64,000 nucleotides of DNA from Morchella semilibera (Eukaryota > Ascomycota > Pezizomycetes > Pezizales > Morchellaceae), in assembly GCA_009192285.1 (NCBI GenBank), contig WBVU01000003.1, positions 2,449,973-2,513,972 on the forward strand. Direction: 5' to 3'. Of the stretch, positions 1 through 64,000 are shown piece after piece (positions within the stretch are counted from its first letter, which is position 1; every line of letters starts with the position of its first letter). The notes below the pieces were generated by a model, which saw nothing but the letters and a program-made list of their open reading frames with translations, did not search any database and had not been told where the DNA came from. Both the position numbers and the translations under genes were made by a program.

Positions 1-995
1 AGGACCCAGTCGGTGGGTGCGTAGGTGGTAATTGCCTGTTTTGGCCGCCCTTTGGCATGAGATGGTATCTTGTTTTCATTCTTATTTGTGACAGTGGGGG
101 GGGGGGGGGGGGTGGCGGCGGTTCGTATTAACATATATTATTCTATACACTTGATTGACAGCGGCGTTAATTCAACGGAGTGGATTATTCTTTTTTTTTC
201 TTTTCCTGCTTTCTTTTCTCTCTGTAGACAATGTACTGTAGTGTAGTGTAAGTATAAGTGTAGTGTAGTGTAACTTTATGTAGGTTTGTAGAAACGCGAC
301 CCCATCATATCATTGGAGAGTATCGGAAAGTACATTCACAGCCCATCACTCGCACTAAAATCGCCAAGGCTAATTATTTAAATTTTTTACAATGATAGTT
401 TTTTTTTTTTGCCAAGAAGCTAGTAGTAGTAAAAAGGCGGTGGTTGGTGGCACAAACAAAAAAAAAGGGTGGCTAGCTGCGTGTGTAGTAGGCAAGGGGC
501 TACTATTCTACTACCACCACTAGTAAGGTACTGCGTTGCTGGTTGGGTGCTGGCGGTAGCAGCAGCAGTGGTACATAGTAGGGATTAGTCAGCTGCGTAT
601 GGGAGTAGTTGGAGGTGGGTACTCGGTGATTGAACCTCTGATCATGTATGGGGTTATCCTTTTGTTTTTCATTTTTTTTACTTCTACCATTGAAGACTGT
701 TGTGTTCGGTTGGAGGTGGTGCATGTTTACTTGCTGGTTTTGTTTATCTTCTATGTTTTTGCAGTCAGTGAACACCCACTCAATAGGTACTGGAAGCTCT
801 AATTACAGCTGCAGTCTAGTAGGAGGCAAAAGAAAATATGAAAATATGAAAATATCAAAACGGAGTGGGATCACTACCACCGCCACCATAGACGGGACCC
901 TCTCTACGCACTGATAAGTTAGCGAATCCACCATTTCTTTTCTTTTCTTTCCTTTTTTCTTTTCTCTTCTTTTCTCCTTTCCCCACTTCCGGAAT

Positions 996-1061
996 GTTGG
1001 GTGATGGGTGATGAGTGATGGGTAGTGGGTGGTGGGTGATAGGTGATGATGGGTGATGATG
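996..1061. repeat. TGATGGG/TGGGTGA minisatellite
   Basis: Back-to-back variants of GGGTGATG, GAGTGATG and GGGTAGTGGG fill this stretch. It is a simple degenerate tandem repeat with a 7-10 bp period and no coding sense. Confidence 0.7.
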
Positions 1062-1749
1062 GTAACGTACCCGTACCTACGACAGCTGCAGATTAGCAGG
1101 GCACGAAGCACAGCCCACCCATCGATCCGTTCCGTTCCCGGAGCTGTGTATGTCTGCGATCTCACCCCCCCCTACAGAGGCTAGCCGGGATATCCGGCGC
1201 GAGGGGGGGGGGGGACGGCTACAGCGGATGCTCGACACGATGGCGGGTGATAAATGGTGACCGGTCCGTACCTACATGCGATGCGTGGACTCCACATACA
1301 TCGATGTAGATACGTACGTGATGGGTGGGGTAAGCTGATACGATGCAATCTGGTTTCCTTTCCCTTTTTTTTTTTTTGTCTTGTCTTTCCTCAGCATAGT
1401 TCACCCAGCTAGGGTGCCGAGTAAACTACATGTAACGAACCGTCGGTTTTTTATTATTGTTATGCAGAATGGGGTAGACACATTGGATGCCACTTGATGT
1501 AGAACCCTTTTTTTTTTTTTTTTTTTTTTTTGTTTGTTTGGGTGGGTGGGTGGGTACGGGTGATATGTGGTGACTGGTGGTATAAGTGATAGCCGATGAT
1601 GCTATCTCACTGCAGAAAAAAAAAAAAAAGGATCCCAATAATTCCAATAACCATAAAAAAAATAAGAAACAATATGATAACGCAGAGCAGAGAATTGACT
1701 AGAACACCCCCCCCCCCCCGCGCCCCACTCGTACTCCTCTCTGTTAGTC

Positions 1750-2240
1750 TCGCTAAACAAATTGACTTCCAACGATGGGCAGTACAGTCCTACGAGTACA
1801 TACACGCACAGATGGTCGAGGTAATACACACAGCATACACGATAATCATAAACTCACTCAGCACAAAGTCCGCCAAACAAATTGGTTCCCAACGATGACC
1901 AGTGATGTCGGTGGTGAATGATGATGATACATATTACATGTGTTTACTCCTACGTGCGGTACATACTATCATACGTATCAATACATTCGCGATAGATAAG
2001 TACTTACATGTAAGTATTAATTGGGTCAAAGCCACCACTCGATATCGATACGAAACCCCGCTAAATAAAGAATTTCGTTCCCAATGGTGAACGGTGATGT
2101 CTAGTGATAAATGATGATGCTGCTACATGTACCTTCTACAAATCACAACTACCAGCAATTGGCCAATTGAGCCAATCCGAACGTAAACGATACCAACCCT
2201 CGCTAAACGCACACATACATTAAAGGTCTTCAAACGTTCC
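1750..2240. repeat. Degenerate tandem repeats, about 120-190 bp apart
   Basis: Similar blocks recur starting near 1751, 1869, 2057 and possibly 2201. Each begins with (C)GCTAAACAAATT-like sequence followed by TTCCCAACGATG-like and GTGATGTC...GATGATGAT-like sequence. The copies are diverged and unevenly spaced. This may be an old local duplication or a decayed mobile element; no coding potential is visible. Confidence 0.5.
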
Positions 2241-2946
2241 CATATCGCTCCATTCCCATCGCGCCAAGCGCATCATCACCACGACACCACACCTGCATGA
2301 ACGAAACCCCAACCGGCAGTCATCCCAAGCGGGAAAGTGTAAGCCCATCACTCTCCATCACTCGGCTGGGTCTACTTACCTCCTACAAGGTGGTGGGGTG
2401 GGGTGGGTGCAGAGGCCAATGACAATCAGTACCGTGCGGGCGGGTTTCATGCAGCTCCCCATAACCGAGCTTCTCGTCGTCGGCAAAGGTCCGAGATAAA
2501 GGAGTACAAGTCATCAACTTTTCTATTTTTATGATCCATTCTGCGGGATGGGAGCATGGATTGGGATATTCCGCTAGCCAGGGCGGAAAAGTAGACTACT
2601 CTAGCTTCATCATGGGTAGATATCTTATCTCTCCCTCTTTTTTTTTCTTCTCTCTCTCTCTCACTTTTGCTCACGGCCAATTCCTCTTCCCAGCTACTTG
2701 GCTAGCTGGCTGGTATAGTAAGCCAAGCTCGGAGAAGATGCACGTGTCGGAGATTTGTTTTGCACGTTGGTGGGAGAATATTGCGATACGACGCGATACG
2801 ATAGCCATAGTAATGATTTGAATTGTTTTCTTTTTTTTTCTGATACCATAAAAGAACAAAAAAAGAAAAGAGAAAGAAAAAACGTTCGTCACATTTTTGG
2901 GGCGGAGGAGTTTAATCGAGCCGATGGGAGAGAGGGCCGGATTAGT

Positions 2947-3454
2947 TTACTCCTGCTGCGAATCATCAAAGTCGTCGCTTGGGACCTCCACACTAAAGTC
3001 TGCATCCTCCCCGACCTTGTATCCAATGATAGATACATCCTTCAATCCTGCATCCTGCACAGTGGTTCGTTTCTTGTCTTGGTTCTGGATTGTTTGGAAG
3101 CCCTTGCTTAGGTCGGCCTGATCGATGGGGGCTCCGAGAATGATTTCGTCTGCGCTATCCGGAATGGGCGTGACGATGTTGTCTTTGTTCTGCTGGAGCA
3201 GTTCATGGATTTGAGTCTTGAGGGACAGGAGAGAGTCGGATTTCTGGGCAAATAGGAACACAGTGGTGGATCCGTTTTTCGCGCGTAGAGTTAGAGAGGT
3301 GGAGTCTGGCGTTTGGTCCAACTATCGTAGCACGGGAGTGTTAGTGGGAGGGGGTAATACGATGAGCTGTGGAGGGGATGCAAAAGCGACGATGATAGGA
3401 CTCGAATGATCAAGTGCTAGATGAGAAGAGGGTGGGGGTTGATGAACTCACCAT
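2947..3454 (-). CDS. Small ubiquitin-like-fold protein, function unknown
   Basis: A 125-residue protein is predicted from two exons, 3454-3452 and 3321-2947. The first exon would be only the ATG, which is followed directly by GTGAGT; the acceptor CGATAG precedes codon 2, so the protein begins MLDQTPDSTSL. The segment TLRAKNGSTTVFLFAQKSD, then a helix-like KTQIHELL stretch, then IILGAPID, resembles the beta-hairpin, helix and beta pattern of ubiquitin-like domains. The tail is acidic (DDFDDSQQE). I do not recognise the family. The upstream DNA on the same strand is a decayed MULE transposase fragment, so the 5' leader may derive from it. The frame is well kept, but the one-codon first exon is an inference. 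Confidence 0.6.
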
Positions 3455-4100
3455 CTTTTGTATCTATCGCAGATGATGACGGGATACAAGAATTTAGTTG
3501 GAAGAAACGTTTAAAGCTACTCGAGGCGGTCGTTGAGCTATTCTTCTTCGCTTGGCGGGAGTCCCTGCCAAGATATGCAGTCGAAGCGTCTTTAAACCAC
3601 ACCCCAATCTCGTTGTTTGGATGGGCGCTGTCTACGTGGGGATAGAGGTACGCCGGTAGCTTTGGTTCCACCATTTTGACCTTTTGCTGTTTGGATAGTG
3701 ATCTTATCACTTCACTCGCCGCCTGGTCGTTGATTTCCACGCCGTAGTAACTCCTTATCGTGTCCTGTACCTCCTCTGGCCGCGTTTCTCTCGTGACAAT
3801 AAGGTGCTTTGGTACATGTCGTTTGAGCCACGATTGGCTGTTGCACGTCTCGCGTTTCGCTGCCGCTCGTTCTGCACGTTGACTTGTGTGGTTGGGTTCT
3901 AGTATCTTGACTTTAATATCCTATTCCTGTGTAATTGTGGTATACATCCTCAATGGACAATCAATCACCTTTCTTCGTACGCGTCCGATACCGTATATCG
4001 GCACGAGATCGATCCTTGTGTAGAGGCTTGAACTGGAATTTATCGGCGACGGACCAATCCTGTATTGCGTCTTTGAAGTTGGTCCATGAGGGGAGCAGCT
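3455..4100 (-). pseudogene. Decayed MULE (Mutator-like) transposase N-terminal region
   Basis: Read on the minus strand, this segment gives the usual N-terminal parts of a fungal MULE DNA transposase: a block with SWTNFKDAIQDWSVADKF followed by HKDRSRADIRY, a CPLRMYTTITQ block, IKVKILEPNHTS, then a VQDTIRSYYGVEIND helix-turn-helix-like segment, KLPAYLYPHV and SFKRFF. The parts fall in two frames: the first block is shifted relative to the rest, and a TAG lies between the TITQE and DIKVK segments, so it cannot be made as one protein. About 157 codons from 3919 down to 3447 remain open. Similarity fades just where the DDE catalytic domain should begin, and no catalytic part or terminal repeat was found. 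The family call is from pattern memory, not a search. Confidence 0.55.
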
Positions 4101-6983
4101 GACCGAGATGTATAGGACAGCAAACCATGTGGAATCTCGATGGGCAGGTATTGTGATGATATTCTTTAATTTTGAGCTACTGCTGGAGGTGGGATGAGTT
4201 GAAGGCATTAGTTTGCAGAAGCGGTGGAAACCTGCTCTCTTTTTCTTATTTCTTCTTTCCTTTTTATTTTTTTAGGGCTTTCCAGCTCCTCTATCCCTTT
4301 CTTTTTTAGTACTCCATCGGACTACGCTACGGGCATTGTTGTACACCGCGACCACCCACGAGCAGTTAAATTCCCTAGGATCTCGATTATGTCGATGATG
4401 GAATAGCCCCAGTAAGATTTGTCCGACGTTTCCTGTCCGTGGTTCTCCGTGGTTTCTCCGTGGGGGAGGCTTGGGGGGGGGAGGGGGGGGGGGGAGAAGT
4501 TTAATGTAATATATATATTATTACTGGCTATATGCAGGATATTAACATGTTGAATAAGGCGTTTGGCGTTTGGCGTTTGGCTACGGTTTTCCATCTAGGC
4601 GATATTTTCTTGCTGGCATTGTAAGCAACACGTATGTTTACCATGATCTCCTTTTCTCCTAACGCTCTGGACTCTTCGGCATATAATTGTATGCAGCCTA
4701 CCATTCTTGGCTGACAGTTCTGGGCAGTGGTTGTAGTAAGAGTAAAGTGGTTTAGTGGGGGACATGGGGGACGGTCGGACCATTATAACACAGCCGCACA
4801 GATGTCATCAATGCTTAACGAACGGAACGCCATGCCTAGCACTCCACCCCCCTACAAAAATAGACATAGGAGCTCATAATATCCGAGCTGTATGTGAGTT
4901 TTTATAGGTCCATAACAAGTATAATAAGCGGACGCCGTTGCTCTGATTAGGTAGAAGAGATGCGTATTTTATTTTGTTTTGATATATTCCATGGGGTCAG
5001 CCCTAGGCCTTTACGCTTCATCTATCAATCATCTCCGGGGGGCCTGTTGGAATAGTGCAGGGGTAAGACAATAACGGGCACCCTTCTACCCTTCTACCCT
5101 TCTCTTAGCTTCTATTGGGTAAGACGCATTGCCCAGATTTAGTTTTAGCTCGAGAAACATGGTCGGCTTAAGATTGGGGTGTAATTTACTTGGGCGGCTC
5201 TAATAACAACGCTTCCTTCCCTTTCGGGCAACTGCGGTAGTAGTACTACTCTAGACTTAGACTAGCTAGTGGGGAAACAACCACAAATCATCGAATCGCA
5301 CTCGGGGCTTGGCAAGTCTGTGCTGCTTTACTAACTGCCACGGGTGTGTGGAGGGAGGAAGGGAGGCGCTTGGATTCTTGGTGTCCGGCGTGAGGCGGGG
5401 CTTGGTTAAGGTTGTTTGTCGAGGTGGATATGGTAGCATACGAGGGGGGGGGGGGTTCTCTGACCCTTCTATATATACAAGGTGCGCTATGCTGTGTCTC
5501 TTTCTCCGCGTTAATCCCGTACTGAGACTCTAGATTGCTGACAAGAGAGTGACTAAAACAGAAGCGAGGCTGTAGGTATCCGCACTTGCAATTGTCTAGA
5601 ACAGGAGGGAAGAATTGATTACTTGTATGGTTTAAACAAGGACTCTCAATCCCCTTGGGTCTGGTTATAGAGGGATTAAATCATAAGGGTCATCTACATG
5701 TATGCTGTATTGTGAACCATAAAGAAGGACATAGCACCAGAACTATAACCCTCAGTATCTCCCCAAACATAACGAATGACTAAGAGGGACTGCAAATAAG
5801 GTTCGTAAAAGTACAGGAAGGGCCAATGCTCTCCCTAGTACACAATTTAGCCTATATTGGGAAGTGTGTAGATTCTTCCTAAAAATCCGAGCACATGATG
5901 GAACAACATAATCAAGGGGACACCCTGTAAACATCATAAGGTTTCGATCGGGAGTACACCATGGAGTTAGCTACTTTGTACTTACCCAGACAAGTTTCTC
6001 TTGTAAACAACTCTTGATATCAATGCCACAACTTTATTGACTATCATCACTGTCACCACAAGGAACATTCCATCGTCTTACATTCATCCCGAAAACGCCT
6101 GTCTGTATCAGAAACATCGCCTCAAACCCATACCCATCAAGCTATTCTTCCGCCTGTCTTGTCTCTAGCCTGGGGTCATGGCGTTTGCTTAAGCTAGGTG
6201 AATTCCCCCCTTTCCCTTTTCATCAAAGCTATCGCTGAATGAGCTTTTCTTGCAGAGATAACCGATTAAAGGATCGGATTGAAAAAAAGAAAAAAAATCA
6301 CGGAATCGCACTCGGCCTTGGCAAGCATCTGCACGACATTGTAAGGTATTCAACTTTACCAGCTATATCACGCAAACATATGCGTAGTATCGGCGTAACT
6401 ATTACTACCGACCGCCTCTGGGCGTTTTTTAGAGTTAAGCCTGAGACATTCGGGACTATAAGTAATCGCAGCCACCCTCGACCCTTTTAGTAATCACTAA
6501 TGTTTGCTCCCGAGGCTGTAGGATTAATCATCTTCACCTGCAATCATTCGGCCCATGGGATTTGATCACAAACTTTAATGGATTTCTCCCTCGTGGCGCC
6601 GAGGCGCTTTGGTGGGGTATTTTGAATGGTTACTATTCTCCCGGTGCTTTCCTATCTTGAAATAAGCATGAATTACCCCACACGTCAAGATATCGCGACT
6701 TACAGGCTTGAATTTTAATGTAGTGGGGGGGGGGGGCATTGTACTTCCAAGATATTCTCTTAGTTATTTCAAAGCATGTCTATGAGCTTCCAAACTGATC
6801 CAAACTGTCATGGGGTCTGGTATGGTCGAGGAAACTCAGCCAGAGATGAGACTGGGGGAATGGGTATATAACTATGTCAAATCGCTGCTCTTTTAACAAG
6901 TGCTCTACTCGACAAACCAACACGACCAAGCATCCTCTCTCATAACTAGAAACATCAATCTCGAATCCAAACCAAAACCGGAA
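4101..6983. other. Intergenic region without supported genes
   Basis: No conserved frame was found over about 2.9 kb. There are G runs (4473-4493, 5447-5455, 6724-6734) and two partly matching blocks near 5290-5600 and 6295-6550 that look like decayed copies of one repeat. A TATATAA sequence at 6865-6871, with pyrimidine-rich DNA after it, may be the promoter of the downstream hydrolase gene. Confidence 0.5.
6865..6871 (+). promoter_or_regulatory. Possible TATA box of the alpha/beta hydrolase gene
   Basis: TATATAA lies 113 bases before the hydrolase ATG, in a spacing typical of fungal core promoters. It is assigned only by sequence and position. Confidence 0.3.
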
Positions 6984-8179
6984 ATGTCTGGCCCAAACTC
7001 CTACCTTTCTGAGCCAACTGCAGAATACGCAGAGGTAAGCCCTCATACTTACCATGATCTCACAGATATAGGACATTCTAACAGACTATAACCCAGTACC
7101 TCAAAGCCACAAACCCTCTCCCAGATCTCTCCGACATTGGAAACGGTGAGGAAGCCCGCCAAGACTTTAACAAGTTCTTCAATCCTAGCCGTAACGTCGC
7201 GATCCCCACGACTGGCTTCGTTATCACCGATCTCACCATCCCCGCCCGTGATGGCTACAATCTCCCCATCCGCACCTACATTCCCGAAGGCCCGGAAAAT
7301 AGCACCTGGCCAGTGATCATCTGGAGTCACTACGGAGGCTGGGTTTTTGGCGGCCTACACAGCGACGATACGCTCTGCCGGGTCTTTGCGAAGGAGCTCG
7401 GAGTTGCTGTTGTGAATGTGGATTATAGGTTGGCACCCGAGTGGGTGTTTCCTACTGCAGTGAACGATGTTCATGATACCCTCAGATGGGTATGTTGGCT
7501 CTGCATTTTTTTTTAAAAGTGGCATCATATTAATACTGCGTACCAGGTCTCCGCAAACCCGGATAAGCTCAATGCAGACCTCTCAAAGGGCTTCATTATC
7601 GGCGGCACATCTGCGGGCGCTAACATGGCCTCCATCGTAGCGCATCTAGCCCGCGACGACAACCTCCCGCGCCCTCTTACCGGACAGCTCCTCAGTCAGG
7701 GGACCTTTTTTAGCCGTGGTCATCTCCCGCTCATTCCCGAGGAGCTCCGCGCTGAGTATACTTCCGACATCGACAACAAGGATGCAGTCATCATTAGTGC
7801 GAAGACTTTGGGCTACATTTTCGGTACGTAAACTGCGAGCCAGTAGGGAGTAGGGTGTGTGTATTTTGTGCTGGACTGACTTTCTATCTCACTGACAGGT
7901 CAACTAAAGCCGGATCCGACAAGCCCGCTTTTCGTTCCGATATTGTTCGAGTCGCACAAGGGACTCCCGAAGGCCTTTTTTGAGGTTGCCGGAGGTGATC
8001 CACTGAGAGATGAGAGTCTAATCTATGCGAAAATCTTGCAGGCCAGCGGGGTGGAGACAAAGATGAAGATTTTCCCGGGATTGCCACATACATTTTATGA
8101 GTTTCCGCAGTGGAAGGCGGCGGGCGAGTGGATCCCGAGTTTGGTGGAAGGTGCAAAGTACTTGTTGGCGGGCAACTAA
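6984..8179 (+). CDS. Alpha/beta hydrolase, hormone-sensitive-lipase-type esterase
   Basis: Four exons (6984-7034, 7097-7489, 7547-7823, 7899-8179) give 333 residues, the normal size of the HSL/arylacetamide-deacetylase-like group. The nucleophile elbow is GGTSAGAN, with Ser in GxSxG. The acid lies in GGDPLRDESL and the histidine in GLPHTFYEF, so the catalytic triad is complete. The oxyanion-hole motif reads SHYGGWVFGG, where the family normally has HGGG. NVDYRLAPE is also typical of the family. There is no signal peptide, so a cytosolic esterase acting on small esters or lactones is likely; the substrate cannot be told. It stands alone, with no biosynthetic neighbours. All introns have GT-AG ends and consistent phase. 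Confidence 0.9.
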
Positions 8180-9272
8180 ACGGGTGTGGAAGCAAGTGAT
8201 GTATTGAGTAGTAGAAATTGAGATAAGATGTATCCGGTTGTTTTTTTACGAGTGATATAGGGTGATTTGATAACAAAAAATACCGGCCCACTGCGTAGCT
8301 TAGGAATTGAGGCTTGGGCAAAAGTTACTAGTAGGTACAGGGATTGGCTGTATTGAATATTGATGTTGAGCTGTGTTTCTCTACTCCGTAATCGATTATT
8401 AACTTGCCGTATTGACTGTGGCCGTTGTTGACAGATCCTTAAGTAATTAATTAAACGCTAATTGGTTTCAGTTATAAATTAGCCGAAGCCTTATAGGTAT
8501 TTCATGTACTCAATCTTAATAAATTAATAAATCAATCAAACAATCAATCATAGCATGTCAGGTGATCTCGCTAAATTCATCACCCGGAACCTTCTACCGC
8601 CGTATAGGACTCCACATGTCGGCACGTCCTGAACGTTGGGACCATCATAGGATATCACTCCCGATCACGGGGCAGGCTAATAATCTGTTTGACTTGATTG
8701 GGTTATTCATAGGCGGGGCCTACCCACATATAGTTAGTCCCTACAGGGTATGTTTGGCAGACGGTGGAGAGAAAAGGAGATCATGGAAAATGACTCGGTT
8801 GTTTGCATTTGGGTGGAATTAATCGTGCATAGGTTTCGCTATCTGAGCCTTGGATATTGATATATTACCGTGCATATAAAGTAGATATCTGCGACTAAAT
8901 CATAAATCTGCCTTCTTGTGGACACTACACAGGGTAGCCCACCATCTGTCGTGACACAGCACACTACATAATTCGTAACTCATAAACGATAGATATACCG
9001 CGAAAATAGAAAACAAAAGCAAAAATAGGAATGGTATCATGCGCAAAAAAGGGGGAGAAAAGAAAGAAGAGAACGCGAGTAATTAATTGGTTGGTCTGCA
9101 TGGCCAAAAAACCAAATTCCTTTCATCTCTTGTTGAAAATCCATCCAATACAATGGGGAAAATAAAGCTTACGAGTGAAAAGTAATGAACAGAAACACCA
9201 CGTTCCAAAATTACGCCAAACGACCACAATGCTTTACGACAGACGGCCTCCCAAAGAAACAAAAAAAAAGAT
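8180..9272. other. Convergent intergenic region
   Basis: This is the space between the 3' ends of the hydrolase (plus) and kinesin (minus) genes. It is AT-rich, with short repeats such as AATCAATCAAACAATCAATC near 8530. No conserved frame or RNA gene was recognised. Confidence 0.5.
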
Positions 9273-12200
9273 TTAGCGCCATTTATTTCTCCCTAACCCT
9301 GCACCGCCCATACTTTCTCTCACCACCCTCTCTCTATGGCTCTCCCTAACATGACCTAACAATGCATCTTTATTAACTCTAAAACTTCCACCATTGACTG
9401 TCATTCTCCTCGCACTCGCTTTCACACCGTCCCTCTTAGGGCTTAATACTGTTGATATACTCCCACTCCCATTTCTATTGTCTCGTTCGCCTCGAGGCAT
9501 TCTGCGGGCGTGCCCAACTCCGAACATGTCGCCGTTTGGACTAATCTGCGATGTGCTCGTGGAAACCCTCCGCTTGTGAGTTGTCTTTTTCATTGCGCTT
9601 TTAAGGGGCCTGGAATTAGCTCGCCAGGGCTTCTCGTCGGTCGGAGCGTAATTGTCGCCGAGCGCTGCCGCATCGGATTTAGATCTATTGATGGCTTGGT
9701 CTGTATCGAACGTCCTGAGTGGTGAGTTTGAGGAACGAGGTAATGGTAAATCCGCGGGACTGACATCTTTGTTCTTGGATAAGAATCCTACTTCTAGCCT
9801 GTTGTTCCTTGGCCTTATTGGGGGAGCTACAATCCCTTGTGCTTCTTCATATGGAAGTGAAAACTCCTGTCTCCTTTCATTGGATTCATCATAGATGGAT
9901 TCCTCGAAAATTGTCGAATTCCCATTCAATCGCTTTTGGCGCGGTTCATCCAGAAAGGTGTCATCGTCCTCATCATCGTCCTCATCTTCCCATCTGACGC
10001 TCTTCTTGGGGTCTGGCTTTCGCCCAAACTTTACTCCCTTCTTGGGGGTCTTCACCTTGACAGGTCTTGGCGACTTTGGGTGAGGGACAGATGTTTGAGG
10101 TTCGAGTGGTTGAGGGGGAGCTGCAGCGGTAGTGGCGTTAAAGCTCGGCTGTTTTGCTGGAGATGGAACGGGGATTCCCATCTTGCGTCTGGGCGTACCG
10201 GAGTGGACGGATGGTGTATATTGAGCTGGACGGTAGCTATCCATCGAGCTCAATTCTCCATTTGGTTTGATGATATGAGAGACCGCATCCGATGCAGCCT
10301 TTTGAACCTCGAAAAGAGACCTTCTTGCCTGTTCAACTGCCTGTTCTTCTGAAACGTTAATCTCCCCAATCTGGCTAAGTTTAGCAACAGTCTCAAAGTG
10401 AGCCTTCGAGAGAGTGTGAATAATAGAGGAAAAGTCTGGATCAGTGTTCGCGATTGCGTGTAGTGCATCCCTCTCAGCAGTCATCTTTAGGAGGTTGGCC
10501 TCACAAGTTAGTGCAGCAAGGTCGGTTTCCATGACACCTTCAACTGCTTGAAGACTGCGCAGACTTAACATTAGGGCCTGATCAATAACCTTCTCACAAC
10601 CCGGTCCGCTAATTCTTTGCTGAAGGTATCTCTGGTTTCCTCTTAGTTCCGAGAGTACTTTTTCAGCCTCATCTCGTGCCTTGTAGACGGTTGGTTGCTG
10701 ATTGTACTGGCGATTCTTGAACACGTGGTCGAATGCAGCTATCCATGTGGAAACTAACGATATCCGTCTCTCCACTACCTTCAAACTCTTCAAGTCGTTG
10801 ATCCTTTCCTTCTGCAGATCCTTTGAGTTCTCATATGCAACCTTTAACTTTCTTGACCCCTCTCTCATTGCTGTATCCTTGGCACCACCTTGCTTGACTA
10901 TCTTCTCCATAGCCTCCTTTGTCGAGTCGTTAAGGCGTTTCTTGAGTTCCTCCACCTCGGTTCGGAGCTCATAGATAGCTTTAACATATTGACTAACATG
11001 CCTATTTACGTTCATCGTATTTCTGGAAACCTTTGTCTTGATCTTCTTCGCACGGTCCGCATATTTAAGGGTATTATGAGTTTCTTCATAATGCTGACTC
11101 GAAGGACTAACACAAACAATCATGACTGTCTTGCAGTTACCGCCCAAGGAAAACTTCAAAAGACGTGTGAGTTTAGAGTCTCGGTACGGAACATGGTTAG
11201 ATTTATGGGGGTCACACAGTGCATTGATGCAATTTCCAAGTGCTATCAGTAGCGAAATTAGTTTGAGATGAATCCATCACTAAAGTCCTCATAAAAAAAG
11301 CCGAACTTACCAAGCAACGACCTGTTGATGTTGGCGCCCTCAAGCAGCCTATCACCCCTGTTCTTTGTGACGGATGCACGTTCGCTTCCAGCAAGATCAA
11401 TGATTGACAAGGTAGCGAACATATGATTCTCGGACATTCCTGCCGTCCTGGGCTTCTGCAAAACGTTAATCTGTAGGACTGCATGGGATCGCGAAGAGGT
11501 GGCATTCGCCTCTGTTGGTGATATTGTTCGGTTGGTATTCCCCATCAAAATCATGTTCATGACCTCCTGGACATTTTTAGGCGAATGTGTCGACAGCCCA
11601 GCGACCGAGATATTCTGGTTTGTGTCTTCTCGGAGCTGGAGACCTAGCTTACTGCCGCCTGGGACGAGGAGATCTCTGATAGTTTCATTGTAAATTTCGA
11701 GATAGGAGAGTGTGAGCTCAATTTCTTTCTCGCCAGACAGCGCGTCGATACGATTAAAAAGCTCAGCGCACGTAAGAAAGATGATCCCCGGGTGTTGCGG
11801 AGTTCCACTGATGGTATGTGTCTTCCCGCACCCCGTTGCTCCATACGCGAATACCGTAGAGTTGAATCCATCCAACACACTGTCCAGCAGTGATCTCGTC
11901 GTAGCTTCATAGACCTCATCCTGCGTTGCCGTTTCATCAAACACTCTATCAAACCCAAATCGCATATCCTTAACCTTTTTTCCTTGCGGCAAGATTGTCT
12001 TTTGGTATCGTGCTACAGGGTTATCCTCTGGTGGGTCAAAGACACTGATAAGGAGCATCAGCCTCTACTAACTACTAAGGGGTAAGGGGGGCAACGCACA
12101 GGACACGGTCATCTATTACTTTTACTACACTCCGTACACCCTTGCCCGTAAGTTTTGGTGTTGGCATAGCAGCAAGAGAGCCATCACCAAAGAACGTTGG

Positions 12201-12411
12201 GGCATCATCAATTCGGGTTCTAGAATGGGGGGGTTAGGATGTTCACGAATACCAGTGTGGGGTAATGGAAAACGCACATTTGAGCTGCCTCCCGGATTGT
12301 GAAGGGTCGAACTCGTACTATATAAATTGAACCTTGTCAGGCATGCCTGTAAGAGCGCCAAAGGGACAATTTCCGCTTACCAGTAACATAGATTGACGAC
12401 CTGTCGCCCAT
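9273..12411 (-). CDS. Kinesin-8 motor protein (Kip3/Klp5-Klp6/KIF18 type)
   Basis: Five exons (12411-12381, 12317-12278, 12219-12100, 12044-11311, 11242-9273) encode about 964 residues. The N-terminal motor starts IYVTVRVRPF and [11 protein letters not shown], then has the P-loop [10 protein letters not shown] (about residue 130), switch [10 protein letters not shown], switch [26 protein letters not shown] and the neck segment [22 protein letters not shown] near the start and the neck sequence fit kinesin-8, which walks to microtubule plus ends and shortens them in spindle positioning and nuclear movement. A coiled coil follows the neck ([18 protein letters not shown]). The C-terminal half is basic and low-complexity, with an acidic patch and [11 protein letters not shown], and should be a microtubule-binding tail. 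All five exons join in phase with GT-AG ends; the first exon is only 31 nt. Confidence 0.92.
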
Positions 12412-13336
12412 TTTCAGATTTATGATAAGTTTGAAGGGCTAAGTTGACGTGACACGCAATCCTAATAGAGGTGAAAAAGGGAAAAAAATTAAATGATGCT
12501 GCTGCTGGAGATACTGCTGGATGATGTTGCCGTCTCTGAGTCGTTAAGTGATGATGTTGGTCGTGCACAGTTGAGGGGGGAGGGAACTTGGAGGTTATGA
12601 GCTGTAGTGTTTGTTTAGGCAAGCCAAGACTGGCGCAGGATCTGCAGGGCTGGTTGCTGTGACAACAATACGCTGCAGGCACACTAGACACGACATCATA
12701 TGTCAAACCGCCCCTGCTTGTTCTAGACCCCAACGTGTCCCCCATTTGAGGATATTGATTGATTCGTAAAAATACCCAGTAGATAACGTCTTTACATTTA
12801 TGGTAATTACCTATGGCAGGTCTCGGGGTTCAAGTATCATAAAGTATAGGGTATCAAAATTTTTTATAAAGATAATAATTATTTACCGCGAATTCAATAG
12901 TATCTACCTCCCCGACAGCGCCAGAGCTGCCCACTAAACCTTTCATTGCCCAGCATGAAAAAACTTGTATGAAATAAGGTATCGAACTCCTCCACAAAGG
13001 GATAAGAACACAAAATGAAGCAAGAATCTTACATTAATAAGAATCGTTAAAGAAGGGTATAGGTATAAAACAAAACTCATATCAACGATCGCTCATAAAA
13101 GAACAAAGGAGAATGCATAAATGAATATCGCGATGCCAGCTCAAGTAGTACGCTCGTATGCCCAAAACAAAAAAAAAATCAACCGTGAAACCGGTCCCAA
13201 TTCCCAGTCACCCAGTCACCCAAAGGAGAAAATGAAAGAAAAGATAGAAAGAAGAACGCCTCCACCCATCCCCGGCCCAATTCGTATCGACTGAAGAGAA
13301 AATGAAAGATAATAGTCATTCCGTGTCGAAACCATT
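12412..13336. other. Intergenic region between kinesin-8 and IQGAP
   Basis: This holds the kinesin 5' region and the IQGAP 3' region, both genes lying on the minus strand. It is A/T-rich with A runs, and no further gene was recognised. Confidence 0.5.
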
Positions 13337-16300
13337 CTATTCGTCCCGGTAAAATTTCCGGAAGATCAGATGCAAAAATAAATTCACGTTGAATTTGATC
13401 ATACCGTCACATAACATCATGAATTGATTATTGTGAAATTGCATCTAAGGGATTTTGTTTAGCAATTGTGCTTACGACAAACTGGAAAATGGATACATAC
13501 CTGTAGAAGATCATCTAGCAAGACCTGAGCGCTAGCCCCTGGGATCATCATACTCCCGTTGCTTGCCTCGACAAAGAATATGCCAACTTCGTCTGAGGAA
13601 ATAGTAAAATTGACCTTGTCCCATCTCTTTTCAGGGAATCCATCTAGTTTGACGAGGACGCCTTTATCCGCCAGGCCTCTAGCAGTATATTTGTACGAAC
13701 CGAATTTTGGGACTCTCCCTGAACGCTGTAGTTCCCGCATGTGGAAATATTGCCTTGTAAACGGGAGGATAGCCTTCTTCTTGCCTTTCTTCGTTTGTAA
13801 AGTGACCATTGCTTGTTCAATATAATCATTGTAACTCTGTAGTTGGGACTCAAGATATTGTGCTTTTTCGTTCAGATGAGCCAGTGTCATTTTGACACCA
13901 TCCAATTCCCTGGTCCTCTCTATTCTTCTCCTATGCTTTGTCCGGATATCCGTAGCAATTGCGTTCAGCAAATCTTGGTAATGGTTCTTACGGGTGATTT
14001 TTCCGGTCTTCTCGAGACGAATGATGCACTCTAGCGCTGTCCGTTTCAGCTCTGCATAGGTCATACTGTATGTCGGTTAGTATAATCTAATTTGAGATAT
14101 ACGCGGTAAAACTTACGTGCTAACGTCGCTCAGTGTATGGGTAGCATCGGCATAAGCACTCTTCTTCTTCCCTACTTGCGACTTCTCTTCTAGTAGTAGC
14201 TGCTCCCATCTATCTTCATCCTCACCGGTGATGGGTTTGACAAGAATCTCCATTAGGTTTGACCCTGTTTGAACTCGGATAACATAAAGAATGCATCTTT
14301 TAGTCTCCACGAATAGTGCGTTGACTTCACTATCTGGGTCCTCGATCCTTTGGAAGTGGGGATCCAATTGTAACCCAATCTCAGTATTGCCTACATTCTT
14401 CAATTCCGCCTCGGAGTTTTGGACGCTTCCTAGCTCGCTGATGATTACCCTCAACTGATCATCTCGACTAGGAGCAATAATTTCGATATCTTGAGCGACT
14501 AATCTGTGTATAGCAAAGATATCCGTCATTTTGATATAAAGTGTTGGCTTCTTCTTACTTGTGAGATCTTCAAACTCGTCGATATCAAATCGAGTCTTCA
14601 CATCGGGAACATTGATGAGCACTCTGAAAATATCCTTCATCCTTGTTACCGCTTCCATGATATGGTGATTTAATGGTTGTAGGTAGATGTTGTCCTGGGC
14701 AAATTGTCTCCCGCTAGAGATCTGGTTTAACAACTTCCCTACTTCTGCCAGATTCCTCTTTTGCATTGGAGTCAATGACTTCTCCACCACACCATATGAT
14801 TCCGGCCCGATCACAGCAGGACCCCAATATTTCTGGTATACGAAATGCTCAACGATTTGTAGAATAACGTCTTCGCCTTCGTTCGGGAATCTGTCAAGGA
14901 GAGCATTTACTGCTTGTTGAGCGATGTATCGAATACCATATGGCATACGGTTGAGGTTGTCCTCCATGGCACTGATAAAATCGTCCGAAAGGTTGCGCAG
15001 GTCAGAGAGATGTGCAACAAACGTTACCCTGGTCTCTTGATCGTGGATAGCGACTTCGCGGCCGACGTTGGGGTTCCGCTTGGACCGCATACCGGTGCGG
15101 AGTTCCTCGTTATTGATTGACGACCGATAGATCTGCAAAGGATCGCTTTCTAGGTCTAACTCGTCGTTCTCGACGATCTCTAACTTGATCAGAGGGCCCA
15201 GAACATCCCTCAAGAACTTACGATCTTTCGGTGACCTGATATAATTCATAGCCAATTTAAGCCAAAAGAAATTCACCCTTAGGAAATCCTCCGGGCGGTC
15301 GCAATTCTCAACTTCATCTTTTACGCTTCTCGCTATAAGCTTGAGCAAGTAATATTCCTCCCTTCGCTTTTGAGCGTACCCAAATATTCCCATGACCAAG
15401 TTCTCCACCCGCTTCAGCTCCTGATCAGCTGTATTTTGCTCCCGAATCTTCTGGAACATTCGAGTAAGGTATTGCGGCTGCGTTTGAAGGGCAAAAAACA
15501 TTTGTTGGTACCGCTCAAGTCTCTTCCGGGAATTATTATTCAGTGCTTTGAGATCAAATGGGTCTGCGCTTGCGATTTCGGTGTTGTGAAGCAAGTTTCC
15601 GACAGAACCGGTAAAGCGTTTCTGATGCCTGATAACCTCGTCAAGGGTAATTTTGTTCTTGACAAGTAGGGCGATCTTGATATCAAGCTGGTCAACGTAT
15701 GCTTCAGCCAGCTCGTTCGCTCTGACATGTTGAACGACGTTTTTCCGGAGACTTTCGAACTCGATTTCCTCATCGAAGTCAAAGTCGCTGTCATTAAGAA
15801 GATGTACGAAGTTCTTGACTGTGCCAACAGGTGGGTTCTTCCCGCTCACTGAAAAAAAAAAGTTATTTCACGCGCGTTATAGTGAGTGGTAAATAGGGAG
15901 AAACTTACTCAACGATTTGTACGCCTCACCCTGCTGTCTTCCTCTGACAAAGCTTTGAATCTTGATAACCTTTTCCATATTGTCCTTGAAGTGCTTGAGT
16001 TTTCCAAAATACCGTTTTCTCTCGAGAAAACCTCTAGACAGGGCCTGAAGGTCGATGATTGCCTCTTCCTCGTCATGAACAGCAAGCACCGTTTGGTTGG
16101 CATACGCTCTTATAAGGACACCTCTGATAGCAGCCTGGATACCTATAACCCCGCAAACCTCAGAAGCCAATTCATCTAAAAATCTTCCTTCACGCTGTCG
16201 GTAGAGGAATCCGCGAGCATTGGCCTGAAGTGTGACGATGCTGTTAACTTCGTGGTCAAGAGCATCTAGAGTATCTAGGCAATCCCATCGTTGGAGGACA

Positions 16301-19028
16301 CCCCGTGCCATAGCCTGAAGATCAATAATGCACTCGACGGCGGCGTCCAGTTGGTCTAGAGTATCATCGAAGGCCTTCCTTGCTAGGAAACCGCGGGCCA
16401 AAGCCTGCAAATCAATGATATCGTACTCAGCCTGTGCCAGGCATAGCAACTTCCTCCTATACTCCCACCTAATCAGAGTCCCTCGACTAGCAGCCTGAAT
16501 GTATGTCCAATCCTCTACTTTTTCTTCCAAAGCCTCTCTATCCGTGCTTAGAGATTTTCTAAGCAGGTAGCCTCTTATTGCAGCCTGGAGATACGGTAGG
16601 ATTTCATCCTCAGATTTTAAAACCTCCTGGTCCTTTTTCATGGATTGTCTTATCAATGCACCTCTAGCAGCTCCTTGAAGGGCCGTGATGGTCTGTTCAG
16701 TGCTTTTTAAGGCGGCCATATCTTTGGTAATAGAGCTTCGAATCAAAAAGCCTCTGGCAGCCGCTTGTAGAGTGGTGATTGGGGTTTCTGTTTCTGCTTC
16801 TTTCAAGCTGGTTACGTCTTTTGTCATCGCCTTCCTTACTAACGCCCCCTTTGCAGCAGCCTGGAGCGATATAACTGCTGATTCTGCTTCTTTTAAGGCG
16901 GAGATATCTTTCTGCATGGCCTTTCGGACCAGGACACCTCTCGCGGCTGCAGCAAGCATTGTGAAATCACCGTTTACTTCCTCCAGGGCATCTACATCCT
17001 TTGACATCTTTTTCCGGACCATATGGCCCCTAATCAATCCTTGGAGTGCCGTCGTCCCCTTTTCCGTTGTCATCAACATCCTCTGGGTCTCTGCCACCCT
17101 CCCTCTAACTAACACTCCACGAATGGCTGCTTGAGTTTCGCAAATCCGATCCTCGCTTTGAGAGACATCCGCCACCTTTGCTGCCAACCTCCTCCTCAAC
17201 AAGGCTCCTCTAACCTTGGCCTGAAAATCAACAACCTGAACTTCCTTCTTCTGGACCTCATTCATTCGAGACTGGAGACGCATCCTTAGGAGAAGACCCC
17301 TTGAAGCAGACTGCAAGCTCACAACGCCCATTTGGGCCATCTCTAACTTCATCTTCTGTTGAATGTATTGTTTTCTCACTTTCATTGCCCGGTATCTTGC
17401 CTGTAACCGGACAATCAATCGCTCATGTGCCGTGAAATGTCGTTGCTTTCGTAAAATCGCTTGTCGTATTGCGTAACCTCGGGTGACTGCCTGGATCTCT
17501 GTAGCCCATCTGGCCATGTCCGCCCTATATCCAAATGACATACGGGCAAACATTCCTCTGATCATAGCCTGTAACTCAACTATAGCTTCTTCATTATCCC
17601 ACAACGCCTCCATACGTAATCCCAACCTCATACGGACCAGTGCTCCTCTACAAATATTTTGTAGTTCAAGAATGTCAGGTTCAAGCTCGCCCAACTCCCT
17701 CTCAATACGATCCTCTTCAGACTCGGGCGGCTCTGGTTCAGGCTCCTCCTCATGTCCAAAGTGTTTGTTTACACCGCGGAAAGAAGGCAAACTAACACCG
17801 GAAATATCGAGACTTTTCTGGGTATCTTGAATTTCCTTTTCCGTAAACTCTAACTTTCCGACAAGGTTACCGATGGCATTTGTGGTCATTCCAAGGCGAA
17901 TGAGAAGGTAGGATAGAGCATGTATGCAATAAATAACTTTGGGTATGTTTTTCTTGTTGTAGAGATCAGTTAACTCAAAAATAAAAATCTGATAAATAGT
18001 AAATTAGTATTCGGACATGCGATTGTAAAGGATGTATAATTTACTTCGGGCAGTTCCACTCTTTTTAGGAACCGGAAAAACCTGTCGATATTATCAGAGT
18101 GCCGAAACTGAAGCTTCTTTGCCTCGAATATCCTGGGCACTAGTTCTGGCGAGAATATTCGTACTAGTTTCGCAAGAGTAACACCATCCCGCAAGGCTTC
18201 TTCTAGCTCTACAATCGGTGGTATAGGTTCCCCGATACAACCCTCAAGCCACCTTCCCATCCATGAATCAGTAAAAGTTTTAACATAAGTCTTCATCACA
18301 AGAACTCACTCTTTGGCTTCACCAATGTGGCACAAATACTCGTAAGCTTGAATATATTGTCGCCGTTTATCCATCCAGTTCATCCTTTCCCAGCTGCTCA
18401 AATTATCCGTGTTTACCCTTTGCAGACGTTTCCTTCCATGCATTCCCGTAACATCCTGTCCAGAGTCCATCGCAAAGTCTTCACGAGAACCTTCATTTGT
18501 CAAGCGTGATAACGTTCGGAAGTGCGATACGCTGCTGTTTCGTAAGGAGTCTATATCACTACTTTTAAGCGAAGTCGTACCGGTACTAGCCGTATGTCGA
18601 TGTAAGGAGTTGTATGGGGTTGGCGTTGGTTGGGGCCGGGCATGAGGCGGTGGGGAGGTAGATCCGACAGCATAAGGGGATGTTAGATTTGGCGGAGAAG
18701 GAATACTATAACCGCGATTCGTTCGTGTACCTAATGGCGAGAAGCTAGAGCCTGGTGTTGGTCGAGGGGGAGTGGTAGGACCTGACGTTAAGTTTGTTGT
18801 ATATGAAGATATCATCGGTGACGTCGCGGCTGCACTCAGCGACATAGAATGTTTGTGTTTTAGGGAGTTCCCTCGCCCCTCTATGTTGCTGAACCGTGAC
18901 GACGTTGAGGTTGTGGAGGAAACAGTTGTGGAACGCGAAGATGGAAAAGAATAAGCCGATGAACTTGCAGACACAGTCGAGGCGTTTGAAGCTTGTCTTC
19001 TGTGTGGTGTTGGGGGATAGAGAGACAT
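13337..19028 (-). CDS. IQGAP-family scaffold (Rng2/Iqg1 type) with about 20 IQ repeats
   Basis: Six exons (19028-18310, 18252-18045, 17988-15909, 15848-14117, 14065-13501, 13444-13337) join in phase to about 1803 residues. Order: a Ser-rich N-terminus; a calponin-homology domain (about residues 225-345, with EWLEGCIGE, RDGVTLAKLVRIFSP and FELTDLYNKKNIPKV); about 20 IQ-like motifs of the form hQxxxRGxxxR (about residues 390-1000); a GAP-related domain (YKSLMSGKNPPVG through the region ending near 14117); and the RasGAP C-terminal domain ending FLHLIFRKFYRDE. IQGAPs bind actin, calmodulin or myosin light chains and small GTPases, and organise the cytokinetic ring and septum in fungi. The IQ block looks long for a fungal member. 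The last exon is short but matches the conserved C-terminus. Confidence 0.93.
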
Positions 19029-20020
19029 GGCAAAATAAGAGATGAGAGACTCTTAGCGGACTTGAGCGACCTGCGGGGAAATGTTTTGAGTGGGGGGGGA
19101 GGAGGGGGGTGGGAGGAAGTGATGTTGATGGTGTGTGTGTGTGATTCTGGTAACACCGGCTATGGTGATGTTAATGTGTGATGAGATGGGGCTCTGCAGC
19201 TTGCCCTGAGCTCGATGTTGGGTGTAAACAAACCTAAATGGAGGTCCTTGCGTTGGTAAACAATGGCGTAGGCACCAGTGTGTATACCGGCTAGACAACC
19301 GACGGAGAATAACAGCGGGAACTCTTTAGATACCGTTGGATAAAAGGAGAAAAAGCCGTGTGGGTGGGTAGAGGGAGTAAGATAGGTGGAGTAAGTAAGA
19401 CCAGCTAGAGCAAGGCCAAAAAGTTTGAGCCCTTAAAAGCAACAAAGATATAAAAGAAACAGTGCCTACTAAAGAGTTCGTTTACATAAAAGATGAAGGG
19501 AAACAAAAACTTTCACCCTAAAGGATGATGTCTGCTGTCTATATGCATATCACTCCGCTGTCGTCTGCAGCGTTATGCACACCAAGAGCGGAGGCGAGTT
19601 GTTGTGCCCGATGCAGCTTGGCAAACATTCTACCTGATCGAGCCAAAAGTGATCCCTTGAAATTACATCCCACGTGATACCAGGGCTACTTGCAATACTA
19701 GGCCAGTAAAATATTAGCCCGTTATTCCCCCCCTCATCTCTCTTGGCATTATGTGCCCCACTAACTCCACTAAATACGTTTTTTTTTTGTGTTGCTTCTT
19801 TTTTTTCCTTTGTGTGTACCCTAACCCTGAAGAAGGTTTCAGTATTTCTTCTCCACCACTTCGGACACTTTTCACTTTTTCCTCTTCTTTTTTTTTTACT
19901 TGGACTGGAACGCCAGTATCCCTTGCCCAAACACTTGTATTCCTTCTGGAATAATAAACCACGCAAGATCTACTCTCCCCCAGAATCGTTACTTCCATTC
20001 ACTGTAGTAAAAAAAAAAAA
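19029..20020. other. Divergent promoter region, IQGAP and IMP dehydrogenase
   Basis: About 990 bases separate the two divergent start codons. The IMP dehydrogenase side is strongly pyrimidine-rich (TTTTTTTTTGTG and TTCTTTTTTTTCC-like runs near 19779-19900), a common feature ahead of highly expressed fungal genes. No separate gene is supported. Confidence 0.5.
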
Positions 20021-21955
20021 ATGCCTGCAGCTACTGGTAACGACGCCCAGGTCGGCGTGTTGGACTTCACTTCCGCCATTGAAGTCATGAAAAAGGAATA
20101 CCCCAGAGATGGCTTGGATGCCCGAGCTCTGTTGGATTCCGAGAAGCGAGGAGGATTGACGTGAGTATTTTTGCTATCAAATTATGAATTTCCAATGTTC
20201 TGACGCGTGAAAAAAAAAAAAAAAAGTTACAACGATTTCCTCATCCTTCCTGGTTACGTTGGGTTCCCCGCCTCAGATGTGACTCTTGATACCAAGATCA
20301 CCAAGCGTCATTCGATCAACTTGCCTCTGGCGTCTTCGCCTATGGACACTGTCACTGAGGACCAAATGGCCATCTTCATGGCACTTTTGGGTGGTGTTGG
20401 TTTCATCCACCACAACTGCACTGCTGAAAACCAGGCCGAGATGGTCAGGAAGGTCAAGAAGTATGAGAACGGATTCATTTTGGATCCTGTTGTCATGAGC
20501 CCCAAGAACACCGTTGGTGATGTTTGGGAAGTCAAGACCAAGCAAGGTTTTGCTGGAATTCCCGTCACTGGTAAGAAATCTCTCTCGCTTTCTTCTTGCC
20601 CTGCAGTTGCAATCCCGGCTTCTATGATGATCATCAAACACATATAACTTTCGTTCAACCGCATCGAAGTCAATCTCTTGTGGAAAACTAAAATACCTGA
20701 TCTTGCCATCTCGTTACGATTTATACACTTTCCATAAAATCTGTTTGGAGTTCAATTAGCTGATAAACATACCCCCAGAGGACGGTCGTTTGCAGTCAAA
20801 GCTTATTGGAATGGTCACCATGCGTGATATCCAATTCCATGCGGACATCTCAACTCCCTTGTCCGAGGTAATGACCACTGAGTTGGTCACCGCCCCCGAG
20901 GGAATCACCCTCCAGGAAGCCAACGCAATTCTGCGAGCCTCAAAGAAGGGCAAGCTCCCTATTGTTGACAAGGCCGGAAACCTTACCGCCCTTCTCTCCC
21001 GCTCTGACCTTATGAAGAACCTCCACTTCCCTCTTGCTTCCAAGCGCCCCCACAGCAAGCAGCTTCTCTGTGGTGCCGCCATCGGTACCAGGGAGGACGA
21101 CAAGGCCAGACTCAAGTTGTTGGCCGAGTCTGGGTTAGATATCGTTATCCTGGATAGCTCCCAGGGTAACAGTATCTACCAGATTGAGATGGTCAAGTGG
21201 ATCAAGAGGGAATTCCCCGACATTGATGTCATTGCCGGAAACGTCGTTACCAGGGAGCAGGCCGCCAGCCTTATCGCTGCCGGTGCCGACGGCCTCCGTA
21301 TCGGTATGGGTTCTGGTTCAGCCTGTATCACCCAGGAGGTCATGGCGGTTGGCCGTCCTCAGGCCGCTGCCGTCTTCAGCATCTGCCAGTTCGCCAGCCG
21401 CTTCGGTGTTCCCTGCATGGCTGATGGAGGAATCCAGAACGTCGGACACATTGTCAAGGGTATCGCCTTGGGGGCCAGCACTGTGATGATGGGTGGTCTT
21501 CTTGCGGGAACCACCGAGTCCCCTGGAAAGTACTTTTTGAGTGCTGAGGGTAAGCTCGTCAAGGCCTACAGGGGTATGGGATCAATCGATGCCATGGAAA
21601 GCATGAAGACTGGGGACAATGCTGCCACCGGAAGATACTTCTCCGAGGGTGACAAGGTCCGCGTTGCCCAGGGTGTCAGGTATGTTTTGTTTTATATCCA
21701 CTAGTAGTAGTAGTACGGAAGCTGACTGTCTCAAATAGCGGGTCTGTCTTGGATCGTGGCTCCGTCACCAAGTTCATCCCCTATCTTCAGGCCGGCCTCC
21801 AGCACTCGTTCCAGGACATTGGTGCCAGGAGCATTGGGGAGCTCCAGACCGGAGTCGCTGAGGGAACTGTCAGGTTCGAGCTCAGGACCGTCTCCGCCCA
21901 GGCCGAGGGTAACGTCCACGGTCTGCACGAGTTCAACAAGAAGCTCTACTCTTAG
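20021..21955 (+). CDS. Inosine-5'-monophosphate dehydrogenase
   Basis: Four exons (20021-20160, 20227-20570, 20779-21679, 21739-21955) give 533 residues, the normal eukaryotic length. The enzyme oxidises IMP to XMP with NAD+, the committed step of guanine nucleotide synthesis in the cytosol. Visible parts are the substrate region [10 protein letters not shown], the CBS-pair insertion (about residues 130-240), DSSQGNS, the catalytic loop [13 protein letters not shown] with the nucleophilic Cys, [12 protein letters not shown], and the flap [11 protein letters not shown]. The loop residue before CITQE is Ala where most relatives have Ile. Intron 2 (208 nt) ends at CCCCAG inside an open stretch; the splice was chosen because it gives [16 protein letters not shown]. 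Codon use is even and C-ending, as expected for high expression. Confidence 0.96.
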
Positions 21956-23115
21956 ATGTGTATAGTTTTCTTGTGTTTTTTTTTTTTTTTTTTCCATTAA
22001 TTTTATACTATCTTGCAATCATTTTTTGTTCTTTTCTCTCTTTAAATAGGGTTACGGTGTCGGGGAAAGGGTGGTAAACTTTGGGGAAACGGGGACAGAG
22101 AAGTTTTTCATTTATGGGGATACTTGGGTGCTAGTTGAGCTGTACATTTTACATCAGGGAAAGTCCTAATGGAATCTTTTGATACACATTTTTATTTGTG
22201 CTGTTTGTCTTTAGAGATTCCTCATCGAGCAACCGTTTTTGAATAGTTGGGTATTTCTGGCCGGCCATACCAGGGTTAGGGCTGTACCTACAGTGCGACC
22301 CGATAGTGGCATATGGCCCGGAATGGAAGCTTCTATGCTATCGAGAACATGCTTGTATCGGGGACAGATCTGCTGCTACCAAGGATACGCTACTATTGGG
22401 TATGCTACAAGTACTATCGGGGTTCCGCTGTATATACAAACAAGTAAATGCCTACAGGTACGTGTACGTAGATGCTGGTGCACAAGGGCCCGTTTGGCAA
22501 CAGGAGTCTTCACCTTGGAAACTCCGTCTTGTCCAGCTGCCAAACGGGCCCTGGATTATCTATGTACAGTACGCAAGGTTCCACGACCTCGACTGGCGAT
22601 AAACCTAACCCACCATATACCGGTAGAGACAATCTTGACCAGAAACACTGGGGATGTCCAATGTCCAAGGAGAGGGTCAAAAGTCATAGGTAAACTGAAA
22701 TTCCCACCCTGTAGTCTAAATGTTGTGCCCACTCGACCCACTGGCATGATGAATGCAACTTCCCCGGCGAGGAGGAGATGCACCGTGTGCCACGCCCTTC
22801 TACATAATATACATAGCAGGGAGCACAGCTTCTCGTAGGTAGACCGTATCCCAACCCTGAGGCTCAGGTTGTTATAATCTCGGGACAGGATATCTATCTA
22901 TCTACAGTATTCTCTCGGGGACTGGCCTCAATGGCAGCCTGGAGGTCTGATATCACGGTGGATTCGTAGCAGTCTTGGTTTCTTTTGTAATGTGATTGGT
23001 GAATATATTAATTATACTAGTTATTGCATCATTCGGCCAACAACCAGAAACCCATACCAACGTCCACAACCCTTCAATCCCCCCCCAAAACTCCAATTCC
23101 CAAACCCCACCCGCA
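21956..23115. other. Intergenic region with a small inverted repeat
   Basis: After the IMP dehydrogenase stop there is a T run and no recognisable gene for about 1.1 kb. A 199-codon open frame at 22239-22838 lacks an ATG at its start and any family resemblance. A 15-bp inverted repeat is listed separately. Confidence 0.5.
22485..22552. repeat. 68-bp hairpin with 15-bp perfect terminal inverted repeats
   Basis: AGGGCCCGTTTGGCA at 22485-22499 is matched exactly in reverse complement at 22538-22552, enclosing 38 bases. GGGCC...GTTTGG-type ends are familiar from non-autonomous DNA transposons, so it may be a very short MITE-like element. No clear target-site duplication was seen. A structural or regulatory hairpin is the alternative. 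Confidence 0.5.
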
Positions 23116-23778
23116 ATGGCCACCACCACCGCCCCGCCCCCGCCCGCTGTCCCCGCCCCCGTATTCCACAACCCTCACGACCGCCTCTCAACCACCTTCC
23201 CCGGGCGGCTCCTCCTCTGCACCATCGGCTCCTTCAGCACGGGCCTCCTGATCGGCGGCGCCCTCGGCAGCCGCCGCGCCGCGCTGCGCTTCCGCGCCGA
23301 GAACGCCCACCGCCTGCCCGCCAGCGAGCGCGGCTGGTACTTCTACCACAAGTCCAAGAACTACCGCGCGGCGCTCGGCGGAATCACGCAGGGCGTGCGC
23401 ACGGGCGCGCGCGTGTGGGCGTGGGCCAGCATGTTTGTTGTTACCGAGGAGGCGGTCGACCGCTTGGTGGGCCGTGCGGACTTTGTTGGTACTGTGGTTG
23501 CCGGGCTGGGTTTGTCGGGGTTCTTTAGCTTGTGGAGTGAGTGCCCCCTTTCTTTGTTTTGTGTTGTGTTTTTTTGAGGGAATGGGGGCCGCTGACTGGG
23601 CGCTTGTGGTGGTGGTGGGGGTTTGTTGGTGGGAATTGTAGATAGGTTATCGTATAGCATGACGATCACATCGGCGAAGCGGGGACTGGCGTTTGGGTTG
23701 GTGTTTGGGCTCGCGCAGGACTTGCTGATGATGAGGAGGAGGTGGGAGTGGAGTGCGCCGGAGAAGCAGTCAGGTTGA
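23116..23778 (+). CDS. Tim17/Tim22/Tim23-family membrane protein
   Basis: Two exons (23116-23536, 23642-23778) give 185 residues, with a Pro/Ala-rich N-terminus and then about four hydrophobic segments. The first is RLLLCTIGSFSTGLLIGGALG. The stretch ALGGITQGVRTGARVWAWAS resembles the Gly-rich helices of the Tim17/22/23 group, followed by FVGTVVAGLGLSGFFSLW and LAFGLVFGLAQDLL. This family forms mitochondrial inner-membrane translocase channels, and related proteins occur in other organelle membranes; the exact subfamily is not recognised. The start region is very GC-rich. The gene ends 242 bases from the convergent Dom34 gene. Confidence 0.7.
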
Positions 23779-24020
23779 TGTACTTGATATCTGAAATCAT
23801 CATCATCATGGGCTTTTCTACAAGGTTTTCTTTGTAATGTTTTTTTTCCTTTTCTTCTTTTCCGTTTCTCAATTCGAGCATTGGGGTTGGCTCCTGGCCA
23901 TATTATATACTGTAGGTAGGTACATGTATTTATATCACTGCTGTGTAGATAATGCTCTGCTTTTTCTTTTTTCGGGCGTCAAGGTTTCAATCTGATTCTC
24001 CATTCACAACTGTCAGTTCA

Positions 24021-25467
24021 TCACCTCTCAACATCTTCACCACCACCCCCTTCTTGTACTTCACCATTGTCCTCCTCGTCCTCCTCGTCCTCCTCGTCCT
24101 CCCCCGAGTCCCCCTCATCAAGGTCCCGCAACGGGAACGTCAATATCGCCGCAATGCCCCCCAACCCGTCCAGCCGTACCCCACTCTCATGGATACTACT
24201 CAACACCAGTGCCTCACCCCCAGCCTTCTTGACCTGCTCCACCATCCTGACATACCTCCTTCGCTCGGCAATCTTGTCACTGCGAAACAAGCTATTGCTC
24301 ACCAGCAGCGTGCCCACGGCGCCCTTCTCGACGGCGCGCGCAACCTCGCGTGGCCCGTACCACGCCCGCGTCTCGTCCGCGCTCATCATCTCGAAGAAGC
24401 TCTCGACGGCGCGCGTCTCGCGCGCAAACTTTGTGTCGGTCAGCTTGGCCACCACGGCCGGCGACTTGAGGACCTCGTTGAGCGAGTGGATGTGGCCGGA
24501 GGTGCAGTGCACCACGACGAACTTGGGCTTGGCGACGAGGACGGCGCGGGCGTCGGTGCGCAGCGCGGCGGCGAAGATGTGTTCGCGCAGACCCTCGGCG
24601 ACGAAGCCGGGGGAGGCGAGGAGGATCACTTTGAGGGCTGTAAAGTCAAAGTGCCGCAGGAGGGATTGGTAGGTGGCTTCGTAGAACTTTTCGAGACCCT
24701 GTCGGGGGTGAGTAGGTGATATGTTTGCGGGGGAGGAGGGGAGATACCTTTTCGTAGTTTGAGACTATGCCCCTCCGTTTTCGCGGAACGGGGACCTCCA
24801 CTTTCTGCCGTAGGACCGTCATATGGTCCGTAATAAAGCACACATTCGCCAGCCCTTTTACACGGCCATCATCAACCTATGCTCTCGAACAATAATAACG
24901 GCCTCCGCCATATATATACATATATATACATACATACCCTCCTGCAGCACCACGGCACCAATCTCTGACCTCTCCCCGGCATCGCACGCCTCCCTGATCG
25001 TGTTGAGCGTGACCGAGTCCCACTCTGCCTTTATGATGGTAAAGTTCCTGTGCAGCTCCAGGTCGAGGGTGTGGTGGGCGCCGACGGCCACATGCTTGTT
25101 CTCCTCGCAGACACGCCCGTTGAGGTGCAGCTGGCCGGCCTGGGCGTCAAAGTCCACCCTGTCCACCTGGATGGTGAGGACCGTCTGGATGCGATGGGAC
25201 TGCGTGGAGCCCGTCTTGGACTCGAGCGTAACGCGGCGGATGGCGTTGGCGCGGAGACGGTCGCCGGGGCGGATGAGGTTGAAGGCGTGCCACTGTAGGG
25301 AGAGAGAGGGTGTGTGAGATGGGTTAGGAGGAGGAGGAGGAGGAGGAGGAGGAGGAGGAGGAGGAGGAGGAAGAGGAGGAGGAGAGTACCATATCTTCGG
25401 GCTCTTCGGGGAAGAGGGTCACAAAGCCTGTCATGTCGCGCTCGACGGCTCTCCTTATTAACTTCAT
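24021..25467 (-). CDS. Dom34/pelota, ribosome-rescue factor
   Basis: Four exons (25467-25390, 25292-24938, 24854-24748, 24698-24021) give 405 residues in the order of the eRF1-like family. The N-terminal domain runs from MKLIRRAVERDMTGFVTLFP through WHAFNLIRPGDRLRA (about residues 1-130). The central domain has EGLANVCFIT and VEVPVPRKRRG. The C-terminal domain runs from about residue 275 and ends in a long Glu/Asp tail. There is no GGQ motif, as expected: Dom34, with the GTPase Hbs1, splits stalled ribosomes in no-go and non-stop decay rather than releasing peptides. Intron 1 (25293-25389) is almost entirely a GGA/TCC repeat. Strong C/G third-base use marks the 3' half. Confidence 0.95.
25326..25383. 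repeat. GGA trinucleotide repeat within Dom34 intron 1
   Basis: About 19 near-perfect GGA units (TCC on the coding strand) occupy most of the 97-nt intron. The tract gives a long polypyrimidine run ahead of the CTACAG acceptor. Confidence 0.85.
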
Positions 25468-26369
25468 TTTGTTTATTTCTTCTCTATGCAGATAATAATA
25501 GCAACAATAATATAAAGAGAGAGCGAGAGAGAGAGGGTTGTGAATAGTCGAGTCTCTATCCAAGAAATATAAATCGAAATCTCGAGTGCTTTTCCGATGA
25601 AGTGGAGCCGGTGACGTCTTGTGGCCTGATAAGATTTAATCTGATATGATATGATAACTTGATAAGTGATAAGATGGGATGAATAAGATAAGATAAGATA
25701 GGGATCGACTTCTGTTTCCCGACAGCCAACTGAACTGGAGGTAAAACCGGTCCTCGTATCATTGGCATCGCCAGTACAGGCACCGTCAACGCAGTAAGAT
25801 TGCAGAATAAGCATCCCTCCAGTTGTGGTGTTAACGAGACTTTGGGCCAAAGTTATAAAGCAAATCCCCCCTACTGAGCGTCTAGCAGTTCTACGCAGGG
25901 TCTGCTGTATTCGATGTTCGTGCCCCAGATACTTCAAACCCAGGCCCCTATACCCCCTACAGTATAGACGGTTGAGCAGACACTACATGATATAGCAGTC
26001 AATGCTGAATACAGATCCTTTTCTAGCACGGCCCCATCTACTCCAGAGCTATGAAATTAATCAGGCTTGCAGTGCGGGCCATCACGTTAAGCGGAATGCT
26101 TACCGAATGCCGGTGAGCCTCGGCCCCTCCCCCACTTTGGCACCGTACCGTACAGTTACTTATGCCTATGATCTAGAGCAGAGAAGGGGAAAGAGACGAT
26201 TGCCTATCCCATTGATATTGGTGGTTGATATATCTACTCATACAAGGATAACAACCATCTCACTGACTGCTGGCTGGCTGACCCGCCATCAATTCCATGA
26301 AGTATCTACAGATCACACGTGAAGGAAGGACAGAAGCCTGGTCTTCCCTCGGGCACCAGCTCAGCTGTT
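25468..26369. other. Divergent promoter region, Dom34 and Nudix genes
   Basis: About 900 bases lie between divergent genes. A short AG repeat (25516-25537) and a cluster of GATAAG sites (25628-25702) are present. No gene is supported. Confidence 0.5.
25628..25702. promoter_or_regulatory. Cluster of GATAAG sites
   Basis: GATAAG occurs at 25628, 25661, 25668, 25687 and 25692 in one orientation, with GATAGG at 25697. HGATAR is the binding site of fungal GATA factors (nitrogen, iron or light regulators). The sites lie about 160-235 bases upstream of the Dom34 start and about 670-740 upstream of the Nudix gene. Part may simply be a GATAA microsatellite. Confidence 0.4.
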
Positions 26370-27476
26370 ATGTCTAATACCTGGAATCTCTCCTTCACCC
26401 GTAATCTCCTGCGGTCCGTCAGCATCAACCTCTCCGGTACTCAGAGGCATCGACATAGACAGCTCCCCCGCCTGAGCAATACTACTGCCAGAATGACATC
26501 AACTACAGCAAAGACACCTACAGTCCCGCGCCTCAGCGCCAGGTACATACCTGCTCCCTTCCACTCTCAACTTCCAAATACTAGATTTAATTTTACAAAG
26601 CATTCTAACATACAAGACAGCCTACTCCTAATCAACCCCCGCAACGAAATCCTCCTCGTCCACCGCCCCACCCACTCGAGCACCTTCCCCAACGCCCACG
26701 TCTTCCCCGGCGGCGCCACCTCCCCCGACGACAGCACCTCCCCAAGCCCGCTCAAGCTCTGCGCCATCCGCGAGACCTTCGAGGAGACCGGCCTGCTCCT
26801 CACCCACCCGCCTCCCCCGCCATCAGTCATCTCCACCATCTCCGAGGCGCGCTCGCAGATCCACGCCGGCAAGCTCTCGTTCACGGCCTACCTACAATCC
26901 CACAACCTCGCGCCGGCGCTCGACGACCTCATCCCGTTCACGACGTGGATCACGCCGAAATCAATGTCCCGCCGCTTCGAGGCGCACATGTTCCTCTCCC
27001 TCCTCCCGGACACCACCACCACCACCACCACCACCACCTCGCAGCAGCAGCAGCCCACCAGCGACGGCGGCATCGAGATCCTGTCGACGCGCTTCCTCGC
27101 ACCGCAGGCCGCGCTCGACGCCGCGCGCAGGGACGAGCTCGTCTTCTTCCCGCCGCAGTTCTACCTGCTGTCCATGCTGGCGCCGTACCTCTCCGACGAC
27201 AACGTGGGGATCGAGGACCACTCTGCCGGCGTGCGTAGGAGGAGGAGGCTGGTGCGGTTTGCGCGGGAGGGGTTTGGCGGCCTGGTGATGGAGCCGACGC
27301 CGCTCAAGAGGTTGCCCGACGGGAGGGTGGTCATGGGGCTGGGCGAGAGGGGTGATGGCGAGAGGGTGGTGGTTATTCAGCTCGCGGTGAAGGGGGAGCC
27401 GAGGGGGTTGGAGATTGTGGGGAGGGGGAAATGGCGAGGTTGTAGGTGGCATGTATGTATGCCCTTTGGGCTGTAG
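26370..27476 (+). CDS. Nudix hydrolase, NUDT19-like
   Basis: A single exon encodes 368 residues from the first in-frame ATG. Another Met at 26494 is possible. The Nudix region starts DSLLLINPRNEILLVHRP, then VFPGGATSPDDS, a short insert, and LCAIRETFEETGLLL, which supplies the REx2EE core. The spacing between GG and RE is longer than in the classic box, as in the NUDT19/NUDT7 group that cleaves CoA and related diphosphates. The Arg-rich, acid-poor first 40 residues could be a mitochondrial presequence. A His/Thr-coding CAC repeat (DTTTTTTTTTSQQQQP on the protein) sits near 27011-27050. The substrate is unknown. Confidence 0.85.
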   Translation: MSNTWNLSFTRNLLRSVSINLSGTQRHRHRQLPRLSNTTARMTSTTAKTPTVPRLSARYIPAPFHSQLPNTRFNFTKHSNIQDSLLLINPRNEILLVHRPTHSSTFPNAHVFPGGATSPDDSTSPSPLKLCAIRETFEETGLLLTHPPPPPSVISTISEARSQIHAGKLSFTAYLQSHNLAPALDDLIPFTTWITPKSMSRRFEAHMFLSLLPDTTTTTTTTTSQQQQPTSDGGIEILSTRFLAPQAALDAARRDELVFFPPQFYLLSMLAPYLSDDNVGIEDHSAGVRRRRRLVRFAREGFGGLVMEPTPLKRLPDGRVVMGLGERGDGERVVVIQLAVKGEPRGLEIVGRGKWRGCRWHVCMPFGL

Positions 27477-28634
27477 ATAGTCTTTTTATTATTATTCTAG
27501 AGTCGGTATCGTGAGTATGGCCAGCTAGCTCGTGAGATCACTCTGGAGCCTGTAAAATAAAACGGTATCATTATGTATATACAAGAACAATAGCCCATAG
27601 AGTAGAAATGGTGCTTCCCCCCACCCAGGCAGTTTAAAGGAATAAAAGCTCGGGGATATTCACTCCCACGACAGAGAGGACTTTGCAAGTAACATACCCC
27701 AAATTCCTGGAGTCTAGATGCCTTTGTAGGTATGTCTACCTGTGCTCACCACGAAGTATTGAGTGAGTATTGTGCAGCCGTGACCAACGCCGCGAACACA
27801 AGAATAATTTCCCCCCAAAAAAACACCCACCAGAAAGAACATCATTGACCTCCTCCCGTCTCCCCCAAACCAACCCCTAACCCAAGATCACGTGACCCCT
27901 CGAAAACAGCACCTCCGACAGCGAGGTCGAGCTTCCTTTATACCCACGGCCGGCGTCGCACCAACAATTTCAAACACGACTGGGACTTTTCACTCAGGCT
28001 CGAGGAAGCATGCAGGCTCGAGAGAATGCTCCGAGCGGGCCAATCAGCGGTGGCCGACAGGGATCACACCGAGCCTGAGCAGGGGGGCAAAGTGCACTTG
28101 TCGCGGATGTGATTGGGTGGTTAATCGCGCAAGAGTGGGAATCAGGCTCGAGGATGGGGAAAAAAACCCTCAGGCTCAGGCTCGAGGAGGATGCAACCTG
28201 ATTGGTTGGTTGGGTTCGGGTCGGTTGGGTGGGTGGGTCGGGGGGTGTCACAGGGTGAGGATCGTCGGTTCTGCATGCACCCTGGACTGGGTACATGCAC
28301 CTGAACTGGACATATGTAACATATATGAGTTCATAGGCTTCGATAAGGAGTTCTCGTCGAGCCTGAGGAAGTTCTCGTCGAGCCTGAGACCTGAGATTCA
28401 TATTGACTGACTGAAATCTAGGTATATTCATTACGATTGGATTATAAAATCATACTACATGCATCTATGGCCAACAAAGCTGTCCCTACTGCTACCACAC
28501 ACATGCACACAAGAAACGCGGTAGCATGAATCCCTCCTCCCCCCTCCCTTTTTCAAAGAATAAGGACCTCCGTGATTGCATTGAGGGCCAAATCTAACAA
28601 ACAGACTTTCTAAAGTACCACCAACAATGCGCTT
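27477..28634. other. Convergent intergenic region with CAGGCTCGAG repeats
   Basis: This lies between the 3' ends of the Nudix and Hos2 genes. An open frame of 172 codons at 27892-28410 does not begin with ATG, is compositionally repetitive, and shows no domain. The main content is the CAGGCTCGAG repeat cluster listed separately. Confidence 0.5.
27995..28390. repeat. Clustered CAGGCTCGAG motifs in both orientations
   Basis: CAGGCTCGAG occurs at 27995, 28013, 28143 and 28177. The reverse form, CTCGAGCCTG-like, occurs as GTCGAGCCTGAG near 28358 and 28379 inside a 21-bp tandem (TTCTCGTCGAGCCTGAGGAAG, second copy starting 28372), and GAGCCTGAG also occurs at 28071. The grouping is far denser than chance for a 10-mer. 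Confidence 0.75.
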
Positions 28635-30196
28635 TTATCTATCTTCCTGTTTGATAAGGTCGCTACGGAGGTTATCCAGATCCGGTGGTATCTCTTGTAG
28701 CTGCACGCTCGGCGCATGCTGTATATATCGCAGCTGGTCCAATATTTTGATCTTCATGCTCTCGAGATACTTCTTTGTATTCTTGTTCTCGTACCTACCC
28801 TCTTTGCTGAGTGATGGGTGGAGCTTGTAGTCTGGTCCAAAGTATTCCCTGTATGGTGTCCGCGCTGGAAGCTCGTCATCCACAGCTACGTCTAGGCAGA
28901 TTCTAATCCCGATATATCATATCAGTAATTGACCGTCAAGTAATAGAAAAGGAGAAGAGGGAATGATAAGGAGGACAAACGCGGTCTCATATGTCCAAAG
29001 CCTTGAAACGTTCCGTGGAGTATAACCACCACCGCCCAAAACTAGTAATGGGAGATCAAGCTTCTTTACAAAGTCCACACATGCTCCATGGGCCTTGATA
29101 TTGAGGTTAAAACAGCCTAGCCTATCGCATCCTAGTGAATCCGCACCACATTGAAGCACTATACTGCTTGGTCGATATGTATTGACCACTGGTCCAACGA
29201 TCCCCGTGAACAGCCGAATGTAGGATTCATCGTCAATCCCATCCTTCAACGGCACATTGAGAGCATAATGCTTTCCCGCTCCCCCACCCACGTCATCCCA
29301 ATTCCCCGTCCCCGGGAAAAAGTTATCCTTATCATACTTGTGAAACGACAGCGTCATAACCCTATCCGTCGAGAAGAATGCCTGCTCGACACCGTCGCCA
29401 TGGTGCACATCTATATCGATATAGAGGACCCTCGGATGCACACGTAGAAGCTGAAGGATCGCGAGAACAATGTCGTTGACGTAGCAGAAGCCCGAAGCCT
29501 CGGACTTTTTGGCGTGGTGGAGACCGCCGGACCAGTTGATGGCGATGTCGGATTGGCCGTTGATGAGCTTCTTTGCAGCGTCCAGAGAGGCGCCGGCGTA
29601 GAGGGTGCAGTAGTTCCAGATGCCGTCAAAGATGGGGCAGTCGTCGCCAATATTGAATTTTTGGAGGTCGGCGGAGAACTTTTCGGTATTTTCGGGGGTG
29701 ACACTTGGGTGCGCAATCGCGTTAGATTTTGAGATTCGGTGACTAGAGTAGGAGAGCCAATTGCAGTTAGAAGGGGGGGGGGGGTGGCACCGTTTGAGGA
29801 AATCGAGATAGTCGGAGCCATGGAACTCCCGCAACTCGTCCTCTGCCGCTGGGCGGGTGGAATAGTTATCCATGTACTTTTGCAACCCATATCCGAGGAC
29901 CAGTTGATTGGTCAAGGTCAATCTCCACGGCTTCATAGGATGGGCCGTCCCGAAATGGTGGTTCTCAGCCTCTGCATTATGATGGTACGAAACCTTGTTT
30001 GCCAGGCGAAACCATGAGCTATTGAGATCCTTTCTCATACACACAAGTAGTTTTCCCCGGGGAGCAGTGAAGCTCTCACCTTTTTCTTTATACACCCGTC
30101 GAGAGGAACAGAGGGCGATATTGTGGATGCGGTTTTGGAGTCGAATGAGAAGGTTGAACCGTTTACCCATGTGTCGTAGGTCTGGACTATCGACAT
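28635..30196 (-). CDS. HOS2: Class I histone deacetylase, Hos2/HDAC3 type
   Basis: Four exons (30196-30080, 29993-29791, 29703-28981, 28902-28635) join in phase to 436 residues. The protein has VSYHHN then [20 protein letters not shown], the active-site pair in [21 protein letters not shown], the zinc and charge-relay residues in [14 protein letters not shown], and [19 protein letters not shown]. The N-terminal HHFG...[11 protein letters not shown] pattern and the C-terminal [16 protein letters not shown] pattern fit Hos2 better than Rpd3. Hos2 is the deacetylase of the Set3 complex in the nucleus. The last intron uses a GTTTGT donor and was placed because it gives [15 protein letters not shown]. 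The gene shares a short divergent promoter with an ING/PHD gene. Confidence 0.93.
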
Positions 30197-30671
30197 CTTG
30201 AGATTGTTCAGGATAGGTGCTCTGCTAAGCTTGTTCGGGTTTTGAGATATAGCCTGATAGCAGTAACAGCAGCGCTGAGTAGAGAGATATAAGACAACGA
30301 TTGAGCTTCTTTGTAGGTGTTGATAAAGCTTCGAAGGATGTTCAGGTGTCTTAGGCACTGACTGTCTATAGAGTAGTACGAGACTTGAGGGGAGGATCCA
30401 GGAAACCACGAACGAGTCCCATCTAACCCCAGTCGGTCATCGTGGTGTAACGCTTAAGTTGAGCCGCATCTAACTTCTCTAGGGGCTGGCAACGCGCCAT
30501 GCTATACGAGGCTAATCCCCGATAGCACGTGCCTGCATCTGGACAACTCTCAACGTCACCTCATCACATCAACATTAAACAGCATCTTAGATCTCTTGTA
30601 AGCTGATCCGTCGTTCCTTTGACTCCTTCCATCATCTCTATCATCATCTCTATAAAGATCCTCATACCAAT
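30197..30671. promoter_or_regulatory. 475-bp bidirectional promoter, Hos2 and ING genes
   Basis: The two start codons face away from each other with 475 bases between them. The ING side ends in pyrimidine-rich ATCATCTCTATCATCATC-like sequence. No TATA box is obvious on either side and no other gene fits. Confidence 0.6.
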
Positions 30672-31265
30672 ATGGCTGAAGACGCCGCCACCGTTCTAGA
30701 GCAGTTCATCAACGATGGTTAGTTGGAACACCCCCCCCCCTCCCCCCCTCCCCATCTCTATAGAGGTTCTCTTAGGCACAAAAGTGTTTAATGAAAGCTC
30801 TACTAATACATGACTGTAGTCGCCAATCTTCCGGCGGAAATAGCACATATTTACGAGGAGATACAGGCCAAAGACAGGGTCCTCAAGGACCATCGTGATA
30901 ATGCCTTGGCACGTGATAATTCGTTACAAAAGTTTATCAAAAACCATGGAAGTCACGTGGAGAATCCCAAGGAGGCCGTGTATGTGGAGCAGATAAGAAA
31001 GAGCCATAAACGCATTGAACAGATCCAGGATGAGAAGTTGGTGCTGGCGAAAAAGGCGGTGGATCTGGTAAGTTTAATGACGCGTTGTTGCGGATGTGTT
31101 CCCTCTCGCGATGAAAAGACTAGTGGATATCACCAACCCTGCATATTCATTGCCTTATATCTTGATTTCCTTCGGTATCTCGTAGAAGTATTCTCAATTA
31201 GTTGCGCTTTTCTCGTTGCTTTGTTAGACCTAATTATAATACCCTCTTTGTCTTTATGCATTCTG

Positions 31266-31300
<35 letters not shown>

Positions 31301-32156
31301 CTTATCTGGACCGGTTTAATCCGACACTAACTCTTTGATAGATGGATAAACACCTGGGTCGGTTAGATGCCAAAATCCAAGATCTTATGCGAGATGGGCT
31401 TATGCCCCCAGACTCAATCATGAACTCTCCTTATCCAAGTAACCTCCCCGTCAATGCTCATACACGTCAACCTTCGATACGAGCTTCCCCCTCCACTATG
31501 GGGCCAACACGTGCTGCCTCTTTTGCTCCTGCATCTACGCATCCAACACCTGCCTCCTCCAATCTTATTCACTCTACTCCTGTCTCTACCCCCACTACAT
31601 CTTTCCCCCCACCACTTTCAGTCTCAACTCCTCGCGACGGCGACACCAACAAACGCCGCCGCTTGACTGTACAAACCTCGGCTGCACCTGCAATCCCATC
31701 AAATCTTGCCTCTAATCCTTCCACACCTGGTATTAAACCTGAGCCTGTAGGCTTAAACTACTCCAATGCTCTCAGCGTTAACACTAAAAAGCGTAAACAA
31801 TCCACGAAACGGGAAGTCTTTACGGACTCATCGGAAGGCGAAGATGACGAGGATGACGATGACACGGGCGAAGACAAACGACCGTATTGTATGTGTCAAC
31901 AAGTATCTTATGGGAATATGGTGGCTTGCGATGCGGCTGATTGTCCATATGAGTGGTTTCATTGGGGTAAGTTTTCCAGCGGTTGTATTTTGTTATTCCT
32001 TTTTCACGAAGAAAAAAATTTATCCACTCCTTGAGAGACACCCTACTAATGAGTGGTCTGGGTATAGCTTGTGTGGAGCTTACCAAGGAGCCACCGGGAA
32101 AATGGTTTTGTCCTGAGTGCGCAATTAGAAGGGAAAAGATGAAGAGCATCAAATGA
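30672..32156 (+). CDS. ING-family PHD-finger chromatin protein
   Basis: Four exons (30672-30717, 30820-31067, 31342-31966, 32068-32156) encode 335 residues. The N-terminal ING helical domain (about residues 5-125) includes [19 protein letters not shown] and [12 protein letters not shown] Ser/Thr/Pro-rich linker contains a KKRKQSTKR nuclear signal and an acidic patch. The C-terminal PHD finger runs [26 protein letters not shown] and KWFCPECA, a full C4HC3 set. Such fingers bind trimethylated H3K4 and target acetyltransferase (Yng1/Yng2) or deacetylase (Pho23) complexes; I lean to the Yng2/NuA4 side without certainty. Intron 2 (274 nt) carries a TA repeat. The last intron splits the PHD finger. 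Confidence 0.92.
31270..31296. repeat. TA dinucleotide microsatellite in ING intron 2
   Basis: About 13 TA units lie inside the 274-nt intron, upstream of the TTTGATAG acceptor. Confidence 0.9.
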
Positions 32157-32869
32157 TAATGATATCCCCTCTTGGCCCTTTTTAATTTGCTCTTTCTTCA
32201 TACTATTTTCGTTAGTGGGGGCAATTTTAAAAATTTGCCCCACTGTGAGTTTCAGTCTGTATAATAAAATATTTACTCATTTCGCCTCCTCTTTTTGACA
32301 GGTTTTATTTCTTTATTTTTTCATTTTTTTTTGACTGGTGTTTAGTTTTTTTCCTTCATCCATTTGTAATCTAGCATCATTGTATTTTTCTTTTGGTCCT
32401 TTCTTTAATTGGGTATAGGGAATTAGTTCAAATTGAGGGCGTATTCATAGATTATGGTTTGTGGGGAGAAGTGGGAAATAAAAAAGTTCTCGTGCTTCGA
32501 TGTTAAAATTACTTTTGGCCAGCTCAATCCATCTGCTATATTTACATCCAATAGGGGTTCTTGTGAATTAGCTTTTAACTGGATTAGATTATGATGAATG
32601 GCCCAGATCAAGACATTTAGACCCTCGAGTGATGTTTAGTGAAGCTACATCTAACGTCAATGATAGCCTCCAAGTCGCTCCAAAACTCCCATAACATCAC
32701 CAGTCCCTCTCTTATACGAACCTGCAGCTTCCCATCCTACACCTAAAGCTGCACCTTCGTGAGTTTATAAGGGAATCTTCCTATCGATATAACTGCCTCC
32801 ACGACAACGTAATCTCCACGCTTCCACCGGCATCTCCACCCCCACAAACCTCCCACCACCTCGCCCTCG
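32157..32869. other. Intergenic region
   Basis: T-rich DNA follows the ING stop and probably holds its terminator and the promoter of the next plus-strand gene. No conserved frame was found. Confidence 0.5.
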
Positions 32870-33853
32870 ATGGAGCCCATTAAGAACGGTAGCTTCTCCT
32901 ACTCCGCCACCGACGGTTTCCTCAACTGCGGTGTCCCCCGCGCCGACAAAAAGGCGCTGCGCCAGTACCTGCACCCCGTGCGCCCCTACCGGCACCACCA
33001 GGCCTGGACCCCGCCAAAGGTCACGGGCAGGTGGTGCAAAGCGCAGCTGGCACACTACGGCATCAAGCCGCTGATGGGGAGTAAGATGGAGCTGGAGGCG
33101 AGGCTGAGGGCCGCCCATGCGGAGGGATTGCTCAAGAAGCAGCCGGCGGAGGTCAAGGTCATGGAGAAGTATATGAGGAAGGAGTGGAAGGCGAGCCACG
33201 ATGAGTATATGAAGAAGGTGAAGAGCGAGCCAAAGACCGAGGAGGGCGGTGATGGCGAAGGAGGGGTACAGGTGAAGTTTGATGCGGATTCTGGGGTCGG
33301 TGTTAAGGATGAAGCGGCTGTAAACCCTGAATACCACCCTGGTTTAGAGGTTGGGGTTAAGAGAGAGAGGAAACGTAAGGTCGGGGGTACAAACACAACT
33401 GCGTTCTCGAAAAAACATGTCTTTGGGACTTGGGAGGTTTCGTGCCCGGATATTCAGGATAATTGGGCGCATACCACTAGCCTCACCATCCTTCTCTTTC
33501 AAGACATTGAGTCCCATAGTGTCGTTGGCGAGATTATATTCGGTATCATGGAGGGAGTTCTTAAGTTCAAGACGAATCCTTCAACTAGGAATCCGAGCGT
33601 GGGATTTGAGTGGGCCGGAGTTGTCGGAGGTGAGGAGACTCAACTGGCGGAGAAGGAAGGAGAGATCAAGTTTTATAGTCGCGGGGAAAGGGCCTACGGT
33701 CATTTTCGGTGCATCGAAGGGGTTGGGAGAAATGTGCAGTTCGAAGCTGTGAAGGTGAGGGAAATGCCAATTAGGGGGAAAGTGGATTTCTCGAGGTATG
33801 CAGCTGCAGCGACTACAGGAAAGGCCTTTGAAGCTGGCATTAAGGGGAAGTGA
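32870..33853 (+). CDS. Unrecognised fungal protein with a SAP-like motif
   Basis: A single exon encodes 327 residues. Near residues 50-80, VTGRWCKAQLAHYGIKPLMG followed by SKMELEARLRAA has the helix-turn-helix spacing of a SAP DNA-binding motif. A highly charged Lys/Glu linker (about residues 80-175) follows, with a basic VKRERKRKVGG patch that may be a nuclear signal. The C-terminal half (about residues 180-310) alternates strand-like segments, such as HVFGTWEVSCPDIQDNW and FGIMEGVLKF, and is probably a folded beta-rich domain. I do not recognise the family. Long open frame, even codon use and clean ends support a real gene, probably nuclear. Confidence 0.75.
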   Translation: MEPIKNGSFSYSATDGFLNCGVPRADKKALRQYLHPVRPYRHHQAWTPPKVTGRWCKAQLAHYGIKPLMGSKMELEARLRAAHAEGLLKKQPAEVKVMEKYMRKEWKASHDEYMKKVKSEPKTEEGGDGEGGVQVKFDADSGVGVKDEAAVNPEYHPGLEVGVKRERKRKVGGTNTTAFSKKHVFGTWEVSCPDIQDNWAHTTSLTILLFQDIESHSVVGEIIFGIMEGVLKFKTNPSTRNPSVGFEWAGVVGGEETQLAEKEGEIKFYSRGERAYGHFRCIEGVGRNVQFEAVKVREMPIRGKVDFSRYAAAATTGKAFEAGIKGK

Positions 33854-34689
33854 GAGGAGAGTCTATTTCTTTTTTTTTTCATTTTGGGTTCTCATTTTTG
33901 ATTTTTGATTTTTGATATTCTTATTTTCTTTATGAATGTGTTTGAGAGGTTTAGCTATCAGGTTGTTTTAGATTGCTTGTTTACCCAATAAATCAGTTAT
34001 TAATGAGACTTGTATTAGAGAGTATTGGATTCAAATTCCACTACCCTGAAGTGAGAAATTAGAATTGCTCCTCGCTGAGGTTGAAGTATCCCTAGAAGGA
34101 AGGGAAATAAGGTCAGAAGAAATAATTCTTTGACTAATCTCTAGGGCTAAATGGCAGCCCTACTAGTTCTAGGTCCTCTTTTCATGATCAGCCACCTGAA
34201 CTGGACTCCCATGTTGATAACTCCTTGACCCGGGAACTCTCGGAGCTGTTGAGTGAGTCATGGAGTAAATCGATCAAATCAACTAATTGAGTGAGTCACC
34301 TTCAATAATAAAGAGCCGAGTGATTTTATGTGAACCGATAAATTAGTAGTGGCGACCAAGTATTTGCTTAGTCATCATGACTTTGATACCTTCCAGATTT
34401 TTGGCACCGTATAAAGCATATTGTCATAAGACCTACTTATAAGACCTTACAGTCTAAAAGGTTGATTAGGCTTCAAAAAGTTACAATGTCATATGTCTCG
34501 TGCCCAGTCTCTTTGTGATTGGTGGTCGCCTGATGACAAATTTGCTTCTAGCAAGGTCCATCCTATCCCCGACGTCATTCGCCTCCGACCTGGACCCTTC
34601 CCCTTCATAAAGCATAACCCCCACCCTGTGCCTGCGAGATATCGAAACACCATTTTTCAAACATCAATCACACCATTAATCGCACCATA
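33854..34689. other. Intergenic region
   Basis: AT-rich DNA with repeated GATTTTTGATTTTTGAT-like sequence just after the upstream stop (33895-33918). No gene was recognised. The last 100 bases are pyrimidine- and A-rich, as in a promoter for the next gene. Confidence 0.5.
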
Positions 34690-35800
34690 ATGTTGCTGCT
34701 TAATACTTTTCGCCGTCCCCTTGGGGCCGCCATGCTAGCCTCAAAGCCACTGGCACGCAGCTTTTCCGTATCCCCGGCAATCAAGTCGCCAATCTTGCGT
34801 CAGGCATTCCGCCGCCCTGCATCCCCGAAAACACAGTTCCAGTCGAAACGCTTTTTCACAACGGAGCAAGCGGTGGTCGCGCGGCCACCTCGTGCAGAGG
34901 GTATACAGAAACTCGCATATGCCGGAGCTTTATTTGGTGGAACTTTGCTCGCTGCAAACCTCTTGTTTAACCGGGAAACCAGAGAGGGTGGCATCCCAGC
35001 TTTCGAGAAAGAATACTTACATGAGACATTTACATATACCGGTCTTGGTGTTGGAATAATCGGTATGCCTACCTTACTTAGTAAATAAAAAAAATATTCA
35101 GCAGTGGCCTAATTCATTGTGCGTAGGTCTTGCTGCGAAGGGCCTTCATAATGCTGGATGGAGTTACAGGCTTATGACCGCAAATCCATGGATGGTTCTC
35201 GGTCTTGGTCTCGTGGCTAGTTTTGGTACCATGTTGGGCACTCGGATGACTGACCCAGATAAGTCAGTGCCCACCCTTACCACTTCTCATATGCCGTGCT
35301 AATGTTCGTTTTATAGCTACATCCAAAAGCATGCCTTATGGACCGGATTCAATCTTAGTCAGGCTGCTCTTCTCGCTCCAATGTACTTTTACAGCCCTGC
35401 AATTCTCGCGCGTGCGGGTCTGTACACTGTTGGAGTTATAGGATCAATTGCATTTGTTGCTGCTACTGCAAAGGAGGACAAATATCTCTACCTCGGAGGT
35501 CCCCTCCTTGCTGGTGTTGCGGTTGTTGCTCTTTCCGGTCTTGCGCCGATGGTTCTTCCCATTGGATCCAGAGCCTTGGCGGGTGCTGAAGCTCTCTGGT
35601 TGTACGGCGGCCTTGCAGTGTTCGGTGGATTCACACTGTACGACATACAAAAGATCATGAACCATGCTAGGATGGCCCAGGCGGGATTGATCAAGAAGGA
35701 CACTGTTAATGAGAGTATCAGTCTCGAGCTGGACTTCATCAACATCTTTGTGAGAATGGTCCAGATTCTGGCACAGAGACAGAGCAACAACAGGAGATAA
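34690..35800 (+). CDS. Mitochondrial Bax-inhibitor-1-family membrane protein (GHITM/MICS1-like)
   Basis: Three exons (34690-35062, 35127-35262, 35317-35800) give 330 residues. The first 60 residues are rich in Arg, Ser and Ala with no acids (MLLLNTFRRPLGAAMLASKP), a good mitochondrial presequence. About seven hydrophobic segments follow, including LAYAGALFGGTLLAANLLF, WMVLGLGLVASFGTMLG and WLYGGLAVFGGFTLYDIQKI. The C-terminal LELDFINIFVRMVQILA is the conserved end of the BI-1 family. Mitochondrial members (GHITM in animals) sit in the inner membrane and affect cristae and proton/calcium exchange. Placement in the inner membrane here is by family analogy. All splice sites are GT-AG and in phase. 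Confidence 0.9.
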
Positions 35801-36731
35801 AAATATTACCAGTAGGAGTGTTGGGCTTGTGCTTATCTTTCATTTCTTTTTTTTTAAGGCGTAGTTTTGTGATTAAGGATTCCTCTCATTGTATATTATT
35901 AAATTCGGTCGCAAATCTATCCCCACTCCACTCTAAAGTAGGAGCTATTTTATTTAAAACCTTTATAGTTCTTGCGTCAGTAAATTCCGTAAGCAATGTA
36001 GTCGGCCTCTTGGTCGCAGCACATGTATGAAGCACTAATCTCTTGGTCACAGCTCATAATCACATACCATCACTCGGAGAAATATACGGACTGATATATG
36101 TGTATTGGTTGATTGATTGATCCACTAAGAACTGATACATGTAAGTTGAAAGCAACTCCCGAATAAATATTGTATATGCCATGCTATCTTTTGTATGTAA
36201 TGTCTGAAAAAAAACGGTGAAATCACTACCATAGGACTACCGGCATTGGAGGACCGTATTCTTACCGCATTACTAGTGATCCCACCCCTCTTTTTGGTAC
36301 TGTATTCCTCAATCTTGATTATCCTAATCGTTTTCTCTTACATCTAATAATCTAATAAGAATAACCGAACCGTTTCCGGAATCACTGTGGTTTGTTTAGC
36401 AGCCAAAATACAACCACCGCCATTTGTTGGTTTCTTCAGTTAATATGTTCTTTTTAACCTTTATTACTTCAGCTATTATCTACCTAATACCACTTAATTA
36501 CACACCAACCGGAAATAAAAAATAAAAACAATAATAATAAAAAAGAAAAAGCAGCCGGAAAGTCTGCGACCACACAAACTTCCCCACCTAAAACAAACCA
36601 GGTAAATAAATAAACCCGACAACCATACGAGGAGGATGGGCTCACTTCCAATCTCTCGATGCTGCCTGATTATCGCGCCCACAGTCGTAGCAACCAAGGG
36701 GGGAGGGGGGGTATTATCTGATTAGAACGCA
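35801..36731. other. Convergent intergenic region
   Basis: AT-rich space between the 3' ends of the BI-1 gene and the GT69 gene. One TACATGTA palindrome lies at 36136. No gene is supported. Confidence 0.5.
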
Positions 36732-38089
36732 TTACATATGCTTCCAACCGTTATATGCAAGTATCTGCATCTCGTCGATCAAACAGTCTCTCCCAACCTC
36801 CTTACCTCCCCATTTTTCTAGCCGTGCATCAATTTTTCTATCTTCCCATGGTAGGTCTAATATCCACGTTGTTGCACTAATAAACATTCCTGGAATTGTA
36901 TCTCTTGCTGATGGCCATGATTTGGCTGCGTTGTAGGCAGGCTCTTTATACCCTACTCTGACTTGTGGATTGAGGTATATACCACGACTGGAAGTCAGAG
37001 GATTGTCATAATGAATAAGGCAACACTCGCTGCCTTCGAGATGGTATGTTGCAAGGCTATCTGGTATCCCACGGAAGCGGAGGGGATGTTCTGCAACAAA
37101 GGGCTCGGCATCAAAAGACACTGGAACAGCATCCTGCAGGTCAGCATCCGAAGTCCTAGAGACTATAATTGTGCGATTTCCCATCATGCTATAACATACC
37201 CATCCCGTTCCAGCATGATCTCACAAGAACTGGCTCTCCTCGAAGCAAGGACTGGCGTGACTTCCCAGCACCAAAGTATGGGTACATCAAGCTAGCTGCC
37301 GGACGGCCGGTCGAGTCTCGCAGAGCAAAAGTGTCGTAGAACTTATGCGGGACAGCAAAGTCTAGTGCACAAGCAGCAGCATAGTCACCAGAGTTCGTTT
37401 GCATTAGTCTGATGGCATCCTCTGGCTAAAGTTGATCAAATCAAAACAGAAAGATTGCCCCGCTGATCAGCACAGGTCTTTTTATCTTTTTATTTATTTT
37501 TTTACTGGAGAAAAGGGCCTCTAGTTCAATTTACCGTAAAGATAACATCGTTCAGAAACAGTATTTTGTCAAAGGAGTGGGTAGCATTCACCACATCTGG
37601 TGAGTGTAGTGGCTCCAGGACAATGTTTCGCAGCTTGGCAAGATAGGGTATTCTGCGCAGCTCCTTTACTCCGTTCGTCGTCTCTATCCACCATTCATCC
37701 TCGGGGGGCTTGCTTATCTCGTCGGAATGCGTGGTCTCATCCAGCCTGATGGTTCTTGCGATCCCTAATTCTCCGAGCCGCCAGTCGAGCTGCCGAAGCT
37801 CCGCCTTTGTGTCATCCCAACTCCCACTCTCGTATAATGAGAAGTAGACATTCTCAGGACCGAGCTTCTTAATAAGTTCTACAACTGAATTAGACCAATG
37901 GGAGTGGAGAATTTCAGCAGAGTTCCAGTGGTTGCTGGCAATAAAGACACGGCCCGGAGGAGGAGAAGGAGGAGGGGGAGGCTCTGGGGCTCTCAATTCG
38001 AGACGGTACAGCAGGTCGTGTACTGCAAATACGAATAACACAAAGGCTATCAGGGCTCTCCGTTTGGATCGTCGAAAGCACACAGGCAT
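36732..38089 (-). CDS. GT69 (CAP59/CMT1-type) alpha-1,3-mannosyltransferase
   Basis: Three exons (38089-37535, 37425-37200, 37162-36732) give 403 residues. The N-terminus is short and basic with one membrane anchor, RRALIAFVLFVFAVHDLLY, then a Pro-rich stem, as in type II Golgi enzymes. Family landmarks are VFIASNHWNSAEIL, VYFSLYESGSWDDTK, KILFLNDVIFT, SCWNGMV and LEGSECCLIHYDNPL. Cryptococcal CMT1 transfers mannose in alpha-1,3 linkage; the acceptor here is unknown, but cell-wall or secreted glycans are likely. The second intron would be only 37 nt. It is supported by phase and by restoring the WNGMV motif, but is unusually short. FLNDV may stand in for the metal-binding acid motif. Confidence 0.87.
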
Positions 38090-39389
38090 TTTGTAAATGA
38101 ATGTAAAGGGACGATCAACCGATCCCCCGAAATAAAAAAAAATGTGAATAACTCTTATTCAGGCTCGGATTGCCTTGGGGGAATCACAACTACCAAGTAT
38201 AAGGGGAATCACGTGATGGATGACACTGACTGGGCGTTCTTACCAGTTTGGCCGCGCGGCGGTTGGCGCCTAGCACCAATGATTATAGGTCCTAGAATAT
38301 CATTACACAATACTCACGGAAGCTGATATATGGTTCGTAAACACCGAGCAGGATGTTTGGCATGAAAGATATCAAATCCCAGGGGTGTATCAAATTTCCT
38401 TTTCTAAGAGGTGCACTTCGGGAGGTTACACAGTACGGCCGGCAATCGGGATTCCTGCAAAGCGGAGGAGAATTAAGGTAAACTATAATCTTGCTTGGTA
38501 AAGGATAGCAGCGTGTTACAATCCCTACAGAGATAGACGCATACATGTAAGAAGTACTTATGTATTTAACCTGTTCTACACAAAGGGACAAGCTCTCCTG
38601 TAACCTGGTAAAGATAATATATAAGCATGCTGATATTAATTACCCAGCTACCAATGGCATACTTGCAGCACTTGAGGAAAAATAAAATGCATGCACACAC
38701 AACAGCAAACTACAGTACATATATGTACATGTATGTACGAAAATGATGTCACTAGTCCTTATTGAGTTACATGGTCGCTCTACTCAATCCGTCAAAAAGC
38801 CACCTTTTCTCGCACCGAGTGTGACGGGTGTCTTCCCGCGTAAAAAGATAACGGATACCTGCAGTACAAGGGAAGAAGAAGAAGCAGTGGACGCAGGGGG
38901 TTATCATGGAAAGTTGGGGGCCTGAAACAGCCCGTATACTGGGAGCTCGATCACTGGTTCTTTCAGCTCAACAAAAGTCCACAACATCTCAATTGATTAA
39001 ATTTGCCAGCCCTTGTGCATATGATGAAATAAGAAAGGTAACTCCGAAAACCTTTGCGGATTGAAAGACAAACTATGCTGGGAGCGCAATATTAGGAAAA
39101 GTGATGTTTGTGTGTGAAGCAAGACTAGTATAATATCACCCGCTGCACACCCCCCGTGATATTTCGCCCGAAATTTTCTAGAGGCCCGCTTTAAAAATAA
39201 CTATCGAACGCTAGTGTACATGATCACTAAGTAGCAGGAAGCATACGCCATCAGAAGTAGGAAATCACAGTGGTAAAAAAGACTCGGATTAATAAATCGC
39301 TTTAGATGTAGAGAAAAGGAGAGACTGAGTGAGAAAATTAAGAAAATACAAGCAAATTCACATTTGGATATCCCCGCGAATACATCACA
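38090..39389. other. Intergenic region
   Basis: About 1.3 kb with no conserved frame. It holds two TACATGTA palindromes (38542, 38727), a partial ATTCAGGCTCG motif near 38158, and T/A runs. It includes the GT69 promoter and the tricalbin 3' region. Confidence 0.5.
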
Positions 39390-42300
39390 TTACTTTTTCA
39401 ACAAACCCCTTCGACTGTTCTTAGGTGACGCATTGCTCACCATATCAGCACTCTTGAAGCTCGTCTTCAATGTGACCTTGCCCTGGCCTACAGACACGAC
39501 AGTATCACCACCACTACCAGTATCGTCCACAACGAATAGCCCCTCTCCAAGTTCCTCATCAGCACGGATGAGATGATCATCTTCAGCACAGACCTTGAAC
39601 TGCTGATCCGCCGTGCATTGAAACTTGAACTCCTCGTCCCAAGAAAGCTCGCCTGTAGACTTCTTGACAGACTTGCTCTTGTGGAGTTCCTTATTATTCC
39701 CTACTGTCTTGAATCGTAGCCGAACGTTTGCACTGGTTGGGAATCCAGTGGCGCTAACAATCCTGACTGTTGCAACTCCGGGCTCCGCACCTGGCGCGGC
39801 ACCCCCTGGCGCTGAAAGAGTGCTAGAGACGCTTCTACTGCGATTATGGGGGCTCCCGCTTGAAACCCCAGTTGACGGTGGGCTCAATGCAGAACGTCTA
39901 GGTGTTCTTCCGTCGTCCTGACCTGCAGTATTTGGAGGAGTTACTTTCCCCTCAACAGGAGTACTCGCCGCAGAAGCGCTAGTACCCCCGTTTGTGGGAG
40001 GTCTGGGAACAGGCTCGTCCATCATCACTACTTCCTCTTCCTCGTCGTTCGAGTCTTTCTTGCCGCGTCCGAATGTGTTCTTCTTCAAGAATGAAGCACC
40101 TTTGGTGATACCGCCGGCAGCAAAACCACCAACCTTAAGCGGAGCACCGGCAACACCCGTAACGATTTTTCCGGGGGTGGCAAAGGTACCATGGAAAGTA
40201 GAAGACCCCTGTCGGGTCCTGACGACATAGTCTGCTCTGAAAAGAATACGCAATCGGAGTTCGCCAAACTTCCCCTCTTCTCCCTTTTTGCCTGTTAATT
40301 TGAGGACAACAACCTTCGGAATAAATGGCTCCAGATCTGTCAAATCGATACGGCCTCTGCATAAGAAATCGGCCTAAACACCTGTTAGTACTAATTTATT
40401 GGTTTGTGTGTAAGTAAATTGAATAACAAACCTTACTACCAAGGTCCCAATCAAAGATCTCGACAACGAAGTTTGCCGCAGTGCGAGATATAACCTTGGT
40501 CTCAAACATCTCGTTCCAGGAAGGGTGCAGGGTCTTTTTCTGCACTTTAGTCTTGTGTACCTCCTTGTCGTCGAGCTCGAAGACACAGAAAGGATCGCTC
40601 TTCCCATTTCTATCGGCAGATGGGAGGTTTGCAGCGTCAAGGATATCAACACGGACGGTGCCCATGTTGTTGATACTTTCGCTTGGGTCAAGCTTCATCA
40701 TAACTGGGATATACTTCAAACTGATTTTGACCTTGCTAACCTCTCCGTTCTTGTCCTTCAATGTAAGGACAGTTGGGTTGTTCAAGCATTGTTTGAGGGT
40801 CTCAAGGGTGTTGCCTTGCAACTTAGCGAGGACATCATCGCTCTCATCATCAATGTCCCTCCCGTGTTCTCTCAAACGGATAGTGACTTTCGAAAACTCC
40901 AGTTCCCTAACAAAGGCATCGCCGACTTCTCTACTTAGCAAACACTCGACTAGATTTCTGTGAGCTTAACTTACTCTCATCGATCTTGACGTTCTTTGAC
41001 TTGATTCTAGTAGTTGCATATGCAGGGTATAACATGTCATCCATGAGCACCTCAACATAACAGTCTTTGTGTGCGAGTTGCCCATCAATGATCCTAAAAA
41101 TCAGTAGCCCAGAATCTATTATACGTCAGAAATAGTGCCTTTGAATTCGCGAATCAAGCGTAATACCGTATTTGACCAACTCCTCAGGTGTCAGTCTGAT
41201 CTTTGGCGCAGACTTATCTTCATCGCTTCCTACTGGACTTGTAGCTGGGATTGTATTCTCCTCGATCAAATCCTTTTCTTTCGCGTTCTCGACAGCAATT
41301 GGGTCCGGATTGTCTCCCTTGAGCGCCTGTGCCTCCTCCTGCTTCTTCTTCTTCTCCGTGTCAACTTCCTCCTGAAGCCTCTTTTCCTCCTCTTCCTCCT
41401 CTGGGTCGGCAACGTTCAAGCAAGGGTAAAATGAAGCGGTGAAGCTCAATGTCCCTTTTTCAACACCCTTTCCATCCTTGAGTCCCTTGGTTTGATTGAC
41501 CTTCTCACTGTGTTCCATATACAAGCCATTATCGCCCTCTTTGACATAGTCGCCTGTTTCGAGATCGACGAAGCCAAGGGAACGGTCCTTGCCCACTTTC
41601 TCCTGATCCATCACTTCCAAGTGTAGTTTCTCCCTAGTATTATGGACAGGCACGTACAAAACTTCGTCCCAATCTGGGTTGAGATCATTTTCAAAAGTGA
41701 CAGTCCTGCCTTTTTCGACACCAGAAAGAAGAACGCGGACATATGCGTCAGATTTGCCGAGAGCCTCCATGTTCCGAAGGTTCCTTCCATTCAAAAAGTG
41801 AAGCCTCATAACACCGATGGGAGTCTGATAACCACCTGTCCCAGAAACACCTTTGATAGTCACAGGCTTCCATTGAGCACTCAACTTGACTCGACCAGAC
41901 TTGACCCCAGAGAGATTAAACCAATCGGTGCCTTTCTTCGTCATCTCAAGCATTTCGTCGAGTCTGATAGCATACCTTCCAAGCTCTGGGTCCGCAGCCA
42001 AATCACGATCATCCTTGATGACAATCTCTAATTTAGACGTCTTACGATTTGTGATGAGCATTTCGTAGGCATCATCCCAGATAGGGTCGTTTGTACGCTT
42101 TATAATCTTGGTTTTATGCACAAGCTTGCTGTTAAGAAGTTGGCAAGCGTAAGGAGACAACAGCCCAACCATACTTTTGCTAGAATCCAGCTCCTTCGCT
42201 TGAGAGACAGTCCATCGTAGAATACCAGTGTTGCTTTCAGGAACAGGTTCCTGTGTACCGTCCTCTAGTATTCTTCCTTCTAGAACCGGGAAGAACCTCA

Positions 42301-44359
42301 GATCACAGCAAACTTGCCCTCTCGCTTTTCCGTTGGTCAATACGGGGACAGTGATGTTTTCCTGTTCCGGGTCTTCTGTGAGCCTGTCCAAAGCAAATGT
42401 GGCTTGTCCCAGCTCCTTGTCTTTTCTGATTTCGTTAAAATCGAATATTCCCAATGTCAAGGGGTCGTTGAAATTGGTAATAATAATATATTTCGTTTCA
42501 TTCCATCTAGGGTTGATGCTTTCTTTGACGATCTTTGTACGGGCAACTTCGGTGCGGTTATTGATTGAGAATACTGCATATGGATCGGGGGTGCCACTAA
42601 GTTTGTCGGCGTTCTTAAGACCATGGGCGTTGTGAATAGTAACAGCAAGTACACCAATAGCAGCATCAATGGGGGCACCGCCCAGCATTTTGGCAACCTC
42701 GACGGTGAAGATATTGGGGGCGTAGAGCATAGGACCAAGAGTACCATGAATTTGATCTTGAATGAATCCGCTTAAACCAGGCAAGAAACCGATATCGATA
42801 CCAAAAGTTTCACCACCAAGTGGCTTCAATGCATAGTCAAATGTTGGTGGTCCCATGAAGCAGACATCAACTTTCTCGATCTGGAACAAACATGTTAGTG
42901 TGGTATCCCCAATGTAACCGGCTGGTACTTACATGTGGGAAGGCAATTTGAAGTTTCATTTTGATCTTCATAATCCCGGTAAACGCCATATCTTCGACAA
43001 TAATCGGTATACCCTTACTCGCAATACCCTTACCGACACGGACTTCGAGGACAATTTTACTAATAATGCGTGAGCCAATATCGAGAGGTAAAATCCTCGC
43101 AGTACTTACGGGTTAACCTTGTTCTTAAGCTGTCGGCTTGTCAAGTCCGCAGTATCGTTAGGAGTAAAACTGAACTTCCAATCCATTTCCACAATGTCAT
43201 CTTCCGTCTTTGGATAAGTCTTGACAAACTCAATTCTCGGGGGCTTTGTTCCAAGGGTAAAGGTGGTTAGTTTTAGCGAGTCAATAAAACCGGGAGTCGC
43301 CCCAGCCAAAACCTGGTCAACCGTGTTAACGATTGTTGCGGCGAGCACAGGCTGGTAAATGGGCCAAAATTTAACAGTAAATGAGTTGATCCATTCAAGG
43401 GATTCAACATCGGTGTCCAATCTTTGCTTTGCAAATTCACGATTTAAATCATCCCGGACGTTACGGCGAACACGCATCATCGAAGTTCGGTAGTAGGTTG
43501 CACAGCATGCCATGATGATCATAATCCAACCAATGCCACCGCCAATCAGAGTCAAAAACCAGGTTGCAAGAGATGTGAATAATATGATACCCGCGTTATG
43601 GTACCAATCTAGTCGCCAAGGCCGTTAGAATATTCACAAATAGTCCCGAGTTTAACAAACTCACCTCCGAAGAACTTGTCGTCTAGATTGGCCTCCACTA
43701 ACGTTTGGTGGTTCTGGGCAACAGCATCGTCTAAACCGAGGGCATCATTTAGGCTACCAAATCTAGGCTCCCACCCGACACGACTCCAGTCACCATCGCC
43801 AGCTTTGGGGAATCCATTCACCATTCCTGGGTCCTTAGGTGGTACAGCCGATGTAGGCGTTGGTGCTACTGATCCATTCGCCCCGTTTACGCCATTTACT
43901 CCGTTTGATGTTTTAAGGGCACCGTTCGTTCCGTTAGTTGCCTATGTAGTTTTCATGAGCAAAACTTTGGTTCATATGTTTAGGATAGGACTTATAGGGC
44001 ACTCCCGGAAAAACTTACAATATCAGTTGTAAGGGTAGGTGCGGCCGGCTTGGGTGTAAGTGATGGTAAGTTCAGTCCTTCGGGAATGGCCTAACCCATG
44101 GGAAGAGAAAACGTCAATTATTCCATTCTACGATTCTGTTGACGGTGGTGATCCGCGCGGTACGATTCATTGACATCCTAGAAATTTTGGGGCGTACCTT
44201 TCTCACTTGCTCTGCTTTCTGTTCGGATGTTGCGTTTGGGTCAAATTCAAATACATCTGCCCCCTTATTCCTCGCGTCTTTTGCAATTTGATGCTCCACT
44301 GCTTTGGCGTTTTCGTGCCTTTCAGCGGCAGAGCCTGGCGGAGAAACACTATCCTCCAT
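39390..44359 (-). CDS. Tricalbin, ER-plasma membrane tether with SMP and C2 domains
   Basis: Nine exons join in phase to about 1490 residues (44359-44198, 44090-44019, 43941-43665, 43608-43110, 43059-42933, 42880-41167, 41115-40975, 40928-40432, 40373-39390). A low-complexity N-terminus is followed by a hydrophobic hairpin near residues 172-215 (IILFTSLATWFLTLIGGGIG, then WIMIIMACCATYY), an SMP lipid-transfer domain (about 230-445), then about five C2 domains (about 455-570, 595-720, 735-850, 1080-1190, 1365-1470). A Lys/Glu coiled-coil-like linker lies near 870-960. C2-3 and C2-4 keep Asp pairs typical of Ca2+ loops (GKSDAYV, GKSDPFCVF). Tricalbins hold cortical ER to the plasma membrane and move lipids. 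Two junctions needed less obvious acceptors: AATAG before SGLLIFRIIDG and TAGAG before VGDAFVREL. Confidence 0.95.
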
Positions 44360-47139
44360 TTCCAAGCCAATTTACAATTGACCTGACCTGTGCGTAGAGT
44401 GAGGATGTTGCTTTTTCCCTGGCGAAGTTGAAAGAGAAACCGCCGAGAAAGTGGTTCGTGATGAGAATGAAGGGGAGTGGAGGTCAAGTGATTAGGGGTT
44501 TTATGCCGACAACAACGAAATAAATCAACCAGTGAAGAAGATAAGGAGGTATTGTGCTTGACAGAGATAGGGTTGAAAGTGCTGATAACGTGGTGCCTCG
44601 TGTGAGGTGGGTGGTTCACCAACCTGGAGGACGGTCTGAAAGAGGACAATTGCAACGCGGGCAGGCAGCACGATAAAAGAGGGTTGGAGGGGAAGGAAAG
44701 GGAAATGGGAAATCAAGGCGGGAAGGAGGCAGTCAAGTAGGCAAAGTAAATAGCACAAGGAAAGACGGATGCAGGATAACTGCTGGACTGAAATGAAGCA
44801 AGGTAGGACTAAAACACCAAACAGTAAAATGAATTAAAAAAAGCAGGTCTCAGACACCCACACACAAAAGGTCAAGAATACGCTCTGCTTGAAGGTGATG
44901 GTGGTGGTGACGACGTAGTCTATCCACACACCCCAGTCACCAAAGCTCCCCAGCCATCAAGATCCACCCACGCAGCACTTCCTAGTGCCTATTGCCAGGT
45001 TTCTTGCCAATCCTTCGCTACTCTCTACGGACGAGCCTCTTCGCTGGAAGTCAATCTTCTATGTACCACAATGCCCCGGTAATAGCTTACCACCAAAGAG
45101 AACCTACATCTGTTGTTCCTTGCTTGTCTCTTGTCCAAAGCGCTGCATGCCTGATATTACTCCAATGCACTCACATACGCAACAACGACACAGGTCTATC
45201 TCGAGAGTGCTCTCTACCGCAGCATGAGAGACCACGATAACGCACGCAACCTTTCTGCCCACGCGAAAAAAGAAAAAAGAAACGAAACCGAGGTCAATCC
45301 ATTCAGCTTTGCGTCATCATGCAAAGTGCAAAAGAAGGTAAACAGACAAGGATCTGTGGACACCCTGACGACACTCTTTCAGCTGCGATTCGATGTTTCT
45401 CACCAGCTGCCAATAAAACATGTTACTCCAAGGAATTCGGCAATATGAAGTACCTACAAATACATACAGTACTGTAGTATATATGTATTCTACCTAGCAG
45501 TAAACGCGAATTATGCCTAAAACTATGTTTTACTTACCTCTCAATGAGATCTACATGGAGTCTGTTTGTACGTATAAGTTACTAAAATAGCACATGTGTA
45601 GACGTACCATTCTATTGCACCTAGCGCACCTTCCCTATGTGTATGAGCCCTCCAAAGTCTCTTATGTGGTGAGAATTCTTTACCAGTAGAAAATCTAGAT
45701 CTTGCCAAAGTTTGCTAGATAAGGATTCCATTTGGTAAAAACTCAAATTGTTTGGTATCTAGCGCCACCAGAATCGCCACTGAAGCAAGCACAGCCTTGA
45801 TTCCGTAGCTCCTAATGCACAAACCAGCACAAAAAGTACTTTTTACCGCGAGGCGTTTATTTCCTTTTTTTTCCACTTCCTTTCCGCGCCTCTGGAGTTG
45901 CTTTAATCTATTATGACATTGGCTATGTAGGTACCTACCTTCTCGCCAGACTATCCCTGAAAATTGGTACCTGCTGGCAGCTGTTTGATCCCAAGCATAG
46001 GGTACCGATTTCATGGGCCACGATGCGGACCGGACGTGGAGGACACCAAAGTAACGCGAATTGGATCCACATGCATATGCAGTATGTATTTGTCTGAGAT
46101 GAGATACATGTAGGTACTTCCATGTAAGTACTAGCTAACACACAGGTTCGAGGTAGAAGAGGCGATGTTTATTAAAATGTTTTGGTTCTTTTCCGTATGC
46201 AAAACTCCAACCGTGGCTGGTGCCTCAACAGACCGATCGGAGCCAAACTCAACAGCTCAGGATGTCGTGCGCCATAGTATAGTAGGGAGAGTACTTAATT
46301 GGGTTAAAAACACCGTACCATGCCTTTTGTCACAGTCTGTTTAATGATACTCCTGTGGTACCTGCTAAAATTCACAAGGTACATACATGTACTCGGCCAT
46401 CGTGTTTGATGAGAGTATGTCTGCCAACGATGGCTGTGGTTGTGAGCCGGACCAAGCGTTGAAACAGTCCAGATGAATATCGGCCATCTTCCCTCGATGC
46501 CACTAGTGCCGTAAGCAGCGCAGTATGTTGCTAACATCGAAAATAATTTTATGCAACCCCGATAGTCGAACGGGAGGTTGGCGGGGAGATCAATAAAGTT
46601 CCTAGCCTTCTGACAAACGCTTTTGGGGGGACACTTGGAGCAACAGGTGACCCCCGCAGTAGGTACTCTACATCACGAACCAGGACCTCCAACCTCTCAG
46701 TGGTCACCATGGCAGTCAGTGATTGCTGACCCTGGAACTTTCCTCGGTTTCATAGTAAATGATGCAACGTGCCACCATTCAACATGTGGGGAAAGATCGT
46801 CTGAAGTGTATGTAGGCGGACAGGATTAGAATCAGATACATATAATCACCAAATAAACAAACAAAAGAGTTACTGGGTTGATCTAATCTACCAAACCTCA
46901 GAAAGTCAATCAGCTAGAATCAACAGTTGAATTGATGTATTTCTTAGTCGGGCCCAAGTTCAGGGTCAGCGCCAAGAATGTCACGTGTCACTAAATTTAG
47001 CCAGTCAGCAACTACAATAGCTACCACCAGAACTTCGACAACTGTCGACACCTGTTTCCAATTCTATCATCACTAACAGAAGCTTCACTCTAGAACCCAT
47101 AGTTTCCTATCGATCGACACAAATCACAGGTTGCCTATC
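44360..47139. other. Long divergent intergenic region, tricalbin and epsin
   Basis: About 2.8 kb with no conserved frame on either strand. The stretch next to the tricalbin start is G/A-rich. Further along are TACATGTA palindromes (46105, 46384) and GTACCTAC/GTAGGTAC words (for example 45932-45942). The last 150 bases, pyrimidine-rich with repeated ATC, look like the epsin 5' region. Confidence 0.5.
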
Positions 47140-48759
47140 ATGAATCTCGATAATCTTCGCGACACTATCCAAAATATTTCTCTGTATGATGTAAAGGCCG
47201 CTGTGAGAAAGGCCCAGAATGGTGAGTTGTTCCTACCTCCACCCCCGCCCTTACCCCTATGTAGAGCTAGCGATGTACCGGAATAAGTTAGCAGATCAAA
47301 CAATTTCTAAAGCAATGGTGTAAATAGTTGTTATGAACTATACAGAGATGGAAGCAAAGGTAATTCCTTCCTCCGGACTTCCGTGTGGCACAATAGGAGA
47401 GAAAGATCGGGATAAGCTTTCTAACACCGAATAGGTCCGGGAAGCGACAAATAATGAGCCATGGGGCGCTTCATCTACACTGATGCAAGAAATTGCAAGT
47501 GGTACATACAACTAGTGGGTTTTATTCTTCAGCATGCACTATGTTGCGATTATGAAAGCTTACATCTGAGGCCTCTCTTTGTAGCCAACTCCTGAACGAG
47601 ATAATGCCAATGATTTATAAAAGGTTCACGGAGAAGTCTGCGGAGGAGTGGAGACAAATCTATAAGGTTAATACACACTTGTTTATTCACTGGACTTCGC
47701 GAATCGTGAAAACTATTCTAACACCACTTATTTCAGGCCCTTCAACTCTTGGAGTATCTCGTCAAGCATGGATCCGAGCAGGTTATTGATGACGGTCGTT
47801 CTCACCTCTCGACCATTAAAATGCTTCGACAATTCCACTTTATTGATATGAACGGTAAAGACCAAGGAATAAACGTTCGCAATCGCGCCAAAGAGCTTGC
47901 CGAGCTTCTATCGGACGTTGATCGCATCCGCCAAGAGCGCAAGAAAGCACGTGCGACCAAAAACAAATACGGTGGTGTTGAAGGCGGCGGCGGTGCTTAC
48001 GGAGGTATGAGCGGCAGCAGCATGGGTGGTGATAACGGCTTTGGGCGGAGATATGGTGGCTTCGGCAGTGAGAGCTCGGAATTTGGGGGTTATTCTGGAG
48101 GAGTATACGGTGATGGAGGTGGGTTTGGCGGCGCTCGTACCGGCGGATTTCATGATGAGGGGACTTCTAGGCCCTCATCAAGAACTCAAAGGTTTGAAGA
48201 GTATGACGAATATGACGACGGAGCAACAGCAACTAGGCGAACTACTGGATCAGGGGCAAGCTCGAGCACCCGCCGAAAAGAAGCCGCTGCCGCGCCTGTC
48301 AAGCCGCCCCCAAAGAAGAAAGAGCCGGAGGTTGATCTCTTTTCCTTTGGCGATGAGCCAACACCTACCGTTTCTAGTTCCAAGCAGAAGGCAACCTCAA
48401 ATGTCCTTGATGACGACTTTGGAACCTTGCAATCAGGTGGGGCCGACGATGATGACTTTGACGACTTTCAGTCTGCCTCTGGTGCTGCTCCAGCTGCTTC
48501 AGCTGCTCTCCAGGCACCCCCAACTGCGGCACCTAAACCTTTTAGTCCCATTCCGCCCCTTACCGCTTCTGCATCAACGACCAAACTGATGCAACCCACC
48601 CCAATGAGCGCTGGGCAAGCAATGGGTATTAATGATCTCGTCGGTATAGCTTCCATATCACCAGCGCCTGCTCGGGGCATGGCCTCTCCTCCGGCCATGA
48701 CACCTGCGTCAACCGGTGGCGGATTCGCCGGCATAGGCGGCATGAACAGTACGGGCGGT

Positions 48760-48795
<36 letters not shown>

Positions 48796-49170
48796 GGTAT
48801 GGCGGCAATGAAACCTGCAAACACGACTTCTATGGGATACCAGCCTACACAGCCCAACTATTTCACTTCAGTGTCCACTATCTCTAGTGGTACTCCCCTT
48901 TCTCCGGCGTCCACAGGTGCTTCTTCAACGGCAGCGAAGAAGCCGGCCAATGATGCATTTGGTAATATCTGGAGCATGGCAAGTAAAGATATCAAAAAGC
49001 CGAGTACCCCAGCAAGTAATAGCAACTCGCCAAGCCTGCAATCATTAGCAAAAGAGAAGGCCAGCGCCGGAATCTGGGGCGCACCTGCAGCAAGCGGGAC
49101 GAGTAGCACATATGGTGGTAGTTCGACTGCAGGGAAAACCGGAGGCGGCTTGGACGATCTTTTGGGCTAG
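47140..49170 (+). CDS. ENTH-domain epsin-like adaptor (Ent3/Ent5 type)
   Basis: Five exons (47140-47221, 47328-47359, 47435-47514, 47585-47666, 47737-49170) give 569 residues. The ENTH domain (about residues 1-145) runs MNLDNLRDTIQNISLYDVKA, VVMNYTEMEAKVREATNNEP, YNYQLLNEIMPMIYKRF and LLEYLVKHGSEQVIDD. Epsins bind phosphoinositides and clathrin; this shape, with an acidic-Phe DDDFGTL and DDDFDDFQSA near residues 330-350 that suit adaptin ear binding, and no obvious ubiquitin-interacting motifs, points to the Golgi/endosome Ent3/Ent5 class. The rest is Gly/Ser/Pro-rich and disordered, with a GGM repeat near residue 460. Exon 3 ends at AACTA before GTGGGT; this placement restores YNYQLLNE. The first four exons are short, as expected for a regulated N-terminal domain. 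Confidence 0.92.
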
Positions 49171-51144
49171 GGGCTTTGAGGGAATTCTAGGGGTGATTTT
49201 CTTTTCTCTGTTGATATCGCATGGAAGGGCAATAGACATCTAAATGTGTGGGTTAGGTAGGGCTAGATAGTGTATGCTCAAGGGGACAGGGATAATTGAA
49301 CATCTCTGTTTCTTTGTATGCGCTTTCTGCCCGTATTCATTGATGATTGATGTCTCAAGACTAAAATGTTTCTTCTTTTTTTTTTTCGGTTCTCTGATAT
49401 AATGTTTTGGAAGTTTGTAGCGGAAAAAAAAGTACATGTGTAATCCGGGGTCTTCCGGGTGTATTCCTTCCCTGTTCATTCGTTGGTTCTCCTTCTTCTT
49501 TTTTGATTTCGTTGATGCTTTGGATCAACTATAGTGTGAAAGACGTGATACGAGACATGTGAGAATATCGCTGGATGTGTAAATTTAAGGAGGTGGTAGC
49601 CTAGAGTACTATAGGGCCCTGGCATCAAGGGATACATGTATGTGCTTAGACGAGGCAATATAAAAGTCATGACCTAACGGGCTTGTGCGTCTTCCAATTC
49701 CAGGGACCAAGAGTGCCAAGGCGGCCATTGACATTTGACTGTAGATGCATGCAGGTATGGTCTGTACCTACTCTGCTCTGCTCTGCTGTTACCCTGGCAA
49801 GGCTTAGCAATGGGTCATGGTCAATGTTAATTTCCCTCCTCCCTCTCCTCCTGCAGGCCTGGAGAAAGTTCCCAGCAACAGATCTCTCACGGTTTCGATT
49901 AAGAAACAGACTTTCGTCTTTCGAGTCATGTCACGATGAGCGGCGTTCGTGCCGCTAGATCCTTATGGTTGTAATTGAGAAGGTGGGATTTCGGAGAGAT
50001 ACATAAAACCATGAATTGGGGGGGGGGGGGAGGGTTTCTACGCTGATTAGTTTCTAATAGGCTTTTGTCACGGAAGGTCAAGAAGATTGATCATGGTGTG
50101 AGGCCCGAGTTGGCCCGGGATTTTATTTTTGGGATAAATGCATGTAAGTACAAGTATACGAGTACAGAACTGAAATACTAGTACATGTACCCCGTCCCTT
50201 CTGAATCCTCTATTGACAACTGCTTAAGTACATGTATAGCTTGAGGTGGACATGAAGTACGCTGGCATGAACACGACGCGGTAGACTCTACACTTCTAGC
50301 AAGCGTATTGAGGATGGGGCGTTTTTTTTTTTTACCTTCCTGCTACTCTATTCTAGTTTTGCGACATGGTATGTACTCTGTTTGCTTTTCTTCAAGCGTT
50401 AATTGATGCAGGTTGGGCCGGAGCTTTAGGGCTTGGCAAACCGATAGATCGACACCTGGGATGGTACTCTACAGGGCAATGGGATGTCTCTCTGGGGGGG
50501 AGTTCCTATGTAGGTACTTGTAGATATGTACCTACTCTACTTACATATGTATGTACTACGTGCAGCTTTGCTGGCATGTTCCAAGTTATTGCATATCAAC
50601 GATATTCAAGAGTGCATAGATTATTATCTATTGTGTTCGGGAGTGAAGATAGGCAAGCAGGTAAAAGTAATACAATCCCTCCCGAAGTAAGGCGTCATTT
50701 ACCAATGTCGGAGGATAGGGAAATAAAGAAGGTCGCCCCCCCCAAGGTTCGACCTTCCATAGCCGAAAATCACGAGATCTCGCACGGGGCTTATCGACGA
50801 TGTTATCTGTTTGGGCAGTTTCAGGAACACTCGGCAACGTAGATAATCGGTTACCACCGGATCTCTCTGTTCTAGAGAAAGGTACCAGGAAGATGTTAAC
50901 CTGTTGCATGGAACGGAATGCTCGGACTATAGAATGAGAATGGGCAGCTGACAGCAGGCATCATCATCATTTTCTTGAGTATAGGTAGCCTAAAATCTTC
51001 TACCACCCCCCCCCCCTCCTGGGACTCTTTTCATCATCTCCTATACTTGGATATTCTACAATTGATATTGCATTGCGATATATTTCTCCCCGGAAGACAG
51101 AAGATACTCAACAAACAGCCTTAATACCTTGGGAAGCTCCAACA
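49171..51144. other. Intergenic region
   Basis: About 2 kb without a supported gene. It contains G, T and C runs (50020-50030, 50322-50332, 51006-51016), three TACATGTA palindromes (49633, 50182, 50229) and repeated GTACCTAC/TACATATGTATGTAC words near 50510-50560. A GGTTCGA word near 50746 is not within a tRNA-like fold. Confidence 0.5.
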
Positions 51145-52954
51145 ATGCTCGCCCCAACTCAACGGACCCTTCTACTTGCTCGTTCTCTACCTCTACGGAG
51201 GATTCAGCCCCTAACAACCCTCAGACTTCAATCAACGCTGAGTTCATCTGCGGCCACTGCAATCGCCTCCTCATCTCCTCCTCCTACTTCTCAAGCAGTA
51301 GTTAGTAAAGATGTCGAGGCTCCATTGGCAGTCCTTCCAACAACCAACTTGCTTCGCTCGTTGCTCCTACACTCAATTAGCTCCTCACCGCGTGTCCTGA
51401 AATTGGGGACAAAGGCCATGCTGGCCAATCTCGAGACAATGGATAAGAACTTCCTCCTCAAGTTGGCGGTTGATAAAACGTTCTATGTTTGTGCCCCCCT
51501 TGTCTAGAGAGTATTCGCCCCCACTTCATGACCAAGACGTAAACTAATTACACATTATTAGGCCCAATTCTGCGCTGGAGCCACCGCCGCTGAGATTTCG
51601 GGTACAGTTGAGAACTTCCGCTCCCTGGGATACGGGGGCGTGATCCTTACATATGTCAGAGAGGCGGAGATCACCGACACCTCAGCCAGCACTGAACTGC
51701 AGAACATCAGACAATGGTTGGACGGCACCCTCAAGACGATACAGTACGTCGATCCAAGGGACTATGTCGCTGTAAAGTACTCGGGTGCCGGATCCTCCTG
51801 CCTGCCGCTGTTGTCGCAACATAAGAAGTGCTTCAATCATCCGGAGCTCGGAGCGTCATTGATCAAGATATGTGAAGCGGCGAAGGAGAGAGGCGTAAAG
51901 CTGCTTATTGATGCGGAGCAGGCCGCTGATTCAGGATGGTGTTCATGGATGGACTCTGGTATGTTTACAATTTGCCTCCCAATTCAGCTCGATGGTTGTT
52001 TTAGAAGAGCACGAGACTCGTGCACCTGATCACCACTCCAACCACTAGTTCTATGGCACCACTTTCCGACGCTAACCGAGCGGCTTTAGGAGTTGATGCG
52101 GCGTTTCAACACCAAAGAGAGCGCGGTGGTCTACAACACGTACCAAATGTAAGGACCCCCGGATTAATTTTTAAACCGTAGACCCCCACCCTAGGCTCGT
52201 GCCCATCCCCCATGGGCTCAGCGCACCATAGTGGACATAGCGCAGTAGAAAATAAGGGGGGTGGCTGCGAGCCACGCAATGTGCGGAATCTCAAGTTTGG
52301 AATTTGACAGTTTGGGTTAGGTATTTGAAATCAACCCCGGAGATCCTTTGCCGGCACCTTGAAATTGCACGCCGCGAGGGATTCACTCTCGGCGTTAAGC
52401 TTGTGCGTGGAGCATATATCGGATCTGATCCGCGCGAGCTTATCCACGACACCAAAGCGGACACCGATAATGCCTACAATGAGGCCATCCACCTAATGCT
52501 AACAGGTTCACCAAAACCAGTATCTGAATGGTCATCTGCGGCCAACTCCAAGTCGCTTTTCGACGCCCCCGTGCAGAAGATTCTCGGAGGCGAGAACAAG
52601 GCAAGGGTCGACCTAGTGGTTGCATGCCACAACAGGGAGTCAATAGACATGGCGGTCGCCCTCAGACGCTCCATGACGGCCCAGGAGTGCGGTGTGGGCC
52701 GTCTCGTGTTCGCACAGCTTATGGGGATGGCAGACGAGCTCTCGCTGGGGCTGGTGGCCCAGGGGAGAAAGAAGACGCAGGCGCAGAGCGACTTTGACAT
52801 TGAGGTGTACAAGTACGCTGTCTGGGGCACCACCCAGGAGTGTGTGCGGTACCTCCTGAGACGCGCGGAGGAGAATAAGGATGCTGTAGGGAGGAGCATC
52901 GAGAACAGGGCCGCCGTTATGCAGGAGCTTTGGCGGAGAATTAGGGGCGGATAG
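51145..52954 (+). CDS. PUT1: Proline dehydrogenase, with one surplus base breaking the frame
   Basis: Four exons (51145-51486, 51562-51958, 52090-52148, 52321-52954) match mitochondrial proline dehydrogenase, which oxidises proline to pyrroline-5-carboxylate using FAD. The N-terminus is a Ser/Arg-rich presequence. Visible parts are AGATAAEISGTVENF, GVKLLIDAEQ, LELMRRFNTKESAVVYNTYQ, LGVKLVRGAYIGSDPREL, VACHN and YKYAVWGTTQECVRYLLRR. In exon 2, the frame of GVKLLIDAEQAA is one base off that of the following DGVHGWTLELMRRFN. The coding sum is 1432 bases, one over a multiple of three. The surplus base lies around 51928-51932. With it, translation stops early. Upstream and downstream conservation is otherwise intact, so a recent mutation or a sequence error is likelier than an old pseudogene. 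Confidence 0.9.
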
Positions 52955-54900
52955 CATAGCATAATTAACTAGCTAGCTAGCCCTAGCCCTGGTCTAGATC
53001 CGCTGTACTTTCTTTTTTTTTGGTTTTCATAAGCGTTATCTTTTTTTCCCTACATTTTTTTTTTTTTTTTTACTTTTTTCTCTTGACTAGTTTCTCCTTA
53101 GATTTCCACATTACCTAGCGGGACGAGGAGTGTAAATTAACACATTTTTTTCTTTCTTTCTTTCCTGGTGCTTTTAGACCTAGATTTAGAGGCCCTAATT
53201 GTGTGTATTTTTACTGTCTCCATCGGTCTTAGATGTCATGCCTTTAGTTAATGCAATAAATAGTCATGGGAGATCACTCGCGTGCCGAAGGGGATGTTAT
53301 GAAACCCCAAAAAGCTTGACATGGCTCGACTATGATTCAATCTTGCAGAGTTCCGTCTTACTGTCATGCACTAGCTACAACTTAACCCTTAAAGCTGCTC
53401 GAGGATGGGGGATTAACATCTTTTTATGCAGTCTATGCAGTCTATGCAGTCTATATTAGTTTATGCAGCTGCGCAGTCCACGAGTTGAACTAGTCCATAT
53501 GTGGTTGATTCTGCGTGCAATTCCTAGATCGGGATGGGTTTGAACTTCGCTAATCTTTGAGCTACTGTTAGCTCTTCATTTCATGGGCCGTGGTGAGAAG
53601 AAAAGGAGGGGGATGGGGCCCTTGTTCAGAGGGAGAGGAGAGGGTCTGTCAGCCCTAGCCCTATGTAGTTTACGGTCTGAAGGTCTGTAATGTGAATTTC
53701 AGTCATACCGGGCCGTCTTTTTTTTCTTCTTGATATTTATATATAGTGACGTGATGAGTTACATGTCCATGGGGAGCGCGGTCTTAAAGTCACCGGTACA
53801 TACTTGGGCTTTATCCTTTTGTTTGTGTTACTTGTAGGGACGACTCACACGCATATGATGTTTTATCGCATGCAGTGAGACGGGTGGTAGCTGATCGAGG
53901 CCGGGTAATCAGATGTTGCATCCCAGAGTCAGCATTACTCGAGTTCTGACTCTCAGTTCACAAGGTTTCTCTTCCTCTGGTCGGAGCTGGCGGTCTCGAG
54001 GATATTTTCAGCTGTGGGTGGGTAATCCAGATCCTTTACTATTAATGATATGTATAGTATACCTATACCTACCTGTTCCAGCCACAAGAGTGTTGATTTT
54101 TGGACTGGTCAGTCGAGTTGTCCAATATATATACAATATCCCCTTATAAACTACTTGTATGTATGTATTGTCATCCAGCAACCTTCACTGGGTTACCAAA
54201 TAAGCCTAGTGGATATCCTGCTTAGTTATCAGATACGACCTCTTAAGGATACGTCATAGTTTTCAATTGGACATGTGCCATTAAGAAAATCAGCTGCTCG
54301 AGAGAGATTCTGAATACAACAACGACGAGACTCATCGTCACCTCCGCCACTTTCTTCTCTCCTTGTCTCTCTCTCTCTCTCTCTCTCTTCACCATCAATG
54401 AATCAATGCAAGCTCTTGATCTCACTTGTACCTCTCTGCGTGGCCATCGACCCAAGTTTCATATCGAGTCAAGTGCGAGAACAGCACACCTCGCCGCCAT
54501 CATAAAAAAAGATCAGTCAGTCAGACCGTGGATTCCAGACACCATAATTACCTACCAGAAGTTACCAAAATCGCCCCCGCCCCCCCTCACTGATTGGACG
54601 TCACCCGCTATCACTCAGCCCCTACTATTCGTTGCCAAGGAAGCTGCAGGGTTAGGGCTCATGCATATCTAATTGCGACAATTCTCCTGATTCAGGTTCA
54701 CCAGCCAGGGGTAAGTTAGGGGAGCAAGGCCCGGTGTTAGGGAGGTAGCTACCAAGTATGTATGTCCCCCCCCCCCCCCTCCCGGAGGTCCGAACAACCT
54801 CTTCCCATAACACACCTACATACATATACACACACAACACATCTTGCAGCACTAGTTAAATAACAAACCGCGTCTAAAAAGAAAAGAAAAAAAAATACTC
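52955..54900. other. Intergenic region
   Basis: Nearly 2 kb with no conserved frame. T runs follow the proline dehydrogenase stop (53013-53075). A 9-bp tandem ATGCAGTCT repeat lies at 53426-53454. A CT repeat (54367-54389) and a C run (54766-54779) come before the ankyrin gene. Confidence 0.5.
53426..53454. repeat. Three tandem ATGCAGTCT units
   Basis: Three copies of a 9-bp unit occur head to tail. This is a short minisatellite without coding meaning. Confidence 0.85.
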
Positions 54901-55951
54901 ATGCCGCTACCTCGATCTCCCAAACGAGCTACTTCTGCAGGTTGCTCACGATGTTGATACCCCAACCCTCAGCGCACTCACGCTGACAAACCGCCGCCTC
55001 GCCCACCTCCTCTCCGCGGATCTCCTCAACACCGCGATCAAGAACCGCCGGTACAGTGCAACGGCTCTCTTGTTAGCAATAAATTACCAACAGGCTGCGC
55101 GGATCAAGCTCCTCCTCGAGCGGTCAACGCACATCACCATCAGTAGTAGATATGGCACCGTTATATATGACGGCGGTGTTTGTAAGATATGGCACAAGGA
55201 CATGAACCGCCTAGTTGACCGCCTTGTCGATGAGGGGAACACCGACCTCGTCATATTCGACAAATTTACTGGCCGCACCGCCTTGCACTGGGCCGCTGCT
55301 TACGGCGACGCGGCCATGGTCCGGAAGCTCCTTCTCCTCGGCGCGGGAAAGAACTATGTCAATGACCGCTCCGGCAAGACACCACTTCACTGCGCAACAG
55401 CCTCCGCAAACGTGACGGTAGTGCGCACGCTCTTAGAACACAAGCTGTGGAAAGCGGGTGAGCTCGACTTAGCCGACAAAGGTATCTACGAGCTCTGCGC
55501 ACTTCATTACGCGGTCCAGGCCGGGGATAGAACGACGACAGAGCTGCTACTGAAAGGTGGGGCGCGGGCGGATGTGACGAACGTGTTTGGCGAGACTGCG
55601 CTACATATGGCGGCACAGGCGCAGGATCTGGGTATGGTGAGGCTTCTACTGGGTGCGCGCGCGCATGTGGACGCGCAGGATGTGGATGGGGTAACGCCAC
55701 TACATTATTCAGTGGATAATAATGATATGGAGATGACAAGGGTGCTCGTGGACGCCGGCGCAGATATCCATAAACAGAGCATATCCTTCGGGACGCCATT
55801 TGTGCAGGCAGTCGTAAGGTGGGGAGAGGATATGGCGAGGGTGTTGAGCGAGAGTGAGTGGGAGAAGGTGAAGGGGAAGTCGGGAGCAAGCGTGATTGTC
55901 GAGCAGCTACAGGCTAGCCGTGAGAGAAGAGAGACAGGTGCGATCTTTTAA
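54901..55951 (+). CDS. F-box-like ankyrin-repeat protein, start codon one base out of frame
   Basis: A long open frame gives RYLDLPNELLLQVAHDVD near its start, which fits an F-box-like LPNELL helix, followed by about five or six ankyrin repeats. Typical repeat cores are GRTALHWAAAYGDAAMVRKL, GKTPLHCATASANVTVVRTL, CALHYAVQAGDRTTTELLL, GETALHMAAQAQDLGMVRLL and GVTPLHYSVDNNDMEMTRVL. Fungal proteins of this plan are common and may be adaptors for SCF ubiquitin ligases; targets are unknown. The best ATG, at 54901, is one base off the main frame. A TAA lies upstream in the main frame, and the first in-frame ATG is at 55203, after the F-box and first repeat. From 54901 to the stop is 1051 bases, one over a multiple of three. 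Confidence 0.75.
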
Positions 55952-57725
55952 GCACCTGGTGGTGTCTGTCGTTTTTTGTTTTTTCTGTTTTTTTCTGTTT
56001 TTTGTTTCCGTGCCGTGCACGCAGATTGTATAAATGATTGTGCTGTACTACATGTATTATTACGAATGTATTTTTATGGTTTTGGGAATGTGTTAGAAAT
56101 TGGGACTAGAGGGTGGGATCATGGAAACTCACTCGGAAGGGATATGTACATGTAGTTTTAGCGGGAAATGATTGTGTTTTATGTTTAGCCTCATACCGTG
56201 CAAGGTGAGATTGGAGCCTGATCATAGCTGCATAACTGATCAAGAGTCATTATATTACTCGGTAACCACATGTAGAACAAAGGAAGCAGGGGAACCTCCC
56301 TCCCCCCCTCTTCCATGGCTAAGCCAAAGAACACGGCACCCGTCTATACAGCCCACCTTACGGCAGTGCCGAGATATATGGAAACGTAAAACACACAGCC
56401 AAACCCCAGATCCAGCCAGCCCGCTGGCACGCACAAGCTCCATCACCCGAGTACGAAGCACTGGGGGGGGGGGAGTCGGGTGGTACTATACCTCTAGAGA
56501 TAGCCCCCCCCTTCGGCGCTGCTGTAAGTGTAGTGTGGCCGCCCTCTCCCAACATTACAATATGTCTATAACCCCGGGCGGGACGCGTGGGTGGGGTGGG
56601 GTGGGGGAGGTACTTACTTAATCATCACAGCTGTACCCCGGAAGGGGGGGGGACGCTAGGGTTAGGTGAAGGGGATGGGTTAGAACATACATGCGTTTAA
56701 ACCCCGGCGCCGGGAAAGAGGAAGGTCGTCGGTGAAGTTGGAGCTTACCTTACGAGGCCCGGGGGGGGGGGGCAGTGTTTAGGTGCACGATTGGATTATT
56801 AGATCTATTCAGCTCTCCTGATAAATAGCAGAAACATCAATTTATATATATCCCCCCCCCCCACCCCAGAGTGCAGCTTCGTGGACAAGTCAAAATTAAT
56901 ATCACATGTTGTACCAACTCTCTCACCAGGATGTGTCGAGTGATAACCTGTGCACCTAACCCCCCCCCCCCCCCCCCCCACACACACACACTAGATCACA
57001 TCATGAACAGCGAAATATAGAATCACATCTCAGAAAAAAAAAGGCGACCCAATATAGGCCAGAGATCAGCCTAACGACTCCTTCATAACTTTATACCCCG
57101 AAACCAAAGCATAAAAAAAAAAAAAAGCTACAGACTACATAACTAGCTGGACCATGCATGTAAAAAAAAAAAAAGAAAAAGGATTTTTTTTTTTCGTAGT
57201 TCCTCAACCAGACCGACCCACAAAGCGACTGAAAGGAAATGAAAGGAGACCCCACAAACCCCTTATCCTACCAGATTCTCCTATATGCATGCAGAAGAGA
57301 GCAACGAAAGAAAAAAACAACAACGGGAAAAGCCAAAATCGGAGCAAACCAGTAGCGAATGATGGGGGTAACTATATAAAAACGAATGAATAAGCATGGG
57401 GTAGTAAGGTATAATACTGGGCAAAGATTGTAATAGGAAGAGGATTGAAAGCATAGACACGAAAGGGGGAGCAACCACAACCAGGTTAATAAAGAAAGAA
57501 AAGAAAATAGCGCACGAATCCAGCCCTTGCATGATTTGAAATAAAGTTAAACAGCGAATGTAGAAGAAGAAGAAGGGTATCAGTAAAACCGATCCCATCA
57601 AACTAGCAAATATCAAAATATATGGATTGGTAAATGACCCCGCCAGGAAGAAAGAGAAGTATACCGTAAATGAATATGAAAAGAATACTAATGAAAAATA
57701 GAAATAACACCCTTAAGCAACATCG
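55952..57725. other. Convergent intergenic region rich in homopolymers
   Basis: About 1.8 kb between the ankyrin and SH3 genes. It has many long G or C runs (for example 56463-56472, 56761-56772, 56850-56860, 56961-56978) and A runs, and TACATGTA at 56049 and 56147. Several open frames exist but none resembles a protein family. Confidence 0.5.
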
Positions 57726-59712
57726 CTATCGCACCTGCAGATTGTTTTCGTTCGCCTTTCCTCGAAAACCATCGCCCTGCCGCTCAGGTGCATCGTAGTA
57801 GATATCACTTCCCCCATTAAGCCTGGGTACAATCCCTGCGCCATTTTGGCCAATATCTCCATTTTCTTGTGGTCGCTGCTGAGACGAGCTTTCTACCCCT
57901 GTTTCGTCATATCGCCCACCTCTAAGTCTAGGAGTCGAAGATTCCTCTGCTATTGCACGCTCTTGCTCTCGCTGCAGCTGAGCGATCCTCTCCTTATTAC
58001 TCGTGATTGTTGGAGTCATGTCGCCTGTGAAATCCGGCGAGTTTCTGCTGGCACGCGAGTGATGAGGGTTCTCTGGTAAGTGATCTGTGGCGTAGTTAAA
58101 ATGATACGGGTAAACGTCTTGCGAGGATGTCGAGAAAGTAGTGATTATGGGCGCAGTTTGTCCATTAGTATTGGTGCCCGTTGTGTCCAATGTGAGCTCG
58201 CCTTCCAATTGTCCCGATTCTGTGGAGGAAGATGGGGTCATGGTAGCCGGATCCATGCGATCATATGAAGCCCGGGCATCGCGAAACAGACGAACATATT
58301 CCTCCGGAATCAAACCCGTATCCCCTGCAGTCACGTAAGAAACAGTTCGAGCGTTTCGCCGGCTTGTCTGGCGTAAGGAGAAATCTACATACCAGTCCTG
58401 GGATCCTGCGCAACCAACCACCCCTGTCCATGCCTATAGCTAACCCACACAATTTGCCCTTCTACCAAGGGAAGCTCATTCTCATTCTCACTCGTAAAGT
58501 CAAACAAGGCGACAGCCTTTCCACTCATCTCTTCATCTGGGCTCGTTATCTGGAATTGGTAATCTCTGCTAAACCTGCTATCCTCGTCATCGTAGAGATC
58601 TTCACCTTCCTCTTCATCGTCATATTCATGCCCATCCTCGTCAGAATAATGATATTGATGTGAATTGTATTCAGGGTCATCCGGATCATATTCCTCCTCA
58701 CCATCTCCCTCCTGGTGATTGTACATCTCATCACCAGGTTCTCCGCCGGCGAGATCCGTGCGTCGTCCAGCGCGGGTTGTGTAGTAATCTCCCCCCGGAG
58801 AGATGCCGTTTTCGATCGCAGATCTCCGATCCCCATCCCATTCGTCACCCTGTCCTCCCCCCAGCATAGTGTTGCGACGTATTTGCATCACTACATTCTT
58901 ACTCTGCCCTCTTAAATGGTTACTCTGCATATGCGCAGCGGAAGATTTGTGCTTTCTGTGTTTCGGCAAAACAACAGGGCTTTGTAGATCCTCATCCTCA
59001 CTCCATGGTGGCCATCGGAGAAGTTAAGAGGCGGTGGCTGATTTGTGGACCTTTGGCGAGCTGCCGATGACTCCCACCCCCAGAGGCGCTGGTAGAAGTG
59101 ACATCATAAGAAGGATGGGCGGGATCTGAAAGTCGACGGTACCCAACTGCCCGCCGCCGGTGAACCAGGAGCTACCACCACCAGGAGTATTCTCAAATAT
59201 TCAGAGCCGCGCTGCGAGCCAGCAGGGGTGGAAAAGCCCCGAGGCGACGGAGGGACCGTAATGTAAAGGATGTAGTGAAGGATAGGCGAAATCTCGGACG
59301 GAAGTATAGGACAATGACGAAACAAATTGTGGTTGAACGAGTCGCGATTGGATGACAGGGTTTGACATGATGGAGATTCTAGTCGCCTGTGGAGGAGGGA
59401 ACGATGGGATTCGATGCTTACCTGGCTGTGGGGAAGCGGCTGGTGAGGCAGTTAAAAGTGAACGATAGACCTAGGAGAAGCAGGAGGTGGTTGGTTGGGT
59501 GTTGGGGGGTTCAATGAGGGATTGAAGAAGTGGAAAGTCGTTTTTTCTGCAGAAGATGTAGTCGCTAGTAGACTCGAGTTCCGGACAGAGGATGGTACTG
59601 AGTTAGAAGTAGAAATAGATTGCTCTGAACCAGCAGTAGCCTCGGGGGATTCAGAAATGGTACATGTAGTCTGAGGGCCTGGAGAATGAGGGGATGGAGT
59701 GGGAGAAGCCAT
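57726..59712 (-). CDS. SH3-domain adaptor, Nbp2/Skb5 type
   Basis: Three exons (59712-59471, 59000-58394 with the donor at 58392, 58324-57726) sum in phase to about 482 residues. The N-terminus is Ser/Thr/Pro-rich, the middle is strongly acidic (many Glu/Asp/Tyr near residues 130-190), and the SH3 domain (about residues 215-290) reads AVALFDFTSENENELPLVEG, WVSYRHGQGWLVAQD and TGDTGLIPEEYVRLF, where ALFDF and the GW pair mark the ligand groove. Yeast Nbp2 and fission yeast Skb5 link the kinases of stress and cell-wall pathways to phosphatase or PAK partners. The 3' half is disordered. The first intron (470 nt, donor GTCTAT) is unusually long here and rests on phase only, so the first exon is the least certain part. 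Confidence 0.8.
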
Positions 59713-61368
59713 ACTGATCACCTCGGAGTATAAGGAGGAGGTGAGGAAGGGGGGTAGTAAAATGAAGGGAAAGAGAAGCCTATGTTGGTAAATGGGGGAA
59801 GAGGGGGGGGTTGTTGAAAGAGGGGCGATGTGAAGATGTGGGGGGGGGGGGGGGGGTTGAAGATGGATGACGGCGGGGGAGGGGAGGAGGGGGGGGGGAC
59901 GCTATGTATGATGAACAGGGCTGGAAAGAGAACGTATGAATGAAAAGGAATGAAAGCAAAAAACGCGATTATCCTAGTTCCCCAAACTCTGACTATCGGA
60001 GGATTGATTGTTATCGTGTGTACGGGTGGCTGTGTGCTGTCTGTACCTGGAGCGGTGCAGCGACGTATGGGGCCTATGTACAGTAATGTGTATGTACCAA
60101 AGGGAAGCAAGTGTCGTTTGGAAACCTCAGTAACAATAACCAGCCAGTAATGACACGGGCAGTACAAAAGCGGGGAGTAAAACAGCGAGGTGCAGATAGA
60201 TAGACAGATAGACAGTTGCACGCTGCAGGGAGCAACAGAGACAGACTGAAAGTGAGGTAGGCTGAGGAGGGGTCCTCTAGCGATCCGAGGGTGATTGATT
60301 GATTCTGATTGATGATGTTGTTCCGCGAGCGTGCCTGGCTGCTTGCGTTTTTGTCTGTTATGGATGGAAGAAGAAGAAGAGAAGACTTAAGGGAACAACG
60401 GACAACTCCCAGCTAAAGTCATTCTGATTTTACACCAACGAACCCCTCCTCAATAAAGTCTTCATCTCCTAGGGTCCAAAAAAGAAGTCTTTACCCATGG
60501 GTCTAATAAATGCCTGTATCTTTCGTTACCTACTTACATGTATGTACTTACTTTGTGGATAAGTACATGTAAATGTGCTTTTAAAAAGTACATGTATGCA
60601 TCACTGATTAAAAACTCCCATGAAGTCTCAACCTTTACCGAGTGTACATGTAATGTTAGAGAACTCTAGTAGGAACAAAAACATGAAATAACAAGATAGA
60701 GATGTCTCAATTCTTTCGTTAGACACCACCACCTTCCCCTCTCTACAGGGTCCTCACTTACCTCCCTGGGGAAGGTCGCTTTCTGATTGTGCGCTCCTAT
60801 TCGCCTATCTTTTTGATCATAGACGCCTTTTTCCTCGTGCATCGTCGTGCTCAACTATTTTTAGACATGTATTGGACTTGGCAATGGTTTTCTTGGCTGG
60901 CCCCTGTTACATCGTTGCCTTCCTTGTCTGTCAATTCCCGAACCTCAACCTCAGTTTTCAAACAAACATCAGTTCATCATCATCACCATCCTCCAAACTG
61001 CAACAAGAATCTCATAAAAAGTACAGGAAACCAACAAAAGCATCCCCATCACATTATCATAAGGTATATATTCTTCCATATATCCGATTATCTCTTGTGT
61101 TCACCACCCTTGTTTCTTGCCCCTCCCTCGAGAAAAAAGAAATCGACAGTATGATGAACATTAAAAATATTGGAGCTGTCCTATGTCACTCCGGTGTCAT
61201 TGAGGAGAGAACAAATTATACGCAAACTTCTGACTTCATTTCCCAAATACCCCTCCTGCATACCCCTCATCATAAATCTCGTACCTGAACTAGTCGCTAA
61301 TAATTTGCCTCCTTCATTGAATTTCAGCCAGCCGCTACCACAGGGAAAAAAAAAGGGTGTCAAACAAG
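59713..61368. other. Divergent intergenic region, SH3 adaptor and Ssu72
   Basis: About 1.65 kb. The 190 bases next to the SH3 gene start are extremely G-rich on the plus strand. Further along are four TACATGTA copies (60535, 60564, 60589, 60644) within about 120 bases. No gene is supported. Confidence 0.5.
60535..60651. repeat. Four clustered TACATGTA palindromes
   Basis: Exact copies begin at 60535, 60564, 60589 and 60644, several within wider (A)GTACATGTA(AC) contexts. They form the densest cluster of this motif in the window. Confidence 0.8.
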
Positions 61369-62843
61369 ATGCAGGCTCAGCCACAACAACAACAAGCTTC
61401 GTCAGCTATGGTGGAAGCATCGGCGCAAGGACCTGTCGATAGTGCTGAAAAGAAGGACTTCCCACTAAAATTTTGTACTGTTTGTGCTAGTAATCAGAAT
61501 CGGTTTGTCAACTTCCGCTTTGCCTTCCTTTCCTCTACACTCCCCACCCCAAATTGTTTCAATGATTGCCACCACAACCCCCTAGAGTGCCCAGGAAGTG
61601 GTGGGGTGAGAAATTTCCTGCTCCCCTCTTATCCTCAAATGTAGAATTTTCATTCCATGTAAAGGCGAGAGCTGGATATGGATGATTGAGATGAGTGAGT
61701 GAGTGAGAGTGCGGCCCGTGAGATGACTATACCCTACTACCGCTAGCCCTGGGAGAAGGTAACTCTCGCTACCTATACGGGGGCAAGTGCTGCGTATTGC
61801 ATCACCTGGTAGGCGGGGCCCAAGGTTGAGCACACCCTAGCTGATAAGGGCTGTTGTGCTGCGGCGCGAAAGCTGCGGCTGATTACCGCTTGGTGCCCGG
61901 CGGCTATCAGGTGAAGTATGCTCAACTGAGGGGTCGGCTCGATTGGGAAGCGGCGGTTAGTACGCAGTACTATCAATAATCTCTCACCACTCTCCCAAAG
62001 CTCATCTCATATCTCCAGTTTCTCTCTCTCGCCAAGAAAAAACCCCGGGAGAGAGGTCTGGGCAACATTGTTATTAAACACGTACAATAGCAAAAGAAAC
62101 AAACATGCACCTGCTTTGCAATCATGACCCCCCATAACTCTATGACGCCCAAATACTGAGTCCATATCGTGCTACACAGTTCAATGGAAGCCCACCTCGT
62201 CCTCTCACTTGCGTCCTATCCCGTGATCTCATTCGGCACGGGCTCTGCCGTCCGTCTTCCTGGTCCCTCAATCGACAAACCAAATATCTATTCCTTCAAC
62301 TCTACTACCTACGATGAAATGTATCAAGAACTTAAACACAAAGACCCGCGTCTTTATACAGCCAATGGACTTCTAGGCATGCTGGACCCGAAACCGGCAT
62401 ATCAAAGGGAGCCCAGAGAGATGGCAAGATTGGAAAGTAGGTGTGCCGAGGAAAGACGGTGTTCAGGACGGAGTTGTAGACGTGGTTTTCACTTGTGAGG
62501 AGAGATGCTGGGACATTGTGGTTGAAGGTTTGTATACCCCTTCATTACAATATTGCCATATCTAATGAGTAAAATAGACCTCCTCAACCGCAACTCGCCA
62601 CTAAACCGCCTCGTTCATATCATAAACGTGGATATCAAGGATAACCACGAAGAAGCTGTTGTGGGGGGCAAGGGTATTCTTGAATTAGCCAATATGCTGA
62701 CCGCCGCCGCGAGAGAAGAGAGGGAAAAGCATGGAGAGGCATATATGAGGGATAGCGTCGACAAGAGAGTGCCAGAGATTTTGGCCAGTTGGCAGGAGAA
62801 GTTTCCAAATCTCCCAGCGTTGTGGACGGTTGGGTATTTCTAG
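61369..62843 (+). CDS. SSU72: Ssu72, RNA polymerase II CTD phosphatase, with one surplus base
   Basis: Three exons (61369-61502, 62180-62527, 62578-62843) encode the small Ssu72 phosphatase. The active-site loop [12 protein letters not shown] spans the first splice and gives the CX5R signature. Further conserved parts are [74 protein letters not shown] and the C-terminal [10 protein letters not shown]. Ssu72 removes phosphate from Ser5/Ser7 of the CTD and works in 3'-end processing and termination. Between LLGMLD and RNRHIKG the frame moves by one base, in GGACCCGAAAC near 62385-62388, where one C is surplus. The coding sum is 748 bases, one over a multiple of three. Intron 1 (677 nt) is the longest seen in the window. 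Confidence 0.92.
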
Positions 62844-63479
62844 GGGTCTGGAGACCCTTTTTGTCTTTCCTTTCTTTTTTTTTTTTCTTTTTTTCAGATC
62901 GGCGCATTCTGGGTGATTCAGCGATCATGAGCAGGCTCTTTAACTTGGCTGAAAAGGATGATTGCTTTCAAGTTTTGCTGTTCCCCCCCCTCCTTTTGTA
63001 TTTGGGAATAGGTAATTGATATGACAGGTATACTTAACAGGGTATGGATGAAATGGTTTTCGAGTACCTACTATAAAATACATAGATTTTGTGTCCTTGA
63101 ATGATTACGAAGTTCAGTTGTAGACACCCATGTATAGCCAGTAATTAAAGCGAGTGATCAGGCATGGTGCACTCGGATGTTACCCGGCCCGATCGGCCCA
63201 GGAGGCTTGGCTGGATGCGCGTAACTTTGCCCTGCCCTGCCCTGCTGCATTCTAGGCAAATCCAACTACTTCCAACACATCCGTCATCACCTAACCTCCC
63301 TAAAATACATCACCCGCCCCCCCCCCCTCCCCCTCTCCCCCTTTGAATCCTCTACTCACTCCAACTTCACTATTCACTATACTCACCTCCAAACAGCCAT
63401 ATTCGGGATCCCCCCCCTCCTATAGCTCCCCAGAACTTACATAGAAACATAAATACATAGCTACATACCGGCCAAGAAG
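62844..63479. other. Intergenic region between Ssu72 and verprolin
   Basis: T-rich DNA follows the Ssu72 stop, and C-rich, pyrimidine-rich DNA (63318-63342, 63411-63419) leads into the verprolin start. No further gene was recognised. Confidence 0.5.
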
Positions 63480-64000
63480 ATGCCTGCACCACCTCCCCCT
63501 CCCCCACCTCTCCCGTCATTCGGGGGCGGACCACCTCCACCTCCACCACCACCTCCTCCGCCTGGTGGAGCTCCTGCTCCTCGCCCGGCTCCCAATAGGG
63601 TATACCCCCCAACAAAACACCATAGATTCCCATCATCTAACCTTCCAGTCCAGGGCGGCCTCAATAATGAAATCGCACAAGGTTTCAAGCTCAGAAAGGT
63701 TACACAGGTTAACGACCGTAGTGCACCTGCTGTTTCCGGAAAGCTTACAGACAGCGCACCGGTTAAGGCACCTAGCTTAGGGGCACCCCCGGTCCCTGGG
63801 AGTGCGCCGAGAGTGCCGAGTGCAGCTGCTCCAAGGATTCCCAGTGGGGGTGCTCCTAGTACTACAGCAAGAATGAGAGCGAGTAGTGGCAGTAGCAGCT
63901 ACACTCCGGCGGAACCAGGACCTCAACTGGCGGGTTTGTTTGCTGGGGGTATGCCCACCCTAAGAAGCACAAAGGGCGGTGTGAATACAGGTGGTACGTG
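63480..64000 (+). CDS. Verprolin/WIP-type actin-binding protein, N-terminal part
   Basis: The gene is cut by the window end. Exon 1 (63480-63599) starts MPAPPPPPPPLPSFGGG and continues as a polyproline stretch to APAPRPAPNR. The second exon, from 63654, gives GGLNNEIAQGFKLRKVTQVN, a WH2-like actin-monomer motif with the LKKV-type core as KLRKV. A Ser/Pro/Ala-rich region follows with no stop to the window end. Verprolins bind G-actin, hand WASP to the Arp2/3 complex and support actin patches, endocytosis and polarity. The acceptor was taken as CAGTCCAG because it keeps the WH2 frame. The C-terminal WASP-binding part would lie beyond 64000. Confidence 0.85.
   Translation, partial: MPAPPPPPPPLPSFGGGPPPPPPPPPPPGGAPAPRPAPNRVYPPTKHHRFPSSNLPVQGGLNNEIAQGFKLRKVTQVNDRSAPAVSGKLTDSAPVKAPSLGAPPVPGSAPRVPSAAAPRIPSGGAPSTTARMRASSGSSSYTPAEPGPQLAGLFAGGMPTLRSTKGGVNTGGT

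Follow-up and report, generated by a model that had tools for sequence, protein, structure and literature searches.

Background

In fungi, examples of programmed +1 ribosomal frameshifting include yeast Ty1, Ty3, EST3, ABP140 and antizyme; the ribosome skips a single base and carries on in the following frame, once per gene and at sites recognisable by slow codons or stops. Frames can also be broken during genome sequencing; the errors of PacBio CLR reads are mostly single-base insertions and deletions. In long-read and hybrid assemblies with residual indels, the frame is broken by single-base changes while the encoded protein stays conserved. Indels have been described as the predominant errors of long reads, with genes often misannotated as pseudogenes (PMC8445201). 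The same source describes apparent frameshifts of Trypanosoma brucei that were fixed by reassembly and were likewise sequencing or assembly artefacts, with collapsed alleles as part of the cause (PMC8445201).

The locus described here lies in a window of 64,000 nucleotides (the whole stretch of DNA that was analysed, and the origin of all coordinates for which no scaffold is named), in which the earlier note had pointed out three neighbouring genes that each carry exactly one surplus base. As in fungal +1 frameshifting, skipping one base would let reading go on in the next frame, but the sites have no sequence in common, and some genes of the neighbourhood have several changes of both signs. 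From long-read and hybrid assemblies with residual indels there is no essential difference, except that the errors here seem to be unevenly spread along the scaffolds. The T. brucei case differs in its collapsed alleles, whereas the present genome is that of a single-spore isolate. The three-gene pattern is most likely an ordinary assembly error without any new lesson about the reading of genes, and the surplus bases at these particular sites are taken, with a probability of roughly 0.9, to be residual consensus errors of the published M10M26 assembly.

Origin of the assembly

The genome that contains the window consists of 56,756,124 bases in 23 sequences, of which the longest (C1) has 7,341,407 bases. 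Table 1 of the publication on the Morchella crassipes M10M26 assembly gives exactly these two figures for total size and longest scaffold, and the source is thereby identified (PMC7014384). Strain M10M26 is described as a monospore (single-spore) isolate; the reads came from Illumina and from two PacBio RSII SMRT cells (P6-C4), and the assembly was made with ALLPATHS-LG, DBG2OLC, FALCON, Quickmerge, SSPACE and GapCloser (PMC7014384). DBG2OLC includes its own consensus module. The methods section of the publication mentions no polishing after assembly, and neither "polish" nor "Pilon" appears anywhere in its main text; the full assembly process is deferred to an earlier paper, which may include a polishing step (PMC7014384).

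In patches of such an assembly that depend largely on PacBio CLR reads, insertions and deletions of one base would survive into the final scaffold and break reading frames. The patch proposed here would extend from about 51.9 kb to about 64.7 kb, past the window edge, and would affect five neighbouring genes. The earlier suggestion of errors confined to one assembled segment is strongly supported in its essence by the PacBio RSII reads, by a methods section in which no later polishing appears and by the gaps between two scaffolds described below (C21 and C22); the exact picture of one base in each of three genes needs revision. The published morel reference most likely contains patches of indel errors, as well as nearly duplicate stretches of scaffold, and gene models, counts of pseudogenes and of gene families and size estimates derived from the M10M26 assembly need to be checked against the reads.

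Surplus bases in three neighbouring genes

The affected genes and their frame changes are listed in the table below. The coding totals of proline dehydrogenase, the F-box/ankyrin gene and the Ssu72 phosphatase gene reproduce the single base over a multiple of three that had been claimed for each. The conserved pieces read at the window are free of internal stops, and long homopolymers are absent at all three sites. The sign of the change is the same in three of three, an outcome with a chance of 1 in 4 if signs are random. Both the shared sign and the lack of long homopolymers count against consensus error.

Table. Genes with apparent frame changes in the window and beyond its edges
Gene	Coordinates	Strand	Structure	Frame changes
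Proline dehydrogenase	51145..52954	+	Four exons (51145-51486, 51562-51958, 52090-52148, 52321-52954), 1432 coding bases	In exon 2, about 51925-51947 (Pfam coordinates)
F-box/ankyrin gene	54901..55951	+	1051 bases, best ATG to stop; ATG one base off open frame 54878-55951	54904-54908 (reading)
SH3-domain gene	57726..59712	-	SH3_1 match; open at 57.7-59.0 kb	About five apparent, at 59.3-59.0 kb
Ssu72 phosphatase	61369..62843	+	Three exons (61369-61502, 62180-62527, 62578-62843), 748 coding bases	In exon 2, about 62385-62391 (reading and 9syq alignment)
WIP/verprolin-like proline-rich gene	63480 to about 64.8 kb, past window edge	+		About six, at about 64.24-64.65 kb
Gene about 150 kb to the left	C19:2350026-2352076			Several; five coding-model calls, gain 29.7

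In two of the genes, the protein family is matched on both sides of the change, as the earlier note had proposed. The Pfam family Pro_dh is matched from profile positions 4 to 91 in one frame and from 93 to 274 in the next, and the family Ssu72 from positions 1 to 93 and then from 82 to 189 in the next frame; the solved Ssu72 structure (PDB 9syq) can likewise be aligned with each half, over chain positions 7-98 and then 88-197. Since the halves of each protein adjoin or overlap on the profile or structure, each frame change falls within an interval of about 20 bases or fewer that has no space for an intron. The DNA of proline dehydrogenase and that of Ssu72 exons 2-3 were each found at one place in the genome.

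The case for a surplus base is weaker in the F-box/ankyrin gene, where it depends on the offset of the best ATG from the long open frame, as noticed before, and on the region upstream of this ATG, in which the open frame has only AAG acceptors. A coding model that makes no use of homology called a frame change at 54907, at the start of the gene. Ankyrin families are present in the gene according to Pfam; no F-box family was matched at E 0.001, and the F-box label is that of the earlier note. A search of the genome with the ankyrin protein gave at least 198 matches, most of which cover its ankyrin repeats; among the matches listed the next best has 37% identity.

Apparent frame changes in neighbouring genes

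The SH3-domain gene, which had been thought to sum cleanly, did not appear to do so when its three frames were read by eye: the apparent changes in a low-complexity stretch are of both signs, mostly in the direction of a missing base. None of them was called by the coding model (gain 0.0), and it is with moderate confidence that the gene upstream of 59.0 kb is said probably to contain several frame changes. In the WIP/verprolin-like gene, reading of three frames by eye gave, within about 400 bases, five changes that add a base and one of the opposite sign, and the coding model called four (64268, 64380, 64512, 64585), two of each sign. This gene has a weak WH2 match (E 0.0092, under the curated cut-off); a PDB search with its C-terminus returned one meaningless match (E 2.1), and for eight of the ten pieces searched Pfam gave no family. 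Both readings are based on the frames themselves and on what we take to be related fungal proteins. The SH3 stretch 58700-59760 and the first 900 bases past the window edge, which belong to the WIP-like gene, were each found at one place in the genome.

Changes of both signs thus occur in unrelated genes, namely the WIP-like gene, the SH3 gene (by eye only) and the gene about 150 kb away on the same scaffold. The claim that three genes have a single surplus base each and are separated by clean ones is wrong or incomplete; the cluster is larger than claimed, and "three genes, each +1" understates it.

Copies of one sequence on different scaffolds

Elsewhere in the assembly, scaffolds C21 and C22 carry the same locus. 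Over 1.7 kb (1,700 bases), the two copies differ by 14 gaps (15 bases in total) and 2 adjacent mismatches; seven gaps lie each way, all but one are of a single base, and by eye all 14 are in runs of at least two equal bases. The two copies also disagree in their open kinase frames (154 and 259 amino acids versus 375). Real divergence normally produces more substitutions than indels, and the large excess of gaps over substitutions between C21 and C22, at a distance from the window, is therefore the mark of long-read consensus error. The two could in principle be diverged copies instead of one sequence assembled twice. Scaffolds C9 and C10, by comparison, are identical across 9,952 bases, and this identity beside the conflict of C21 and C22 indicates that errors are patchy.

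No intact second copy of the DNA of Ssu72 exons 2-3, of proline dehydrogenase, of the SH3 gene or of the WIP-like gene, or of the ankyrin protein, was found in the genome. A search with kinases (150 matches, 123 of 350 candidates scored) gave no frame change by eye, and neither did one with chaperonins (30 matches, all 31 candidates scored) apart from one C23 pair whose gap of 20 bases proved to be an ordinary intron. The conflicting C21 kinase escaped this screen, so that its silence is weak evidence.

Alternative explanations

Splicing that had not been recognised might keep each gene in one frame, and in-frame GT-AG forms do exist, but each open form loses conserved residues as judged by eye, and by the Pfam coordinates an intron would not fit at the proline dehydrogenase junction or at that of Ssu72. 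For proline dehydrogenase exons 2-3, 12 in-phase pairs were listed; the only open one, with donor 51895 and acceptor side 52090, omits the stretch around LLIDAEQ, where by eye residues are conserved. Enumeration for Ssu72 (69 internal pairs and 2640 flanking combinations) gave many open forms, of which the mildest removes 43 bases (62437-62479) and spares the FTCEERCWD block; it puts the stretch from RNR to ERWQDW out of frame, and this stretch matches 9syq in the other frame. Among all these, no GT-AG form was found that keeps both the frame and all conserved residues, and splicing is regarded as a most improbable explanation. Just as improbable is a programmed +1 ribosomal frameshift, or RNA editing that removes a base, as the means by which the frame is restored. 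In favour of such a mechanism, both proline dehydrogenase and Ssu72 resume their conserved protein sequence in the next frame directly after the change; however, the junction letters, compared by eye, differ at the three sites and contain no common in-phase motif, as the earlier note had said of slippery sequences. The only six-letter word common to two junctions (GCCGCT) is in a different phase in each, and in the neighbouring genes bases are both gained and lost, by eye about six times within one gene. With no shared site, both signs and several changes per gene, neither frameshifting nor editing is needed here, and we know of no frameshifting programme that gives changes of both signs, several per gene. 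Among the matches of a literature search for Morchella and frameshifting, Morchella was named only in a review of mycoviruses. The broader notion that nuclear mRNAs of morels may contain frame errors of one base which the cell tolerates and corrects, through frequent frameshifting or editing, such that genes like Ssu72 work despite a surplus base, is far-fetched.

Real frameshift mutations in the single-spore strain, by which some of its genes would be broken, are unlikely, if less so than the preceding explanations. The most plausible candidate for them is the F-box/ankyrin gene, a member of a large, variable group: with the many matches to its protein in the genome, loss of one member could be tolerated, and the frame change at its start was called without homology as well. 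For Ssu72, mutation is unlikely: the DNA of exons 2-3 was found at one place only, and the gene is essential in yeast. Nor do decaying genes look like the five neighbours here, in which the conserved pieces read are stop-free despite the apparent indels. Residual consensus error remains the best explanation of the surplus bases.

Frame changes called by the coding model

The first coding model fused genes across long introns and made zero frameshift calls; a retuned version made two. In simulations, 187 of 240 single-base changes were recovered (100 of 126 insertions, 87 of 114 deletions), but only exons that had already been called clean were used, and true sensitivity is therefore below this value. 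The model made no call at the frame changes of Ssu72 or of the SH3 gene, and its call in proline dehydrogenase, at 52305, is of opposite sign and away from the junction. With a frameshift cost of 5, a gain of at least 6 was obtained in 8 of 262 overlapping two-kilobase segments: four at 52-66 kb, two in the gene at the left end (C19:2350026-2352076) and one each in a retroelement-like and a pelota-like gene. Of the four at 52-66 kb, two coincide in the WIP-like sites that they cover, and another is the off-junction call in proline dehydrogenase.

Within 2.9-49.2 kb, calls were made at 23765, 24746, 25390 and 37266, together with several of gain at most 1.4, and all but that at 25390 are weak. 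The model's calls thus do not contradict the earlier note's description of this region as clean. On reading, the call at 25390 (about 25.4 kb), one of two in what is presumably a pelota-like gene, is an ordinary intron, and so is a call at -13.4 kb in a gene that we take to be dihydroxy-acid dehydratase-like. A call at -69 kb lies inside the retroelement-like gene and was left uncounted. Further calls, recorded by position only, are located at -90.6, -63.0, 90.8 and 108.6 kb, in addition to weaker ones.

Probable redundancy of the assembly

Redundant copies are probably present in the published morel assembly, and its size may be inflated. Kinase and ankyrin matches recur at near-equal coordinates on three pairs of its scaffolds (C9/C10, C12/C13 and C21/C22). 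Sequence comparison found 9,952 bases to be identical between C9 and C10, and the differences between C21 and C22 over 1.7 kb to be chiefly gaps; C12 and C13 are a probable pair by their match coordinates.

Features of the window and its flanks on scaffold C19

The left-flank gene with several frame changes has a G+C content of 65%, and none of the four pieces of it that were scanned matched a Pfam family at an E-value of 0.01. The right flank holds a coiled-coil gene in which a possible frame change lies close to a run of G. Within the window, runs of C or G at least nine bases long look denser at 50-64 kb, a segment of 14 kb that contains 11 of the window's 20 such runs (counted by eye from the list). 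The first intron of Ssu72 (677 bases) is long by comparison with the remaining introns of Ssu72 and proline dehydrogenase, which are 50-172 bases.

Coordinates of features on scaffold C19 (negative values lie left of the window)
Feature	Scaffold coordinates	Window coordinates	Flank
GC-rich gene with several frame changes	C19:2350026-2352076	about -99.95 to -97.9 kb	left
Ssu72 intron 1		61503-62179	
Candidate frame change, coiled-coil gene		90819	right
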